Origin: Methanomicrobia archaeon
GTDB lineage: Archaea; Methanobacteriota_B; Thermococci; Methanofastidiosales; NM3
Assembly (NCBI GenBank): GCA_030603445.1
Contig: JAUVXU010000010.1
Location: 1-64,000, forward strand
Length of the DNA stretch: 64,000 bases
Direction: 5' to 3'
Position numbers and translations under genes: made by a program. Positions 1 to 64,000 of the stretch are shown one piece after another. Under the pieces are notes generated by a model. That model was not told the origin of the DNA. It made no database searches and saw nothing but the letters and a program-made list of their open reading frames with translations. Each line of letters starts with the position of its first letter. Position 1 is the first letter of the stretch.

Positions 1-277
1 AAAACCCTGCCTTTAGAGACAAAAAGACCTCACCTGGGCTTGTTGCATCGATACCTGAGCCCAGTTCACTAAGCAAAGAGAGTACTGCATGATTGGAATT
101 GGCCTTTGCGGCATAATGTATACAGGTCTTAGGATATGATATTGCAGAACGAATCTCATTGAAGCGTCCTCTGATAACGTCTTCCTCATACACGTACAAA
201 GGACTCCCGTACTTTTCAATAAGCTCCCCTGCATCTATGCCGCCAAAAGTATTCAACGTTCTTCTATCAGAGGGCAT
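1..277 (-). CDS. lysA: Diaminopimelate decarboxylase, N-terminal part (runs off the window edge; not in the ORF track)
   Basis: Reverse-strand reading from ATG at 277 gives MPSDRRTLNTFGGIDAGELIEKYGSPLYVYEEDVIRGRFNEIRSAISYPKTCIHYAAKANSNHAVLSLLSELGSGIDATSPGEVFLSLKAGF, with the PLP-Lys motif YAAKAN; follows dapB-dapA. Confidence 0.9.
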   Translation of the reverse strand, partial: MPSDRRTLNTFGGIDAGELIEKYGSPLYVYEEDVIRGRFNEIRSAISYPKTCIHYAAKANSNHAVLSLLSELGSGIDATSPGEVFLSLKAGF

Positions 278-286
278 CCAGACCAC

Positions 287-1171
287 CTAGATGAGTTGAT
301 ATGCATTCATTACACGTTGCAACTGCTCCTGATGATCCTTAGTCATGGGGGTTAGTGGAAGACGGTACTTCTCAGTTATCATTTCCCTCATGGCCATGGC
401 TGCCTTTACTGGAACGGGATTTGTCTCAATAAACATGGCCTTTATCAGATCCATATAACGGAAATGCATACGCTGTGCTTCAGCCACATTCCCTGCTAGG
501 GCAGCATTTATCATTTCAGACATCTCTCGTGGCAAAATGTTGGAAAGCACAGAAACCACACCGTGCCCGCCCATGATCGTTAATGGGACAGCTAAATTAT
601 CATCGCCCGACAGTATCGAGAAGCTCTTTGGTGTGCTGCGCACCACATCGAGCATTTGGTTAAAGTTGCCTGATGCCTCCTTGACGCCCACAATATTGTC
701 ATTCTCTGCCATAGATAACAACGTTGAAGTCTCGATGTTAACCCCTGATCTCCCTTGTATGTTATATACTATAACAGGGAGCCCGCCTTCATTTGCAACG
801 GTATTGAAATGCTGGATCAGCGAGTGCTGTGTAGGCTTGTTGTAGTAAGGTGTTACCTGCAGCGTTGCATCTGCCCCAGCATCCGCTGCCATCTTTGTCA
901 TGTAAATGGCCTCCTTTGTGCTGTTGCTTCCTGTGCCTGCAATTACCGGGACTCTCCCGTTAGCCTGATCAATGACTATTCCAACTACCTTGGTGTGTTC
1001 CTCGTGCGAGAGCGTCGGGCTCTCACCAGTGGTACCAGTCGGAACTAGCCCTGATATACCATTCTCAATTTGAAAATCTACCAAATTACGTAATGTAGCC
1101 TCATCAACATCGCCGTTTTCATCAAACGGTGTTACAAGTGCAGTATATACTCCTCTAAACATATGTTTCAC
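287..1171 (-). CDS. dapA: 4-hydroxy-tetrahydrodipicolinate synthase
   Basis: GVYTALVTPFDENGDVD, GTTGESPTL, YNIQGRSGVNI motifs of DapA; adjacent to dapB. Confidence 0.95.
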   Translation of the reverse strand: MKHMFRGVYTALVTPFDENGDVDEATLRNLVDFQIENGISGLVPTGTTGESPTLSHEEHTKVVGIVIDQANGRVPVIAGTGSNSTKEAIYMTKMAADAGADATLQVTPYYNKPTQHSLIQHFNTVANEGGLPVIVYNIQGRSGVNIETSTLLSMAENDNIVGVKEASGNFNQMLDVVRSTPKSFSILSGDDNLAVPLTIMGGHGVVSVLSNILPREMSEMINAALAGNVAEAQRMHFRYMDLIKAMFIETNPVPVKAAMAMREMITEKYRLPLTPMTKDHQEQLQRVMNAYQLI

Positions 1172-1914
1172 TCTCCTATAATATCTGAAATCAAATCTTC
1201 AATATCAAAAAATCCTACTTTATCCTTTATGAATTCCGCAGCCATGACAGATCCAACAGCCAGACCGCGTCTTGTCCTGTTCTGGTGCGACACCTCTATT
1301 GTGTCGTAAGGTGAATCAAAAACAACAGTGTGAAGACCCGGATTGCTACCTCCCCTTATTGATGCAAAATGTACTTCTTCTGGGGCAGGACGCCTGTTAA
1401 GCATCTCATATACTGCAGTGTCCTTACGCTTTAAATTCTCAATTAAAACCTGAGAGATCTTAATCGCCGTCCCTGAAGGTGAATCAGCTTTGCCGTTATG
1501 GTGTAACTCATACCCCATCACATCATAGTCGTTGAAATTGTTAAATATTTGGGCTGTTGCAGATATTATCCTAAAGTACAAATTAACACCTATTGAGAAA
1601 TTAGGTGACCATAGGAATCCAATTCCGCTTTTATCTACAATCTCCCTTACCTGTAGCATCTGGTCATACCAACCCGTGGTGCCGACGACCAAAGGCTTCT
1701 TAAGTGATGCTATGAGCCCAATATTTTTAACAGCACTTGATGGATGCGTGAAATCTATACATACGTCACATCCCCCCACAGAGTCTGCTGAAATACCGAC
1801 GAAGTCTGCATCTGATCTGTTTGGATCTATTGTCACAGCAGAATGCCCACGCTCCATGGCAACATCCTGGATCTCATGTCCCATCCTACCGTATCCAATT
1901 ATAGCTAGTTTCAT
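1168..1914 (-). CDS. dapB: 4-hydroxy-tetrahydrodipicolinate reductase
   Basis: N-terminal Rossmann (IIGYGRMGHEI), ELHHNGKADSPSGTA motif. Confidence 0.95.
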   Translation of the reverse strand: MKLAIIGYGRMGHEIQDVAMERGHSAVTIDPNRSDADFVGISADSVGGCDVCIDFTHPSSAVKNIGLIASLKKPLVVGTTGWYDQMLQVREIVDKSGIGFLWSPNFSIGVNLYFRIISATAQIFNNFNDYDVMGYELHHNGKADSPSGTAIKISQVLIENLKRKDTAVYEMLNRRPAPEEVHFASIRGGSNPGLHTVVFDSPYDTIEVSHQNRTRRGLAVGSVMAAEFIKDKVGFFDIEDLISDIIGE

Positions 1915-2019
1915 AGAATCCCACCTTTAATAAGAAAAGAATTATAGTTTTATTTATAAGATTAATGTTTTATAAAAAACAAATAAAAAGAAAAATATAA
2001 TAAAAGAAACAAAATAGAA

Positions 2020-2424
2020 TTATTTGCGTGGAAGTATAGGCCGGAACTTGTAACCATACACAATAATGCCAGATTCCCCATATGCAAATAGCTTTCTGAT
2101 AACTACCTCTACAGGCATCCCGATCTCAAGATGATCCAAATCGCAGTCGGTAATTTGTGCAGTCACTATCTCTCCCTCTTCTAGCTCTACTAGTGCCGCG
2201 GCATATGGTCTGCAAAACGTATATCCTTCAGGAGGATTTCTTATTATTGTGTAAGAATATATGTTCCCTTTTCCCTTGAACTGATACTCCTCAAGGTCCC
2301 TGGATTTACAAGAAGAGCACACAGTACGCGGTGGGTAGTGCAGCTTCTTGCAGGACTTGCATTTTGTGCCAAGCAATCTGTACCTTCTCTTGCTCTCTCT
2401 CCAATGACGTGGGACACTCATCAA
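2020..2424 (-). CDS. DUF35 OB-fold/zinc-ribbon protein (Zn-ribbon CKSCKKLHYPPRTVCSSC)
   Basis: Four-Cys rubredoxin-like ribbon plus OB fold; directly follows thiolase. Confidence 0.9.
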   Translation of the reverse strand: MMSVPRHWRESKRRYRLLGTKCKSCKKLHYPPRTVCSSCKSRDLEEYQFKGKGNIYSYTIIRNPPEGYTFCRPYAAALVELEEGEIVTAQITDCDLDHLEIGMPVEVVIRKLFAYGESGIIVYGYKFRPILPRK

Positions 2425-3611
2425 ATATCCCTCCCCAAAATTGTGACAGAAACAGTAGAACCAGTGCCACCTATATTTTGTGCAATGCCATTTTGTGCAT
2501 CTACCACGCCCTCGCCGCGCAAGTTCTTAGTAAGCTCAAGAATCTGGTATACACCTGTCGCACCGACAGGATGCCCGCGGGCCTTTAGTCCTCCATAAGT
2601 GCAGCAAGGCAATTTTCCGCCAATGCCTATTTGTCCCTCTGCTGCAAAATGCGCCCCCTTGCCATGGCGTACAAAACCTAGGTCTTCTAGGCCTATGACG
2701 CCCATAATAGAAAAAGCATCATGAAGCTCTGCTGTATCCATGTCTTTTGGAGTTAGTTTTGCCATATTATATGCTTCTTTTGCAGCCTCCACGGTTGCAG
2801 TCATGCTTGTAACATTCTTCCTGTCATGCACACCAATGGTATCCACCTTTACCGCAGATCCCTTTACAATAATTGGTGTATCTGTAAACTCCTTTGCCCT
2901 CTCTCTTGTTGTCAGGATTATAGAAGCTGCACCATCACAGATTGGAGCGCATTCCATAAGAGATAAGGGATCCGCCACCATAGGGGAGTTAATAACAGAA
3001 TCCAATGATATCTCCCTGCGAAACATTGCATTCTTGTTGTGTACTGCATTCTTGTGCGAGTTTACTGGAATAGAACATATGTCCTCGCGCCGTGCATTAT
3101 AATCATGCATATACCGGCGCATTACCATAGCGTTTAGACCGACAAACGTCACCCCATGTACAGCCTCATACTCCCTGTCAGAAGCATTTGCAAGTATCTT
3201 AGTTGCGCTATCGCCAACAACATCGGTCATTTTCTCAACGCCTGTAACACAAACGACATCATGCATTCCTGATGCAACGGCCATTACGCCTGTCCTAAAG
3301 GCAACGCCACCTGACCCACAAGCTCCCTCAACCTTAAAAGCAGTTATATTTCCCAGACCTGCATAATCTGCTATCAGCGAACCCAGGGATTCCTGGTCGA
3401 CGAAGTTTCCACTCGACATATTTCCTACAACTAAACCATCAACCTCATTAACGCCTGCATCATTCATTGCCGCCCAGGTAGATTCAACAGCAATTTCACG
3501 TAAAGACTTGTTCCATGGTTCACCAACAGGCGTACATCCAATTCCTACAATAGCAACGTCATTCATTTCATCACATCCTGATTTTTTCCCTATACCTGGC
3601 ATACATGGCAT
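2421..3611 (-). CDS. Acetyl-CoA C-acetyltransferase (archaeal thiolase); probable start at [10 protein letters not shown] near 3566
   Basis: Thiolase motifs [26 protein letters not shown]; operon with HMG-CoA synthase and DUF35. Confidence 0.92.
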
Positions 3612-4617
3612 AATCTATACCAACCCTTCTGGCAATGTAAGATTTTACGTTAGGTGCACGTTCGCGTGCCTCGATTATCTTATCTGTAATTTTGAACGAG
3701 AAAGCATCAGATCCTGCCCCAGAACCATATGACACGCACAAAACCAAGTCGTCAGGTTTTGCCACATCAAGGACTGCACTAAGTCCAAGCATTGCAGAAC
3801 CTGCATAAGTATTGCCTATGTAAGGGGATATTAGACCAGGTATTACCTTCTCCTTGTCAACGCCTAACATCTTTGCGGCCGCCATTGGGAACTTAGCATT
3901 AGGTTGGTGGAATATAACATAATCATAATCATTTGGTTCCCTTTGTAATTCGTTGCAAAGTGTTTTGGTCGCGTTTGTGATATGTGAGAAATATGCCGGT
4001 ACGCCTGTGAAGCGCGAGGCGTGTTTTGGGTAATGCTCATGTTGGCGACGCCAGAAATCTGGTGTGTCTGTCACAAAAGAGTATGACCCCTCATATTCTG
4101 CCAATGATCCTTCAGATGGTCCCATGATAAAAGCGGCACCGCCAGCTGCAGCAGTGTACTCCAGCGCGTCTGAAGGCTGCCCCTGGGCAGTGTCCACACC
4201 TACTGCAAGCGCATACTCTGCCATGCCCGAACCTACGTAAGCTATTGCTCCCTGCAACGCCTCTGTGCCAGCCTTGCATGCGAATTCCCAATCTGCAGCA
4301 TTTATAGAGGGGGTTGCTCCAAGATACTCGGCCACGATAGTAGCAGTTGGCTTGACAGCATATGGTTTTGACTCTGTTCCCACCCACACCGTTCCGAGCT
4401 TCTGAGGACTTATATCAGCACGCAACAAAGCGTTTTTTGAAGCCTCGCACGCAATGGTGCAAGCATCCTCGTCAGGTCCAGGGACCGACTTCTCTTTTAC
4501 AGGGACACGCTCAGGGTCATTTCCCCATACACGTGCAATATCAGAATTCTTTATTCTATACATTGGAACATAGGCGCCATAGCCGTAAATCCCGATGTCC
4601 TTTATGGTCTTCATCAT
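3571..4617 (-). CDS. Hydroxymethylglutaryl-CoA synthase
   Basis: [28 protein letters not shown] active-site Cys region, HQPNAKFP; archaeal HMGS family. Confidence 0.95.
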
Positions 4618-4719
4618 ATCACCTCTTTCATTTAGGAAATGCCTAATCTATATTTAAATATATCGGTATATAACGGTTAGCCATTCGTCTTTTGCCGAAA
4701 GAAATAATTACAACAAGTA

Positions 4720-5436
4720 TCAATCATTAAAAATATTTCTCAAATTGCGTATTAATACGTCTATTGAATGTGTATGGGACAATATAAGCGGTATGCGTTC
4801 TATCTCTGCTATCTTTATAGCAACATCATCCATCTTTTTAGGGCCGTTGATAACTACCACAGATGGTTTTAATCCCTTTACCTTTATAGCTACCATGGGG
4901 GATCGTCCCATATCCACCTTAGTGAAGATGAGTGCACGCTCGGTGGACCACCCATAAAGCTTTAGAAACTCATCAGCCGACATCCCAAGGATTGCCTTAA
5001 TACTGTCTATTACCGTGTAACCATATATGGGCCGGTGTGATAGGTCTTCATTTGCCAATACTGTTCCTTCAACAGCAGCACATAGGTCCGATATCTTGAC
5101 AGGCACGGAGAACTCACGGACATCCATTATGGCATCGCTTGTCATGTCAGTAGAAAACATCCTGCCAAATGCATGAATTACTTTTCCGCCGTTCTTTTCA
5201 TCAATGTGTATAAGCCCCTCAACGAATTTCTTAATAGTAGTTGATCCAGGTGATTTTCTTCTTCCGCCCTCATAATCCGAAAGAACAGAAGATGAAACCC
5301 CCAAATTTTTTGCAAGGCTTGTTTGGGTGATCCCAAAGATCTCTCTCCATTTTCTCATGGTCTTGCCAGGATTCTCTGAAAGGGCTATCTCGCCAGCCAT
5401 CCTTTTGGCAAGTTTCTCTTTGGATGCACTTATCAT
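4720..5436 (-). CDS. XRE/Cro-CI family transcriptional regulator, archaeal type
   Basis: HTH WREIFGITQTSLAKNLGVSSSVLSDYEGGRRKSPG; precedes the mevalonate-pathway genes. Confidence 0.88.
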   Translation of the reverse strand: MISASKEKLAKRMAGEIALSENPGKTMRKWREIFGITQTSLAKNLGVSSSVLSDYEGGRRKSPGSTTIKKFVEGLIHIDEKNGGKVIHAFGRMFSTDMTSDAIMDVREFSVPVKISDLCAAVEGTVLANEDLSHRPIYGYTVIDSIKAILGMSADEFLKLYGWSTERALIFTKVDMGRSPMVAIKVKGLKPSVVVINGPKKMDDVAIKIAEIERIPLILSHTHSIDVLIRNLRNIFND

Positions 5437-5619
5437 TGCTAAAGTTACCTTTAAAATATATAAATAATTTTCGGTGATTGCTATATTTTAAATAGACAAT
5501 AAGGGTGAACTTGTATTATGAAGCATATTTTTTCGCTATATAGCGAAATTGTGCGAACTGCCTATAATTAGTAGATTAGAGGCCTTCTTGCCTAGGACGT
5601 ACCAAATAATTATTACGTC

Positions 5620-7188
5620 CTATTTTTTATAATTTATACGTTCACGAGTGTAAAAATAGACTATATCGTCTTTTCTTACTACTCCAACAGGTTTCTTTGT
5701 ACTGTCGATGACCGCTAGTTCATTTACATGATGCTCGTCCATAAATACCAATGCATCAAGTGCCGATGAGTAGAGGTATATGGTGAGCAGATCATCTTCT
5801 CCCATATATGCGTCCATTATTTCCTTTATAGGGGTCATAGAAAGCATGTCGATAGCACGCTCGTGTGGGACTTTTATGTTATTCTTTAGCAGTTTTATCT
5901 CATATACTGTTCCCTCACTATGATAATGGACAAATGCACGTGCGATAACAACGGATATCGTAAGGGGAAGTATAATTGAATAATCGCGCGTCATCTCAAA
6001 AAACATTACTATGGCCATGAAAGGTGCACCAGTAATTCCGCCGATAAACGCACCCATTCCAACACTCGCGTATGCTGAAGGTGTTGTTGCAATTGTTGGA
6101 AATAACGTTGTTGCCAAAAGCCCAAATGCAGCGCCGAAACATGCGCCGATAAAAAGGCCCGGAGCAAAGATCCCACCAGATCCTCCAGAACCCAATGTCA
6201 TGGATGTGGCAAACACTTTGAGAACTACAAGAGCCAGGAGAAAAACTATAGAAAATCCTGACACCCCGGAAATCACATCTGATATTGTGGAATATCCAAC
6301 ACCAAAAATGAAAAAGTTACCATATGATTTGAACAGTATAAGCCCAGTAACACCGACTACAATGCCCCCCACCACCGGTTTAAAGTATGGTGAGACGTTC
6401 CAATCCTCAAAAAGGTCCTCCAACTTGTATAGGGACTTGATATAAAAAACAGCAATAACACCTATAAGCAGGCCCATAACTGCATAGAGCGGAAGCTCAT
6501 ACCCTGAGTTAAGTACATAATGCGGCACCGAGAAGGCAGGCTCGTTGCCTAAACACCAGCGGACCAAATAAGTGGAAGTGGAGGCGGATAATGCAAGCGG
6601 GACAAAAGTCCTTACAGAAAACTCTGGTAAGATAAGTTCTATTGCAAAGAGAATCCCTCCCAATGGGGCATTAAACGTAGCAGCTATGCCTGCAGCAGCG
6701 CCGCATCCCAACAGCGTTATTGTTCCAAAAGAAGAAAGATGCAAAAGCTGGCCTATTGCAGACCCGATAGATGCGCCTATTTGAACGATTGGGCCTTCTC
6801 TGCCTGTTGAACCCCCTGTACCGATGCACAATGCTGATGCAATGGTTTTAATGCCTGCGACACGAGGCCTTATGTTCCCTTTGTTTGTGAAAACCGCCGT
6901 CATTACCTCAGGAACACCATGCCCTTTAGCTTCTGGTGCGCCCTTATTCACCAGCACCCCGACAAGAAAAAATCCAATGACTGGAATAAGAATAACATAA
7001 TTTCCCCATACTGTGGATAATGGGAGGTGGTCATCAAAGAAATAATTAAACTTCCCCTCGAAAAAAAGATTGTAAACTATCGCAATAAGATATCTAAATA
7101 TTATTGCGCCTATGCCTGCAAGTGCTCCTACTATTACAGGCAATACATAGAACTTCCATTCAAAACGAGGTCGTTCCGAGGAGTACAT
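5620..7188 (-). CDS. ClC-family chloride channel/antiporter with C-terminal CBS region
   Basis: GTGGSTGREGPIVQIGA, GSGGSGGIFAPGLFIGA motifs, CBS-like tail. Confidence 0.93.
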   Translation of the reverse strand: MYSSERPRFEWKFYVLPVIVGALAGIGAIIFRYLIAIVYNLFFEGKFNYFFDDHLPLSTVWGNYVILIPVIGFFLVGVLVNKGAPEAKGHGVPEVMTAVFTNKGNIRPRVAGIKTIASALCIGTGGSTGREGPIVQIGASIGSAIGQLLHLSSFGTITLLGCGAAAGIAATFNAPLGGILFAIELILPEFSVRTFVPLALSASTSTYLVRWCLGNEPAFSVPHYVLNSGYELPLYAVMGLLIGVIAVFYIKSLYKLEDLFEDWNVSPYFKPVVGGIVVGVTGLILFKSYGNFFIFGVGYSTISDVISGVSGFSIVFLLALVVLKVFATSMTLGSGGSGGIFAPGLFIGACFGAAFGLLATTLFPTIATTPSAYASVGMGAFIGGITGAPFMAIVMFFEMTRDYSIILPLTISVVIARAFVHYHSEGTVYEIKLLKNNIKVPHERAIDMLSMTPIKEIMDAYMGEDDLLTIYLYSSALDALVFMDEHHVNELAVIDSTKKPVGVVRKDDIVYFYTRERINYKK

Positions 7189-7285
7189 AAGGGTAAACTT
7201 CTAAGAATACATTAAAAAGTTATGGGATAATATTCCTAAAACGTATTATACAAATGAAAGGAAGAGAAAAATGTAAGAAAATGGT

Positions 7286-8653
7286 TTAAGATTTACTAAT
7301 AATTCCCTCTGCTGCCAAAATGCCTGTCACTGCCGCATACACTATGCCGCGAGAATGTCCTGATGCATCGCCTGTAACAAAAAGATTTGGGATATTTGTC
7401 TCCATATACTTTGTCACAGGATACTTGGTATCATAGAACTTTATTTCAGGTGCATATATTAGCGTTGAATCCGAAGCTATGCCCTCTATAACAGAATCCA
7501 AGCGTTCGACAGCCTCGACAATATTTGTAACGATCCTGTGCGGCAGCGCCATTGATATGTCCCCTGGTGTTACGCTCTTTAGGGTTGGTTTTATCTGAGA
7601 GCGCTTTATGCGACCCCATGTTGACCTGCGCCCAGTCTCGAGGTCTTTAAACCTTTGAAGAATAGGTTTTCCCCCCCCAATCGTAGTTGCGAGTCTAGCT
7701 ATGGACCTGCCGTACTCTGTCGTATCTTCCACAGGGTCGGTAAGCTCTATACGAGATAGAATGGCCAAATTAGTATTTTCTGATTTTTCCTCCTTCTTTG
7801 CATGGCCATTTACCATGACAAAATCAGGATAGCGCTCCTCAGTAACGAAACCTTTCGGATTTGTACAAAACGTGCGCACCATATCATCGTATGTGGAAGT
7901 GTAGAGCTTAAACTTGGCATCATACATTATATCTTCCACAGGTTCGTATATTGTTGCAGGGAACTCAGCCCTAACACCGACATCAATTGGACCATACTGG
8001 TTAGTAATTCCAAGATTGCGTGCCTGTGTTCTGAACCAGTATGCACCAGCGCGCCCTGGAGCCACTATGAGGTAATCGCCTACAAACTCCTTATCTTTGC
8101 TATGGGCGACAAACTTCTTTCCCCTTACCTCAATTACCTCAATCTTGGTCTTTGTATAAAATTTAACGCCTTTTGCCTTGAGGTCTTTGTAGAACTTGTC
8201 CATTATTAAGGGCGTCCTGTCAGAGCCCATGTGGCGTTGTTTTCCTGATATAAACTCTATGTCATTGGAGGATGCCTTTCTACTCAAAAAGCTCAAATCA
8301 TCTTCATCGACACCATATACCTCGGTATCGGCACCATACTTCAAAAATACCTCATCCACCTTTGATATGTAGCACTCCACCTCTTTTGGAGTATGATGTA
8401 TCGATTCTGGGTCCCCACCGATATTTGGGGTCAAATTTAGTTTTCCGTCAGACAGTGCTCCGGCGCCGCCTATGCCTGCGTATATTTCACATGGATCACA
8501 CTGTGTACACAAATCCATAGACTGGGTCTGGCATTTCCTAAATGTGGATTCCTTTCCCATCTCTATGACGGTTATCTTATGGTCAGTTTCGTTAGCTAGC
8601 TTTTCAGCTGCAAACATTCCGGCTGGCCCTGCACCAATGATTAAAACATCCAT
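7286..8653 (-). CDS. NAD(P)/FAD-dependent dehydrogenase
   Basis: DVLIIGAGPAGMFAAEKL, GGAGALSDGKLNLTPNIGG, VTGDASGHSRGIVYAA. Confidence 0.88.
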   Translation of the reverse strand: MDVLIIGAGPAGMFAAEKLANETDHKITVIEMGKESTFRKCQTQSMDLCTQCDPCEIYAGIGGAGALSDGKLNLTPNIGGDPESIHHTPKEVECYISKVDEVFLKYGADTEVYGVDEDDLSFLSRKASSNDIEFISGKQRHMGSDRTPLIMDKFYKDLKAKGVKFYTKTKIEVIEVRGKKFVAHSKDKEFVGDYLIVAPGRAGAYWFRTQARNLGITNQYGPIDVGVRAEFPATIYEPVEDIMYDAKFKLYTSTYDDMVRTFCTNPKGFVTEERYPDFVMVNGHAKKEEKSENTNLAILSRIELTDPVEDTTEYGRSIARLATTIGGGKPILQRFKDLETGRRSTWGRIKRSQIKPTLKSVTPGDISMALPHRIVTNIVEAVERLDSVIEGIASDSTLIYAPEIKFYDTKYPVTKYMETNIPNLFVTGDASGHSRGIVYAAVTGILAAEGIISKS

Positions 8654-8683
8654 TTTTACCAGTTCGCCATAGTAATAACGCTA

Positions 8684-10030
8684 TTAAAGCTTTTTGCTTT
8701 TAATATTTAAAATTTCAGTGCAAGAAGACAAACATGAAATAATATCATCGACAGTATTCTTGAACGTGCCGATATCATCCGAACGCACTAGCACTATGCT
8801 TTTTTTCTCTCTTGCAACAATGATGGATTCTGTTGATTTATACTTCTCATTGTCCACGCTAAGGGCTTTTAATATTGAGTTTGCATTGTTAGTATTTTTT
8901 ACATCTATCTCCAAAACAAACTTCAGGCGTGCTTTTGTCTGGTTGAAAAGGGCGTATGTTACCTCTGCTTTGAACTCCTCAATACGATTGTTAGGAATCA
9001 TCGCCCCGGCAGCGATGTCATGTCCGCCGCCTTTTCCACTGCAATACAGGGCCCCGTGTTCCATTGCCTTTCCCAGATTCACACCCTCTTTTACCAATTT
9101 CTCCGTAGTGCGTGCTGATGCCTTTATCCCATACGATGCATCGAAAAGTATGATTATTGGTTTGTCTGGAAAAACTGCCACCAGATCTTCTGCAATTGCC
9201 CCGGAGAATCCAGGTTCAAGTGCGCTGCAATGGATAAAGTATGCAAGATGCTGGCTGTTTGATGTGATTATATCTTCCTTCCTCAATAATATGGCATTGA
9301 TGAAATCGTTGTGCATCTTGCGATAATCCTTAAAGATCCCCCTTGCTTCATTGTACGCTTCCATGCTGCCCATCATCATTTCAACAGCGACATAAGGCTT
9401 GTTAATGCTAGCACATGCATCAATCATATTAGCCACTTCTAGCGCTTGGACTGGGTCTTTTGAAAAGGGGGTGGTAAGGATGATCAATTCGGATGAACGC
9501 TCTCCTTGTGCAAGTTTCTCGGAAAAGAGGTCATCTAATATAACACTATTAGGTCCTTTGAATCCAGAAAGGTACTGTTTATCCCCCATTGCCCCTATAA
9601 CAGCAAATGGGGAAAGACGCTTGTTAGTCTCAGAAATTGCACGAATGACAAAGTAAACTACGCCCGCCCCTGAAAGCTCACGTGTTCCATCAATCCCAAA
9701 GTCCCATGGATTTACCATCCACTTATGCTGCTGTTTTGTGGGATGGTGGTCTAGGATTAGGAACTCCTTGAAATGAGAAGATATGTTTGGTACCTCAGAA
9801 CTACCGTAGTCAACGAACACAGGAAGGGTCCCATCGCTCTTTTGTGCCAGTTCTTCGAAGGATGGCCCATGGCGTATGATAACTATCTCAACCTTTTTAG
9901 TGGGAAAAGCTTGTTTTATTAGTAGTGAGGCGCATATTCCATCTGTATCACGATGCCCAAATACTGTTATCTTTTCAGCACGCTGCAATATGCGCGCTGC
10001 CTCTTTGCATTTCAGTAAAAAATTATTCAT
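8684..10030 (-). CDS. DHH-family phosphoesterase (archaeal RecJ-like)
   Basis: FGHRDTDGICASLL, LDHHPTK, GKGGGHDIAAGAMIP (DHHA1). Confidence 0.88.
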   Translation of the reverse strand: MNNFLLKCKEAARILQRAEKITVFGHRDTDGICASLLIKQAFPTKKVEIVIIRHGPSFEELAQKSDGTLPVFVDYGSSEVPNISSHFKEFLILDHHPTKQQHKWMVNPWDFGIDGTRELSGAGVVYFVIRAISETNKRLSPFAVIGAMGDKQYLSGFKGPNSVILDDLFSEKLAQGERSSELIILTTPFSKDPVQALEVANMIDACASINKPYVAVEMMMGSMEAYNEARGIFKDYRKMHNDFINAILLRKEDIITSNSQHLAYFIHCSALEPGFSGAIAEDLVAVFPDKPIIILFDASYGIKASARTTEKLVKEGVNLGKAMEHGALYCSGKGGGHDIAAGAMIPNNRIEEFKAEVTYALFNQTKARLKFVLEIDVKNTNNANSILKALSVDNEKYKSTESIIVAREKKSIVLVRSDDIGTFKNTVDDIISCLSSCTEILNIKSKKL

Positions 10031-10075
10031 TTATTATAACCTAATACTAAATAAATAAAATAAAAAAAGAGGGGT

Positions 10076-10540
10076 TTACTTAATAAGTAAACGTGCTTTT
10101 ACTGGATCGTATATCCATTTTGGGTCAAGTATACCATTGCGCTTGTAGTATTTCCCAAGTCGGCGGATCTTTGATTCTGATAGCTTTAGACCCCTGAAGG
10201 AATGCTTGTCCTTTGGGTGTAATTCCATATGCTTCCTCAGAAGCACTGCTTTTGTAATAAGATTCATGAGATCATCTGGCAACTCAGATGCCAAATCGTT
10301 CTCTTTGAGATGCTGTCTAATCTTTTTTCCTGTTGAGAGGCGGACATCTGCTATCCCATGCTGATCGCGTAAAATTGTGCCAATCATTGATGGTGAGTGC
10401 CCTTTCTTAGCATTATCTAAAATCAAATTTACTACTTCATCCGCACTGATATCCTCCCATTGCGGAGTAGATGTTCGTAATGGGTGAGTTGAACCTGACT
10501 TACCTTTTTTCTTTGAATGCATTCTTGCCATGTTATTCAC
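10076..10540 (-). CDS. rpsO: 30S ribosomal protein S15
   Basis: [17 protein letters not shown] start, [11 protein letters not shown], archaeal uS15 pattern. Confidence 0.95.
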
Positions 10541-11097
10541 CTATATTCATATTCTCTGAAATAATTCATAAGCTTATTTAAAGATTTCCCTCTATGTGAA
10601 AGAGCGTTCTTCTCTTTTGTTTCCATTTCTGCAAAAGACAGGGCGGATTCTTCGGGGATAAACAAAGGATCATAACAAAATCCGCCGTCCCCTTTGATCT
10701 CGCTGCCTATCTGTCCTTTTGCTTCGCCGGCGAATATATGCGTTTTTGAGCCGTTGTTATATGCAACCACCGACTTAAATACGGCATCCCTATTACAAAT
10801 GCCATCAAGAAGGCGCAATATGCCCTCATTGCCTATTGTGTTAAACACATATTTTGAATACGGTCCCGGGAAGCCATGAAGAGCATCTATAAATAGACCA
10901 GCGTCTTCTATAAAGCAGGGCTTTTTAAGCTTTTCTATACACCAATTAATCCCAAAGTGTGCTATTTCCTCTAATGTATCAGCTTGAATCTCAGGATAAC
11001 CCAAATCCGCCTGGGTGACGGCCCATTTTACTTTCTTCATAACTGTTTTAGCTTCGTGCAGCTTATGTTCATTCCCTGTGACAAACATTAGTTCCAT
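10537..11097 (-). CDS. XTP/dITP pyrophosphatase (Ham1/RdgB)
   Basis: [45 protein letters not shown]. Confidence 0.93.
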
Positions 11098-11745
11098 TTA
11101 CTCACCTCTTTGAATATAACGGCCCCTTTTTTCTATATCTTTTATACGCTCAATAACATCATCCGCCTTTATGTGGCTTCCAATATAAGCTTCTGTAAAG
11201 CTGCGCCAATAAATTTTCCAATTTTCAAAATGCGTGCTTTTCAGTGCCTGTTTGAATAGATGAAGATCAACAGCCTGTTTCTCCACTTCAGGGGAAAACT
11301 CTCCTAATCCAAAATCGATGAATACTATGTCATTGCCGCGAATTATTATGTTTGATGTTGTAAGGTCCCCGTGCACAATCCCGTGGCTATGCAATCTTCC
11401 AACCATCTCCCCAATGCCAGAAAGGATATGTAAATATTTTCGAGGATGTTTTTGCAACATCTCCTTAATCCTTTCGCCACTTATAAACTCCATGACCAAG
11501 GCATGTTTCTTCCTATCGATGAAAAATAGGGTTGGTGTGGCAACTCCTGCATTTTTTGCCTCATGCAGCAGCTTTGCCTCATGCAATGTGCGTGACAGGA
11601 CTATCTTTTTATCTAGTTCTTGTATTCTATAGCGCTTCCTAACCCTCTCCTTTACGATAAGCTTGTAAGGCAGCGCTAAATCAAAGTACTCTTGGGCATC
11701 TGTTTTGTAAATCTTGCCCTCCGCCCCTTGGTTAATCAGCTGCAT
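11098..11745 (-). CDS. KEOPS kinase Bud32
   Basis: GAEGKIYKT, YRIQELDKKIVLSRTLHEAKLL, HGDLTTSNIII, IDFGLGEFS. Confidence 0.95.
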   Translation of the reverse strand: MQLINQGAEGKIYKTDAQEYFDLALPYKLIVKERVRKRYRIQELDKKIVLSRTLHEAKLLHEAKNAGVATPTLFFIDRKKHALVMEFISGERIKEMLQKHPRKYLHILSGIGEMVGRLHSHGIVHGDLTTSNIIIRGNDIVFIDFGLGEFSPEVEKQAVDLHLFKQALKSTHFENWKIYWRSFTEAYIGSHIKADDVIERIKDIEKRGRYIQRGE

Positions 11746-12352
11746 TGTACACCTCCATTACCTCCTCTTCGGAATACTTTCCCACCCTGTATACCTTTCC
11801 TTCTATGCAATCCATTATTGTGGAAGGTTTCTCCCCTTTGAGCTTCCCTGCATCAATGGTAAACTGTATGTAGGACAAGCTGCCAGAAAGAGATCGGACA
11901 ATGTCTTTAACTTCATAAGGATTTGGGTCATTGGACTTATTTGCACTTGTTGAAATTACAGGGATGGGGACATTGGCGAGCATGGCCATAACGACCTTGT
12001 TATCAGGTATCCTTACCATTATTTTAGAAGGGTTTATTATGGAAGGAATGTATTTTTTTGGGACTACTAGGGAAATTCCTGGAAATGCCTTTAACAACGC
12101 TTTTGCCTTGTTATCAATGCCACAAAACCTTTCGGCCGTAGTGATGTCGCGAACTATTACAGGAAGTGGTTTTGATAAGTCGCGCCCTTTTATAATATAA
12201 ATTTTATATGCCGCCTCTTCATTCAAAGCGTTGGCACCAAGAGCATAGCATGTGTCAGTTGGATAACAAAAAATTGCTCCTGAAATAATTAACTTCGATA
12301 ATTGTTTTGAAAAATCCTCATCATCAAAGCGATCAGCAGATATTATCTCCAT
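11732..12352 (-). CDS. L-threonylcarbamoyladenylate synthase (Sua5/YrdC)
   Basis: FCYPTDTCYALGANA, IKGRDLSKPLPVIV, ISTSANKS, STIMDC. Confidence 0.93.
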   Translation of the reverse strand: MEIISADRFDDEDFSKQLSKLIISGAIFCYPTDTCYALGANALNEEAAYKIYIIKGRDLSKPLPVIVRDITTAERFCGIDNKAKALLKAFPGISLVVPKKYIPSIINPSKIMVRIPDNKVVMAMLANVPIPVISTSANKSNDPNPYEVKDIVRSLSGSLSYIQFTIDAGKLKGEKPSTIMDCIEGKVYRVGKYSEEEVMEVYNAAD

Positions 12353-13323
12353 ATGACATCCACCTCATCGGTACGCCACTTTTGCTTCACTTTTGTGTCT
12401 GATATCTCCGTCCTTCTTCCGGCACCATATTCTATCATGCCCAAAACAGCTATCATCGCGCCATTATCCCTGCAAACATCAAAGGGTGGAATAAATACTT
12501 CTGCACCCCTCTCCTCACACATTATATGGCACATTTCACGAAGGCGTGGTGCGGCAGCATTTCCTCCGACAAGAAGCATCTCATTTTTTTGTGTATGGGA
12601 AATAGCACGCTCCGTGGCTTCGACAACTATTGAGAATGCTGTTTCCATAAGAGAAAATGTCACATCTTCAACAGGGTGGGTCTTTGCGTATTTAATAGCC
12701 TCAGTAAGCATCCCTGTAAACGAAAAGTCCATTCCCTTGATGGTATATGGTATGTCCAGATACTTTGTTCCTTTTGATATATAATCATCTATTATCTTGC
12801 CGCACGGGAAGTTGATGCCTATGGCACGGGCATACGTATCTTGCATATTTCCTATCCCAATATCAAGAGTTTCGCCAAAAACCCTGTAGCGCCCTCCCGC
12901 AAATGCAAGTATCTGGGTATTCCCGCCTGATACGTACAACGTTACAGGATCCTTTATTCCTAAGAGGAACCTGCCAACCTCAATGTGGGCTATACAATGA
13001 TTTACCCCTATGATAGGTATGTTTCTGCTTACGGAAAGTGTGCGCGCTGTTGTTGCCCCAACACGCAGGCATGGCCCAAGGCCAGGTCCTTGGGCGAATG
13101 AAACAAGATCGACATCCCCTATATCAATGCCTGCTGCATTTATCGCGCTAGATACTGTTTTACCAGCTACTATGGCATGGTGATCGGCAGCCAAACGGGG
13201 ATGAATGCCCTCCCCCCCATATGAATCTACGATATTTGATAGTATATTATTATTATCGCAGATTCCAACGCCAAATGTGTGTGCTGTAGACTCTATTCCC
13301 AAGGTTATCATAAATTCACACAA
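12343..13323 (-). CDS. kae1: KEOPS tRNA N6-adenosine threonylcarbamoyltransferase Kae1 (probable start MITLGIEST)
   Basis: LGIESTAHTFGVGI, HCIAHIEVGRFL, LYVSGGNTQILA, LVGGNAAAPRLREM. Confidence 0.95.
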   Translation of the reverse strand: MCEFMITLGIESTAHTFGVGICDNNNILSNIVDSYGGEGIHPRLAADHHAIVAGKTVSSAINAAGIDIGDVDLVSFAQGPGLGPCLRVGATTARTLSVSRNIPIIGVNHCIAHIEVGRFLLGIKDPVTLYVSGGNTQILAFAGGRYRVFGETLDIGIGNMQDTYARAIGINFPCGKIIDDYISKGTKYLDIPYTIKGMDFSFTGMLTEAIKYAKTHPVEDVTFSLMETAFSIVVEATERAISHTQKNEMLLVGGNAAAPRLREMCHIMCEERGAEVFIPPFDVCRDNGAMIAVLGMIEYGAGRRTEISDTKVKQKWRTDEVDVIWR

Positions 13324-13802
13324 TCCATATGAGTAGAGGGAATATGTAATGAATCATTATAAATGTATTTTTATTTATAGGTCCTTGTTTGTAAATCCTT
13401 TTTTTCCTAAAAGATAGGTAAGAGCTAATAATATGAAAAATTATAGCTATGCCTAAATTTTTTATATAAAATTCTTAAAAATATTAGAATCATGATATTG
13501 ATTTAATTTACCATGATAAAACGAATTTCTTAATAATAATCAGAATACAATAAGTTATTTAAAGGGAACCCTGTACCACAGATATTACTTCCTCCTATAT
13601 TCAAATGTTTTATGGGCGAGTATCCCCTTTTTTTATTCGCCCATGAAACAAACCTTTTGATCAAATAGTTCTATATCGGTGTCTATTTGACTTTACATTC
13701 CGCTTTCAAGTGTATCTATTCATGACTTGTTTTTTATCTATTTAACGTGTTCTATAGGCGTAGAAATATCTGCTTTTTTATCCAAGTATTAATCAGTTCC
13801 AT

Positions 13803-13995
13803 GAGGGGTAGTTATATTGAAATACTTTATGCAGAAATAAAAATGGATAATTTGTTTTCTCCAAAACAAATTGGGTTCTGTGTTGGTGCAATAATTTCAG
13901 ACATACCTATGGTGGATAAGATAGATATTTCTGCAATATCCACTGGAGATATTATAAAAATCGATGGAGAAAATGTAGAGATAATAAAAAAATAA
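13803..13995 (+). pseudogene. Remnant resembling the C-terminus of DUF126 / phosphomevalonate dehydratase small subunit (aconitase-X swivel)
   Basis: RGSYIEILYAEIKMDNLFSPKQIGFCVGAIISDIPMVDKIDISAISTGDIIKIDGENVEIIKK looks like a decayed ...RGSxxGSYVLY...VGAIISDIPMVDKxDxxxIxTGDxIxIDG... tail; no N-terminal domain found upstream. Confidence 0.5.
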
Positions 13996-14005
13996 TAGGG
14001 AAGTG

Positions 14006-14947
14006 TTAGATGCATTCGCACCCGAGCGCTTCGTTTATATTCTTCATTAACTTTATTGCTTTTACAAGCTCGCCGTTAGAGTATATTGGATTTGAAAGCG
14101 ACGTGGCGTTTGCCATATGCTCCTGCGCTTCCTCGATCATTTCCTAAACTTCTTCAGGTACCTCTTCTGGCAGGTTTTCAGCAATGCAGTTCCACATGGT
14201 GTTTGCATTTGCGAGCTGCGTGTTTGCTATCGGCTTGAAGATGGCGAACAGATTGATGGGATTACGTGGAACAGCTGGTCCAGCCATTTTAACAAAGAAT
14301 ATCTCACGATCGTTTCCTCCCTCTTCTCCCCACCACGTGAGGTAGGAGTTGCCTGAGGGGTCTGCTGCTATCTGCGAAGATTCATCAGCATATGAGTTGT
14401 CGGTGACCTGTGTGGTGTCGGTGACTGTGTCTGAGGAGTCTACCTTTGCCCAGAATATCTCAGCATCGCCATCTTCTCCGTACCATGTGAGGTAGGAGTT
14501 GCCTGAGGAGTCGATTGCTATCTGTGGATAGTACTCATGATATGAGTTGGTGGTGACCTGTACTGTGGTGAAAGCGCCTGAGGAGTCTACCTTTGCCCAG
14601 AATATCTCATAGTCATTTCCATCGTGTCCGCGCCATGTGAGGTAGGAGTTGCCTGAGGAGTCTGCTGCTATCTGCGGATCTTCATCACTATAATCGTTGG
14701 TGGTGACCTGTGTGGTATAGGTGACTGTGTCTGAGGAGTCTACCTTTGCCCAGAATATCTCACCGTCGTTTCCTCCTTCGTATCCCCTCCATGTGAGGTA
14801 GGAGTTGCCTGAGGAGTCTGCTGCTATCTGCGGATCCCTATCAATATAATCGTTGGTGGTGACCTGTGTGGGTGTGGTCTGGCCGGCAATTGGTGTTATT
14901 AATAAAAATGTTATAAGAAAAATAATTATTATAGTTGCTTTTTTCAT
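14006..14947 (-). CDS. Secreted four-repeat surface protein plus C-terminal GCEC module, interrupted by in-frame TAG at 14144-14146
   Basis: Signal peptide MKKATIIIIFLITFLLITPIAG; four ~45-aa TQVTTNDY..DPQIAADSSGNSYLTWRG..EIFWAKVDSS repeats; after TAG the frame stays open as EMIEEAQEHMANATSLSNPIYSNGELVKAIKLMKNINEALGCECI*. Confidence 0.8.
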
Positions 14948-15061
14948 ATTAAACTCTCTCCCCTTTTTTGGATTTGTATAATATTAAATAAATGTTTCTG
15001 TGAAGAGGGGAATTTTTCTATTTTTATACGAATGAAGAAAAGAATTGGAAAGCACGTGTTA

Positions 15062-15153
15062 GAATTCTAATTTACTTAATTCCATAATTAACTTTCTCAT
15101 TTTGTAATTATCAATGCTATATTTTTAACACTTTTTTTTATGTGTTTTACCAT
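15062..15153. promoter_or_regulatory. Upstream elements A1 (15062-15111) and B1 (15122-15153) shared with 61702-61857
   Basis: A: 44/50 identical to 61702-61751; B: 27/32 identical to 61826-61857 (hand alignment, no gaps). Confidence 0.6.
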
Positions 15154-15305
15154 GTGCTCCCACTTGCTGCTTGTCCGTGCTTCTCTTGGTACAAGCACTT
15201 GTTCTAATCAAGAAGGCTAAGCACCTCTTGTGCCACGCACTGTGTGACCAGTATATATGCATATACCAATCGAAAACCATATATTCTTTATACTGTATTA
15301 AAAAT

Positions 15306-16712
15306 ATGAAGAATTACAAGTTTTGTTCTATTATACTTTTATTATTGATAATATTTTCATGCGCCGGATGCATATCAGGTGGAAATGATGAAGGAAATAC
15401 CACCACAACGCCCACCGAAGCACCTACCACTACAACACCGGCCCCTACTGAGCCACCCACTGTTACTCAGCAGCCCACATCGACTGTTCCGCCTACTACC
15501 GTTCCGCCGGCACCAGAATTTGTCCACAGCGAATGTTCGACCAATTCTATGAACTTTGATGCAGGAAATACCAGATATTACATGTGCAACGCACCAGATA
15601 ATCCCACTGAAGTATGGAAGGCGGATACTTTAATGATGCAGGGATATATCCTAACGGACTATGACAGGGCATATCTTTTTCAAAGCAATTATGGGGATTA
15701 TGAGGTAAAATGTTACGATGTATACACTGGTGAAAATCTTTGGACCATAACCACCCCTTTCATGAATTTTCAAAATGTTTTTTTGAAAGATGAACGGATA
15801 TACATGTTCCAATTCACTGATGTTGACTCATTGTACTGTTATGATGCAAAGGATGGAAAATTCCTTTGGAATTCAGAGAATATCATGGACCTTTATCCAG
15901 GTGAAAAGAGATTTCACTTGTCCAGCTTAAACTACTCCGATGGAAAGATACTTGCAGTGCTAGTTACATTAGCCGATGATATAATAGCTGGGGATGGAAG
16001 ATGCTTATGTTGCTTTGATTCTAGCAATGGAGAGATATTATGGCATAAGATATTTGATCAAGATTCATGCTCTCGCCCTGCAATCGAGAATGGGACAGCT
16101 TATTTTTCCACCATCTTGCTTGACCAGACATACAATTACAGCACTAACGATGTTGAGAAGATAATCGGTATTGATATGGACAATGGGAATCAAGTATACG
16201 ATATATCAAGGGATGAGCACTATTTCAATCAAAGACAAATAATCGTATCTGATGGAAAGATATATGCCATTGGGCAAAAAAGAGACCTATTTGGCCAGAG
16301 GGAAGAGTACAACATGTACCTATTCTGCTTTTCGGCATACTCTGATGATGTCCTATGGACATATAAGATAGTGGAGAAGCGGTGGGGCAACCTTACTCTA
16401 GGCGAGGACAAGATCTTCATATCCATGCAAGACTATATAATATGTATAGATACCACCACGCATGCGGAACTCTGGAGGAAGCAGATAGAATATTATAATG
16501 AATGGAATCCGCCGATATACGCCGGAGATAAATTGATAGTATTTATATCACAGACAGGGGTAACATCCCAGGTGATGGCCTTGGATCCCGAAACAGGACA
16601 GGACTTATGGACAGTGGATCTTGAGGGATTGCAGATAGCGAATGCAGCCTCGTTCTATAAAAATCTGATGCTAGTGGGTACAGATCTGGGATATCTTTAC
16701 TGTTTTGAATGA
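15306..16712 (+). CDS. PQQ-like beta-propeller lipoprotein with Thr/Pro-rich linker
   Basis: MKNYKFCSIILLLLIIFSCAGCISGGN lipobox, TTTTPTEAPTTTT linker, repeated L..A.D..TGE.LW motifs. Confidence 0.85.
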   Translation: MKNYKFCSIILLLLIIFSCAGCISGGNDEGNTTTTPTEAPTTTTPAPTEPPTVTQQPTSTVPPTTVPPAPEFVHSECSTNSMNFDAGNTRYYMCNAPDNPTEVWKADTLMMQGYILTDYDRAYLFQSNYGDYEVKCYDVYTGENLWTITTPFMNFQNVFLKDERIYMFQFTDVDSLYCYDAKDGKFLWNSENIMDLYPGEKRFHLSSLNYSDGKILAVLVTLADDIIAGDGRCLCCFDSSNGEILWHKIFDQDSCSRPAIENGTAYFSTILLDQTYNYSTNDVEKIIGIDMDNGNQVYDISRDEHYFNQRQIIVSDGKIYAIGQKRDLFGQREEYNMYLFCFSAYSDDVLWTYKIVEKRWGNLTLGEDKIFISMQDYIICIDTTTHAELWRKQIEYYNEWNPPIYAGDKLIVFISQTGVTSQVMALDPETGQDLWTVDLEGLQIANAASFYKNLMLVGTDLGYLYCFE

Positions 16713-17015
16713 TATCCTTCCTTTTTTTATATTTATTTATATTTTTATCCTTGGTGCAATTATTGTGAACAGTATAAATATAGTTAAAAATATTCTCTCA
16801 TACTTTTAACGCATGAAAGAGATTTAGTTTCATATATTGTAAATAATATATGGTATCTATAAACAAGATATAATTTAATGTTTGGAAGATGAAAAGAACG
16901 TCATTTTTTCCTACAAAAGATATTTAAATATTCGCATTTTATGGTTATTCCAAGATATAGTTTTTAATATTATAAATAAATAAGAACAAAAATGAAATTA
17001 CTATGAGGGGCTTTT

Positions 17016-17360
17016 TTGAAAAAAAAAGATGTTCTTATAAAAATAAGGGAAGAAGAAGAGAAAGGACAAGAAACTATAGCGCAAGCTAAGCAAGAGCAAG
17101 AGCGTTTGGTGCAAGAAGCCATCATAAAAGCACATACAATAAGGGAAAATGCACTAATAAAAGCTAACGAGAAATACAATGCGACCATAGACAATTTTCA
17201 TAAAGAAATGACACCCGAAGAGCGTAAGCTAATAGAAAAAGAGGAACAACTAATTGCAAATCTCAAGGAAAGGGAGATTGGTAATATTGACAAAGCTGTT
17301 TCCATAATACTCGATGATTTCGTGAGGTATATTGATGCTAAGACCGAAAAAAATGAGTAA
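17016..17360 (+). CDS. atpH: A-type ATP synthase subunit H (TTG start)
   Basis: Coiled-coil small protein in the standard A-ATPase position before subunit I. Confidence 0.8.
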   Translation: MKKKDVLIKIREEEEKGQETIAQAKQEQERLVQEAIIKAHTIRENALIKANEKYNATIDNFHKEMTPEERKLIEKEEQLIANLKEREIGNIDKAVSIILDDFVRYIDAKTEKNE

Positions 17361-18960
17361 GGTTCTAATTGTGGGTGGAAAAGACGAACTCGAAAAAACG
17401 ATAAATACCCTCTATAACTTAAAGATAATCCACATTATAGACTATCAAGGTGCTGAAGAAGGTTTTGAGATGGGCAACCCCTCAAAAAAATCTTCCCTCT
17501 TTAGCGAGTATGTTCTTTCTTTGCGCGGACTAAAAGATGTCTTGAACCTCTCCGATAAAAGTTTAGATAATGAGCTATCAGATTTTGAGTTTTCAAAAGA
17601 TTTCAAGTCCAGATTAGAGAAGCTAGAAAACGATGTCATGATCAGACACAAAAAAATAGAAGACCTAGAGATACTCTTATCCGACATCGAAAAGATAGAC
17701 AATGTAGAAGAGCTTGGAAAGCTTGGACTATCTGAAGATGTAAAAAACATAATGGTAGACCTCATACGATCAAAACAGAATCTTCTAAAAGAACGTAAGG
17801 ACCTTGAGGAAGAGCTAAAATCAATAAACGAGGAATACCGCAACTTCATTCTCACTGCAGAGGATTTCCTCACACGAGAAATTGAGAAGGCAGAGACCCC
17901 CCTTAGGTTAGCAACCACAGAGAACACATTTCTAATTGAAGGATGGATACCAGAAGAAAAAGAGGAACACGCCCAAGAGGTGTTACACAAAGAAAGCGAG
18001 GGAAAGGTGCATATAGTACATTTGGATGAAGCAGAAGATGATACTCCAACATTCGTGGAAATGCCCAAACCAATCAAACCGTTTGAGGTATTAGTGGACA
18101 TGTTCTCCACGCCCCATTATAACGAAATATCACCAACACTGCTCATTTCATTCACATTTCCCCTATTTTATGGAATTATGCTAGGCGACCTTGGGTACGG
18201 CCTCGCACTGCTAGGGCTTGTAACGTATCTACGAAGAACACAAAAGACACCTGGATGGCAGTCGTTATTAAATATCATGGCCTATGCAAGCTACTTCACA
18301 ATGGCATGCGGAGTTGTGTACGGGGAGTTCTTTGGATTAGAGCTGTTCCATTTGTTAGGCATTGGAGAGATAGGCGGCATGCACATGCCTCTTGCCCATC
18401 GTTTGGACAATATTGTGCAACTACTTGTTATTTGTATTGGGATTGGTGTAGTGCACATTTCTTTGGGATATATTGTGGGGTTTGTCAATGTATACACTAA
18501 CAAGGGGCTAAAGCGTGCCATATTCGAAAAATTATCGTGGATGGGCATATTATACTCTATGGTAGGGCTATTCATATACCCTGAATTAAGATACCCTTTG
18601 TTTGGGGCAATGATATTCTTCATTGTATTGATGTATCTTGGAGAGGGGATGATGGGCCTAGTTGAGATATTCTCACTTATCTCAAATCTAATATCATATA
18701 CTAGGCTGCTTGCAATAGGCCTGTCTTCCGTAGGGATAGCTATGGCCATAAACGAGATAGTGTTCAATTTGATGATTCCAAAAGGGGCTTTATTTAGCGC
18801 TTTTGGGGTAGTTTTATTAATATTTAGCCATACCCTCAATCTTGCATTAGGTATCATAGCATCGTTTTTGCATTCGATACGCTTGCAATATGTGGAGTTT
18901 TTCACTAAATTCTACAAGGGAGGGGGAATAAAATTCACACCATTAGGTGTTAGAAAATAG
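17332..18960 (+). CDS. atpI: A-type ATP synthase subunit I
   Basis: MSKVLIVGGKDEL.. V_ATPase_I; LISYTRLLAIGLSSVGIAMAIN; LNLALGIIASFLHSIRLQYVEFFTKFY. Confidence 0.93.
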   Translation: MMLRPKKMSKVLIVGGKDELEKTINTLYNLKIIHIIDYQGAEEGFEMGNPSKKSSLFSEYVLSLRGLKDVLNLSDKSLDNELSDFEFSKDFKSRLEKLENDVMIRHKKIEDLEILLSDIEKIDNVEELGKLGLSEDVKNIMVDLIRSKQNLLKERKDLEEELKSINEEYRNFILTAEDFLTREIEKAETPLRLATTENTFLIEGWIPEEKEEHAQEVLHKESEGKVHIVHLDEAEDDTPTFVEMPKPIKPFEVLVDMFSTPHYNEISPTLLISFTFPLFYGIMLGDLGYGLALLGLVTYLRRTQKTPGWQSLLNIMAYASYFTMACGVVYGEFFGLELFHLLGIGEIGGMHMPLAHRLDNIVQLLVICIGIGVVHISLGYIVGFVNVYTNKGLKRAIFEKLSWMGILYSMVGLFIYPELRYPLFGAMIFFIVLMYLGEGMMGLVEIFSLISNLISYTRLLAIGLSSVGIAMAINEIVFNLMIPKGALFSAFGVVLLIFSHTLNLALGIIASFLHSIRLQYVEFFTKFYKGGGIKFTPLGVRK

Positions 18961-18972
18961 GAGGTGTAAAAA

Positions 18973-19209
18973 ATAGCAGATATTACCATTGGCCTTATTG
19001 CAATTGCAGCTGCACTTGCGGTCGGGTTAACAGGATTTGCATCAGCCATTGCTGAAAAACATATTGGTTCAGCTGCAGTAGGAGCCATTGCTGAAAAAGA
19101 AGAACTATTTGGTAAAGTATTGTTACTTACGGTCATCCCGGAGACCATTGTCATCTTTGGCCTTGCTGTAGCATTGATATTGCTCTTTGTTGTTCTTCCA
19201 GGGCTGTGA
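18973..19209 (+). CDS. atpK: A-type ATP synthase proteolipid subunit K; apparent ATA start codon (missed by the ORF track)
   Basis: (I/M)ADITIGLIAIAAALAVGLTGFASAIAEKHIGSAAVGAIAEKEELFGKVLLLTVIPETIVIFGLAVALILLFVVLPGL*; GGAGGTG SD at 18960-18966; in-frame TAA two codons upstream. Confidence 0.93.
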   Translation: MADITIGLIAIAAALAVGLTGFASAIAEKHIGSAAVGAIAEKEELFGKVLLLTVIPETIVIFGLAVALILLFVVLPGL

Positions 19210-19841
19210 TAGGAATGTCACTTGATAATGTGCTCGAGCAGATACGCATCGAAGCAAAAACCCAAGCAGCGAATATAATTAAGGAAGGTAGGGAACAGTC
19301 CGAACACATAATCAATGAAGGAAAAAAAGATGCAAGAAAAATTATTGAAAAGAAGGAAAAAGAACTGGAACCCCATATAAAGAAGCTTAAAGAAATCCGC
19401 TTATCAAAAACGCGCATTACGTACAAACGAAAGAGGATGGAAATAGAGAAAGAAATAATAAACATGTGCTGGGAGAAGGCAAAAGAAAGAGTCGGCCTTC
19501 TAGACCCAGATCTTAATGAAGAATTGATCAACAAGATCCTTCACATTGTTAGGGCAACTCCAGTTTTTTCTATACGCTCGATTATGGCAAGAAAAGATAA
19601 AGACACCGAAACAAAGCGGCCATTCTACATATATTCGAATGAAAAGGATGCTCAATTGGTAAAAAGGCTATCAGACCTGGAGTACGCAGGAAGCATCACT
19701 TGCCTTGGTGGCATCATCGCAGAGGCAGAGGACCGTAAATGCAGGGTCAATCTAACTTATGATCAAATACTCAAGGACATCTATGAGATCTCACTCATAA
19801 AAATATACAATGTCCTATCAGGTGATGCACAAGATGGATGA
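19206..19841 (+). CDS. atpE: A-type ATP synthase subunit E (probable start MSLDNVLEQI near 19215)
   Basis: Order in operon; coiled-coil stalk subunit sequence. Confidence 0.9.
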   Translation: MIGMSLDNVLEQIRIEAKTQAANIIKEGREQSEHIINEGKKDARKIIEKKEKELEPHIKKLKEIRLSKTRITYKRKRMEIEKEIINMCWEKAKERVGLLDPDLNEELINKILHIVRATPVFSIRSIMARKDKDTETKRPFYIYSNEKDAQLVKRLSDLEYAGSITCLGGIIAEAEDRKCRVNLTYDQILKDIYEISLIKIYNVLSGDAQDG

Positions 19842-20817
19842 AAATTATGCATACCTAAATTCTAGGATATCTGCAATGAAATCCAAGCTTATCCCAATGA
19901 TCTCCTATAAGAAAATGTTGCTGATGGAATTACCAGAGATAACGCGATACATAAGTGAAGGCGAGTACAAAAAAGACATAACAGAGCTTTCGAGAAGTTT
20001 TAGAGGAATAGATCTAATCGAATATTCCCTAAACCTAAACCTGGCACGCACTTATCAAAAACTTATAGATTTATCGACAGGAAAAACACACGACATCATC
20101 AAGTTATACATGAAGAGATGGGACCTTGAAAACATCAAATCAATACTTCGAGGCAGATTATCTGATGTTAATTCAAAAGAGATAGCTGAGACCCTCATAC
20201 CTGTTGGTGAGATGAAGTTCTCCTATCTTATCTCATTGACCAAGAAAGACTATGGCACCATAAAAAAGGAACTGGAAAACAAGGGTATAATCCCTTCAGG
20301 GTATGCATCGCTCTCAGAGCTTGAATCAGAGCTCGACAAGAATTATTATGCTGAAATGCTGCACGTAATTAAAACACATGAGGAAAAGGAACTGGAACAG
20401 TACCTCTTAAGAGAGGTAGACATGCATAATCTGAAAATACTTCTTCGCTTGAAAAAAGAAAATGCACCATTTGAGCGTATCGTAAACGAGATAATGCCCC
20501 TGGGAAGAAAAGTAACACCAGGATATATCATCAAGTGCAAGGATTTAACATTTGAGGAAACAGTCTCGAATGTAAAAAAACTATTCCCAACATTGCAGTT
20601 CCGATCGGATGACTCGATAGCGATAATAGAGCAAGAAGTTGACAAGTCGCTTATACTGTATGGCGAGAAGATATCCCACCTCCATATGTTCTCCCCTTTA
20701 GCATCTTTGGGATTTATTTTAAGAAAATATATGGAAATATTAAACTTACGCTTGATAATAAGAGGAAAACAGCTCAATATCCCTCCAAAGACTATTGAGA
20801 GAATGCTGGTGGTATAA
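19810..20817 (+). CDS. atpC: A-type ATP synthase subunit C
   Basis: YAYLNSRISAMKSKL, operon position, V_ATPase C/AC39 pattern. Confidence 0.9.
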   Translation: MSYQVMHKMDENYAYLNSRISAMKSKLIPMISYKKMLLMELPEITRYISEGEYKKDITELSRSFRGIDLIEYSLNLNLARTYQKLIDLSTGKTHDIIKLYMKRWDLENIKSILRGRLSDVNSKEIAETLIPVGEMKFSYLISLTKKDYGTIKKELENKGIIPSGYASLSELESELDKNYYAEMLHVIKTHEEKELEQYLLREVDMHNLKILLRLKKENAPFERIVNEIMPLGRKVTPGYIIKCKDLTFEETVSNVKKLFPTLQFRSDDSIAIIEQEVDKSLILYGEKISHLHMFSPLASLGFILRKYMEILNLRLIIRGKQLNIPPKTIERMLVV

Positions 20818-21116
20818 TGGAAATAGCAGTTGTAGGGGAAGAAAGCTTCATGATAGGATTCAAACTGGCAGGAATAAAAAAGGGAATACTTGCACAACTC
20901 CCTGAAGAGTATGAAAAATCTCTAAAAGAACTGCTAAAAGACCCGAATATAGGCATGATAATCGTTTCACAAGAAGCATTTCATTCTATTTCAAGACCGC
21001 TTAAGCTAAAAATTGAGGAAACAACAAAACCAGTGATTTTCTCTATCGGTGAAAAAAGAGATCATGATTTGAAAAATCATATCATCAAAGTTGTTGGTGT
21101 AGACTTATGGAAATAG
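20817..21116 (+). CDS. atpF: A-type ATP synthase subunit F
   Basis: MEIAVVGEESFMIGFKLAGIK. Confidence 0.92.
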   Translation: MEIAVVGEESFMIGFKLAGIKKGILAQLPEEYEKSLKELLKDPNIGMIIVSQEAFHSISRPLKLKIEETTKPVIFSIGEKRDHDLKNHIIKVVGVDLWK

Positions 21117-22876
21117 GGTCAAAAAAGTCAAAAAGAGGTCCGCGTATCTTCAAAGTATCCGGTCCTGTGGTAGTAGTTGAGAATCTAGATGGACGAATGT
21201 ACGACGTGGTCCTTGTAGGGGAAAATCAGCTGATGGGGGAGATTATAGGAATAGACGGAGATTTATCTATAGTGCAAGTATACGAGGACACGGAGATGCT
21301 AAAGCCACACGATCCTGTGAAGAACACAGGACATCCGTTGTCTGTTGAGCTTGGCCCAGGACTATTGACATCCATATATGATGGAATACAGCGCCCGCTT
21401 CCAAAGATTGCAGAAGGCGGGCCTTTCATGAGGCGGGGAATATCGATACCTGCTCTTTCACGCGATAAAAAATGGAAGTTCGTGCCAACAAAGAATGTAG
21501 GGGACATCGTCAATGGCGGAGATGCAATTGGATATGTTGATGAGACAAAGAACTTCAGACATCTCATACTTGTTCCTCCAAAAATCTCTGGGAAAATAAC
21601 AAAAATAGAGGGGGGCGCTTTTACGGTCACCGAGACTGTGTGTGTCCTGGATGATGGGAATGAGCTGCAACTTATGCAAAGATGGCCTGTTAAAAAAAGA
21701 AGGCCTGTTAAAAACAAGAAATGGCCTGATAAAATCCTAATAACCGGACAGCGCATCCTAGACACACTATTTCCTCTTGCAAAAGGGGGGACTGCCGCAA
21801 TACCAGGGCCATTTGGCAGCGGGAAGACGATAACACAGCAGCAGCTTGCAAAATGGGCAGATGCCAAAATCATTGTCTATATCGGTTGCGGGGAACGCGG
21901 GAACGAGATGACCGATGTTCTAGTTGAGTTCCCTGAGCTAGTGGACCCAAAGACTGGGTCTCCTTTAATGGAGCGCACCGTACTAATAGCAAACACGTCA
22001 AATATGCCTGTTGCAGCCCGAGAGGCCTCCTCATACACTGGGATAACGATAGCAGAATATTTCAGGGATATGGGATATGACGTGGCGCTTATGGCAGACT
22101 CGACATCGCGCTGGGCCGAGGCGATGAGGGAAATATCATCGCGCCTTGAAGAACTTCCGGGGGAAGAAGGGTATCCTGCATACCTGGCATCGCGCCTTGC
22201 AGACTTTTATGAGCGCTCAGGCAGGGCCGAAACACTGATGGGAAAAGAAGGTTCGGTAACAATAATTGGTGCAGTATCGCCTCAAGGCGGCGACTTTAGC
22301 GAACCTGTTACCCAAAACACGCTAAGGGTAACAAAGACTTTCTGGGCACTTGACGCGAAACTTGCCAACAGGAGGCACTTCCCTTCTATCAACTGGTTAA
22401 AATCTTATTCACTATACCAAAATAATCTCTCCCCCTCCCTTGAAAAGGAGTTTTTGGGGTGGGAGGACAACAGGAAAAAGATCATGAACATACTGACAAA
22501 AGAAAACGAGCTTACAGAAATAGTACAGCTTGTTGGTTCTGATGCGCTGCCTGAGGACCAGCAGCTCACACTAGAGATCGCACGAATGATAAGAGAGTAC
22601 TTCTTGCAGCAAGATGCATTTCATCCCGTCGACACATACTGTCCACTGGAAAAGCAGCATTTGATCATAAAAGCCATCCTATTCTTTGCAGATAATGCCT
22701 ATAAAGCCCTGGAGATGAAGAAAAAACTACAAGACATAATGAGTCTGCAGTCCAAGACCATGCTAGCAAGAGCAAAGTTCGAGAAAGATTATGTCAAATA
22801 CCTGGGCAAAGTGGTTGAACAGATGGAAACGGACTTTAATTCCATTACAGGAGATGAAGAACTTGAGGGAATATAA
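21107..22876 (+). CDS. atpA: A-type ATP synthase catalytic subunit A
   Basis: Walker [43 protein letters not shown]. Confidence 0.98.
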
Positions 22877-24251
22877 GACCATCAATAAAATAACAGGCCC
22901 ATTGCTTTTTGTAGAAAAGACCAAACCAGTAGGTTACAAAGAGTTCGTGGTTATCAATCTGCCCAACGGCGAGACAAAAAGGGGGCAGGTGCTTGAAACA
23001 TCCAAAGACCACGTTATTGTGCAAGTGTTTGAGAACACCCAAGGAATAGATAAAAACACCTACGTTCACTTCTCGGGTGAAATTATACAGATGCCTGTTT
23101 CAGGGGCCATGTTCGGAAGGGTGCTATCCGGCATAGGAAAACCCCTTGATGGGGGAAGGGACATCATCCCGGAGGATAAAAGAAATATCCAAGGGGAGGT
23201 CATAAATCCTTATTCACGAAAAACTCCGGACGAGTTTATACAGACAGGGATCTCTACAATAGATGGTATGAATACTCTTGTAAGGGGGCAAAAGCTGCCA
23301 CTATTTTCAGGTTCGGGACTTCCGCATAACGACATTGCCTTGCAAATAGCGCGCCAGGCAACGGTAAGGGGAGAAGAAGAATCGTTTGCTGTAGTATTTT
23401 GCGCCATTGGCATAACGCAAGAAGAAGCAAAACAGTTCATGAATGAATTTGAGAAAACAGGCGCCCTAGAAAGAGGCGTCATCTTCCTGAATCTGGCAAG
23501 CGATCCTTCCATTGAAAGGATAATCACCCCGCGAATGGCCCTAACAACAGCAGAGTTCCTTGCTTTTGAATATGGTTATCACGTTCTTACCATCATGACC
23601 GATATGACCAATTACTGCGAGGCTCTCTTGGAGATAGGTGCTGCCAGAGAGGAAGTACCCGGAAGAAGAGGTTATCCTGGATACCTCTACACAGACCTTG
23701 CAACCTTGTATGAAAGAGCAGGCATAATAAAAGGGAAGAAGGGGTCTGTCACACAACTCCCCATCTTAACAATGCCAGGAGATGACAAGACCCATCCGGT
23801 ACCAGACCTAACAGGGTATATAACAGAAGGCCAGATATTTGTATCGCGCAATCTTCATAGGAAAAATATCTATCCTCCAATAGACGTGCTGCCGTCCCTT
23901 TCAAGATTGATGAACAGCGGGATAGGCCATAAAAAGACCAGGGAGGATCACAAATCGCTTTCTGATCAACTCTACTCCGCATATGCAGAAGGGCTTGATC
24001 TAAGAGGGCTAGCAACTATAGTAGGTAAGGACGCCCTTACTAGAAGGGACCAGAGGCTGCTCTCGTTTGCAGACTCTTTTGAAAATACGTTTGTACAGCA
24101 GGGAAAAGAAGAGAACAGACCTATAGAAACAACACTTGATATAGGTTGGGACCTCTTGTCAAAACTACCTGAAAACGACCTGACCCGCATTTCAAGCGAG
24201 ATATTAAAAAAATATTATGGGAGGGGGGAACCTGCCATTAGCCGAAGTTAA
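22854..24251 (+). CDS. atpB: A-type ATP synthase subunit B
   Basis: [57 protein letters not shown]. Confidence 0.97.
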
Positions 24252-24864
24252 CCCTACCCGCTCAGAACTCTTAGAATTAAAAAGGAAGATAGAATTTTCC
24301 CAAGTAGGTTATGATCTGTTAAAAAAGAAACGCGACGCCTTAATGCTCGAACTCTTTGCCGCAATCAAGAAGGCAAAAGATGCCAGGGAAGAGCTTGATA
24401 GAGAGTATGAGATAGCACTTGAGAAAATTGCAGTAGCCCAGGCAACAGATGGGATAGCCAAGCTAAAATCATCTGCTTTTGCTCGCACGGACACACCAGA
24501 TATCATAGTAGAGAAACAAAATATAATGGGAATAGAGGTGCCGCATATATCCACTGTATCTGTTAGAAAGAAACTTTATGAAAGAGGATATGGTATTGGC
24601 AATACCTCATCGCGAATCGATGAAGCATCATACCACTATGAAATAGTTGTGGAAAAGATAATCATCGCCGCAGAGTTTGAGGCCATAATAAAGCGCATTC
24701 TAACTGAGATAGAGAGAACAAAAAGAAGGGTAAATGCTCTGGAGCATAGGATAATACCCCAATTGATTGAAACACAGCAAAAGATTCAGACCCGCCTTAA
24801 TGAGCAGGAGCGAGAAAACATATTTGTCATCAAGAAGATAAAAAAATGCATGAGGGGATCCTAG
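24217..24864 (+). CDS. atpD: A-type ATP synthase subunit D
   Basis: [35 protein letters not shown]. Confidence 0.96.
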
Positions 24865-25268
24865 ACTTCCTCTATGAACACATCGATTACTTCGGGAATA
24901 CCGCTTATCTCCTTCTTTATCTCCTTTAACGAATGTTTGCATCCTGAAAGGTCTAACAGCTTTACCGAAGAATAAATATTATCATCAACGATCCCGCCTG
25001 TGCCAAATAGTATGTTTATGTCAAACTTGCCAAGAATAGCATCAACATTGGCATTTGTCCCAGGCACATTCTTTAACAAGACCTTTAGCTCCGCCGTCTC
25101 TGTTGATGTTGGGACAAGAGGTTTTATAGTGATCTCCTTTCCCGATGCCGAACCTTTGAAAATGATGTATTCTCCTTTTTGCATCCCAAGGACATCTAAG
25201 ATGTCGCAAGGTATGGTCACGTCGTTCTTATCAACCTTTATTATGGAAAAGATAGGCATGAAATACAC
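24861..25268 (-). CDS. SpoVT/AbrB-like domain plus ACT-like domain protein
   Basis: VDKNDVTIPCDILDVLGMQKGEYIIFKG swapped-hairpin pattern; C-terminal LLKNVPGTNANVDAILGKFDINI ACT-like. Confidence 0.65.
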   Translation of the reverse strand: MYFMPIFSIIKVDKNDVTIPCDILDVLGMQKGEYIIFKGSASGKEITIKPLVPTSTETAELKVLLKNVPGTNANVDAILGKFDINILFGTGGIVDDNIYSSVKLLDLSGCKHSLKEIKKEISGIPEVIDVFIEEV

Positions 25269-25433
25269 TTTAAATTATCAACATTTAAACATTATGGTGC
25301 AAGTATGATCATACAATTGCCACAAGGTATTACAGCCTTCTTGTCGAGAAATCCCTCTTTTTAGTAAAAGTACCATCATTTAACGTGACAAAATACAAAA
25401 CAATAATTAAGTAAAAAGAAAATATACAACAGT

Positions 25434-26204
25434 ATGACAATTATCATAACCAATGATGATGGGGTATATTCAAAGGGGATAAAAGCAAGCTACCAAGCAC
25501 TGCGCCCACTAATGCCCCTGATAATATCTGCACCTGAGTCGCAAAAAACAGGGACCGGGAGGGGATTTACACTATACAAACCCATACGCGTACGCGAAGT
25601 TAAATTTGGCGATAGCATTGCCTATGCCACAAGCGGGACGCCTGTGGACTCTTTATTGTTTGCAACAAGGGGGCTTGGTATTTGCCCAAGCCTTGTTGTA
25701 TCAGGCATTAATCTAGGGGAGAACATATCTACCGAGATAACGGCTTCCGGGACCGTTGGAGTGGCTCTAGAAGCTGCATCCTGCAACTACGCTTCAATAG
25801 CGGTATCACTTGAAGTGCCAAAGGACATGGCGAAATTCGAAGAAGGTAAGGACATCGACTTCCTAGCAGCACAGCACGTCACTAGAAAGATAGCCCAAAC
25901 TGTGCTTGAACATGGCCTGCCGGATGGTGTGGACCTGCTAAACGTCAACATCCCAAAAGATGCGACACCAGCAACCCCGGTAGAGATAACGTTCCTTGAA
26001 AGGAGGCTGTATGAATCCAAAATAGAAAAACGTACAGACCCTATGGGAAGGGCATACTACTGGAACTTAGGTGATATTATAGAGAAATCTTCACCTGGAT
26101 CAGACGTATACTGCATAAAAAACAAGCACCATATCTCAATAACGCCTTTGTCAATTGACCTGACCGCAAAAATAAATGAAAAACAATTAGAATACTTGCT
26201 CTAG
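25434..26204 (+). CDS. surE: 5'/3'-nucleotidase SurE
   Basis: MTIIITNDDGVYSKGI, APESQKTGTGRGFTL, VSGINLGENIS..SGTVGVALEA. Confidence 0.96.
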   Translation: MTIIITNDDGVYSKGIKASYQALRPLMPLIISAPESQKTGTGRGFTLYKPIRVREVKFGDSIAYATSGTPVDSLLFATRGLGICPSLVVSGINLGENISTEITASGTVGVALEAASCNYASIAVSLEVPKDMAKFEEGKDIDFLAAQHVTRKIAQTVLEHGLPDGVDLLNVNIPKDATPATPVEITFLERRLYESKIEKRTDPMGRAYYWNLGDIIEKSSPGSDVYCIKNKHHISITPLSIDLTAKINEKQLEYLL

Positions 26205-27115
26205 TTCTTTCTCCCAATAGCAAGCATCCTCTCCAGTGGCTCCCTTGCTGCATCAAGTATCTTTTCAGGAAGCACTATCTTATTATCGCCTGTCTTCATT
26301 GTATGGTATATCTTTTCAAGCGTAACTTTTTTCATATCGGCGCATATAGCATGCTCCACTTCATAGAATATCTTGTTAGGGAGCTCGTTTCTCAATCTGT
26401 AGCATAAACCCTTCTCGGTCCCTATGATAAACTCCTTTTCTGAGGATATGCTGGCAATTTTTAACATGCCATTTGTAGACAATACATTATCTGCAATAGA
26501 CTGCACCTGGGGTATGCACTCTGGATGTACTAACAATTTAGCATCAGGATGGCGCGACTTAAGGTGCAGCACATCCTCGGGGCGTATAAGCAAATTATGC
26601 ACATAGCAGTATCCCTCGTCTGGTATCGGGATAAGCGTCTTGTCTGTCTGTTGCTGGGTCCAGTGCAAAAGATTCTTGTCTGGGCCAAACAATATGGTGT
26701 CAGAATCTGCAGCCTCCACGATTTGTGCAGCATTAGCTGATGTGCATATTATATCAGACAACGCCTTTGAAGCTGCTGTCGTGTTGCCATATAGCACAAC
26801 GGAAGCATCAGGGTACTGTTCCTTCTTTTTTGTAATTATATCTGGTGTAAGCATTGCAGCCATAGGGCAGTATGCATTAGGTTCTGGAAGCAGGACCGTC
26901 TTTTCAGGATTTAATATAAGGGCAGATTCTGCCATGAACTTTACTCCGGCAAAAAGGATTGTTCCCTCTTCTAAGTCCTGCGCCCTATAACATAGATCAA
27001 GCGAATCACCCAGGTAGTCTGCTATGTCCTGTACCTCTGGTGGCTGGTAGTTATGGGCAAGGATGGCAATGTCCTTCTCCTCTTTCAAAGCATTTATCTT
27101 ATCAATAATATCCAA
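26201..27115 (-). CDS. nadA: Quinolinate synthase
   Basis: AILAHNYQPPEVQDIADYLGDSL, LVHPECIPQV, FYEVEHAICADMKKVTLEKIY. Confidence 0.97.
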   Translation of the reverse strand: MDIIDKINALKEEKDIAILAHNYQPPEVQDIADYLGDSLDLCYRAQDLEEGTILFAGVKFMAESALILNPEKTVLLPEPNAYCPMAAMLTPDIITKKKEQYPDASVVLYGNTTAASKALSDIICTSANAAQIVEAADSDTILFGPDKNLLHWTQQQTDKTLIPIPDEGYCYVHNLLIRPEDVLHLKSRHPDAKLLVHPECIPQVQSIADNVLSTNGMLKIASISSEKEFIIGTEKGLCYRLRNELPNKIFYEVEHAICADMKKVTLEKIYHTMKTGDNKIVLPEKILDAAREPLERMLAIGRKN

Positions 27116-27182
27116 AGTATCTCCCCTTATAACACGAAATCCGTTATATAATACAATTTAAAAAACTTTTGGGAAGAAAAAA

Positions 27183-27851
27183 TCATAGCAACGACATTAT
27201 CTCACGAAGCGTGGAGACGCTGTGATCAGGCGTAACATCTGCAACACGTTCATATTCAAAAAATCCATTTCGAAATAGTATTGTGGTAGCACCTATCGCA
27301 TTGCCGCCGCGTATATCTGTCTCCATCCTGTCCCCTATGACATATATTTTTTCGTCTCCCTTGCACGCAAGTTCGAAATTGCGAACGTTCTTCTTTGAGG
27401 TGCCTATCTCACCCGAAATTATTATGCTATCAAAATAATCCCTTATGCCAAGAAAATCGATTTTTTCATTCTGCCATTTCTTAGATCCATCTGTTACCAA
27501 ACACAGTCTGTAGCGCCCCTTTATATGCTGAAGCAGCTCTATAGCGCCGTCTGTAAGGCTAAATTTTTCATAAAACGCTTTCTCGAAAACTATACACGCC
27601 TCCTCTTTTACCGATTCAGGAAGGCTGGGATAGTATTGGGATAGGAATTTCTTGATTACGGAAGATGGATCAAGCAGCAATATAGCCTCATTTTGAAATA
27701 TAAACTCCTTGTCCTCCTTTAGAATCAGGGCCTTTACGATACGAAACAGGCGCTTTTTCAAAAAGAAAAACAAAAGCTTTCTATTGCCTTTTTGGGCAGC
27801 TTTCCATGTTGTGGCCAGAGTGTCGTCAAGATCTATTATTACCGTGCCCAT
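27183..27851 (-). CDS. HAD-superfamily hydrolase
   Basis: VIIDLDDTLATT, LVTDGSKKWQ, VIGDRMETDIRGGNAIG. Confidence 0.88.
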   Translation of the reverse strand: MGTVIIDLDDTLATTWKAAQKGNRKLLFFFLKKRLFRIVKALILKEDKEFIFQNEAILLLDPSSVIKKFLSQYYPSLPESVKEEACIVFEKAFYEKFSLTDGAIELLQHIKGRYRLCLVTDGSKKWQNEKIDFLGIRDYFDSIIISGEIGTSKKNVRNFELACKGDEKIYVIGDRMETDIRGGNAIGATTILFRNGFFEYERVADVTPDHSVSTLREIMSLL

Positions 27852-27910
27852 ATTATTAAAGCAGTAAAAACACTTTTAAACATTTCTTATCACATACCAA
27901 TAGTATTAAA

Positions 27911-28429
27911 ATGATGGATAAGTTACGTGAGCTGGCTTTAAAGCAGGGTGCGAATAATGCCACCATAATAGACCCAAGCACAATACAGCCCAGGGTATGG
28001 GTGCGAATGAAATGCCAGTTTGGATGCCCGGCGTATGGAACAAACTATACATGCCCTCCACACGTGCCACCACTTAAAGATGTAAAGGAGTTCCTTTCAG
28101 AGTATACTTGCGGCCTTCTAATAGAGTTTGTGGGACTAGCCACACTGCATGACCAAAAGAGAGTGCTAAAAGTTCTGCTTCGCTTGGAGAAGGAAGCTTT
28201 CTTTGAAGGTTATTACAAAGCATTTGGCATCGCTGCCGGACCTTGTCATTTATGCAAGGTATGTAAGGCAAAAGATGGAAAGCCGTGCTACGATATGGGG
28301 CGCCGACCCTCTTTAGAATCACTTGGAATTGATGTCTACGAGCTTGTCAATAGCTCCGGGTACACTTTATCCCCTGTACACAAAAAGAATGACGAATACA
28401 AGAGCTATGGAGTATTACTGCTTTATTAA
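27911..28429 (+). CDS. DUF2284 cysteine-rich metal-binding protein
   Basis: CQFGCPAYGTNYTCPPHVPP; AAGPCHLCKVCKAKDGKPCYDMGRRPSLESLGIDV. Confidence 0.85.
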   Translation: MMDKLRELALKQGANNATIIDPSTIQPRVWVRMKCQFGCPAYGTNYTCPPHVPPLKDVKEFLSEYTCGLLIEFVGLATLHDQKRVLKVLLRLEKEAFFEGYYKAFGIAAGPCHLCKVCKAKDGKPCYDMGRRPSLESLGIDVYELVNSSGYTLSPVHKKNDEYKSYGVLLLY

Positions 28430-28476
28430 AAGATAACCAAAAGATTTTTATTTTTAGTTATATGCAGCAACTGCAT

Positions 28477-28552
28477 AGCCGGGTAGGGTAGGGGACAATC
28501 CTGCAGGACTCTGGATCCCGCGACCGCGGTTCGAATCCGCGCCCGGCTACCA
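28477..28552 (+). tRNA. tRNA-Gln (anticodon CTG), encoded 3' CCA
   Basis: AGCCGGG/CCCGGCT acceptor, D-arm GGGT..ATCC, loop CTCTGGA (CTG at 28511-28513), T-arm CGCGG TTCGAAT CCGCG, discriminator A549. Confidence 0.93.
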
Positions 28553-28671
28553 TATTATAAAATAATGTCATTTATTAAACAAATTACCGATATTTTTAAC
28601 GTTATGTTAAAATAAACGGCAAAGAGTTTAAATATTATATAAATTCCCTTTTGAAATGTTTGGTGACCTAT

Positions 28672-28761
28672 ATGAAAACCACAACAGTAAATCACAAAAT
28701 AAACATGGCAAATAATATCACCCATATTTTTTCTACTGTGGTTTACGCTTATAGCTATTGA
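28672..28761 (+). CDS. Candidate 29-aa leader peptide (not in ORF track)
   Basis: MKTTTVNHKINMANNITHIFSTVVYAYSY*; GGTGA SD 5 nt upstream; TATA-like TTTAAATATTATATAA upstream; within hairpin-forming leader. Confidence 0.5.
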   Translation: MKTTTVNHKINMANNITHIFSTVVYAYSY

Positions 28762-28797
28762 GCACTATTTGCATTTGTGCATCCCGCTTACCTGCAT

Positions 28798-28822
28798 TCT
28801 AGCAGCTTATTGCTATTTTTTA
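28798..28822 (+). terminator. Hairpin plus T-tract in the leader before the aryl-CoA ligase gene (attenuator-like)
   Basis: TAGCAG-CTTA-TTGCTA followed by TTTTTT, directly before AGGAGGGG. Confidence 0.4.
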
Positions 28823-28831
28823 GGAGGGGTT

Positions 28832-30130
28832 ATTATCTTATCAACAAAAATTAGTAGATATGATATTATTTCACAACAAGAAAAACAATTACGATATACA
28901 ATTCGTGAAGGGGAAAAGAAGTCCCCTTGGATAAAGTCACAACTAAGTAAAGCAGGTTTAACTGCAAACGACATAAAGACGCGCGAGGATCTCCAAAAAA
29001 TGCCTTTTACAACAAAACAGGATTTGCGTGACAACTACCCATTCGGCCTGCTTGCATGCCCTCTGGAGGATGTGGTGCGATTCCACGCATCATCAGGGAC
29101 CACAGGAAAATCAACAGTTGTATACTACACCCAGGAGGACATAAACACTTGGGCAGGCCTGATGGCCAGAGTTTTGAAGACCACCGGGCTTACGAACAAG
29201 GACACCATGCAAATAATCTACACGTATGGGTTCTTTACTGGGGGATTCGGATTTCACTACGGGGCCGAGCGTCTTGGCATCTCCGTTATACCGTCTGGTG
29301 CGGGCAACTCAAAAAAACAGCTTGAGATAATGAAGGACTTCAAGACAACGTCTTTTACAAGCACCCCGTCCTACGCACTGCACCTGGCAGAGGTAGCAGA
29401 TGAAATGGGTGTAGACCCTGAAAAGGACCTCTCGCTTAGGCAGGGAGTATTTGGCGCCGAACCATGGACAGAGAAGATAAGGGAGAGGATAGAACAGGCC
29501 TTTGATATAGATGCCTACGACAACTACGGGCTCTCAGAACTTTGTGGGCCAGGCGTTGCATGTGAATGCGAAGAGAAGAACGGTATGCATTTTTGGGAAG
29601 ATTATTTCATCCTTGAGGTCATAGACCCGGACACTGGAGAAGTGCTCCAAGACGGGGAAAAAGGAGAACTTGTGTTCACCCCATTATGGAGGCAGGCCAT
29701 GCCCCTTATCCGCTACAGGACAGGGGATATATCGCGAATAATGGATGATGAATGCACCTGCAGCCTGCCATTTAAGAAAATAGAGCGTATAACAGGAAGA
29801 AGCGACGATATGCTAATAATAAAGGGGGTAAACATCTTCCCAAGCCAGATAGAAGAAGTAATATCCCAGCATCCGGAATTTAGGGGGCACTACCAGATAA
29901 TTGTTGAGAAGGAGGGCGCAATGGACGGTCTGACAATATGTATGGAAGTGACTGAAAATTTATTCTCAGGCAACCTTAAAGACCTTTTACAAGTGCAAAA
30001 GGAGCTAGAAAACAGCATGCGCTCGACATTTTTCATATCTTCAAAAATCAAGCTCGTGGAAGAAGGGGCCATCCCAAGATCCATGGGCAAGGCAAAACGC
30101 GTAATAGACAATAGGAGGAATAAAAAATGA
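28832..30130 (+). CDS. Phenylacetate-CoA ligase family protein (non-canonical start, see finding)
   Basis: FHASSGTTGKSTVVYYT, AEPWTEKIRERIEQAF, YDNYGLSELCGPGVACEC, RTGDISRI; SD AGGAGGGG at 28822-28829. Confidence 0.92.
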   Translation: MILSTKISRYDIISQQEKQLRYTIREGEKKSPWIKSQLSKAGLTANDIKTREDLQKMPFTTKQDLRDNYPFGLLACPLEDVVRFHASSGTTGKSTVVYYTQEDINTWAGLMARVLKTTGLTNKDTMQIIYTYGFFTGGFGFHYGAERLGISVIPSGAGNSKKQLEIMKDFKTTSFTSTPSYALHLAEVADEMGVDPEKDLSLRQGVFGAEPWTEKIRERIEQAFDIDAYDNYGLSELCGPGVACECEEKNGMHFWEDYFILEVIDPDTGEVLQDGEKGELVFTPLWRQAMPLIRYRTGDISRIMDDECTCSLPFKKIERITGRSDDMLIIKGVNIFPSQIEEVISQHPEFRGHYQIIVEKEGAMDGLTICMEVTENLFSGNLKDLLQVQKELENSMRSTFFISSKIKLVEEGAIPRSMGKAKRVIDNRRNKK

Positions 30131-30240
30131 TATATGGATTACCAAACACAACATTTGTTGTTGCCTTTGGACTTCCAGTAGTAATAGTCATCGTTCTCCT
30201 GATATGGGGAAAACTATACACCGTAGGGGAGGATGACTAG
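30127..30240 (+). CDS. 37-aa single-TM protein, probable symporter small accessory protein (not in ORF track)
   Basis: MIYGLPNTTFVVAFGLPVVIVIVLLIWGKLYTVGEDD*; ATGA overlap with ligase stop, symporter ATG follows its TAG directly. Confidence 0.8.
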   Translation: MIYGLPNTTFVVAFGLPVVIVIVLLIWGKLYTVGEDD

Positions 30241-31749
30241 ATGGAAGGAAATATTACAATGCTGGCCATTGTTATAACCTACTTCGTGGGCGTCATGATA
30301 GTGGGAATATGGGCATCAAAAAAGATAAAGACATCAAAAGACTACCTTCTTGCAGGAAAGAGCATAGGATTTTGGATGTTCGTAATGCTAATAGTATCAT
30401 CTACCACATCCGGTATGACGCTTCTTGGAAGCTCTGGGCTAGGATATGTTACAGGATGGCCGACGATATGGGAGCAGATGTTTGTTCCCCTGACAATAGC
30501 GGTATGCATCATAATCTACGGGGCCAAGATGGCCCAGATAGGCAATATCAGAGGATACGTTACCGTACAGGACTATTTTGCAGACAGATTCTACAGCAAG
30601 AAAAAGATAAGGGGTATTTCCGGATTTTCCGTAATCGTTACAAGCATAGTATATCTCGTCGGCCAGTACACGGCAATAAGCATAGTGCTCGTTTGGTTGT
30701 TTGGGATATCGCATGCGCAGGCGCTGCTCATAGCCGGGACCATAGTTTTTCTATATGTGATACTTGGAGGGCTGTATGCTGTTGCATGGATAAACACCAT
30801 CCAGGGGATCTCCATTATCTTGGGCGTGATAGTTTTCGCACCCATAATCATCAAATCTGCAGGAGGGCTTACTGCCATAAACGCGACACTTGGGGCAATA
30901 GATAGCAACATGCTCTCACTTTCCTACCCGTCCGCCTACGCAGGATATGCCTTTGCAACACCCGCATTTTTATTCTCATTTTTCTTCCTGCTTGCTATAG
31001 GCCTTGGGTCTAGCCCCCACATAATCAACAACGTCCTTGCAGTTAAGAAGCAGAAGTATTTCAAGTACACCCCTGTTGCAGCGTTTTGCATCTACGTGGT
31101 CATCATGTACTTAATCAAGATGATAGGATTCTCTGCCCGAACACTAGTGGAGAAAGGCCTGATGACCGTACCAGGTCCAGACTACTCTTTCATAGCAACG
31201 ACCGAATACGCACTGCCGCAAATCGTGTGGCCTTTTGTGGCCGTTGTCGTGCTTGCAGCGGTGATGTCAACAACAGACAGGATAATGTTAACAATAGGCA
31301 CTACTGCCAGCTGGGACATCTACAAGAACATAATAAATCCTGATGCCGATGACAAGAAGATAACACTATACTCCAGGATCGCGGTGTTTTTTGCAGCCAT
31401 AATTACGATGGCTCTTGCCATAAATCCCCCAGAGCTGCTTGCCTGGTTGATATGGATGACAATTGGCATAACACTATCTGTGTTTGTTGTACCGCTTGTT
31501 GCCGGGCTGTACTGGAAGCGTGCGACCAAACAGGGTGCAATGGCATCAATGATAGTTGGATTCTCAACAGCAGTGGTATTTGGATACGTACATAAGTTCG
31601 TGACCTCTCTACCTATGCACTTCTCGATATACAGTTTTGCCCTGGCAATCCTCGCAATGGTCATAGTCAGTTTTATGACCCCGCCGCCGCCAGAAGAAGT
31701 GATAAAGAGAACCCACACAGGATTTTTTATTAAGATAAAGGAGGAATAA
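30241..31749 (+). CDS. Sodium:solute symporter family protein
   Basis: SSS-family TM pattern, LLAGKSIGFWMFVMLIVSSTTSGMTLLG, AAVMSTTDRIMLTIGTTASWDIYK. Confidence 0.92.
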   Translation: MEGNITMLAIVITYFVGVMIVGIWASKKIKTSKDYLLAGKSIGFWMFVMLIVSSTTSGMTLLGSSGLGYVTGWPTIWEQMFVPLTIAVCIIIYGAKMAQIGNIRGYVTVQDYFADRFYSKKKIRGISGFSVIVTSIVYLVGQYTAISIVLVWLFGISHAQALLIAGTIVFLYVILGGLYAVAWINTIQGISIILGVIVFAPIIIKSAGGLTAINATLGAIDSNMLSLSYPSAYAGYAFATPAFLFSFFFLLAIGLGSSPHIINNVLAVKKQKYFKYTPVAAFCIYVVIMYLIKMIGFSARTLVEKGLMTVPGPDYSFIATTEYALPQIVWPFVAVVVLAAVMSTTDRIMLTIGTTASWDIYKNIINPDADDKKITLYSRIAVFFAAIITMALAINPPELLAWLIWMTIGITLSVFVVPLVAGLYWKRATKQGAMASMIVGFSTAVVFGYVHKFVTSLPMHFSIYSFALAILAMVIVSFMTPPPPEEVIKRTHTGFFIKIKEE

Positions 31750-32132
31750 TGGTGGACATCATATCTGTATTTATTCAAAATGTTCCTGGGCGCTTGTCCC
31801 ATATCTTAAATGAAATCGGGACTCAAAATATCCATGGATTCTCCATTGCCGATGCAGGCGAGTTTGGGATCGTCCGGCTGTGTATAGATGAGCCGTCAAA
31901 GGCAGTGCAGATGCTAAAAAAACATGATATAATAGCATGCATAACGCCATCAGTCGCTATTGATGGAAAATACCTACAAAAGACATCAGAGCTCTTTGAC
32001 AAAAACAACATCAACATAGATGACGCAATATATGCGGTCGTTGTTAATGGCTCGCCACTTGCCGTGCTTAAGGTATCAGACACGAACAAGACACAAAAAC
32101 TACTTGAGGAGAATGGCATTCCATTCTCCTGA
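31749..32132 (+). CDS. Tandem ACT-domain protein
   Basis: ISVFIQNVPGRLSHILNEIGTQNIHGFSIADAGEFGIVRLCID. Confidence 0.88.
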   Translation: MVDIISVFIQNVPGRLSHILNEIGTQNIHGFSIADAGEFGIVRLCIDEPSKAVQMLKKHDIIACITPSVAIDGKYLQKTSELFDKNNINIDDAIYAVVVNGSPLAVLKVSDTNKTQKLLEENGIPFS

Positions 32133-32140
32133 TCTTTCTT

Positions 32141-33142
32141 CTATTTTTTTCCAATTATTTCTAATGTTTTTCCTGTATGTTTCCAAGACGTGCCCAGAAA
32201 TGATGAGATTATCTGCAGATTTGTCAATAGGTGCCCTGTCATCTTAGATATTTTTAGGATGGATTTTTCAGGTGCAAGTGCAAGAAATGGGGCCAACTGA
32301 TCAGGAAGATACGTATCACACGTTTTAGAATCAACTATCGAGAGAATGCCTCTAGCAGCGTCTGCGCCGACATCTTGGGCCTTATATCCCTTCTGCCCTA
32401 ATATGGAATGCCCTATCGGGACGTTTCCGGCATCGCCCCATATGGTAATGGCACTTCCCCTGCCGCTTCCAGACGTATCAAGCTGCACGCTGGTGTCGTA
32501 ATCATCAAGAAGCGCCTGTGCCCCCTCTGCCTGGCGCATGGCGACATGTTCTGGCAGACCTGCACTTGAGGACGATATATGAAGTGATGAAGGCGATCTT
32601 ATCTTAATGTCCTTTAATGGTCTTCTTTTTATCCAAGGTTGCAAGGACAATGATACGCGCCCGCCGCCTGAAGGATAGTAGCCTCGCTGAATGATCTTAA
32701 GATCTGCCTCTATTCCCAAAAGGGATAATGCACGCAATGTGACGTTACAAAAATAGTCTGCCGTTGGGCTCCATGAAACGTCTGTTCCCCCCACAACGCT
32801 AATAATTGCTGGCTCGTTGCCGCACACCATGGGAAGTAAGAGCGCATGTAAAAGTAAGGTAACAGACCCAGCTGTCTTTATATCAAACGAATATGAACCT
32901 CCCGATATTTCTTTTGGTGAAAATCTTACGGTGCGTGACCCAATCATAGCCTCGCTAGTTGTGGCATCAGAAAGTGCGGCAAGCGCACGTAATGTCGTTA
33001 GATGCTGGGGTCTTAAGCCGGGAGACGGGCGAAGAGAGCGAATGTTAATTATCTTTACAGGAATGCCAGTGATAATAGAAAGCCCAAGTGACGTCCTTAA
33101 TATCTGCCCTCCGCCTTCCCCAATTTTTCCATCTATCTCCAT
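32141..33142 (-). CDS. rtcA: RNA 3'-terminal phosphate cyclase
   Basis: MEIDGKIGEGGGQILRTSLGLSIITG, LRPSPGLRPQHLTTLRALA, HLLTNLQIISSFLG; ORF track extends to 33223. Confidence 0.95.
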   Translation of the reverse strand: MEIDGKIGEGGGQILRTSLGLSIITGIPVKIINIRSLRPSPGLRPQHLTTLRALAALSDATTSEAMIGSRTVRFSPKEISGGSYSFDIKTAGSVTLLLHALLLPMVCGNEPAIISVVGGTDVSWSPTADYFCNVTLRALSLLGIEADLKIIQRGYYPSGGGRVSLSLQPWIKRRPLKDIKIRSPSSLHISSSSAGLPEHVAMRQAEGAQALLDDYDTSVQLDTSGSGRGSAITIWGDAGNVPIGHSILGQKGYKAQDVGADAARGILSIVDSKTCDTYLPDQLAPFLALAPEKSILKISKMTGHLLTNLQIISSFLGTSWKHTGKTLEIIGKK

Positions 33143-33160
33143 CACATATAATTTTAAGGT

Positions 33161-33679
33161 ATGCGTCCTATAATAATTATGGGATTTGGATACTGCCGCT
33201 ATTTCCTCTGGGGCCATGAACACTATGTTGTTGCCTATGGAAATGATGTTTTAGAATCTATCTTGCTTTTAGAGAAGAACGCGCCTAACGCGCCTAACGA
33301 TGCAATACTAATGCCGATTGCACGTAATGCCATAAAATGGATAATTGAGGGAAATGTATCAAAAACGCCCTTCAAGTTGAAAGCCACGCCTTTTCAGAAA
33401 CTAGTTTTTGAAACATTAAATAAAGTGCCGCAAGGGTACGTTACAACATACAAGGAAGTTGCAAAGGCAATTGGGTGCGGCAGCCCAAGAGCAGTCGGGC
33501 AGGCACTAAAACGAAATAGCGTTCCTCTTTTTATTCCGTGCCACAGGGTTGTGGCAAATGACCGTACATTAGGAGGATATTCATGCGGCATCGCACTTAA
33601 GGAGCACTTGCTTAAAAAAGAAGGCGTCGTGATATTAGAAAACAAGGTTGAAAAAAGGCACGTGCTTAGAAATCTTTAA
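33161..33679 (+). CDS. ogt: Methylated-DNA--protein-cysteine methyltransferase
   Basis: PCHRVV active site, VPQGYVTTYKEVAKAIG, ALKRNSVPLFIPCHR. Confidence 0.93.
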   Translation: MRPIIIMGFGYCRYFLWGHEHYVVAYGNDVLESILLLEKNAPNAPNDAILMPIARNAIKWIIEGNVSKTPFKLKATPFQKLVFETLNKVPQGYVTTYKEVAKAIGCGSPRAVGQALKRNSVPLFIPCHRVVANDRTLGGYSCGIALKEHLLKKEGVVILENKVEKRHVLRNL

Positions 33680-33690
33680 TTTATTATGGC

Positions 33691-35139
33691 CTACCCTTCG
33701 CTCATGTCCTTTTTAGGGCCCTTTCTTCTCCATGCCATAACAGCGTATATTATGAACATGAGGGTAAGTGATAATGAAGCAAGTGTTACTATAAAGTGGG
33801 TATCAGTGATCACAGGCAGCATCTCAAATGCAGTGTAGAATATCCACAAGGAAACTGCTATGACAATGATGCCTCCTCCTCCCCACACCAAGTTACGGAA
33901 AAATCCAGACCACCTTACCTTCTTTGCAATATCGGTCGTTCCCCCGCTTATTAGCCCTATGAAGACAAATGGCATCAAGACGCCGGCAGAAAATGATGCA
34001 ATAAGCACTACACCAAACACTAGATCCCCCTTGTCGGCTATCTGGGTAAGGATGACAACTAGTGCAGGGGCAGCACAAGGCAGCTTAACGGCCGAAAATA
34101 TTATGCCTAAGAATACTGCACCAAGATACCCCTTATCGCCAACAAACTGCTGGACCATCTTCTTGGAAAATCCTTTTGTTGATACAGGGAACTCGACTGC
34201 CTGAAAAATATAATTGATCAAGTTAAGCCCAAGTATGAATGTTATTATGCTTCCAAACAAGGACATGTAGAACTTGAAGTTCGTAAGCCGCTGGCCAAGC
34301 AAGGCCATGGTAAGTGCAATTGCCGTGTACATTATGACAAGCCCGACGCCAAATAGGACCGACTTTCCCATCGCCTCAGAGCGCTTCTTTGATGTTCCCG
34401 CAGTATATGCCAATATGAACGACAATACTGCCATAAGACAAGGCGAGAATGATGAAAAGAAGCCCAATGTAAATGCTACAGAAATAGACCATTTTGTAAT
34501 ATTGGAATAAATATCCGTTCCTCCGGACAACGCATTTTCTATAAGCTCATCAAGCCTCTCGTACGTTGTCTCCGGATGCTCAACAAATGACTCCCCATTT
34601 ATCGCAACAGACGGTGTTATGGTAAAGCCGTATGAGCTGAAAATATCCCATCCCTGTGCAGTGAATACGTCGTATTCCATAACAATTAGCTGCTCGCCAT
34701 ATTTGTCCTTTAGCTGCTGCAAATGGGGCTTAAAATCATCACATGCCTCACATCCATCTTCATAAAAGTAATCAAGTGTGACGGTGTCTTTTGATGATGT
34801 TATAATCTCAATTATTTTCTCCTTGGTGAAGAGTTCCTTGTCAAACTCAAGGAGCGTGTCACCTATGACAATCGACGGCACCTTTGTAAAGCCGTACGAG
34901 CTGTAAATATCCCAACCTTCGCTTGTGAAGACGTCATAGCGGGTGACATTTATCTTGTCCCCCATTTCCTCCTCAATCTCCAAGAGAATAGGCTTAAAAA
35001 CGTTGCATTCGTCACATCCTTCCTCATAGAAGAATATCACTTCCACCGTATCAGAAGCTGCGCCTGTGGTAAGCGGCATCATTGAAAAAAGCACGATTGC
35101 ACCCAGAATGCTGCATATTATTGCTGTCTTTCGTTTCAT
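33691..35139 (-). CDS. Two periplasmic-type thioredoxin domains fused to CcdA/DsbD-like membrane domain
   Basis: FFYEEGCDECNVFKP, YFYEDGCEACDDFKP, then LGFFSSFSPCLMAVLSFILAYTAG and VKLPCAAPALVVIL. Confidence 0.88.
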   Translation of the reverse strand: MKRKTAIICSILGAIVLFSMMPLTTGAASDTVEVIFFYEEGCDECNVFKPILLEIEEEMGDKINVTRYDVFTSEGWDIYSSYGFTKVPSIVIGDTLLEFDKELFTKEKIIEIITSSKDTVTLDYFYEDGCEACDDFKPHLQQLKDKYGEQLIVMEYDVFTAQGWDIFSSYGFTITPSVAINGESFVEHPETTYERLDELIENALSGGTDIYSNITKWSISVAFTLGFFSSFSPCLMAVLSFILAYTAGTSKKRSEAMGKSVLFGVGLVIMYTAIALTMALLGQRLTNFKFYMSLFGSIITFILGLNLINYIFQAVEFPVSTKGFSKKMVQQFVGDKGYLGAVFLGIIFSAVKLPCAAPALVVILTQIADKGDLVFGVVLIASFSAGVLMPFVFIGLISGGTTDIAKKVRWSGFFRNLVWGGGGIIVIAVSLWIFYTAFEMLPVITDTHFIVTLASLSLTLMFIIYAVMAWRRKGPKKDMSEG

Positions 35140-36290
35140 CGCCTTCTCCTCATTACTATTACTACACAAAGCGCCGCAATTATTCCAATAGCGCAATAAT
35201 ATTTGTTTGGAATGCCTTCGGAACTATTTTCTGGTATGTTTATAAAGATTTCTTTAGTGGCACTATAACACTCGTTGCATCCGCCATAATCTGCATTTGC
35301 AAAAAACAATGTATCGCCATAAATTCCATCGTCTAGCTGCACAGGTATTAAGATAGATCCCCTTGTCTTTATCTCATCTATCGTTTCATGCAGGCAGGCC
35401 TCATCGTTTACATATAATGTGAAAGTTATCTCGCTTGCCTTAATCCCGCCCTCATTTTTTATCTCAACTATGATTGAGCGATTACTGTTTAGTATTTCAA
35501 TCTCTAGTTGCGGGCGATAAGGGCGCACCTGAACCATAAAAGGTATCTTTTCGGTATATAGCTTGAAGTAGTTGTCATAATACAAAACGTTCAAGTTAAG
35601 ATAATAGATGCCTGATTCAAGAAACTCTGTGTTAAGGGATATTGTTGCTGTATTGGTGCTGCCTGGGGCAATAGATAAGAAAGCATCTGGTGTTATCATT
35701 CCTTCAATGCTGCCAGATATTGATATCTTAAGGTCCTTTGCACTTCCTGTTCCGGCATTTGTGAATGAGAAAGGCAACGATGCATTGTTTCCCCCTACCA
35801 CATCAAAGGTCCTCTCAAAATCGGTCTTTAACTCCGGCACCTTCCTTGTGACAGATATAGTGCATGTCTGCACTACACTAAAAGGAAAGCACCCCCCATC
35901 ACATGTTCCAAGCGTGCCCTCGAACATTATTGGAATATCATACTCTCCGTTAGGAGTATCAGGCGTCATTTCCAACTGCAGTAGTAGATTTGACCCTTCT
36001 CCGCTCGGAAGAATGGGATCTAACATTTCCTCTCCTTTAATAATGTTCACATACTTTTTTATGTCCTCATCTATGGCATTGATGTTGATATACACCATGC
36101 CATTGTTGCAAGGATTAACTGTTGTATTATCAACAAAAATAGAGAAGGCCACGAAGTCGCCTGGCGTAACATGCCCCGTATAATCTATGGACATAGTCGG
36201 CTCTGTTGTTTCTATGGAAAAAAAGAGCAATAATCCAAGCAAGGCCACAGAATATAGCTTCATACTAAATCCAGATGCGAAATGATTCAA
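35136..36290 (-). CDS. Exported membrane-anchored protein with Ig/CARDB-like repeats
   Basis: N-terminal signal, C-terminal TM YYCAIGIIAALCVVIVMRRRR; overlaps the CcdA-like gene by 4 nt. Confidence 0.7.
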   Translation of the reverse strand: MNHFASGFSMKLYSVALLGLLLFFSIETTEPTMSIDYTGHVTPGDFVAFSIFVDNTTVNPCNNGMVYININAIDEDIKKYVNIIKGEEMLDPILPSGEGSNLLLQLEMTPDTPNGEYDIPIMFEGTLGTCDGGCFPFSVVQTCTISVTRKVPELKTDFERTFDVVGGNNASLPFSFTNAGTGSAKDLKISISGSIEGMITPDAFLSIAPGSTNTATISLNTEFLESGIYYLNLNVLYYDNYFKLYTEKIPFMVQVRPYRPQLEIEILNSNRSIIVEIKNEGGIKASEITFTLYVNDEACLHETIDEIKTRGSILIPVQLDDGIYGDTLFFANADYGGCNECYSATKEIFINIPENSSEGIPNKYYCAIGIIAALCVVIVMRRRR

Positions 36291-36338
36291 TATAAACTTT
36301 TCTAAAAATAATTAAAAATAAAAAGAAAGGAAAAATTA

Positions 36339-37191
36339 TCACCCTGCGCTGTAATCGGTCAGTTCAGAACTATACACCATAGCGCTGCTGCCTGTCCCGA
36401 AACTATAGCTGGTCGCAAGAGCCAGCGGAACGCTAGGGGATATACAAGTCTGTATATTCATATTATCAATAGAGTAGTTCCATTCCCCTTTAACTCCTGT
36501 CAGGCCGGCATGTGAGCATGACCCTGTTATCTCAAACGTTGCCGTTACGCCGTCAACTGCCACAGACCAGGTGTTCCCAACATATAAACTGTATTCCGAA
36601 AAGTACGGGCCCCACCACGGTGCAAGGACCGTAAAGATGAACATAGGCATGGCCATGATATTTGATGTCGTGATGCTTGATACAAAATCCTCATAAAAGT
36701 TCTCCTCATTCGTATCAAAGGATGTATCGAAACTACCAGACATAGCCCCTTCATACGAACCAAAGTAGCGAACCCTAAACTCGTTTGTAAGAGAATTTAG
36801 TATATGGATGCTAAATGTGCCTGTCTGGGAAAAATCCTCTCCTTCCCAATCAACAGAATATGTGAATTGCTGCCCTATATTAAAGTCGTACAAAGCCCAT
36901 GTTTTAGAAGGCTGCTGGGTAGATGATGGTGTTGTGGTAGGTCCTGGCGGGGGGGTCGTTGTTCCTTGCGGCACCAATGGGTTTGGGTCTTTTGGGTCCC
37001 ATACCCCGTCCCCGTCCGTATCTGGATTGTTTTTATCTGTTCCTGCTATTGACTCCTGTTCATCACTCCATCCATCACCATCACTGTCGGCCTCCCCGTC
37101 GCCGCCAGATATGCATCCGGAGAAGAAGGGCGCTACTAACAGTATGACCATAATAAAACATGACAATCTTCTGTTCATAATATCTCCCATT
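36339..37191 (-). CDS. Lipoprotein with thrombospondin-type-3-like Asp-rich repeats (probable start MGDIMNRRLSC)
   Basis: APFFSGCISGGDGEADSDGDGWSDEQESIAGTDKNNPDTDGDGVWDPKDPNP; Thr/Pro linker. Confidence 0.8.
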
Positions 37192-37209
37192 GTATATGGG
37201 TGATGACAT

Positions 37210-37857
37210 TTAAAAACCATGCGTGCCCAGAAGAGGGACAAACGCACATGCGCAATATACATTGGTGGAGAGAGAACCATCTTTAAGCTTAGTTCCAACA
37301 GTAAGCATCTGCAGTCCGCTTCTAGCGCCTACGGGCGCTATTATCTTTCCTCCACAAGCCAGCTGCTGTATTAGCGGCTGCGGGAAGTTTGGTGCTGCAG
37401 CAGTAATTATGATGCGATCATACGGCGCCCCTTTCTCCCATCCAAGCGTCCCGTCCCCAAGTATTGTTATGACCTTTTGACCGCAATTTTCTATAATCTG
37501 CCTAGTGCGAAGAAACAAAGACTCTATACGCTCGATTGATGTCACAAACCCATCGCCAACTATATTTGCAATAAGGCATGCATTGTATCCAGAACCTGTG
37601 CCTATCTCAAGTACGCGCAGTCCTGGGACAAGATCAGATACTTCCAACATTATTGCAATCATGGAGGGGGCGGATATTGTCTGCCCTTCGCCGATTGGCA
37701 ACGGGATGTCATTATAACTTTTATTTTCATACTCTTCTGGCACGAACTTTTCCCTCGGCACTGATTCGAATGCCTCCTGCACGCGCCTTGAGAGTATGTA
37801 CCCTCCTGACAGCAGGTAATCTACAAGCTGCCTTCTGGCCTTATCCGGTTCCATCAT
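37210..37857 (-). CDS. pcm: Protein-L-isoaspartate O-methyltransferase
   Basis: GEGQTISAPSMIAIMLE, VLEIGTGSGYNACLIA, GAPYDRIIITAAAPNFP. Confidence 0.96.
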   Translation of the reverse strand: MMEPDKARRQLVDYLLSGGYILSRRVQEAFESVPREKFVPEEYENKSYNDIPLPIGEGQTISAPSMIAIMLEVSDLVPGLRVLEIGTGSGYNACLIANIVGDGFVTSIERIESLFLRTRQIIENCGQKVITILGDGTLGWEKGAPYDRIIITAAAPNFPQPLIQQLACGGKIIAPVGARSGLQMLTVGTKLKDGSLSTNVYCACAFVPLLGTHGF

Positions 37858-38431
37858 ACACCTCTAAGATCTCATAGGCTATTCGCTTGACGGGCTTGCC
37901 ATAAAGCCTCTTTATTTCACTTGCCTCAGCCTTTTTCCTCTTTCCCGTCTCAGACATTATGTTGTTAACTTCAAACGTCACATTGCCTATCTGAAGTATG
38001 TCGCCGATGCCATAATACTTGCCACGTTCCACCTTGACCTTGTAGGATACTGTCTTGTGGGGATGATGCACAGAAACGGCCATGATATGGGGAAATGATA
38101 TGGAGACGCCCCACAGCCACACTATATCTTTTACCTCTGCCTTATCCACCCTTCTGTCCTTTAGCTCTATTGCATGAATCTCGACATCCTCCCCATCCAC
38201 ATCAAGTAGTTCCATAAGGACAATTTTCCTGCCCTTCTCGAGGGATATTTTCTTCTTCTCAGACTTATCATGCCGATTTATAATTATAGGAACAAAAATG
38301 GGCTTCTCCTTTATTATTGTGAATATCTCTTTACAATCACTGCATTGCGCCGTTATCTGGCGCCCCCTTTGTTTGAGGATAACGTAATCCTTATGAGAAC
38401 AGTTCATCAATATCACCTTGTATCCAGACAA
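37841..38431 (-). CDS. HVO_0476-family zinc-finger protein
   Basis: HKDYVILKQRGRQITAQCSDCKEIFTI; archaeal conserved family, next to pcm. Confidence 0.75.
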   Translation of the reverse strand: MSGYKVILMNCSHKDYVILKQRGRQITAQCSDCKEIFTIIKEKPIFVPIIINRHDKSEKKKISLEKGRKIVLMELLDVDGEDVEIHAIELKDRRVDKAEVKDIVWLWGVSISFPHIMAVSVHHPHKTVSYKVKVERGKYYGIGDILQIGNVTFEVNNIMSETGKRKKAEASEIKRLYGKPVKRIAYEILEVYDGTG

Positions 38432-38567
38432 ATTTAAATATTGCTTAAATATCTTGCTCTGTCCAGGCCGGTTTTGTACATTAAATTAATTCTATATATA
38501 ATATAACTATACTTGCACAAATAGGTTATCAGAAATAATATCAACAATTCCATTATTGTTGAATAAT

Positions 38568-39830
38568 TTAAAAATCTAGAATAGTTTGTTTATGTGGTGT
38601 AGGAGAAATAATGTTATCAAACAACTCTGTATTTTTATTTATTGCATCTTTACTATTAATGTATTTTTTCAATGTTCCTTTTTCAAGTGCATATTTTTTT
38701 GTATTTTCAATTTCTTGTGATAATAACATGCCATTTTGTAGCTTATAGAATTCATTATTATTTAAAAGATTATTTTTATAATTTTCATCTATTTTTCTAG
38801 GATAATAATCAACTTTATAATAATAATATGAATTCGGGTCAAATAACCTATGTTTATGTAATCTATTAATAAAATTAAACTCTTCTACACTTTTAAAACC
38901 TTTTTTGATAATTCTTTCTTCTAACTTATTATCTTTATTAAACATACGAAATGGTTCTCTATTTATTCCAACAAAATCAGCACAGAAAAACTGAGATAAA
39001 ATATCAGAAGCACTAGCTCTATTTTCGAATATATTTGAATCTACCTCTCTCTTGATATGTGAGTAGTACAAAGTAACATTATCTAAGCCAATAATATCTT
39101 CAATTAATCTTATTAATGTGCGGATGTATGTAAAATAAGTTCCTCCAATCTGGGTGGCACATAAATTAATCCAGAGATTATTAATATTTTTTTCTTTGTA
39201 GAAATTAAGAATATTGGATAATTTTTTTCGAGATAATCTAGGTTGAATTGGTGCAAATATAGGTTTATTATTTTTATCAGAAAGATATGTTATGCAGTTA
39301 TATACAAAATTTAAATATTCATCTATATCTATAGTATCTTTTCCACCTCTTAAAACAATATCTGGAGAAAGTACTATTAATTTTGATGAAGAATGAAGAT
39401 AATCTAATAAGCTATAGATATTGTCATAATTCATTGGTTTTATACATAAATCATCTCGAAAAGGATTTTTTGAAAAGACAAAGGATATGGTATTAGGGTA
39501 TTTTTTCCATAGATTTGAATTAATACCAACCATTTTATTTAATCCTGGTACTTTTTCTCTATCGGCTTCCTCAAGTAAAAAATATAATTTTTTCCAGCTT
39601 CTCGGATGTGCAATATATGCATAATGCTCAAATATAGGGGAAAGATTACTATTGAAACTTGGCAAATTATTTATATTAACATTTTTTCCTTCCAATATTT
39701 TAAAAGGAGTACTTAATTTTAATTTTGGATGTTCAATCTCAATATCTCTTATATGATAATAATCACTATCTTTTATTTGTATAATTCCATCAATATTGAT
39801 ATGAGTATCAAATTCATCCATTATAATCAC
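38568..39830 (-). CDS. Uncharacterised protein; TIM-barrel-like, possibly distantly TGT-like
   Basis: Alternating beta/alpha pattern KLIVLSPDIVL..PIFAPIQ..NLWINLCATQIGG..VTLYYSHIKRE..ADFVGINREP; third gene of coupled operon. Confidence 0.4.
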   Translation of the reverse strand: MIIMDEFDTHINIDGIIQIKDSDYYHIRDIEIEHPKLKLSTPFKILEGKNVNINNLPSFNSNLSPIFEHYAYIAHPRSWKKLYFLLEEADREKVPGLNKMVGINSNLWKKYPNTISFVFSKNPFRDDLCIKPMNYDNIYSLLDYLHSSSKLIVLSPDIVLRGGKDTIDIDEYLNFVYNCITYLSDKNNKPIFAPIQPRLSRKKLSNILNFYKEKNINNLWINLCATQIGGTYFTYIRTLIRLIEDIIGLDNVTLYYSHIKREVDSNIFENRASASDILSQFFCADFVGINREPFRMFNKDNKLEERIIKKGFKSVEEFNFINRLHKHRLFDPNSYYYYKVDYYPRKIDENYKNNLLNNNEFYKLQNGMLLSQEIENTKKYALEKGTLKKYINSKDAINKNTELFDNIISPTPHKQTILDF

Positions 39831-40410
39831 TTTTTAATTTTGACAATAGGGGAAGCAATATCTTACCATAATCCTTGGTACACATACTACAAGGACGATG
39901 ATTTATATTAAGTTTATCGGCATTTTCGATAGCAGCTTTCATGTTTTCCATTACATTTATTGCACTATTTTTACTTATATACCCATCATGTTCACATGCT
40001 TTAAAAATAAATCCTGGCGTGCCGGTAAGATAAGGTTTTAATTCTTGAAAATAATTATTTATAAACTTTCTTCCATGTTTATCTTCCATAATTATATACT
40101 TAAACTTCTTATCATTCAGTACATATATAAAATAATGAGCAATCCCTATAGCCTCATATTCTCCATCATCATGATGCTTTTTTTCTCTATTCAATAAAGG
40201 TTCAAATATTTTTTTATAATCTTGTTCAATAGTTGTTAAAGAAGAAATAATTTTATTATTTTCTGATACTTTAGCAGGTAGCTCTTTTATTAAATTATTG
40301 CCTATGAAAAAATTGTACATATCTAATAATTTCTTTAAAGTATTTATTTCACCAATATCATCACATAAACAACAATAAAAACTATTATCAGCAACGACTT
40401 TATATTTCAT
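39814..40410 (-). CDS. PIN-like domain protein with extra Cys residues
   Basis: YKVVADNSFY (first Asp), HHDDGEYEAIGIAHYF (GExEAI-type PIN motif), KYIIMEDKHGRKFI (Asp); overlaps both neighbours. Confidence 0.6.
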   Translation of the reverse strand: MKYKVVADNSFYCCLCDDIGEINTLKKLLDMYNFFIGNNLIKELPAKVSENNKIISSLTTIEQDYKKIFEPLLNREKKHHDDGEYEAIGIAHYFIYVLNDKKFKYIIMEDKHGRKFINNYFQELKPYLTGTPGFIFKACEHDGYISKNSAINVMENMKAAIENADKLNINHRPCSMCTKDYGKILLPLLSKLKSDYNG

Positions 40411-40985
40411 ATCAATCTCTCTTCTAGGAGTTCTTTATATTTCTTTGAATCAATGATATTCTTTACTAGAAGTTGCTTAGCTATATATTCTTTATTTTTT
40501 TCTATCCTCTCTTTCCAATATGAATTTTGAGTATATTTAGGATATGAACGATATATCAATAATAGCAATTCTTCCATACTTACATTGTCATATATTTTTC
40601 TAATTAATTTAACACCATTCAATAAATGAGATAAAGGAATACTATTTTTTTGTTTTATTTTTTTTACTAATTCCAAATATTCATTTTTTCCTTTATTATT
40701 GAGATAAATATATCCTCCACTTAATTCGTCATTGGAGTATTCATACACCCAACAATCTTCTAGAAATATTGGATTTATTATGGCTTCTTTTACATCTTGA
40801 GAAAAGGGACCTTTATAATGTTTAATAAAGTATACAAATTCTTTAATAGAAGGATGAAAATTCCATAATAGAAATATTTCTTTTTGTAAATGTAATTGGC
40901 TTATTTTTTTATTATCGGCACCAAGTACCAATAAAATTAAGTTTTCCAGTGATTTTCTCTTTCCTTCTGATTCATCTATACTCAT
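40407..40985 (-). CDS. Panacea/SocA-like (DUF4065-like) protein
   Basis: ISQLHLQKEIFLLWNF....YKGPFSQDVKEAI resembles the Panacea (I..LKLQKLLYF...YGPV) signature. Confidence 0.5.
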   Translation of the reverse strand: MSIDESEGKRKSLENLILLVLGADNKKISQLHLQKEIFLLWNFHPSIKEFVYFIKHYKGPFSQDVKEAIINPIFLEDCWVYEYSNDELSGGYIYLNNKGKNEYLELVKKIKQKNSIPLSHLLNGVKLIRKIYDNVSMEELLLLIYRSYPKYTQNSYWKERIEKNKEYIAKQLLVKNIIDSKKYKELLEERLI

Positions 40986-41040
40986 ACGATCAACTATTTT
41001 TTCATGATTTTATAAATTGATTATGTGTTTCTCTCTTGAA

Positions 41041-41280
41041 TTATTTTTCTTTATATTTTTCTATAATCTTGAAATATCTTCTAAATGTTTTTATATTAAT
41101 AGTCCAATCATATATAATTCTATTATTTCTATCTCTTTTTTTAGTTTTTATCTTGGATACTAAATTCATTTTTTCTAATTTATTTAAGACTTTTTGTATA
41201 TTATTTAGGCTATGTACAGTAACTTTGTATAATTCCAATCCTGGCATATGTCTATCATTATAATACACAGCACTAACCAC
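41041..41280 (-). CDS. Small winged-HTH-like protein
   Basis: HSLNNIQKVLNKLEKMNLVSKIKTKKRDRNNRIIYDW recognition helix/wing pattern. Confidence 0.5.
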   Translation of the reverse strand: MVSAVYYNDRHMPGLELYKVTVHSLNNIQKVLNKLEKMNLVSKIKTKKRDRNNRIIYDWTINIKTFRRYFKIIEKYKEK

Positions 41281-41312
41281 ATTGATGCCATATTACCCGA
41301 AACATGTTTATT

Positions 41313-41555
41313 CATCTCTAATTAACTCCGCCTTTAGTGAATGATTATCATCATTCTTTGATATATCAAAGGGATTATAAATGAATTTGAAAACATTTTT
41401 CTGCATTTGTCATCGAACTTTTTGCTATGTTACTGGGCATTCGGATAGAATACTGTTTTCCATCGTAAAATATTTTTGCATTATGGATAATTGGTTCATT
41501 TCTATCCTTTTTTAATATATCATAAAGTTCTTTAGCAATTTTCAATATGTTTTTT
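41313..41555 (-). pseudogene. Frameshifted AbrB-like/antitoxin-like ORF
   Basis: NILKIAKELYDILKKDRNEPIIHNAKIFYDGKQYSIRMPSNIAKSSMTNAEK then shifted frame KNVFKFIYNPFDISKNDDNHSLKAELIRDE*. Confidence 0.45.
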
Positions 41556-41699
41556 TAGTCCGAAATAAAAACAGTGATTGAAACGAGCAAAGATGAAATT
41601 TTAGTAAAAGAAGTTAAAATATCTAAAATTTACAAAAAAATTCATTGCACCTATCCACCCGATTGGAATATAGAATGTGAAGATAATGAAGGGAATAAA

Positions 41700-42000
41700 A
41701 AAGAAAAATAAATCGAAAAAAGAATATATCAATATAAATTTAGATAATTTCTCATTATTCAAAGACAATAATAGAAATCCAAAAACATATCCTCAGAATT
41801 GGTCTAAGTATAATATAGGATAGACCATTGGCAAGGTGAATGCCTCAGATTTTCTGTTTGATATCCTTTACACTATTCCATTAATGAGGAAAAAAGGCAA
41901 ATGAAGGCCAAAATTTAATATCAAGGAGATTATCATAACTCCCCATTTTATGCAGAAAACAAGTAAGAGTAGTAGAGGCATATATTTCTTGATTTTATAA
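41700..42000 (+). mobile_element. Degenerate transposase N-terminus
   Basis: NPKTYPQNWSKYNIG* ... LFDILYTIP ... GK*RPKFNIKEIIITPHFMQKTSKSSRGIYFLIL, resembling YPxNWxxYNxAQ...GRPxxxxxDxI...YxxxSSRR of archaeal DDE transposases, with stops and frameshifts. Confidence 0.45.
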
Positions 42001-42190
42001 GATCAAAGAGACATATCTCAAAGATACCTCACTTTAATATCCTATTGAAATATTTGAGCGACACAAACTTAACACTTATATTGCACCATATAATTGAACT
42101 TAGTGCCATGCCATTAGCTATCTTTAACAATTGTGCAACACAGCACACAGACCCTTATGCTTATATATCTTTATAGGGATTTTTGGTATA

Positions 42191-42643
42191 ATGGAGCTAA
42201 CTATCACAGCAAGGGGTCATGATAACATAAGGGCCGCACACAAGACGACCATTGAAATTACCAAAGACCCCGATGTCACTTTGAATGGAGACTGCATAGT
42301 TGCAGTTGGTGCGGATATTGGATTTTGCGACATGCCTGGCGCATTTAAGGAAATGATTAGGGGATCTAAAGTAAGAGTGACATTTTCCTGCGCCGGGCGT
42401 GAGTGGAGCGTGGATGGTGAAGGGACCAAAAAATTGGCCATGCTGCATAAGCAGGAGATGGTTATAAGAAAAAGCTCCTTTGAATGCGCACGCACGCTTA
42501 TGATAAATGCCGACAAGGCTTCCTGTGATATGCCGGATGACATAGTTTCTAGCATGCAGGACCCCAAAAACATGATAAATATTACCTTATCTATCATAGG
42601 TCCACGAAGTAACAAACATCCTCATCAAAATAACCACATCTAA
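42191..42643 (+). CDS. DUF371 family protein
   Basis: ITARGHDNIRAAHKTTIEITKDPDVTLNGDCIVAVGAD. Confidence 0.88.
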   Translation: MELTITARGHDNIRAAHKTTIEITKDPDVTLNGDCIVAVGADIGFCDMPGAFKEMIRGSKVRVTFSCAGREWSVDGEGTKKLAMLHKQEMVIRKSSFECARTLMINADKASCDMPDDIVSSMQDPKNMINITLSIIGPRSNKHPHQNNHI

Positions 42644-43175
42644 AATCATCCTTCGCAAGGCCCAGGCGCTTGGAAAGCATGTACATGTACCAATACACCT
42701 GCGTTGATGCATAACGCTCTTTTTCTGCATTAGGCTTGTAGTCCCATACCTCTATCTTGTCAGTTAGCCTAAGCACATCTATATGCCCTGTTAGGGGTGA
42801 TGAGAATCCTGCATTTATGGTCTCGTCCTCTTCTAGCCATACAGGTACCTCAACAGCAACTGTTGCACGGTCGTTTTCAAGGAGAAACATCTCGACCCTG
42901 CTGTGATTTGATGAATAGCGCTCCTGGTACAGCTTCTTTCCACAGGCCGTGAACTTTGATATGGGGTGGCGGACGCGATTGACATAGTACCTGGGCGCCT
43001 TTAGTTTGGACGCGCGCGGTTCCTGACAGAAGTGTTCATGAGGGCATGCGTCAATGGATGAGAAGTATGAGAGAAGATTGTTTGAATATTGTTCCATGGG
43101 GTGGTCTGTTAGTTTGTCCTTCTCATATCGAAACCAGTAGTACCACCCATGATGAAAGCTTTTTGAGATTATCAT
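42594..43175 (-). CDS. PD-(D/E)XK nuclease-like protein
   Basis: GHIDVLRLTDKIEVWDYKP catalytic core, downstream Q/Y motif STQVYWYMYML. Confidence 0.7.
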   Translation of the reverse strand: MIISKSFHHGWYYWFRYEKDKLTDHPMEQYSNNLLSYFSSIDACPHEHFCQEPRASKLKAPRYYVNRVRHPISKFTACGKKLYQERYSSNHSRVEMFLLENDRATVAVEVPVWLEEDETINAGFSSPLTGHIDVLRLTDKIEVWDYKPNAEKERYASTQVYWYMYMLSKRLGLAKDDFRCGYFDEDVCYFVDL

Positions 43176-43199
43176 ATGCCTATCACGCCTCTTTTGCGC

Positions 43200-44237
43200 T
43201 TAAATCTTATTTATTATTTTGTTGTATGCGGCCTCTGTGCGATTAGCAACGCATCTCCAAGTAAATTTAGAAGCGGTCTTAAGCCCATTTTTTATAAGCT
43301 TTTTACGAAGTGCATCATCCGTTGTTACCGCATGAAGCTGTCTTGTTAGCTCATCCACATCCGAGAATAGCAGTCCGTTCTCCCCATAATCAATTATCTC
43401 CCTTAGTGCAGAGGTGTTCCTGCCAATTGCCGGGACTCCAGAGGCCATTGCCTCTAGTATGGTCAGGCCAAAGCCCTCCTCCTGTGAAGGGAGAACCAGC
43501 GCCTTTGCCTTATTTAAAAGCGAGGGCACATCGCTTGAATAACCTACAAAGGACGTGTTGACATTTCTGTGGCTTGCAAGCCATTTTAGACGAGGCCTCT
43601 GTGGGCCGTCCCCAACAATTACAAGCTTCTCATCTGTGCCACGCAGTGCATCTATTATGTCGCTTACCTTCTTTTGCTCTGTAAGGGAACCAACATAGAT
43701 AATATGCTCTTTTTTATCATCTGAAGGAGAGAATCTGGAAGTGTCAACACCATTTGGGATATAATAGGTCGGAACGTCGGTTATGTATGATACCTTTTTT
43801 TCCAGTGCCTTGCTTACGCAGATAACGCCATTAGTATTATGTAATGCTCTATTTATCAAAAAACGTCCAACCCGTTCCATGTATAGAAAGTTAATATCAC
43901 TTCCATGAGCCGTCACCACATGAGGTATTCCATATTTTTTTGACAATTTTGACCCAACATATCCTGGCGGCATCATATAATGTGAATGTATTATATCGAT
44001 ATCATGTTTTTCTATAAGCGATTTTGCGGTGGCTTGCGCATTCTTGATAAATGATATTCCCCTGAAGTGGGACCATGTATTTACCATGTGCACGTCTTCG
44101 CTGTTAGACCCTTTATGATTGTATGTCAGGACATGCACATTATGCCCAAGTGATTCCAATGACACCTTAAGATTATAAGTGTGGGTAGCTATCCCGCCTA
44201 TATGAGGGGGATGCAAGCCGATAAAAAGAATATTCAT
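43200..44237 (-). CDS. Glycosyltransferase family 4
   Basis: MNILFIGLHPPHIGGIATHTYNL, YVGSLTEQKKV, PSQEEGFGLTILEAMASGVPAIG. Confidence 0.93.
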   Translation of the reverse strand: MNILFIGLHPPHIGGIATHTYNLKVSLESLGHNVHVLTYNHKGSNSEDVHMVNTWSHFRGISFIKNAQATAKSLIEKHDIDIIHSHYMMPPGYVGSKLSKKYGIPHVVTAHGSDINFLYMERVGRFLINRALHNTNGVICVSKALEKKVSYITDVPTYYIPNGVDTSRFSPSDDKKEHIIYVGSLTEQKKVSDIIDALRGTDEKLVIVGDGPQRPRLKWLASHRNVNTSFVGYSSDVPSLLNKAKALVLPSQEEGFGLTILEAMASGVPAIGRNTSALREIIDYGENGLLFSDVDELTRQLHAVTTDDALRKKLIKNGLKTASKFTWRCVANRTEAAYNKIINKI

Positions 44238-44269
44238 TGGATATATAAAGAAGAATGGATATAAATAAC

Positions 44270-45496
44270 TTATCTTCTTGCCCTGCCGTGCGCCATATGG
44301 GCCTTTGTAAGATCTTTTGATGCCAAAGCGCCTATGAGTGATATCTCGCCGGCCAAAACTATGCTCCCAAACACCTCAGCTAGCGCCTTGCAGTTGTGCC
44401 CTGGCTCATCGCCACTCCCAAGCAACCCAAGAATCGATAAGGCCTCCTTTTGAGTAGGAAGGTGTGTTCCAGCGCCAAATGTTGCAAGAGGCACGTCAGG
44501 CAGCGTCACGTTTGCATACAGGTCCCCGTCTTCCTCTTCCATCATCGTAAGGCCCATCGAGGCCTCGACAACGTGTGCCAGGTCCTGTCCTGTGGCTGCA
44601 AAAAACGCAGCGGCTATGTTTGCGAAGTGTGCATTAAATCCACCAAGAGCGCCTGCACGCGCGCCTCCAATATAGATCTTACGATAACACACATCAGCCA
44701 TTTTCTCAGCAGTTGTCTTTAGCTTTGAAACTACTACTTCTTTTGGAATAAGCACTTCTGCAGTAATGGATTTTCCCCTGCCCATGATGAAGTTTATGGC
44801 AGCAGACTTCTTGTCAACGCACATGTTGCCAGAAACCGCAACAAGATTTGCCCACGAGAACTTTGACTCTATGAACTGGGCTATTGCATCACTTGCCTTT
44901 GTGGCAGAGTTCATGGCCATCGAGTCTCCAGTTGAGAACTCAAAGCGCAAGAATAGATTTTTTCCTGTAACAAAAGGCGTAAAAGCAACAAGTTTGGTAA
45001 AGCGGGTCTCCTTGTTAGAAACATCTTTTATCTCATCGAAATTTTCCTTTACCCATGTGGCTAGCTTATGCGCATGCCTAGCATCCGGCACACGAAAAAG
45101 CGGTGCGCGGGTCATGACGTCGCCAAGCAGCATTGCAACAGCGCCTCCTGACGCGGTGATTGCCGAGCATCCTCTATTAGTGGATGCTATTAGGGCGCCC
45201 TCTGTAGTTGCAAGCGGCACGTAGTACGTGCCAGACGCATAGTCGCCTTGTATTTTCAGCGGCCCTGCAATGCCCATAGGCAGCTGTGCAGCCCCTATCG
45301 TGTTCTCCGCGTTCTTCCCGCAAATGATATCAAAGTCAAAGGACGTGTTTGCAATATTCTTTAAAGATGTCTTGCTCTCTCTTTCTAGGAAAGCGCGGCG
45401 TAGCGCAGTCGCCTCATTGCCCCCGTACGCCTTGTCCAAAGCATGAAGCTTTGTCTTGCCTGACCTAATTCCATTTAAAATTTCTTCCTTATCCAT
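44270..45496 (-). CDS. hmgA: Hydroxymethylglutaryl-CoA reductase (class I type)
   Basis: ENTIGAAQLPMGIAGPL, TTEGALIASTNRGCSAI, FSTGDSMAMNSATKA, GEISLIGALASKDLTKAHMAHGR. Confidence 0.97.
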   Translation of the reverse strand: MDKEEILNGIRSGKTKLHALDKAYGGNEATALRRAFLERESKTSLKNIANTSFDFDIICGKNAENTIGAAQLPMGIAGPLKIQGDYASGTYYVPLATTEGALIASTNRGCSAITASGGAVAMLLGDVMTRAPLFRVPDARHAHKLATWVKENFDEIKDVSNKETRFTKLVAFTPFVTGKNLFLRFEFSTGDSMAMNSATKASDAIAQFIESKFSWANLVAVSGNMCVDKKSAAINFIMGRGKSITAEVLIPKEVVVSKLKTTAEKMADVCYRKIYIGGARAGALGGFNAHFANIAAAFFAATGQDLAHVVEASMGLTMMEEEDGDLYANVTLPDVPLATFGAGTHLPTQKEALSILGLLGSGDEPGHNCKALAEVFGSIVLAGEISLIGALASKDLTKAHMAHGRARR

Positions 45497-45505
45497 CTTA
45501 TCACG

Positions 45506-45673
45506 TTACTCGTCATCATCACGGCGAGTTTTTCCTATAGAACGGTAAACTTCCCACACGCCGCTGATATTAAACGCCTGCAAAGCACCTTTGCACGATG
45601 AACATTTGAATATTTCTCCATCTATATCAGGTATTTTTATATCACTTTCACAGATTGGACAATTTTGTATCAT
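45506..45673 (-). CDS. 55-aa zinc-ribbon protein, LysW-like size (not in ORF track)
   Basis: MIQNCPICESDIKIPDIDGEIFKCSSCKGALQAFNISGVWEVYRSIGKTRRDDDE*. Confidence 0.7.
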   Translation of the reverse strand: MIQNCPICESDIKIPDIDGEIFKCSSCKGALQAFNISGVWEVYRSIGKTRRDDDE

Positions 45674-45724
45674 GATGTTACCCCCATTCTACAAAGACAG
45701 ATTTTTTCAATGAATATAAAAATG

Positions 45725-46294
45725 TTACTGATAAAACAGCAACACTCCAGACCTTCTTATCTTGCGTGCTACACTAAAGGCCAATCCTGCCTTAATAACG
45801 TCACCTGCAATAAAAGGTATCACGCCAACTTTAAGGGCAGCATATAGCCCCATGCCTGTGAAGTTCATGAGCTGCAAGATCCCAATCGCATATATTGCAA
45901 CGATTCCTGCTGCAAGGGCGATGATATCTGTAAGTACAATACTATGTTTATCTGTAAATTTAGATAGGATTGCCTTTCCGCCCTCCATTATGGCGCCAAC
46001 CATATATGCAGCAAATACGAATCCGACGATATACCCTCCTGTGGGGCCTGCTAGTATCCCAAGACCAGACGTCCCTCCAGCAAATACAGGAAGCCCTACT
46101 AATCCCATTCCAACGTAACATAGCTGTGAGAGTGCACCTAGGCGCTTTCCAAGCACAAGTCCGGATAAAAGGACAAAAAACGTCTGGAGCGTTATTGGAA
46201 CAAGCGGTAGTGGAATATGGATAAAAGCACCTATTGCTGTTAGTGTTGCAAATAGCGCTACGAAAGCGATTTCTTTGGATTTCATAGTAATCAC
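45725..46294 (-). CDS. bioY: Biotin transporter BioY
   Basis: IHIPLPLVPITLQTFFVLLSGLVLGKRLGALSQLCYVGMGLVGLPVFAGG. Confidence 0.95.
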   Translation of the reverse strand: MITMKSKEIAFVALFATLTAIGAFIHIPLPLVPITLQTFFVLLSGLVLGKRLGALSQLCYVGMGLVGLPVFAGGTSGLGILAGPTGGYIVGFVFAAYMVGAIMEGGKAILSKFTDKHSIVLTDIIALAAGIVAIYAIGILQLMNFTGMGLYAALKVGVIPFIAGDVIKAGLAFSVARKIRRSGVLLFYQ

Positions 46295-46328
46295 ATTGTA
46301 AACTTAGTTAATCGTGGAAGTTTACAAT
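46295..46328. promoter_or_regulatory. BirA-type biotin operator candidate
   Basis: ATTGTAAACTT-12nt-AAGTTTACAAT perfect 11-bp inverted repeat; equals TTGTAAACT-N14-AGTTTACAA, directly upstream of bioY. Confidence 0.75.
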
Positions 46329-46413
46329 CTAATAAAAAGTTTTTGGTTTAATAGTTAACTATTTTATGGCAAAAAACGTAAACTTTATATAAACCGTTTT
46401 ATATGTTTATTTA

Positions 46414-47394
46414 ATGGGTATTAGAAAGCTTGCTTTATTTTTTTCATTTGCAATTGTCACTTGCGCCTTGCTTGCAGCCTCGTTTGCACCTATAGCTGCA
46501 GAGGTAAGGTCCACAGGGCCACAGGAGATACTCCTGGAAAGCGAACAAAGCATTATTGTTGGAGAAAACTACACTTACTATTTAACTCTTGTTAATTTGG
46601 ACCCCTGCGACAAGCTGCTTTCAAACGATTTCACATGCGTTCCATCGATTGCTGTAGACATGATACAAATAGACAATGCAACAAATGAAGTGCTCCAGAC
46701 GATATCACTAGAGCACCTGCATTTTGGTTATCAAGATGTTGATATTCAGTACGATGACATAACAATTGTTTCGTTAAATGTCTTAAATATTGCGTTTTTT
46801 GAAAACAAGGCAAAAGTTGAAATAGGATACACCAGCACCACGACTGCGGCAGATCTCATTGAAATTACCTCAAAGGATGACAACATAAACGCTGTGTTAG
46901 GATATAACAACAATACTACTATCTATATTAACAATCCTAGCAAGAACGATATAGACGTGTTCTTCTCAGTAGAAAGTGCAGCCTCTTCATCTGTTTTGAC
47001 AATTAAATGGGGGGGGTCAGAAAAGAGCATTAAAACAGGCAATGAAAGATTAATAGTACTGCATCAGGGAAATAATACCCTAACACTCTCATTCATACCA
47101 AGAGAAGAAGGGCATCAGGTGCTTTCCTTCTTTGTAAAGGTAGATGATAAAATAATCGGGATAGTGCTTCCGGTACTAGTACACCCAGTGGATGATATCT
47201 CATCTGATATTATTTTTGCAAATCGTGCCTCATTTGATGACGTTCTAAATGACCAAAAAATAGTAGGGGACGTTAAGATGGACTCAGTCTATCTCTTGGG
47301 TTTCTCCTTCATACTCCTCGTAATGGGTGGCGTCCTCGGATTCGTACATACTTCCAACGGCGGCTCTTTTGGTTCTATAGATAAGGAAAAATAA
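46414..47394 (+). CDS. Exported protein with C-terminal TM anchor
   Basis: Signal LALFFSFAIVTCALLAASFAPIAA; C-terminal VYLLGFSFILLVMGGVLGFVHTS. Confidence 0.7.
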   Translation: MGIRKLALFFSFAIVTCALLAASFAPIAAEVRSTGPQEILLESEQSIIVGENYTYYLTLVNLDPCDKLLSNDFTCVPSIAVDMIQIDNATNEVLQTISLEHLHFGYQDVDIQYDDITIVSLNVLNIAFFENKAKVEIGYTSTTTAADLIEITSKDDNINAVLGYNNNTTIYINNPSKNDIDVFFSVESAASSSVLTIKWGGSEKSIKTGNERLIVLHQGNNTLTLSFIPREEGHQVLSFFVKVDDKIIGIVLPVLVHPVDDISSDIIFANRASFDDVLNDQKIVGDVKMDSVYLLGFSFILLVMGGVLGFVHTSNGGSFGSIDKEK

Positions 47395-48636
47395 GACCAC
47401 GATAACACATACAATGGCTATGCCTGCAATAGCGTATAATATCATTCTTTCCTCCTTATCCTTCTCTATTTGTGCCAGTGCGTCCATCTTTTCTTTATTT
47501 AATAATATATAATCGTCACATTGCACAGCCATCGCATCATCATCAAGTGCTACAAACTTCTCTTTTGCAGATTCTAGGGTAGTTATAGACTGCTCGTAGC
47601 TTTCCTGGGAGTAAAGCTGTACGCCATACTCAAATGCGGTGTTTGCCAATATGAACTTGTCACAAAGCGCAGATGCGCTGTTGCATTCCTCAACTAGTGA
47701 TGCATCACTAAGAAGAAGGGCTGCATCGTTGTAAAGTTGCTTTGAGTCGCTGTATCTCTTCTCCAAGAACGCTTGCTGTGCCTGGGAATATATCCCAAGT
47801 GCATATAGCTGCTCATCGCAAAACTCTATGCTGCCATTTATGGCATCAAGCGTCTCCTTCTTTGAGGTGTATTCCTTTGCGGCTGTAAAGGAATCCTTGG
47901 CCTCCTGCCAGCTCCCTTCCTTAAATGCCTCAAGCGCTGATTCGTAAGTCATAAAGAAGAAGCAGTTCTTGAGGCGCACTTCTATCTTTATTAAAAGGGA
48001 TGATACGCCCAACTCACCATATATTACTGCTATATCCGCATAAAGTACGCTTGCAGAAATGTAATCGCCATCAAAATAGTAGTTCTCGGCTTCCAAGAAC
48101 TTGGACTGGGCCAGCTTGAACTCGTTGCAGTCACTGATCTTCTCGTTGCAAAGCGATATTTTCTCATCGTTCTCTGCAATTATGTATATCTCTATTGCCT
48201 GAGTGAAGTAGTCTATTGCCATATCAAACTCGCCATCGCTCATCGCTGCAAGGCCCAAGTTGTACAATTCGTCTCCCTGCACTCCGATGCCTGCTAGCAT
48301 CTCGTCAATGATTAATCTCATGTTAGAATATGTTATCTTCAGATCACCAGCAAGCTTTCGCTCATCATTTATAAAAAGAACAGGTATGCCACTGTTGCCA
48401 TATCTTGAAGTGTAGTCGTTCCATATAGCCTGATTCTCTGAGAGATATATATTATACTTGTTAATCTCCACTAAATCGCCGTAATGGTCTTTGATATCAT
48501 CTAAAACGTCAGAAGTTGCCCTGCAATGGGAACATCCTGGAGAATAAAAGTATACTATCTCAATCGGCGCGGCAGCTGTCACTGGAACGAATGTAAGCAA
48601 TAATAAGACTAATACGATTACGCCACTTTTCTTCAT
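47284..48636 (-). CDS. Exported thioredoxin-fold plus TPR protein with C-terminal TM
   Basis: YFYSPGCSHCRATSDVL, repeated TPR-like YNLGLAAMSDGEFDMAIDYFTQA; C-terminal ILYAIAGIAIVCVIVVLFFLIYR. Confidence 0.8.
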   Translation of the reverse strand: MKKSGVIVLVLLLLTFVPVTAAAPIEIVYFYSPGCSHCRATSDVLDDIKDHYGDLVEINKYNIYLSENQAIWNDYTSRYGNSGIPVLFINDERKLAGDLKITYSNMRLIIDEMLAGIGVQGDELYNLGLAAMSDGEFDMAIDYFTQAIEIYIIAENDEKISLCNEKISDCNEFKLAQSKFLEAENYYFDGDYISASVLYADIAVIYGELGVSSLLIKIEVRLKNCFFFMTYESALEAFKEGSWQEAKDSFTAAKEYTSKKETLDAINGSIEFCDEQLYALGIYSQAQQAFLEKRYSDSKQLYNDAALLLSDASLVEECNSASALCDKFILANTAFEYGVQLYSQESYEQSITTLESAKEKFVALDDDAMAVQCDDYILLNKEKMDALAQIEKDKEERMILYAIAGIAIVCVIVVLFFLIYRTKRAAVGSMYESEDATHYEEYEGETQEID

Positions 48637-48711
48637 TAAGAGAAATCGCTTAAAACAGTATATATACTTTATGCTATATGGGAAAAAAAAGAAAAAAAAA
48701 GAAAGGAGGTT

Positions 48712-51015
48712 TTAAGAAAGATCTGTTATAAGGTCAAGAGCTGCCTTGGAGGTTCCGGTCCTGTCAGCGCCTGCTACAACAAGCACGTCCTTTCCGAGTG
48801 AGTACACATCCTCATAGAGTTTGTACTCTCCCTCTGAAGTATCCCATTCCTCAAATGTTGTGATGCCTAGGTCAACAAGCTCCTGCACGATGCTGTTTGC
48901 AACAGGCCCGCCTATAAGCACGAGGTTGTACTCGCTCTTTAGGTCTGGTTCTGCTTCAACGCCAATATCGAGCTTCACAAGCTTTGTTGGATCTATGTCA
49001 ACGTAGACTGTTGTCACGATTGGGGCAAGCTGTTCTATCTTCGAGAAAGTGATGTCACCATCTATTCTGTAGTCTGTGTGTATTGCATCCACAACTTGCA
49101 GTGTGAAGTAGTTGTTACCATCTAGATCATCTAAGCATACTGTCAATGCATCGCTGCACATTCCAGCAAGTTCCACTGGAGTTGCGAGCCATAGTTCGAG
49201 TGCTGGTCTGCATATTGGCTGTGTAAGTCCTGCATCTAGAGTTAGTGTCCATTCATCAGTGGTAGAGTTGTATGTTGCTACGTAGTAATCCTTGAGCATG
49301 GCAGTCAGTTCATAATATTCAGCTGTACCTATATCTGGGAAGTCAGAAGCTACGTAATCAAACGCATCGTAGATAATAAGCTTGTCTGCTGCATCGAAGT
49401 TTGGATTTCCTTCAGACCAGAGTGCTAAAGCGTTGTCCAAATCCACAACGTCTATATCGTTGTTTGGTATAATGTCAAGATACCAGTCAAGCTCCTCGCC
49501 GCCGCAGTTGGATACAACATATGGCATGTAAAGTTCAGACGTGTATGTGTCGCATGGTCCTGGGTATATGCGCTCTTTTATGCATCCATAGTCCTCTAGT
49601 GTGTAAGCGTGGAACTCAACAACGTAGCTGCCTGATGCACCTATCAAGGTCTTCACAAAGTTGACAGCAAATACGACTTCTAACGTTCCGCATGTATCTT
49701 CCTTGAATGCTATTACACTGTTTTCCTCGTTGTCTTCATCACCATCTCCGCCTGAAGGCACTTGGGACGTGTATGTGTTAATAACAGTTATGTAGTCGTA
49801 AGCTTCACCGCTTGGGTCTGTTATCGTGACATAAGCCTTGTTCTCGTATATTCCGAGATCATTAATTGTGAGCGTGTATCCGCCGTATTCCTTTGATTCG
49901 CCAACGTGGAGTTTTTCCTCTACAAACCACTTTGGAGTTCCGTAGAACATATAGTCCACACCATCCACATTTGTACCAAAGCTTATGGCATCGTAGTGGT
50001 CGCCAAGGAAGTACACGTCGCAGGTGTCACAGTACAAGTCAATATCTACTGGCAAAATTGGTTCGCATATGCCGTATGCCTCTGAGTCTGGGCCGATAAT
50101 CGCACTCCATGTAACCTTGCTTAAACTTTCTATTCCGGTTACTATTGTCCTGTATTCCATACCGCCTACAGGGTCGCATATCTCATCGTTCCAAGCTGGA
50201 GTTCCCCAGTAGTGGCGCGGGTAGATGTTAGGGTAGGTCTGACACTCGTCAAGTGAAGTTACTGGAGCTATTGGATCCCAAGTTGGATATGTAACTGAAT
50301 CTGGGTTCTCAAAAGGACCAACAATATCTGCTACTCCGTCGTCAGTGATATCTACATCCCATAGCCCTTCCTGATCACATGATGCTGCGCAGGTAACGCA
50401 AAGGTCCTGCGTGCATAGCACATCCCTGATCGAGAAGTCCACTGTAACTGACTCATATGAGCATCCTGTGTCTACCATGACCTCAGCTGTGCATCCGAAG
50501 TTTGTGTTATGGTCTATGTAAATGTCATAGTCCCACCATGGGGCCTGAACATCCATTCCTCCCTGTCCATCCGGATCTACGAAAGATGTTGCAGCAGAGC
50601 AAACGTATGGAAGAACTACCCAGGATTCGGGCACTCCAAGTCCAGGTATTACGCCCTCGTGTATCCTGAAGTCATCAAAGTATGCATCTATTGAGAAAAT
50701 GCTTGAATTGGGCATGTAGTTGTCTACTTCTGCCTCTTCGTCATATATCACAGAATATATGTTCTGATCTTCAGTTTCTTCAGTATAATAAGCCATGCTT
50801 CCTATCTGTGCCGATATCCAGGATGCTGAAACGACATCTTCTGCTGCAGCGTTGGAACCAACTACAATAAGACATGTTGGTTCACCATCGCTTGGATTGA
50901 TGAAGAAGTCCTTGTTCAAATCTGTTGCAGCACCTACTGCTCCAACAAGTGTTGAACCTAGCAACAGCGCGCCTGAAATGGCTACACCTATTTTTTTCAT
51001 GTTCACGTTATTCAC
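48712..51015 (-). CDS. S-layer family protein, paralogue 1
   Basis: N-term CLIVVGSNAAAEDVVSASWISAQIGSMAYY; C-term YNLVLIGGPVANSIVQELVDLG..YEDVYSLGKDVLVVAGADRTGTSKAALDLI. Confidence 0.88.
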   Translation of the reverse strand: MNNVNMKKIGVAISGALLLGSTLVGAVGAATDLNKDFFINPSDGEPTCLIVVGSNAAAEDVVSASWISAQIGSMAYYTEETEDQNIYSVIYDEEAEVDNYMPNSSIFSIDAYFDDFRIHEGVIPGLGVPESWVVLPYVCSAATSFVDPDGQGGMDVQAPWWDYDIYIDHNTNFGCTAEVMVDTGCSYESVTVDFSIRDVLCTQDLCVTCAASCDQEGLWDVDITDDGVADIVGPFENPDSVTYPTWDPIAPVTSLDECQTYPNIYPRHYWGTPAWNDEICDPVGGMEYRTIVTGIESLSKVTWSAIIGPDSEAYGICEPILPVDIDLYCDTCDVYFLGDHYDAISFGTNVDGVDYMFYGTPKWFVEEKLHVGESKEYGGYTLTINDLGIYENKAYVTITDPSGEAYDYITVINTYTSQVPSGGDGDEDNEENSVIAFKEDTCGTLEVVFAVNFVKTLIGASGSYVVEFHAYTLEDYGCIKERIYPGPCDTYTSELYMPYVVSNCGGEELDWYLDIIPNNDIDVVDLDNALALWSEGNPNFDAADKLIIYDAFDYVASDFPDIGTAEYYELTAMLKDYYVATYNSTTDEWTLTLDAGLTQPICRPALELWLATPVELAGMCSDALTVCLDDLDGNNYFTLQVVDAIHTDYRIDGDITFSKIEQLAPIVTTVYVDIDPTKLVKLDIGVEAEPDLKSEYNLVLIGGPVANSIVQELVDLGITTFEEWDTSEGEYKLYEDVYSLGKDVLVVAGADRTGTSKAALDLITDLS

Positions 51016-51240
51016 CTTTGATTTTTTTTTATTTCTACAATATTATGTAGACTCTGTATTAGTATTGCTCATCAATAGTATATAAATGTATCGGTAATAT
51101 CCATTAGATAAGCTATATAATCCACTTAAAAACCAACTAGAACAACGTTGATAGAACAGGATTGAAAAGAATAGTTCTAATAGAATAGTGTATAAAATTA
51201 ATAAAAAAAAGATAAAAAAAAAGAAAGAAAAAAGAGAATT

Positions 51241-53460
51241 TTACATCTCAGAGATCAGTGCTAGGGCAGCGACTGCTGTTGCGTCCCTGTCCATACCTGC
51301 TACGATTAGGACATCCTTGCCCACAGCGTACACATCCTCAATGAGCTCAAACTCTCCTTCTGAAGTGTCCCACTTCTCGAAGGTTGTGTATTCGAGGTCA
51401 ACGAGTTCCTGCACTATTGCGTTTGCAACTGGTCCGCCTATCAGCACGAGGTTGTACTCCTGCTTCATGTCGGTCGTGATGTTCTCGTCAAGCTTGACAA
51501 GTGACTCTGGTTCGATGTCGACGTATACCTTGGTTACTGTTGGGTCGAGTGCGACCTTCCTGTAGATGTCAATTGCACCGTCTATTGCGTAGTCTGTGTG
51601 GTCTGTGTCGGTCACCTTGAGGGTGAAGTAGTTGTCTCCATCACAATCCGCAAGTTCTACTATAAGCTCATCGTCGCAAAGGCCAGCGAGTTCCACTGGG
51701 GTTGCAAGCCATAGTTCTAGAATTGGCCTGCATATCCGATCAGCTACTGTTATAACATCCGCGCCATCCCTAGCGAGATTATTGTAGAAATTTCCTAAGT
51801 AAGCAAAGAAGTCGTCGTCTGCAACAGTTACACCTACAATATCGCCATATATATTAAGATCGTCTGTTCTATCATAGTTTGGATTTCCTTCATCCCAAAG
51901 TGCTATCAGGTTGTCTTTGTCTATGACAGCAGTCCCATCGGCGTTCCAATCTACATTATCATTTGGTATGATATCAAAGTACCACTCGAGGTCGCCTACC
52001 TTGATTGCTGGCTCTATTGCTGGATCGCATGGTCCTGGGTATACCTGCTCGCGTAGGACTCCGTAGTCCTCTAGTGTGTAAGCGTGGTATTCCACCATGT
52101 AGTTTCCTGCTGCGCCGATCATCGTCTTAACAAAGTTGACAGCAAATACAACTTCTCCTGCAGGTTCTCCTTCTAGTCCTATTAAATCAATCTGACCTTC
52201 CAACTCATCTCCGCAAAGCGAATATACATTAAATGAGTCTAGAACAAAAGCAATGCAGTCGTTCTCTTCGTTGCCACTCGTGTCGCCAGGTATTCCTCCA
52301 TCCCACATGTCTCCTTCTCCTTGTGAAGGTACTTGGGATGTGTAGGTGTCTATGACTACCATGTAGTGGTTGTCATTTCCATCTGGGTCCGTGATTATGA
52401 TGTCTGCCTTGTTCTCGTAGATTCCGAGATCGTTGATGGTAAGTGTCCATCCGTTGAAGTACTCCTTTGACTCTCCGACGTATAGCTTCTCCTCAATAAA
52501 CCACTTTGGAGTTCCATAGAACATGTAGTCGTATCCATCTGCATCAGTGTCAAAGGACAATGCATCGTAGTTCTCTCCAAGGAAAAACACATCACATGAC
52601 TCGCAGTACAGTTGTACTTCTTCTAGACCGTTATCATCGCATGTTCCATATGCCTCTGATTCTGGACCGACAACTGCCCACCAAGTGACAAAGTCAAGAT
52701 TCTCAACACCAGTCACGATTGTCCGGTACTCTATACCGCCTAGAGGGTCGCATGGGTCTTGTGGGTTAGTGTATGGGTTTGGTACTCCCCAGTAGTGGCG
52801 TGGGTAGATGTTAGGGTAGGTCTCGCATTCATTCAACACAGGTGCGGTGCCTTTAACCTGTACACAAGCAGCAGAGCAAGCTACGCAAAGCTCTGCAGAG
52901 CACTCGAGGTTTCTTAATGAGAAGTCTACCGTTATTGCTTCATATGAACAGAGCGTATCTACAAGGAAGTTCTCGTCTGCTGCGTTAAATCCCGTCCATG
53001 GGTCAACGTAGACATCGTAGTCCCACAACATATCATCTGTTCCACAGTCGTAAGGTAATACCACCCAAGACTCTGCATCAACTGCAGTTGCCGATACAGC
53101 CTGGAAATCATTGAAAAATGCATCTCCATCTAATCCATAAACGCCAACATCTATGTAGTTGATCACTTTCTCTTCAAAAATGCTTCCGGTTCCATCATAG
53201 GTCACACCAGGGAAGTCCCAGTTCTCTGTGACGTCTTCGTAATAAGCCATTGTTCCGACCTTTGCTGACACGAATGCTGCAGAAACAACATCCGCCGCAG
53301 CTGCGCCGGATCCAACGACGATCAAACAGTTGTTAAGTCCGTTTGTCTCGTCGATGAAAAAAGTACTGTCTAGCGTATCGGCGGAAGCAACTGCTCCTGC
53401 AAATGTTGCACCAAGCAAAGCTGCGCCTGCTAAAACTGCTCCAACTCTTTTCAACTTCAT
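51241..53460 (-). CDS. S-layer family protein, paralogue 2
   Basis: Same N- and C-terminal signatures as 48712-51015; MKLKRVGAVLAGAALLGATFAGAVASA signal. Confidence 0.88.
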   Translation of the reverse strand: MKLKRVGAVLAGAALLGATFAGAVASADTLDSTFFIDETNGLNNCLIVVGSGAAAADVVSAAFVSAKVGTMAYYEDVTENWDFPGVTYDGTGSIFEEKVINYIDVGVYGLDGDAFFNDFQAVSATAVDAESWVVLPYDCGTDDMLWDYDVYVDPWTGFNAADENFLVDTLCSYEAITVDFSLRNLECSAELCVACSAACVQVKGTAPVLNECETYPNIYPRHYWGVPNPYTNPQDPCDPLGGIEYRTIVTGVENLDFVTWWAVVGPESEAYGTCDDNGLEEVQLYCESCDVFFLGENYDALSFDTDADGYDYMFYGTPKWFIEEKLYVGESKEYFNGWTLTINDLGIYENKADIIITDPDGNDNHYMVVIDTYTSQVPSQGEGDMWDGGIPGDTSGNEENDCIAFVLDSFNVYSLCGDELEGQIDLIGLEGEPAGEVVFAVNFVKTMIGAAGNYMVEYHAYTLEDYGVLREQVYPGPCDPAIEPAIKVGDLEWYFDIIPNDNVDWNADGTAVIDKDNLIALWDEGNPNYDRTDDLNIYGDIVGVTVADDDFFAYLGNFYNNLARDGADVITVADRICRPILELWLATPVELAGLCDDELIVELADCDGDNYFTLKVTDTDHTDYAIDGAIDIYRKVALDPTVTKVYVDIEPESLVKLDENITTDMKQEYNLVLIGGPVANAIVQELVDLEYTTFEKWDTSEGEFELIEDVYAVGKDVLIVAGMDRDATAVAALALISEM

Positions 53461-53795
53461 AATTCCACCTTAGTTTATTTTACCGAGATTTTTCTAAATC
53501 TCTTAGAGATAATTAGGACAAGCATATATAAAATTATCGCTTGCAAAAGGCTAGTATATACATCAAAAGGTATCGTTTTATGGTAATTATACCTTTAACT
53601 TAATAGTACTAGTAATTTATTGGTATTTCATAAACTTAAAAACATAAATATTATTGACAATATTCTATTCATATTTTAATGCTAATATTAATAAAAAAAT
53701 AATAAATGAAAAGACATCTTTTTTACTCTCTTCGCAAGCGCCGGGACAAAACCTAACTAAAATTAAAAGAAATAATATAAAAAAAAAGAAAACGC

Positions 53796-54596
53796 CTAAT
53801 TTTCCTTAGGGGCCAGATCATGTTTCTTTATAGTGATATAGTTCGTTATATCAGTCACAAGCGACGAGACATTAATAGCAAGATTCTGGATATCAAGTAA
53901 AGATATAGAAAGGACCGAAGGGTGCTCAAGCGTCATTGCAATCGGACTAAAGCGCAAAGCTATCTCAAAGAGCGTCTCTACATCCGGTATAAGGATATCG
54001 ATAGCTGCAAGGCCCATAAATCCGTTGGACTGGTCCCCTTCCTCTTTAAGCTTCATAGTATTTACATATGCGCCCAGTACGTTAAGAACACGCAACGTGT
54101 CGCGCTTTATTAGCTCCTCGTCCCCGGCAACCTTTGTAACGAACTTATAGTGGATATACCCCTCATCGATAAACTCATCGTACGCATCCTCATCGATTCC
54201 TGGCTCTTTTTGTGTTTCGTCCCCAAACTGCGTCTTTGGCATTGGCAGCCTGACGCCTGCGGACTGGCAGCATGTCCCGATGACCTTGCACATATCACCG
54301 ATAAGATACATTGCCTCTTTTGCCGTAAGCTCCTTCTCAGCATCGGTCACTTCTAGTGTGGAAGGCGTGACCCGCATACAGAGGCGCAAAAATTCCCGAA
54401 GAGGCATATCAACGTCGACTTCTGCAAAAGAAGAGTAAGTTTTCGTTTCCTCTCCATCCTCCTCTTCCTCGGACACGTCCTGCCCCGTTATGTTGACCTT
54501 GGATTCTTTCATCTCAACTATAAGGTCTTCTAATGATCTGCTGGCGGCTCCAGGGATATTCGCCTGGGCCTCGATGAACAAGGTAGCTTTTACCAT
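53796..54596 (-). CDS. Conserved hypothetical protein
   Basis: Long ORF with soluble-protein composition; no family recognised. Confidence 0.6.
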   Translation of the reverse strand: MVKATLFIEAQANIPGAASRSLEDLIVEMKESKVNITGQDVSEEEEDGEETKTYSSFAEVDVDMPLREFLRLCMRVTPSTLEVTDAEKELTAKEAMYLIGDMCKVIGTCCQSAGVRLPMPKTQFGDETQKEPGIDEDAYDEFIDEGYIHYKFVTKVAGDEELIKRDTLRVLNVLGAYVNTMKLKEEGDQSNGFMGLAAIDILIPDVETLFEIALRFSPIAMTLEHPSVLSISLLDIQNLAINVSSLVTDITNYITIKKHDLAPKEN

Positions 54597-54630
54597 ATAT
54601 CCTAAAACACGACGCCCCCTTTATAAGTTT

Positions 54631-55596
54631 TTACCATGTCCCATATATTTTACAGCCGCAGTTGGGGCATTTTCCAGAGAAGTTGAGGGTAGAGACGACA
54701 TAACCGCTCCTTTTTATAAGAAGCTCCTTGCAAGAGGGGCAGTGCGTATCCGAACTTCGTTCCCAGACGTTTCCGATATAGACGTATCGTATGCCTTTTT
54801 CTTTTGCAATCAATGCGGCCCTGTCAAGTGACTCTATTGGCGTGGGGGGGGCATCAGGCATCTTAAAGTAAGGGAAGAAGCGGGAGAAGTGCAGTGGTAT
54901 GTCAGGCGATATCAAGACAAGCTCATCGCAAAGCGGGGCGATGTCGTTATGGCCGGGCACGATAAGATGTGTTACCTCCACATGCACCCCTGAATCATGC
55001 ATCGCCCTGACAGTTTCCATCGTGTTCTTGTAAGGGGCGTGGCAAAGCGACGAATAGAATTCCTTTCCCCCTTTCACATCGATATTAGCAGCATCAATAA
55101 AGGACAAAAGCTCATCCAAGGGCTCTTCGTTTATGTATCCATTTGAGACTAGAACGTTGTAGCCATCATTTGCGCGCGAGGCATCTATCACGAACTCTAT
55201 CCATGTGACAGGCTCAGAGTACGTGTACGCAATTCCTTTGCAGCCGTATAGATGCGATTTTGCAACAACCTCATCAGGAGAAAGATTAACAGAAGGAGGG
55301 GAGTCGCTTTGGGATATCTCGTAGTTTTGGCAAAAGTCGCAGGCAAGATTGCACCCATAAGTCCCGACAGAAAAGGCATTTGAACCAGGTTTGAAGTGAT
55401 AAAGAGGTTTTTTCTCTATAGGGTCCGGATTAGCTGCAGTTACCATCCCGTAAGACTCACTTATAAGGACGCCGTCGTGATTTACCCTTCCTTTGCAAAA
55501 TCCTTTTTTCCCAGAAGAAATTACGCATGCTCGCGGGCAAAGCGCGCAGCAGACCTTCTTGTCCTCCCTACATTCCCAAAACATTGCTTCTTTCAT
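54631..55596 (-). CDS. amrS: AmmeMemoRadiSam-system radical SAM enzyme
   Basis: CALCPRACVISSGKKGFCKGR; TYGCNLACDFCQNYEISQ; PIEKKPLYHFKPGS. Confidence 0.93.
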   Translation of the reverse strand: MKEAMFWECREDKKVCCALCPRACVISSGKKGFCKGRVNHDGVLISESYGMVTAANPDPIEKKPLYHFKPGSNAFSVGTYGCNLACDFCQNYEISQSDSPPSVNLSPDEVVAKSHLYGCKGIAYTYSEPVTWIEFVIDASRANDGYNVLVSNGYINEEPLDELLSFIDAANIDVKGGKEFYSSLCHAPYKNTMETVRAMHDSGVHVEVTHLIVPGHNDIAPLCDELVLISPDIPLHFSRFFPYFKMPDAPPTPIESLDRAALIAKEKGIRYVYIGNVWERSSDTHCPSCKELLIKRSGYVVSTLNFSGKCPNCGCKIYGTW

Positions 55597-55918
55597 CTAA
55601 GTTATATATTAGGGCTTATATTATTTAACTTCTTTTTCTCCTGTTCCAACATCCTTCGCATCCAGAGTGGAGTATTCCCATCAAAAAAAAAACCATTTTC
55701 TTGCGCGACATTCTGCCCTGTGCTGGAATGCTCCAAATTTCGTACTTATCCATCATGCTTTTTATCCACAAAGGGATTTCCTTATCTTCACCGGTATTTG
55801 TAATGAAAAAACTCGCAAGGATTTGGAATGTCGAATGTTTATAGAGGACATCAGAAAATTTGGAAAAACTTAACACAAGCGTTAAGTATAAATAACATAA
55901 TCCTTAATAGAATATCAA

Positions 55919-56301
55919 ATGAGAAAAGAAGTTGAAAACTGGTGGAAACAGGCAAATAGAGACCTGTTAAGTGCAGAAAATGCATTCAAATCGAAAGATT
56001 ATTATGTGGCAGCATTTCTTTGTCAACAAAGCGTAGAGAAAGGGTTAAAAGCTTTATATATTAAAAAAAGAAAAGAATCTCCGGGAGCAGTGCATTCTTT
56101 AATTTATCTAGGTAAAAACACTAAAATCCTAACAAATTTTACAGTGCATTAAGAAGATTGAATCCTGATTTTGTAATAACAAGATATCCTGACGCTGCGC
56201 ATGGCCTTCCTTATGATCTTTATGATGAAGAAATAGCAAAAGAGAGAATAGATCTAACTAAAAAAGTGATGGAATGGATAAAAGAGAAGTTAGAGAAATA
56301 G
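55919..56301 (+). pseudogene. HEPN-domain protein, frameshifted near 56110-56140
   Basis: MRKEVENWWKQANRDLLSAENAFKSKDYYVAAFLCQQSVEKGLKALYIKKRKESPGAVHSLIYLGKN | shifted frame PNKFYSALRRLNPDFVITRYPDAAHGLPYDLYDEEIAKERIDLTKKVMEWIKEKLEK*. Confidence 0.85.
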
Positions 56302-56585
56302 AAGATTTTTTGAATAATCTGAGGAGTGCGTACGCCCCAGAAAAGATAATACTATTTGGCTCAAGAGCTAGAGGGGACAATTTGAAGCAAAGCGATTATG
56401 ATTTGATGGTGGTGAGCAGGAAGTTTGAAAATATCCATTTTCTTGAAAGAATATCCAAACTACTGGAACTCTGGACCTATGATGTTGATGTAGATATACT
56501 CCCATATACCCCTGAGGAGTTTGAAGATAAGAAGAAGGAGATTGGCATAGTCTCGCAAGCCGTGAAAGAAGGGATTGAAGTATAA
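56274..56585 (+). CDS. MNT-type minimal nucleotidyltransferase
   Basis: KIILFGSRARGDNLKQSDYDLMVVS; overlaps HEPN gene end. Confidence 0.92.
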   Translation: MDKREVREIEDFLNNLRSAYAPEKIILFGSRARGDNLKQSDYDLMVVSRKFENIHFLERISKLLELWTYDVDVDILPYTPEEFEDKKKEIGIVSQAVKEGIEV

Positions 56586-56911
56586 GTGAGATAAAGATGT
56601 CAGAATAGATTAAATATATCCATTTTTTTGTTCCCCAATAAATTGATTAATAAATTTATGAAGAGTGCGGTTCTCGTTTTTATCTGTTAGTATGGAATGA
56701 TATATTCATAATTCCCTGAACAGATTCATAACAAGTATCGCTACAAAAATCTGTTTCTATAACACTATTTTTTAAATTCTGAGAAGAATTATTTACATAT
56801 TGATTTTTTATTAAATTTTATTGATTTAAGTGATAAAAAACTTCAACAAGAAACTATTGATAGGATAAAAGGCGAGTTTGATTTTTTAAAGAAAGATATT
56901 GAAAATAGATA

Positions 56912-57016
56912 TTAAAATGGTTTTGTTCTACCATCAACAACCTGTCTTATACCTAAAACTAGCTCTTTGACAAGTTTATTCTGTTCTTTTAAATTTTTCA
57001 ATTCTTCCTCTGACAT
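56912..57016 (-). CDS. 34-aa ORF, possible antitoxin fragment
   Basis: MSEEELKNLKEQNKLVKELVLGIRQVVDGRTKPF*. Confidence 0.35.
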   Translation of the reverse strand: MSEEELKNLKEQNKLVKELVLGIRQVVDGRTKPF

Positions 57017-57192
57017 ATTTACTATTGGTAATTATTGATTTATAAAACATTGCTTTTAACATATTTATCCTATTATTTTGTCAGAACATGGAGAAGTAAA
57101 GATAACTATCTGATTTATATCAAACCCAATATCAAGTTGTATAAACCGGTTTAATATGTTAACCAAGGGTAATAAAATAAATAAGAAACCCC

Positions 57193-58383
57193 TTAATTCA
57201 AAAACTTCTTGAACTTCAAGAGGAGCTTGACATTGGTCTTTGCGACCGCCTTTAGAAGCTCTACCTCATTTAATGTCTCGAAGTCGCACTTTAGCATCGA
57301 TCTTGCGGCATCGTCTAGTTCCTTGTCCGACATGGAAACAAGGACCTCCTGCGCCCTGAAGAAAAGCTCCAGGCTCTTGCCAAAGTCATCTTTCCACAAC
57401 TCTTGGTAGCGCATAAGGTATTCTTTACCAAAATTGTTCGCAGAAACAGCCTCTGCTGCTATTTTCCCCGCATACTTTCCAGACACTATCGCTGTAGTTA
57501 TTCCTCCGCCTGTAAGCGGGTTTACCACTCTGGCGGCATCTCCTACCAAAAGGATGCTGTCCCCATACGTCTCCTTGAGCGGCCTTGACACAGGCACCCC
57601 GCCTGCATTGAGCTCCACGAAGCGCGCACCCTTCATCCGAGGCGTCTCGAGGAACTTGTCAAGATAGTATTTTGCATTTTTATCGGTAAGCGAGGGTATT
57701 ATCCCGATGCCGACGTTTGCCGTGTCCTCGCTTTTAGGAAATATCCACACGTACCCTCCAGGGGCCACGTCTTTCCCAAAATACATCTCGATAGCGTCAT
57801 CAAGCCCCATTCCGGTCATCTCATACTGCACGCATGATTCAATGTGCTTTAGAGGGATGAATGTCTTTATGCCAAAGAACGGCCCGACGCGAGAAGCAAC
57901 ACCATCGGCCGCAATTATCATCTTGGCATCTATTGTAACATCCTCCCCGAACTGCCTTGCATGCACGCGCATCATTCCATTCTCCAAACGCTCGCCGGTA
58001 ACAAAACGGGTCTTGAGGTGCAGTTCCACACCTTCTATAACAGCAAAAGTTGCAAGGTCCTTGTCAAAGACCTTCCTATCAAGCACAAAACCGAACTTTG
58101 CCTTTGCAACGCGCTCATCATTTAAGTCGACAACATGTCCGGAAGGGGACACTAGCCTGACATAAGGCACGTTTCGGGATATCCAGCGTGGGTTTGGCTC
58201 AATCTCAAGCTTCTCAAAAACGCTCTCAGAAACTCCTTCAGCGCACTGTATCGGCGTTCCTATCTCGGCACGCTTGTCTATGGCTATGACCTTTGCACCA
58301 CCCTTTACCGCATACCTTGCAGCAGTAGAGCCTCCGGGCCCCATGCCAACGACCAGTATGTCACACGTTAGTTTTTTACTCAT
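57193..58383 (-). CDS. Geranylgeranyl reductase family protein (archaeal lipid saturation)
   Basis: DILVVGMGPGGSTAARYAVKGGAKVIAIDKRAEIGTPIQCAEGV; GDAARVVNPLTGGGITTAIVSG. Confidence 0.93.
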   Translation of the reverse strand: MSKKLTCDILVVGMGPGGSTAARYAVKGGAKVIAIDKRAEIGTPIQCAEGVSESVFEKLEIEPNPRWISRNVPYVRLVSPSGHVVDLNDERVAKAKFGFVLDRKVFDKDLATFAVIEGVELHLKTRFVTGERLENGMMRVHARQFGEDVTIDAKMIIAADGVASRVGPFFGIKTFIPLKHIESCVQYEMTGMGLDDAIEMYFGKDVAPGGYVWIFPKSEDTANVGIGIIPSLTDKNAKYYLDKFLETPRMKGARFVELNAGGVPVSRPLKETYGDSILLVGDAARVVNPLTGGGITTAIVSGKYAGKIAAEAVSANNFGKEYLMRYQELWKDDFGKSLELFFRAQEVLVSMSDKELDDAARSMLKCDFETLNEVELLKAVAKTNVKLLLKFKKFLN

Positions 58384-58534
58384 ACAAAGCCCCCAGAGGG
58401 CATGCGCGGGCGCATATCCCACAATCGTTGCATTCTGAAATAATAATGTCTGCCTCGGTTACCTCTATATTTTGTGTCGGGCACACTGCAGCGCACGTCT
58501 GGCATAGCATGCAAAGCTCTTTGTTAACGTTCAT
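58376..58534 (-). CDS. 4Fe-4S ferredoxin, 52 aa (not in ORF track)
   Basis: MNVNKELCMLCQTCAAVCPTQNIEVTEADIIISECNDCGICARACPLGALYE*, two CxxCxxCxxxCP motifs; overlaps reductase start. Confidence 0.93.
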   Translation of the reverse strand: MNVNKELCMLCQTCAAVCPTQNIEVTEADIIISECNDCGICARACPLGALYE

Positions 58535-58553
58535 GTGGCCACCTTCGTTCTCA

Positions 58554-59564
58554 TCATAAGTTAAAAAGATTATTTAGGTAGTAGAAGAACCCTTCTCCCT
58601 TAAACTCCCATCCGTCCCCATATAAAACTGACTGCAGGATAATGACATATGGACCATCATCCTCTACGGATACGTCCAGTTCACCACCCATTGCCGCAGT
58701 ATACGTATCTACAAATGCCCTGATATTTGCTGCAACAGATGATGCATCCTCGCTGCTGCAAAGCTCAAGAAGTGTTGTTGAGTGCAGCTCGCTATTTGAA
58801 AAGCTAAATCCTGTCCCCATTGACGTTATGCCCCCCATTTCAGGCAGTCCAGTCTGGGCAGAGCTATCAAGCCCCATCGCAATTACTGCTTCTTTGGAGA
58901 AGAAAAGCTTCATCTGGGAATCTGACATGACATCCAAAAAATATGCAAATGAATCCGAGTCCCCAAGGGAGCTGGCATTTCCGAAATAAGCATCGATGCA
59001 TGCACCAAGGCCCTTTATGTCCCCATAAAGCAGAACATCATCAAACCATAAATATCCCTTGTCCTCATCTATATAGTAGACATCCGCGCCGCCTACATCA
59101 TGGGGGGATGATTCCAAGAAACGTTCCTCAAGCAAAGACTGGACCGCAGGCCTATCAAAAGTGACAAACGCCAATACAATATTATCCTGGCCCCCTCCTT
59201 GGCTAAATACCATGACCTTGTCGACATAGCATTTGAATATGGAATCGTTGTCCCATACTGCCGCGCTCATGCTATGATTTAAATAAGGGGACATATTATC
59301 GAAAAACTCCCCATATTCCATTTCTGCATAAAACAGCGCCCCGGAAGGGACGAAGTCGTTGCCCGATGAGCTCTCGCTAGAGAGATACAGCCCTATGGCA
59401 AGGGCAATAATTATAACAAGGGCAACAGCCCCCAAATACTTGGCAAGATTCATCTGCCTGGGAGCCTTCCCGTAATAGTTCAAAAGATAACCGCAATGCG
59501 GGCACATGCCCACCTTATCAGAAATAACCCTATCGCAACTGGGGCAATTCAAGTATATCACCAA
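58554..59564 (-). CDS. Zinc-ribbon, single-TM extracytoplasmic protein
   Basis: CPSCDRVISDKVGMCPHCGYLL then TM LGAVALVIIIALAIGLYL. Confidence 0.75.
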   Translation of the reverse strand: MVIYLNCPSCDRVISDKVGMCPHCGYLLNYYGKAPRQMNLAKYLGAVALVIIIALAIGLYLSSESSSGNDFVPSGALFYAEMEYGEFFDNMSPYLNHSMSAAVWDNDSIFKCYVDKVMVFSQGGGQDNIVLAFVTFDRPAVQSLLEERFLESSPHDVGGADVYYIDEDKGYLWFDDVLLYGDIKGLGACIDAYFGNASSLGDSDSFAYFLDVMSDSQMKLFFSKEAVIAMGLDSSAQTGLPEMGGITSMGTGFSFSNSELHSTTLLELCSSEDASSVAANIRAFVDTYTAAMGGELDVSVEDDGPYVIILQSVLYGDGWEFKGEGFFYYLNNLFNL

Positions 59565-59682
59565 CGCTCACTTTTTTACAAGTACTTTTATAATTTATGG
59601 TAAAAAAAGAGCTACGAGGGAAAAACTCTGATTTTAATTTACCACAAAACTTATTAAGATACATTTTTAAGAAATATTTTTA

Positions 59683-60351
59683 ATGAAAGATGTTATTGTT
59701 TTGAAAAATCCCGTACTTCAGGGGATACTAAACGTTTTACGTGAAAAGAGTACTGATTCTACTGATTTTAGGAGAAATCTCCGCTACGCCGGCTATCTGA
59801 TGACCTACGAGATAGTCGGAAGGGAATGCGACACTAAAAACATCGATGTATCAACGGTGTTTGAGGATATAAAGGGCGTTATAATAGATGAGAGGATACT
59901 GCAAATAATAGTTATGCGAGCAGGCCTCCCGTTCACCGAGGGCGGATCGCGAGTACTTGACGAGGTCAAGTCAAAGAGAGAGATAGGAGTAGTGGACGCC
60001 AAAAGAATAGAGAAGGGCGGGCTTGACATGGAGATAGAGATAAGCTCGTTTAAGGTACCAGAGATAAAAGAAAATGGGATAGTAGTAATATACGACCCAA
60101 TGGTGGCAACAGCATCAACTATCGTAGAAGTAATAAACAGGCTTCCAAACAAGGAGCGTGCAAAGAAGATAATCGTGTGCTCAATTCTCTCAACGCCTTA
60201 CGGCATAATGAAGCTACGCGAAAACTTCGGAAGCAGCCTTCACATCTACACCCTTGCAATTGACAACGGGGCAAAGGACGGCCTGGATGAAAATGGGTAC
60301 ATAGTCCCCGGCCTGGGGGATTGCGGCGACAGGGCATTTGGAACGTATTAG
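59683..60351 (+). CDS. upp: Uracil phosphoribosyltransferase
   Basis: VLKNPVLQGILNVLREKSTDSTDFRRNLRYAGYLMTYE; IYDPMVATASTIVE; PGLGDCGDRAFGTY. Confidence 0.94.
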   Translation: MKDVIVLKNPVLQGILNVLREKSTDSTDFRRNLRYAGYLMTYEIVGRECDTKNIDVSTVFEDIKGVIIDERILQIIVMRAGLPFTEGGSRVLDEVKSKREIGVVDAKRIEKGGLDMEIEISSFKVPEIKENGIVVIYDPMVATASTIVEVINRLPNKERAKKIIVCSILSTPYGIMKLRENFGSSLHIYTLAIDNGAKDGLDENGYIVPGLGDCGDRAFGTY

Positions 60352-60490
60352 AAAAGTGTGTAATCCCATATAATGAACCAGATTGAAATTCGTATAGATG
60401 CTTTATTTCATGAACGCTATGGAAAAGTAAATAATTCAAACAAAATTGAATATTCTAAAAAATAGAGAAATAAAAAAGAATAGGGAAGCG

Positions 60491-61609
60491 TTAGATGCAT
60501 TCGCACCCTAGCGCTTCGCTTATATTCTTCATTAGTTTTATTGCTTTTACAAGCTCGCCGTTAGAGTATATCGGATTTGAAAGAGATGTTGCGTTTGCCA
60601 TATGTGCTTGCGCTTCATCTATCATTTCCTGGACGTCTTCTGGTATCTCTTCTGGCAGGCATGTTACAATACATGTCCAAAGCTCATTGGCAGTATTATA
60701 TTGTGCTAAAGCAAGTGGTTTTGTTATTGCAAGGATGCTGACATTATTCTGAGGATAATCCTGGGGCCTTAAAGGAGGGTCTTCCACAGAGATAAATGAC
60801 ATCGCTTCAATTAATACAAAGGTATCAAGTGCATCATCCGATGCATCAGCTATAGCTAGTTTCATATGATTGACAAGTCCCGGATTGACCGGTGCCACGG
60901 CGTTCAGTATATATGAAAAACCATCCATTCCTGTGTCATAAGGGGTATTTGTGTCGCTAGGATCATTGTTTCGGTAATATTGGCTGTTTACATACAAATT
61001 AATGTTGTTTATTGATACAGGAAGCCCATTTGAAAATACTGCATAATTAACGTCATTTACAAAAAAACCGAATGGATCATTATATTCGCCAACATATTCA
61101 TTATATTCCTCAGAACCAAACACATATCTTAGGACCACATAAGGATGCTCAGGTATGAAATCAAATTCAAGCACGGTGGCATCGTAAGATACCTCTGGTG
61201 CAATGATTGTGTTTAGGTCTGCATCGCCTGGCAGTCCATTTTCTTGTGTTGCATCGTCATCTATATTTGGGCCAATTATATGTGCAATATTTCCAGAAGA
61301 TAACACCAGACCACCGTCAAATCCGAATATGGATACGCCACCAGAAAAAAATCCTGCTGAAGAATCAATGCCAATATAACTGATGTTTGCAATACCTGTA
61401 ACGCCGGACCCAATGCCAACTAAGGAATTTACCATAGCAGTTGGCGTGACCCCGTCCCCCATATCCTGAGTAGTGATCGTCGCAGCAGAAACGGGGGTTA
61501 TCACAAACAATGATAACATGAAAATGGATATTATAAATATACTTACTTCTCTTTTCATTAAAGCCACAACATTATTTTTACTTAATTTTGTTATATAAAG
61601 TTTTTCCAA
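60491..61609 (-). CDS. Choice-of-anchor L domain surface protein with C-terminal GCEC module
   Basis: SLVGIGSGVTGIANISYIG..SAGFFSGG..GLVLSSG..VLEFDFIPEHPYVVLRYVFGSEEYNEYV; tail NGELVKAIKLMKNISEALGCECI. Confidence 0.85.
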   Translation of the reverse strand: MEKLYITKLSKNNVVALMKREVSIFIISIFMLSLFVITPVSAATITTQDMGDGVTPTAMVNSLVGIGSGVTGIANISYIGIDSSAGFFSGGVSIFGFDGGLVLSSGNIAHIIGPNIDDDATQENGLPGDADLNTIIAPEVSYDATVLEFDFIPEHPYVVLRYVFGSEEYNEYVGEYNDPFGFFVNDVNYAVFSNGLPVSINNINLYVNSQYYRNNDPSDTNTPYDTGMDGFSYILNAVAPVNPGLVNHMKLAIADASDDALDTFVLIEAMSFISVEDPPLRPQDYPQNNVSILAITKPLALAQYNTANELWTCIVTCLPEEIPEDVQEMIDEAQAHMANATSLSNPIYSNGELVKAIKLMKNISEALGCECI

Positions 61610-61701
61610 TAATTATCCATTTATCATATCGTTCCTGTAGAAAATACCCATCAATACTATTTAGAATTTTTTATAATTTCATTATTTTATTGTGTCTTTT
61701 G

Positions 61702-61857
61702 TAATTCTAACTTACTCCATTCCATAATCAACTTTCTCATTTTGTATTTATGATATTAATTTTTTCCATCCACCTTTTATTTAACTCTAGAGTTAATTTC
61801 TTGACTTTATAATTATAATACTGGCTTTTTAACACTTCTTTTCACGTGTTTTGTCAT
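61702..61857. promoter_or_regulatory. Upstream elements A2 (61702-61751) and B2 (61826-61857)
   Basis: Copies of the elements at 15062-15153, here upstream of the 60491-61609 gene. Confidence 0.6.
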
Positions 61858-61909
61858 ATTAATCTGTTAAAAAATAGAGAATTAGAAAAGAAAGAAAAGT
61901 AGAGCTAGA

Positions 61910-64000
61910 TCAGTTGCATTCGCATCCGAGTGCTTCGCTTATACTTTCCATTAGTTTTATTGCTTTTACAAGCTCGCCGTTAGAGTATATGGGGTTTGAA
62001 AGAGATGCTGCATTTGCCATATGCACCTGCGCTTGCCCAATCATTTCCTGGACGTCTTCCGGTATCTCTTCTGGCAGGTTTTCAGCGATGCAATTCCATA
62101 TTGTGTTTGCCTGAATCAGATGACAGTTCACTAGTGGCTTGAATATTAGTATAGATACAGCTGTTGCATCGGTATGCGAAGCCTCATCAACGCCCATGTC
62201 AAATCCCTCTCCCAAAGGCCTTACGTCTCCTTCCATGTCTGTGTAGACCCCTGCATCCGTTCCCGTATCGATGCACGGGGAGCCTTTCTGAAGATGGAAA
62301 TCGCCAGCTGCCGCATCAACGAACAGTGGGTCGGTGTCTATATTGCCTTCTCCGGTGTAACCTCCCTCCACATCGGAGTAAGTGACATTTGGAGAAGATG
62401 TGGTGTTGTGAATTTCATTGGGCGCATCTCCCCACAGGATGCAGTTGGTGATTGTTGGGGAAGAGGAGTACTTCGAGTTCATTCCTCCGCCGTTAAAAGC
62501 TGTATTGTTGCTGAAGGTGCAGTTGGCGAGGGTTGGGGAAGAGTGATCGTTGTACATTCCTCCTCCTTCAACAGTGGCTGTATTGCCGCTGAAGGTGCAG
62601 TTGGCAAAGGTTGGGGAAGAGTATTCCTCGTTGTACATTCCTCCACCATCAGAATTGGCTGTATTGTTGTTGAAGGTGCAGTTGGCGAGGGTTGGGGAAG
62701 AGTGATCGTTGTACATTCCTCCGCCGTTGGAGGCTGTATTTGAGCTGAAGGTGCAGTTGGTAAAGGTTGGGGAAGAATACCAGCTGTTGTACATTCCTCC
62801 ACCTTTGTAGGCTGTATTGCCGCTGAAGGTGCAGTTGGCAAAGGTTGGGGAAGTGGAGTAATTATACATTCCTCCGCCACTAATGAAAGTGGCTGTATTG
62901 CCGCTGAATGTGCAGTTGGTGAGGGTTAAGGAAGGAGAACAGTCGTTGTACATTCCTCCGCCGTAATCATTTGCTATATTGCTGCTGAAGGTGCAGTTGG
63001 TGAGGGTTGGGGAGGAGGCCCAGTTATTGTACATTCCGGCGCCAAGAGTGGCTGTGTTGCCGCTGAAGGTGCAGTTGGTGAGGGTTGGGGAGGAGGGGTA
63101 GTTCATCATTCCTCCGCCGCAGGATGTAGCCACATTGTCGCTGAAGGTGCAGTTGGTGAGGGTTGGGGAGGAGCCCCTGTTGTGCATTCCTCCGCCATCG
63201 GAAGTGGCTGTATTGCCGGTGAAGGTGCAGTCGGTGAGGGTCGGGGAAGAGTTTTCGTTGTGCATTCCAGCGCCGTCATGAGTGGCTGTATTGTTGTTGA
63301 AGGTGCAGTTGGTGAGGGTTGAGGGTGAGTCGTGGTTGTACATTCCGGCGCCATGGGCAGCTGCTGTATTGCCGGTGAAGGTGCAGTCGGTGAGGGTCGG
63401 GGATGAAGAGTCGCTGTACATTCCTCCTCCGGAATGATTGGATGTATTGTTGTTGAATGTGCAGTTTGTGAGGGTTGGGGAGGAGCCCCTGTAATTGTAC
63501 ATTCCTCCACCATCGGAAGTGGCTGTATTGTTGTTGAAGGTGCAGTTGGTGAGGGTCGGGAAAGAGTTTTCGTTGTACATTCCAGCGCCATCGACAGTAG
63601 CTGTATTGCCGCTGAATGTGCAGTTGGTGAGGGTCGGGGAGGAGTCCCAGTTGTACATTCCTCCGCCGGCAGCAGCTATATTGTAGCTGAAGGTGCAGTT
63701 GGTAATTGTTGTGGATGAGCCACTGAAGTTGTACATTCCTCCTCCGCCGGCAGCATCTAATCCGTTGGTTATGGTAAAACCGCTTAGCACTGTCGTGCTG
63801 CCTACTCCACTAGCTTTCACCACGGTATCGATTCCGCCACCGTTTATGGTGGTGGAAGCCTCGCCATCTCCTATAAGCGCCACTCCGTCCTTGAGCGTGA
63901 TATTCTCGGTGTACGTTCCTGCATGCACATAGATTGTATCTCCACTAGAAGCTACATCTATTGCAGCTTGGATAGCCCCAGGGGGGTCAATACTATATAC
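61910..64000 (-). CDS. Right-handed beta-helix repeat surface protein with C-terminal GCEC module; 5' end beyond window
   Basis: About 17 repeats SSPTLTNCTFSGNTATxxGGGMYN; reading continues upstream of 63928 (VYSIDPPGAIQAAIDVASSGDTIYVHAGTYTEN). Confidence 0.9.
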   Translation of the reverse strand, partial: VYSIDPPGAIQAAIDVASSGDTIYVHAGTYTENITLKDGVALIGDGEASTTINGGGIDTVVKASGVGSTTVLSGFTITNGLDAAGGGGMYNFSGSSTTITNCTFSYNIAAAGGGMYNWDSSPTLTNCTFSGNTATVDGAGMYNENSFPTLTNCTFNNNTATSDGGGMYNYRGSSPTLTNCTFNNNTSNHSGGGMYSDSSSPTLTDCTFTGNTAAAHGAGMYNHDSPSTLTNCTFNNNTATHDGAGMHNENSSPTLTDCTFTGNTATSDGGGMHNRGSSPTLTNCTFSDNVATSCGGGMMNYPSSPTLTNCTFSGNTATLGAGMYNNWASSPTLTNCTFSSNIANDYGGGMYNDCSPSLTLTNCTFSGNTATFISGGGMYNYSTSPTFANCTFSGNTAYKGGGMYNSWYSSPTFTNCTFSSNTASNGGGMYNDHSSPTLANCTFNNNTANSDGGGMYNEEYSSPTFANCTFSGNTATVEGGGMYNDHSSPTLANCTFSNNTAFNGGGMNSKYSSSPTITNCILWGDAPNEIHNTTSSPNVTYSDVEGGYTGEGNIDTDPLFVDAAAGDFHLQKGSPCIDTGTDAGVYTDMEGDVRPLGEGFDMGVDEASHTDATAVSILIFKPLVNCHLIQANTIWNCIAENLPEEIPEDVQEMIGQAQVHMANAASLSNPIYSNGELVKAIKLMESISEALGCECN
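62460..63720. repeat. Tandem ~70-80 bp coding repeats of the beta-helix protein
   Basis: Recurring gtgcagttggtgagggttggggaggag...attcctcc...gctgtattgccgctgaag. Confidence 0.9.

Follow-up and report, generated by a model that had tools for sequence, protein, structure and literature searches.

What kind of system is encoded by three overlapping genes that lie in a stretch of DNA far richer in AT than its flanks? The question is raised by genes A, B and C of the window, the whole 64,000-nt stretch of DNA analysed here, for which a preliminary description had proposed an RNA-targeting toxin-antitoxin or defence module composed of a Panacea-like, a PIN-like and a TIM-barrel-like protein. Collectively, the features of the three proteins and of their relatives point to a little-known toxin-antitoxin or antiviral module.

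Organization of the locus

The three minus-strand open reading frames were confirmed in strand and position (Table 1), and they are taken as real genes because each of the three has protein homologues, at ~20-50% identity, in dozens of genomes. Genes A and B overlap by 4 nt at an ATGA (40407-40410), as had been described. The 17-nt overlap originally given for B and C holds if C starts at the GTG at 39830, and shortens to 8 nt with the ATG at 39821. The N termini of C homologues read MSEFDPHI, MSEYDPHL or MPDFDSHI, and since the homologues favour this position, C probably starts at the ATG (417 aa).

The AT-rich stretch noted around the trio was also borne out, and it extends past the three genes to ~42.13 kb as an island of 3.7 kb (38432-42130) with a GC content of 0.254, compared with 0.427 in the rest of the window. 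The GC content of the trio itself (0.249) is lower than that of every 2.4-kb window outside the island and lies ~7 s.d. below their mean (mean 0.424, s.d. 0.024, minimum 0.356). Core genes border the island: at one end the gene for a CPxCG zinc-finger protein, at the other a DUF371 gene. Upstream of A, TTTATAAAA is read as a TATA-like element on the basis of archaeal promoter spacing, and its distance from the start codon (~27 nt) would be consistent with a leaderless archaeal transcript. The 79-aa open reading frame further upstream, which matched no family at E <= 0.001, is possibly a regulator or a remnant.

Several other features of the region were observed. Within the island, on the minus strand at 41400-41550, the reading frame NAKIFYDGKQYSIRMPSNIAKS resembles what is left of a swapped-hairpin protein of the AbrB type; the trio also has AbrB-like neighbours in loci L017 (7813-8187) and L069 (3757-3945). 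Beside the island, a 193-aa protein encoded on the minus strand at 42594-43175 matched the Cas4/DUF83 type weakly (E 0.011). Rfam yielded a single match at the gathering threshold for the window, a tRNA gene on the plus strand at 28477-28549.

Table 1. Coordinates of the trio and of associated features in the window
Feature	Coordinates	Strand	Description
Gene A	40407..40985	minus	192 aa, predicted antitoxin; DarG C-terminal-domain-like core, GPFS motif, short tail
Gene B	39814..40410	minus	198 aa, PIN-domain nuclease (DUF3368-like, PADLOC PDC-S70), predicted RNase toxin
Gene C	38568..39830	minus	420 aa from GTG; predicted TGT-fold protein, apparently without TGT nucleophile and zinc-site cysteines
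TATA-like element	41008..41016	minus	~27 nt upstream of A start codon; sequence TTTATAAAA
79-aa ORF	41041..41280	minus	Weak winged-helix matches (Lrs14/TrmB/SarA-like); outside conserved trio
AT-rich island	38432..42130	no strand	25% GC, between core genes

Protein A resembles the toxin-binding domain of DarG

No Pfam family and no macrodomain was matched by A of the window. It did match the PADLOC PDC-M19A profile (3e-7), and the PADLOC DarG profile was matched by 18 of 19 A homologues (best 6.8e-9). When the predicted model of A (pLDDT 92.5) was searched against the PDB with Foldseek, the only protein matched significantly was DarG, in the M. tuberculosis DarTG complex 7yk3 (E 4.8e-4 with TM 0.54 for one chain, E 1.1e-3 for the second), the next protein having an E value of 0.25. 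In a comparison of the A sequence profile with the PDB, 7yk3_B was among five sub-threshold matches. A resembles, then, a domain solved in complex with its toxin; in the account of Deep et al. 2023 cited in PMC12170906, the C-terminal domain of DarG blocks DarT by ssDNA mimicry.

Divergent relatives of A carry in addition a UPF0175 tail, detected over the curated cut-off in L034, L077 and L078 (6.4e-11, 3.5e-8 and 9.4e-8), while A of the window gave no UPF0175 match. A had been described as a member of the Panacea/SocA group (PF13274). Membership was rejected, as there was no Pfam or profile match and hhalign against a Panacea protein gave P = 0.73, and the description was right only indirectly, the relative being the toxin-binding domain of DarG. 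A does contain an invariant GP.S motif, mostly GPFS or GPYS, which recalls the GPV motif typical of Panacea (PMC8832971).

Protein B is a predicted PIN nuclease

The acidic residues D8, E43, E84 and E86 of B are invariant among 20 homologues, and D109 is nearly so, the pattern expected of a PIN nuclease. PADLOC PDC-S70 profiles, which describe a mostly archaeal PIN nuclease (PMC12988326), matched 14 of 20 B proteins, including that of the window (2e-6). Divergent B orthologues matched DUF3368, one of them (L074) over the cut-off; B of the window had no direct Pfam PIN match. These data uphold the earlier assignment of B to the PIN group. The unusual cysteine pairs to which attention had been drawn, YCCLC and PCSMC, are present in B of the window and are not conserved among homologues. 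B is predicted to be an RNase toxin. Pairing of a UPF0175 (COG2886) antitoxin with a PIN toxin is known (PMC2701414), and A and B together represent a variant within an established kind of toxin-antitoxin pair.

The three genes are linked across archaea

The possibility that homologues of the three proteins never co-occur was refuted. All three genes were found in 48 loci, a set that includes a few loci from very similar species; 38 are arranged A>B>C and in 10 C is divergent from A>B. Since these loci were mostly found by searches with one gene, the figure describes linkage given one gene and is not an unbiased census. Among 150 related genomes, C was found in 7, and in all 7 the genes followed the order A, B, C. 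A contig scan with B alone yielded 16 loci, 15 of them A>B>C; the remaining locus is cut at the contig start, with C split between two frames. Pairwise tree distances of A, B and C were correlated (Mantel r 0.88-0.89; permutation maximum 0.22, n=500). From the linkage and the correlated distances we conclude that the three genes move and evolve together, and that they stayed linked through a rearrangement makes a chance operon less likely.

The trio was found in Methanoperedens, Methanomicrobiales, Methanoregula, Methanocorpusculum, Nanoarchaeota, Pacearchaeota, Thermococcus, Pyrohabitans, Archaeoglobales, Geoglobus and Nitrososphaeraceae (Thermoproteota also being named), and in one Thermodesulfovibrio. 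Surveys by phylum recovered it in 15/394 genomes for the phylum of the Methanoperedens locus, 16/379 for that of the Nitrososphaeraceae locus, 5/351 (one a false positive) for that of the Nanoarchaeota locus and 1/246 for that of the Thermodesulfovibrio locus (Nitrospirota). Three fragments of C (L070, L073 and L097) were left out of the counts, and L104 was judged by eye to be a dihydroorotate dehydrogenase-like false positive. The only bacterial trio (L023) lies on a 6.9-kb contig of a Thermodesulfovibrio MAG; it is close to the archaeal Pyrohabitans copy L020 and has a coverage of 2, so it is likely a mis-binned archaeal contig. A bacterial origin of the trio was rejected on these grounds, with a single Nitrospirota genome of 246 and a likely binning error. 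A direct search of phages and plasmids with C of the window returned no close relatives.

This patchy distribution, in the first three of the phyla surveyed, is what might be seen if A and B formed an ordinary selfish toxin-antitoxin pair and C were an accessory with no general role in toxicity or defence, as is often the case for third genes of Panacea loci (PMC8832971). However, C is present in nearly every locus that has this A/B pair, in both arrangements and across archaeal phyla, and we regard a merely accessory C as rather unlikely.

Protein C is predicted to have the fold of a tRNA-guanine transglycosylase

C of the window did not significantly match any family of Pfam, NCBIfam, PHROGs or PADLOC, its homologues had no consistent match in Pfam or PADLOC, and the Pfam TGT family PF01702 was matched by 0/20 C members. 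The predicted model of C (pLDDT 88.1, pTM 0.90) gave a different result, with TGTs holding ranks 1-21 in a search of the PDB. The best match was archaeosine TGT from Pyrococcus horikoshii (E 1.1e-6, TM 0.53); the similarity is moderate, the full-length rmsd being close to 7 A. A viral structure library returned only weak TIM-barrel matches to the model, a few queuine tRNA-ribosyltransferases among them. Comparison of sequence profiles revealed weak in-register matches between C and TGTs at the N terminus (KD...I...I...ETP) and in the C-terminal helix, and global hhalign gave no useful alignment. When 132 single proteins, including 19 TGTs, were ranked against the C profile, TGTs took the top 7 places, and others among them came far down the list; as members of one family, the seven do not amount to seven independent results. 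A TGT-type TIM barrel fold in C, which had earlier been offered as a guess, is supported by the model and by this ranking.

The CADFVG motif of C aligns with GCDLFD of the archaeosine TGT, which places the invariant Gly288 at the nucleophilic Asp of the FD(S/C) motif; since the alignment score is low, this position of Gly288 is probable and not certain. There were no conserved cysteines in the C alignments that would form the TGT zinc site CxCxxC...H. In the alignment, C has apparently lost the catalytic aspartate of TGTs, and we infer that it does not carry out TGT chemistry. With an invariant Gly aligned with the nucleophile and the zinc cysteines absent, an active TGT is disfavoured, and C probably does not modify tRNA. 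Of the RNA-targeting module first envisaged, the assignment to toxin-antitoxin or defence systems appears sound on genomic grounds, and the tRNA-modifying activity considered for C does not.

C remains with A when the toxin gene changes

In locus L107 (4318-5266, 5300-6373), A and C are kept and the toxin slot is occupied by a ParE/RelE-family toxin (PF05016, 3.8e-10). A and C also occur without the PIN gene in L125 and L131. In L124, A has an added zinc-ribbon-like N terminus, and the small protein beside it is, judged by eye, possibly another toxin. The case for toxin exchange is clear at one locus, L107, and weaker at three others. Because C is linked to A without PIN in L107, L125 and L131, C appears to follow A and not the nuclease.

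These loci bear on the possibility that C is an RNA-binding guide, its TGT fold reading the tRNA anticodon stem and positioning the PIN protein to cut tRNA, with A as inhibitor. VapC-type PIN toxins commonly cleave tRNA (e.g. VapC52), and C seems to have retained the TGT fold while losing the nucleophile. We nonetheless consider a guide unlikely, because C stays with A where a ParE-type toxin takes the place of the PIN protein (L107) and where the PIN gene is missing (L125, L131).

C and A can also be found apart. On a Haloarcula sp. JP-L23 plasmid (L142; CP050016.1, 8986-10200), a C homologue annotated as a hypothetical protein adjoins a large methylase-like gene, and neither A nor B was detectable at this locus. 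Conversely, L127-L130 encode A-like proteins without C. In two of them, L127 and L129 (Halobacteriota), an A-like protein of ~150 aa lies beside a gene of ~250 aa with a TrmB-like look; these loci possibly represent another use of the A domain.

Conserved residues of C

Across 21 divergent C sequences, P42, P156, N187, D276, G288, Y335, Y337 and E373 are invariant. That several polar residues are invariant or nearly so could indicate that C is an active enzyme which modifies RNA or DNA through a new active site (E68, N187, K189, D276, D331, Y335, Y337), the A/B pair serving as an addiction module that stabilises it. The candidate residues, however, do not map to known TGT catalytic positions, and we find an enzyme of this kind distinctly unlikely.

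The trio is found beside defence genes

In several loci the trio lies among defence genes, an association that is not an enrichment figure. It is situated inside a type I restriction-modification locus in L015 and between NOV_C helicase and DUF1156 methylase genes in L078; it adjoins an Eco57I-type methylase in L019 and a NOV_C helicase in L023. DUF1156-like neighbours were recognised by eye in L119, L121 and L122. Across L078, L119, L121 and L122 the trio repeatedly adjoins DUF1156-type methylase genes, some with a large helicase gene on the far flank, and this neighbourhood of BREX-related systems is a recurrent association of the trio in archaea. BREX and related systems are reported to use PIN RNases as backup effectors, and DUF1156 methylases are counted among the relatives of these systems (PMC12839542). 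A virus contig carries one copy of the trio (L060), close to a terminase gene.

A modification-dependent restriction or sensing system, in which C would sense 7-deazaguanine-modified invader DNA or the free deazaguanine base and A/B would be the effector, is improbable, since the TGT catalytic residues are not conserved in C, even though Dpd systems use enzymes of the TGT family to place deazaguanines in DNA (PMC12839542) and trio loci lie beside restriction and DUF1156 systems.

A proposed three-component module

A toxin-antitoxin or defence module is well supported by the genomic evidence. We propose, with moderate confidence, that the trio is a three-component module of the toxin-antitoxin type, probably acting in antiviral abortive infection, with A as the antitoxin, B as the PIN toxin and C as a control partner. 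B would be an RNA-cleaving toxin, held inactive by A through a constant core like the DarG C-terminal domain and a variable tail. C would be the constant third partner, built on the TGT fold, that may bind A or a nucleic-acid ligand and would control release of the toxin through A, by analogy with CmdC of CmdTAC. In that system, a capsid protein draws the chaperone CmdC off, and breakdown of the antitoxin and release of the toxin follow (PMC11618068). The proposal would entail toxicity of B and its neutralisation by A, contact between A and C, control or sensing by C, and an antiviral role for the whole.

The three-component module is favoured by the linkage of the genes, the DarG likeness of A, the UPF0175-DUF3368 relatives, the toxin exchange in L107 and the defence context. 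Counting against it are the locus with C alone (L142), the A-like proteins without C (L127-L130), the dependence of toxin exchange on one clear locus and the low score of the alignment that indicates loss of the nucleophile. More tentatively, the trio could exemplify a hitherto undescribed tripartite class of antiviral toxin-antitoxin systems, mainly archaeal, in which a catalytically retired TGT would serve as infection sensor and a DarG-like protein as adaptor antitoxin for RNA-targeting toxins that can be interchanged, among them PIN and ParE/RelE proteins.

Little is known of immunity in archaea, and PDC-S70, among its main candidate defences, is treated as a single gene (PMC12988326). Our data suggest that one branch of PDC-S70 is the toxin component in a unit of three genes, the third of which is missing from all four family libraries searched. 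A fixed association of a toxin-antitoxin pair with an apparently dead TGT-fold protein was not found in the literature searched, which was an incomplete selection excluding preprints. If C is indeed a sensor derived from a dead tRNA-modifying enzyme, it would represent a new link of virus detection to toxin release.

Relation to known systems

The trio brings together three subjects so far treated separately: toxin binding of the DarG type, the pairing of UPF0175 with PIN proteins, and the TGT fold. Its resemblance to MADS is slight: B of the window has a weak partial mad4 match (E 0.0017) over 70 residues, found in 1/20 homologues, and other MADS genes were not seen; a relation to MADS was rejected. 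With Panacea/SocA (DUF4065), A shares a helical, antitoxin-like character, a conserved GP motif and exchangeable toxin partners, but it has neither a PF13274 match nor profile similarity to a Panacea protein. The relationship to DarTG is closer, A having the fold of the DarG chain of the complex and 18/19 homologues matching the DarG profile; unlike DarG, A of the window has no macrodomain, and its partner is a PIN nuclease in place of the DarT ADP-ribosyltransferase.

Divergent trio members share with UPF0175 (COG2886)-DUF3368/PIN pairs the UPF0175 tail on A, a DUF3368 B and the antitoxin-first order. They differ in the extra DarG-like domain of A and in the TGT-fold third gene, which is nearly always there, and A and B of the window fall below the family cut-offs. 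B likewise corresponds in 14/20 proteins to PDC-S70, the archaea-enriched candidate PIN nuclease of PADLOC; that system is listed as a single gene, whereas B is almost always linked to A and to C, the latter absent from PADLOC. C is akin to TGTs, including DpdA of Dpd systems, in its predicted fold and in the in-register profile matches at both termini, and departs from them in the invariant Gly aligned with the nucleophilic Asp, the missing zinc cysteines and the lack of a Pfam TGT match. The likeness to TAC and CmdTAC is one of analogy and not of membership, as C is a predicted TGT-fold barrel and not a SecB-like chaperone, but in both the third protein stays with the antitoxin while the toxin can vary, and an analogous control logic is plausible (PMC11618068).
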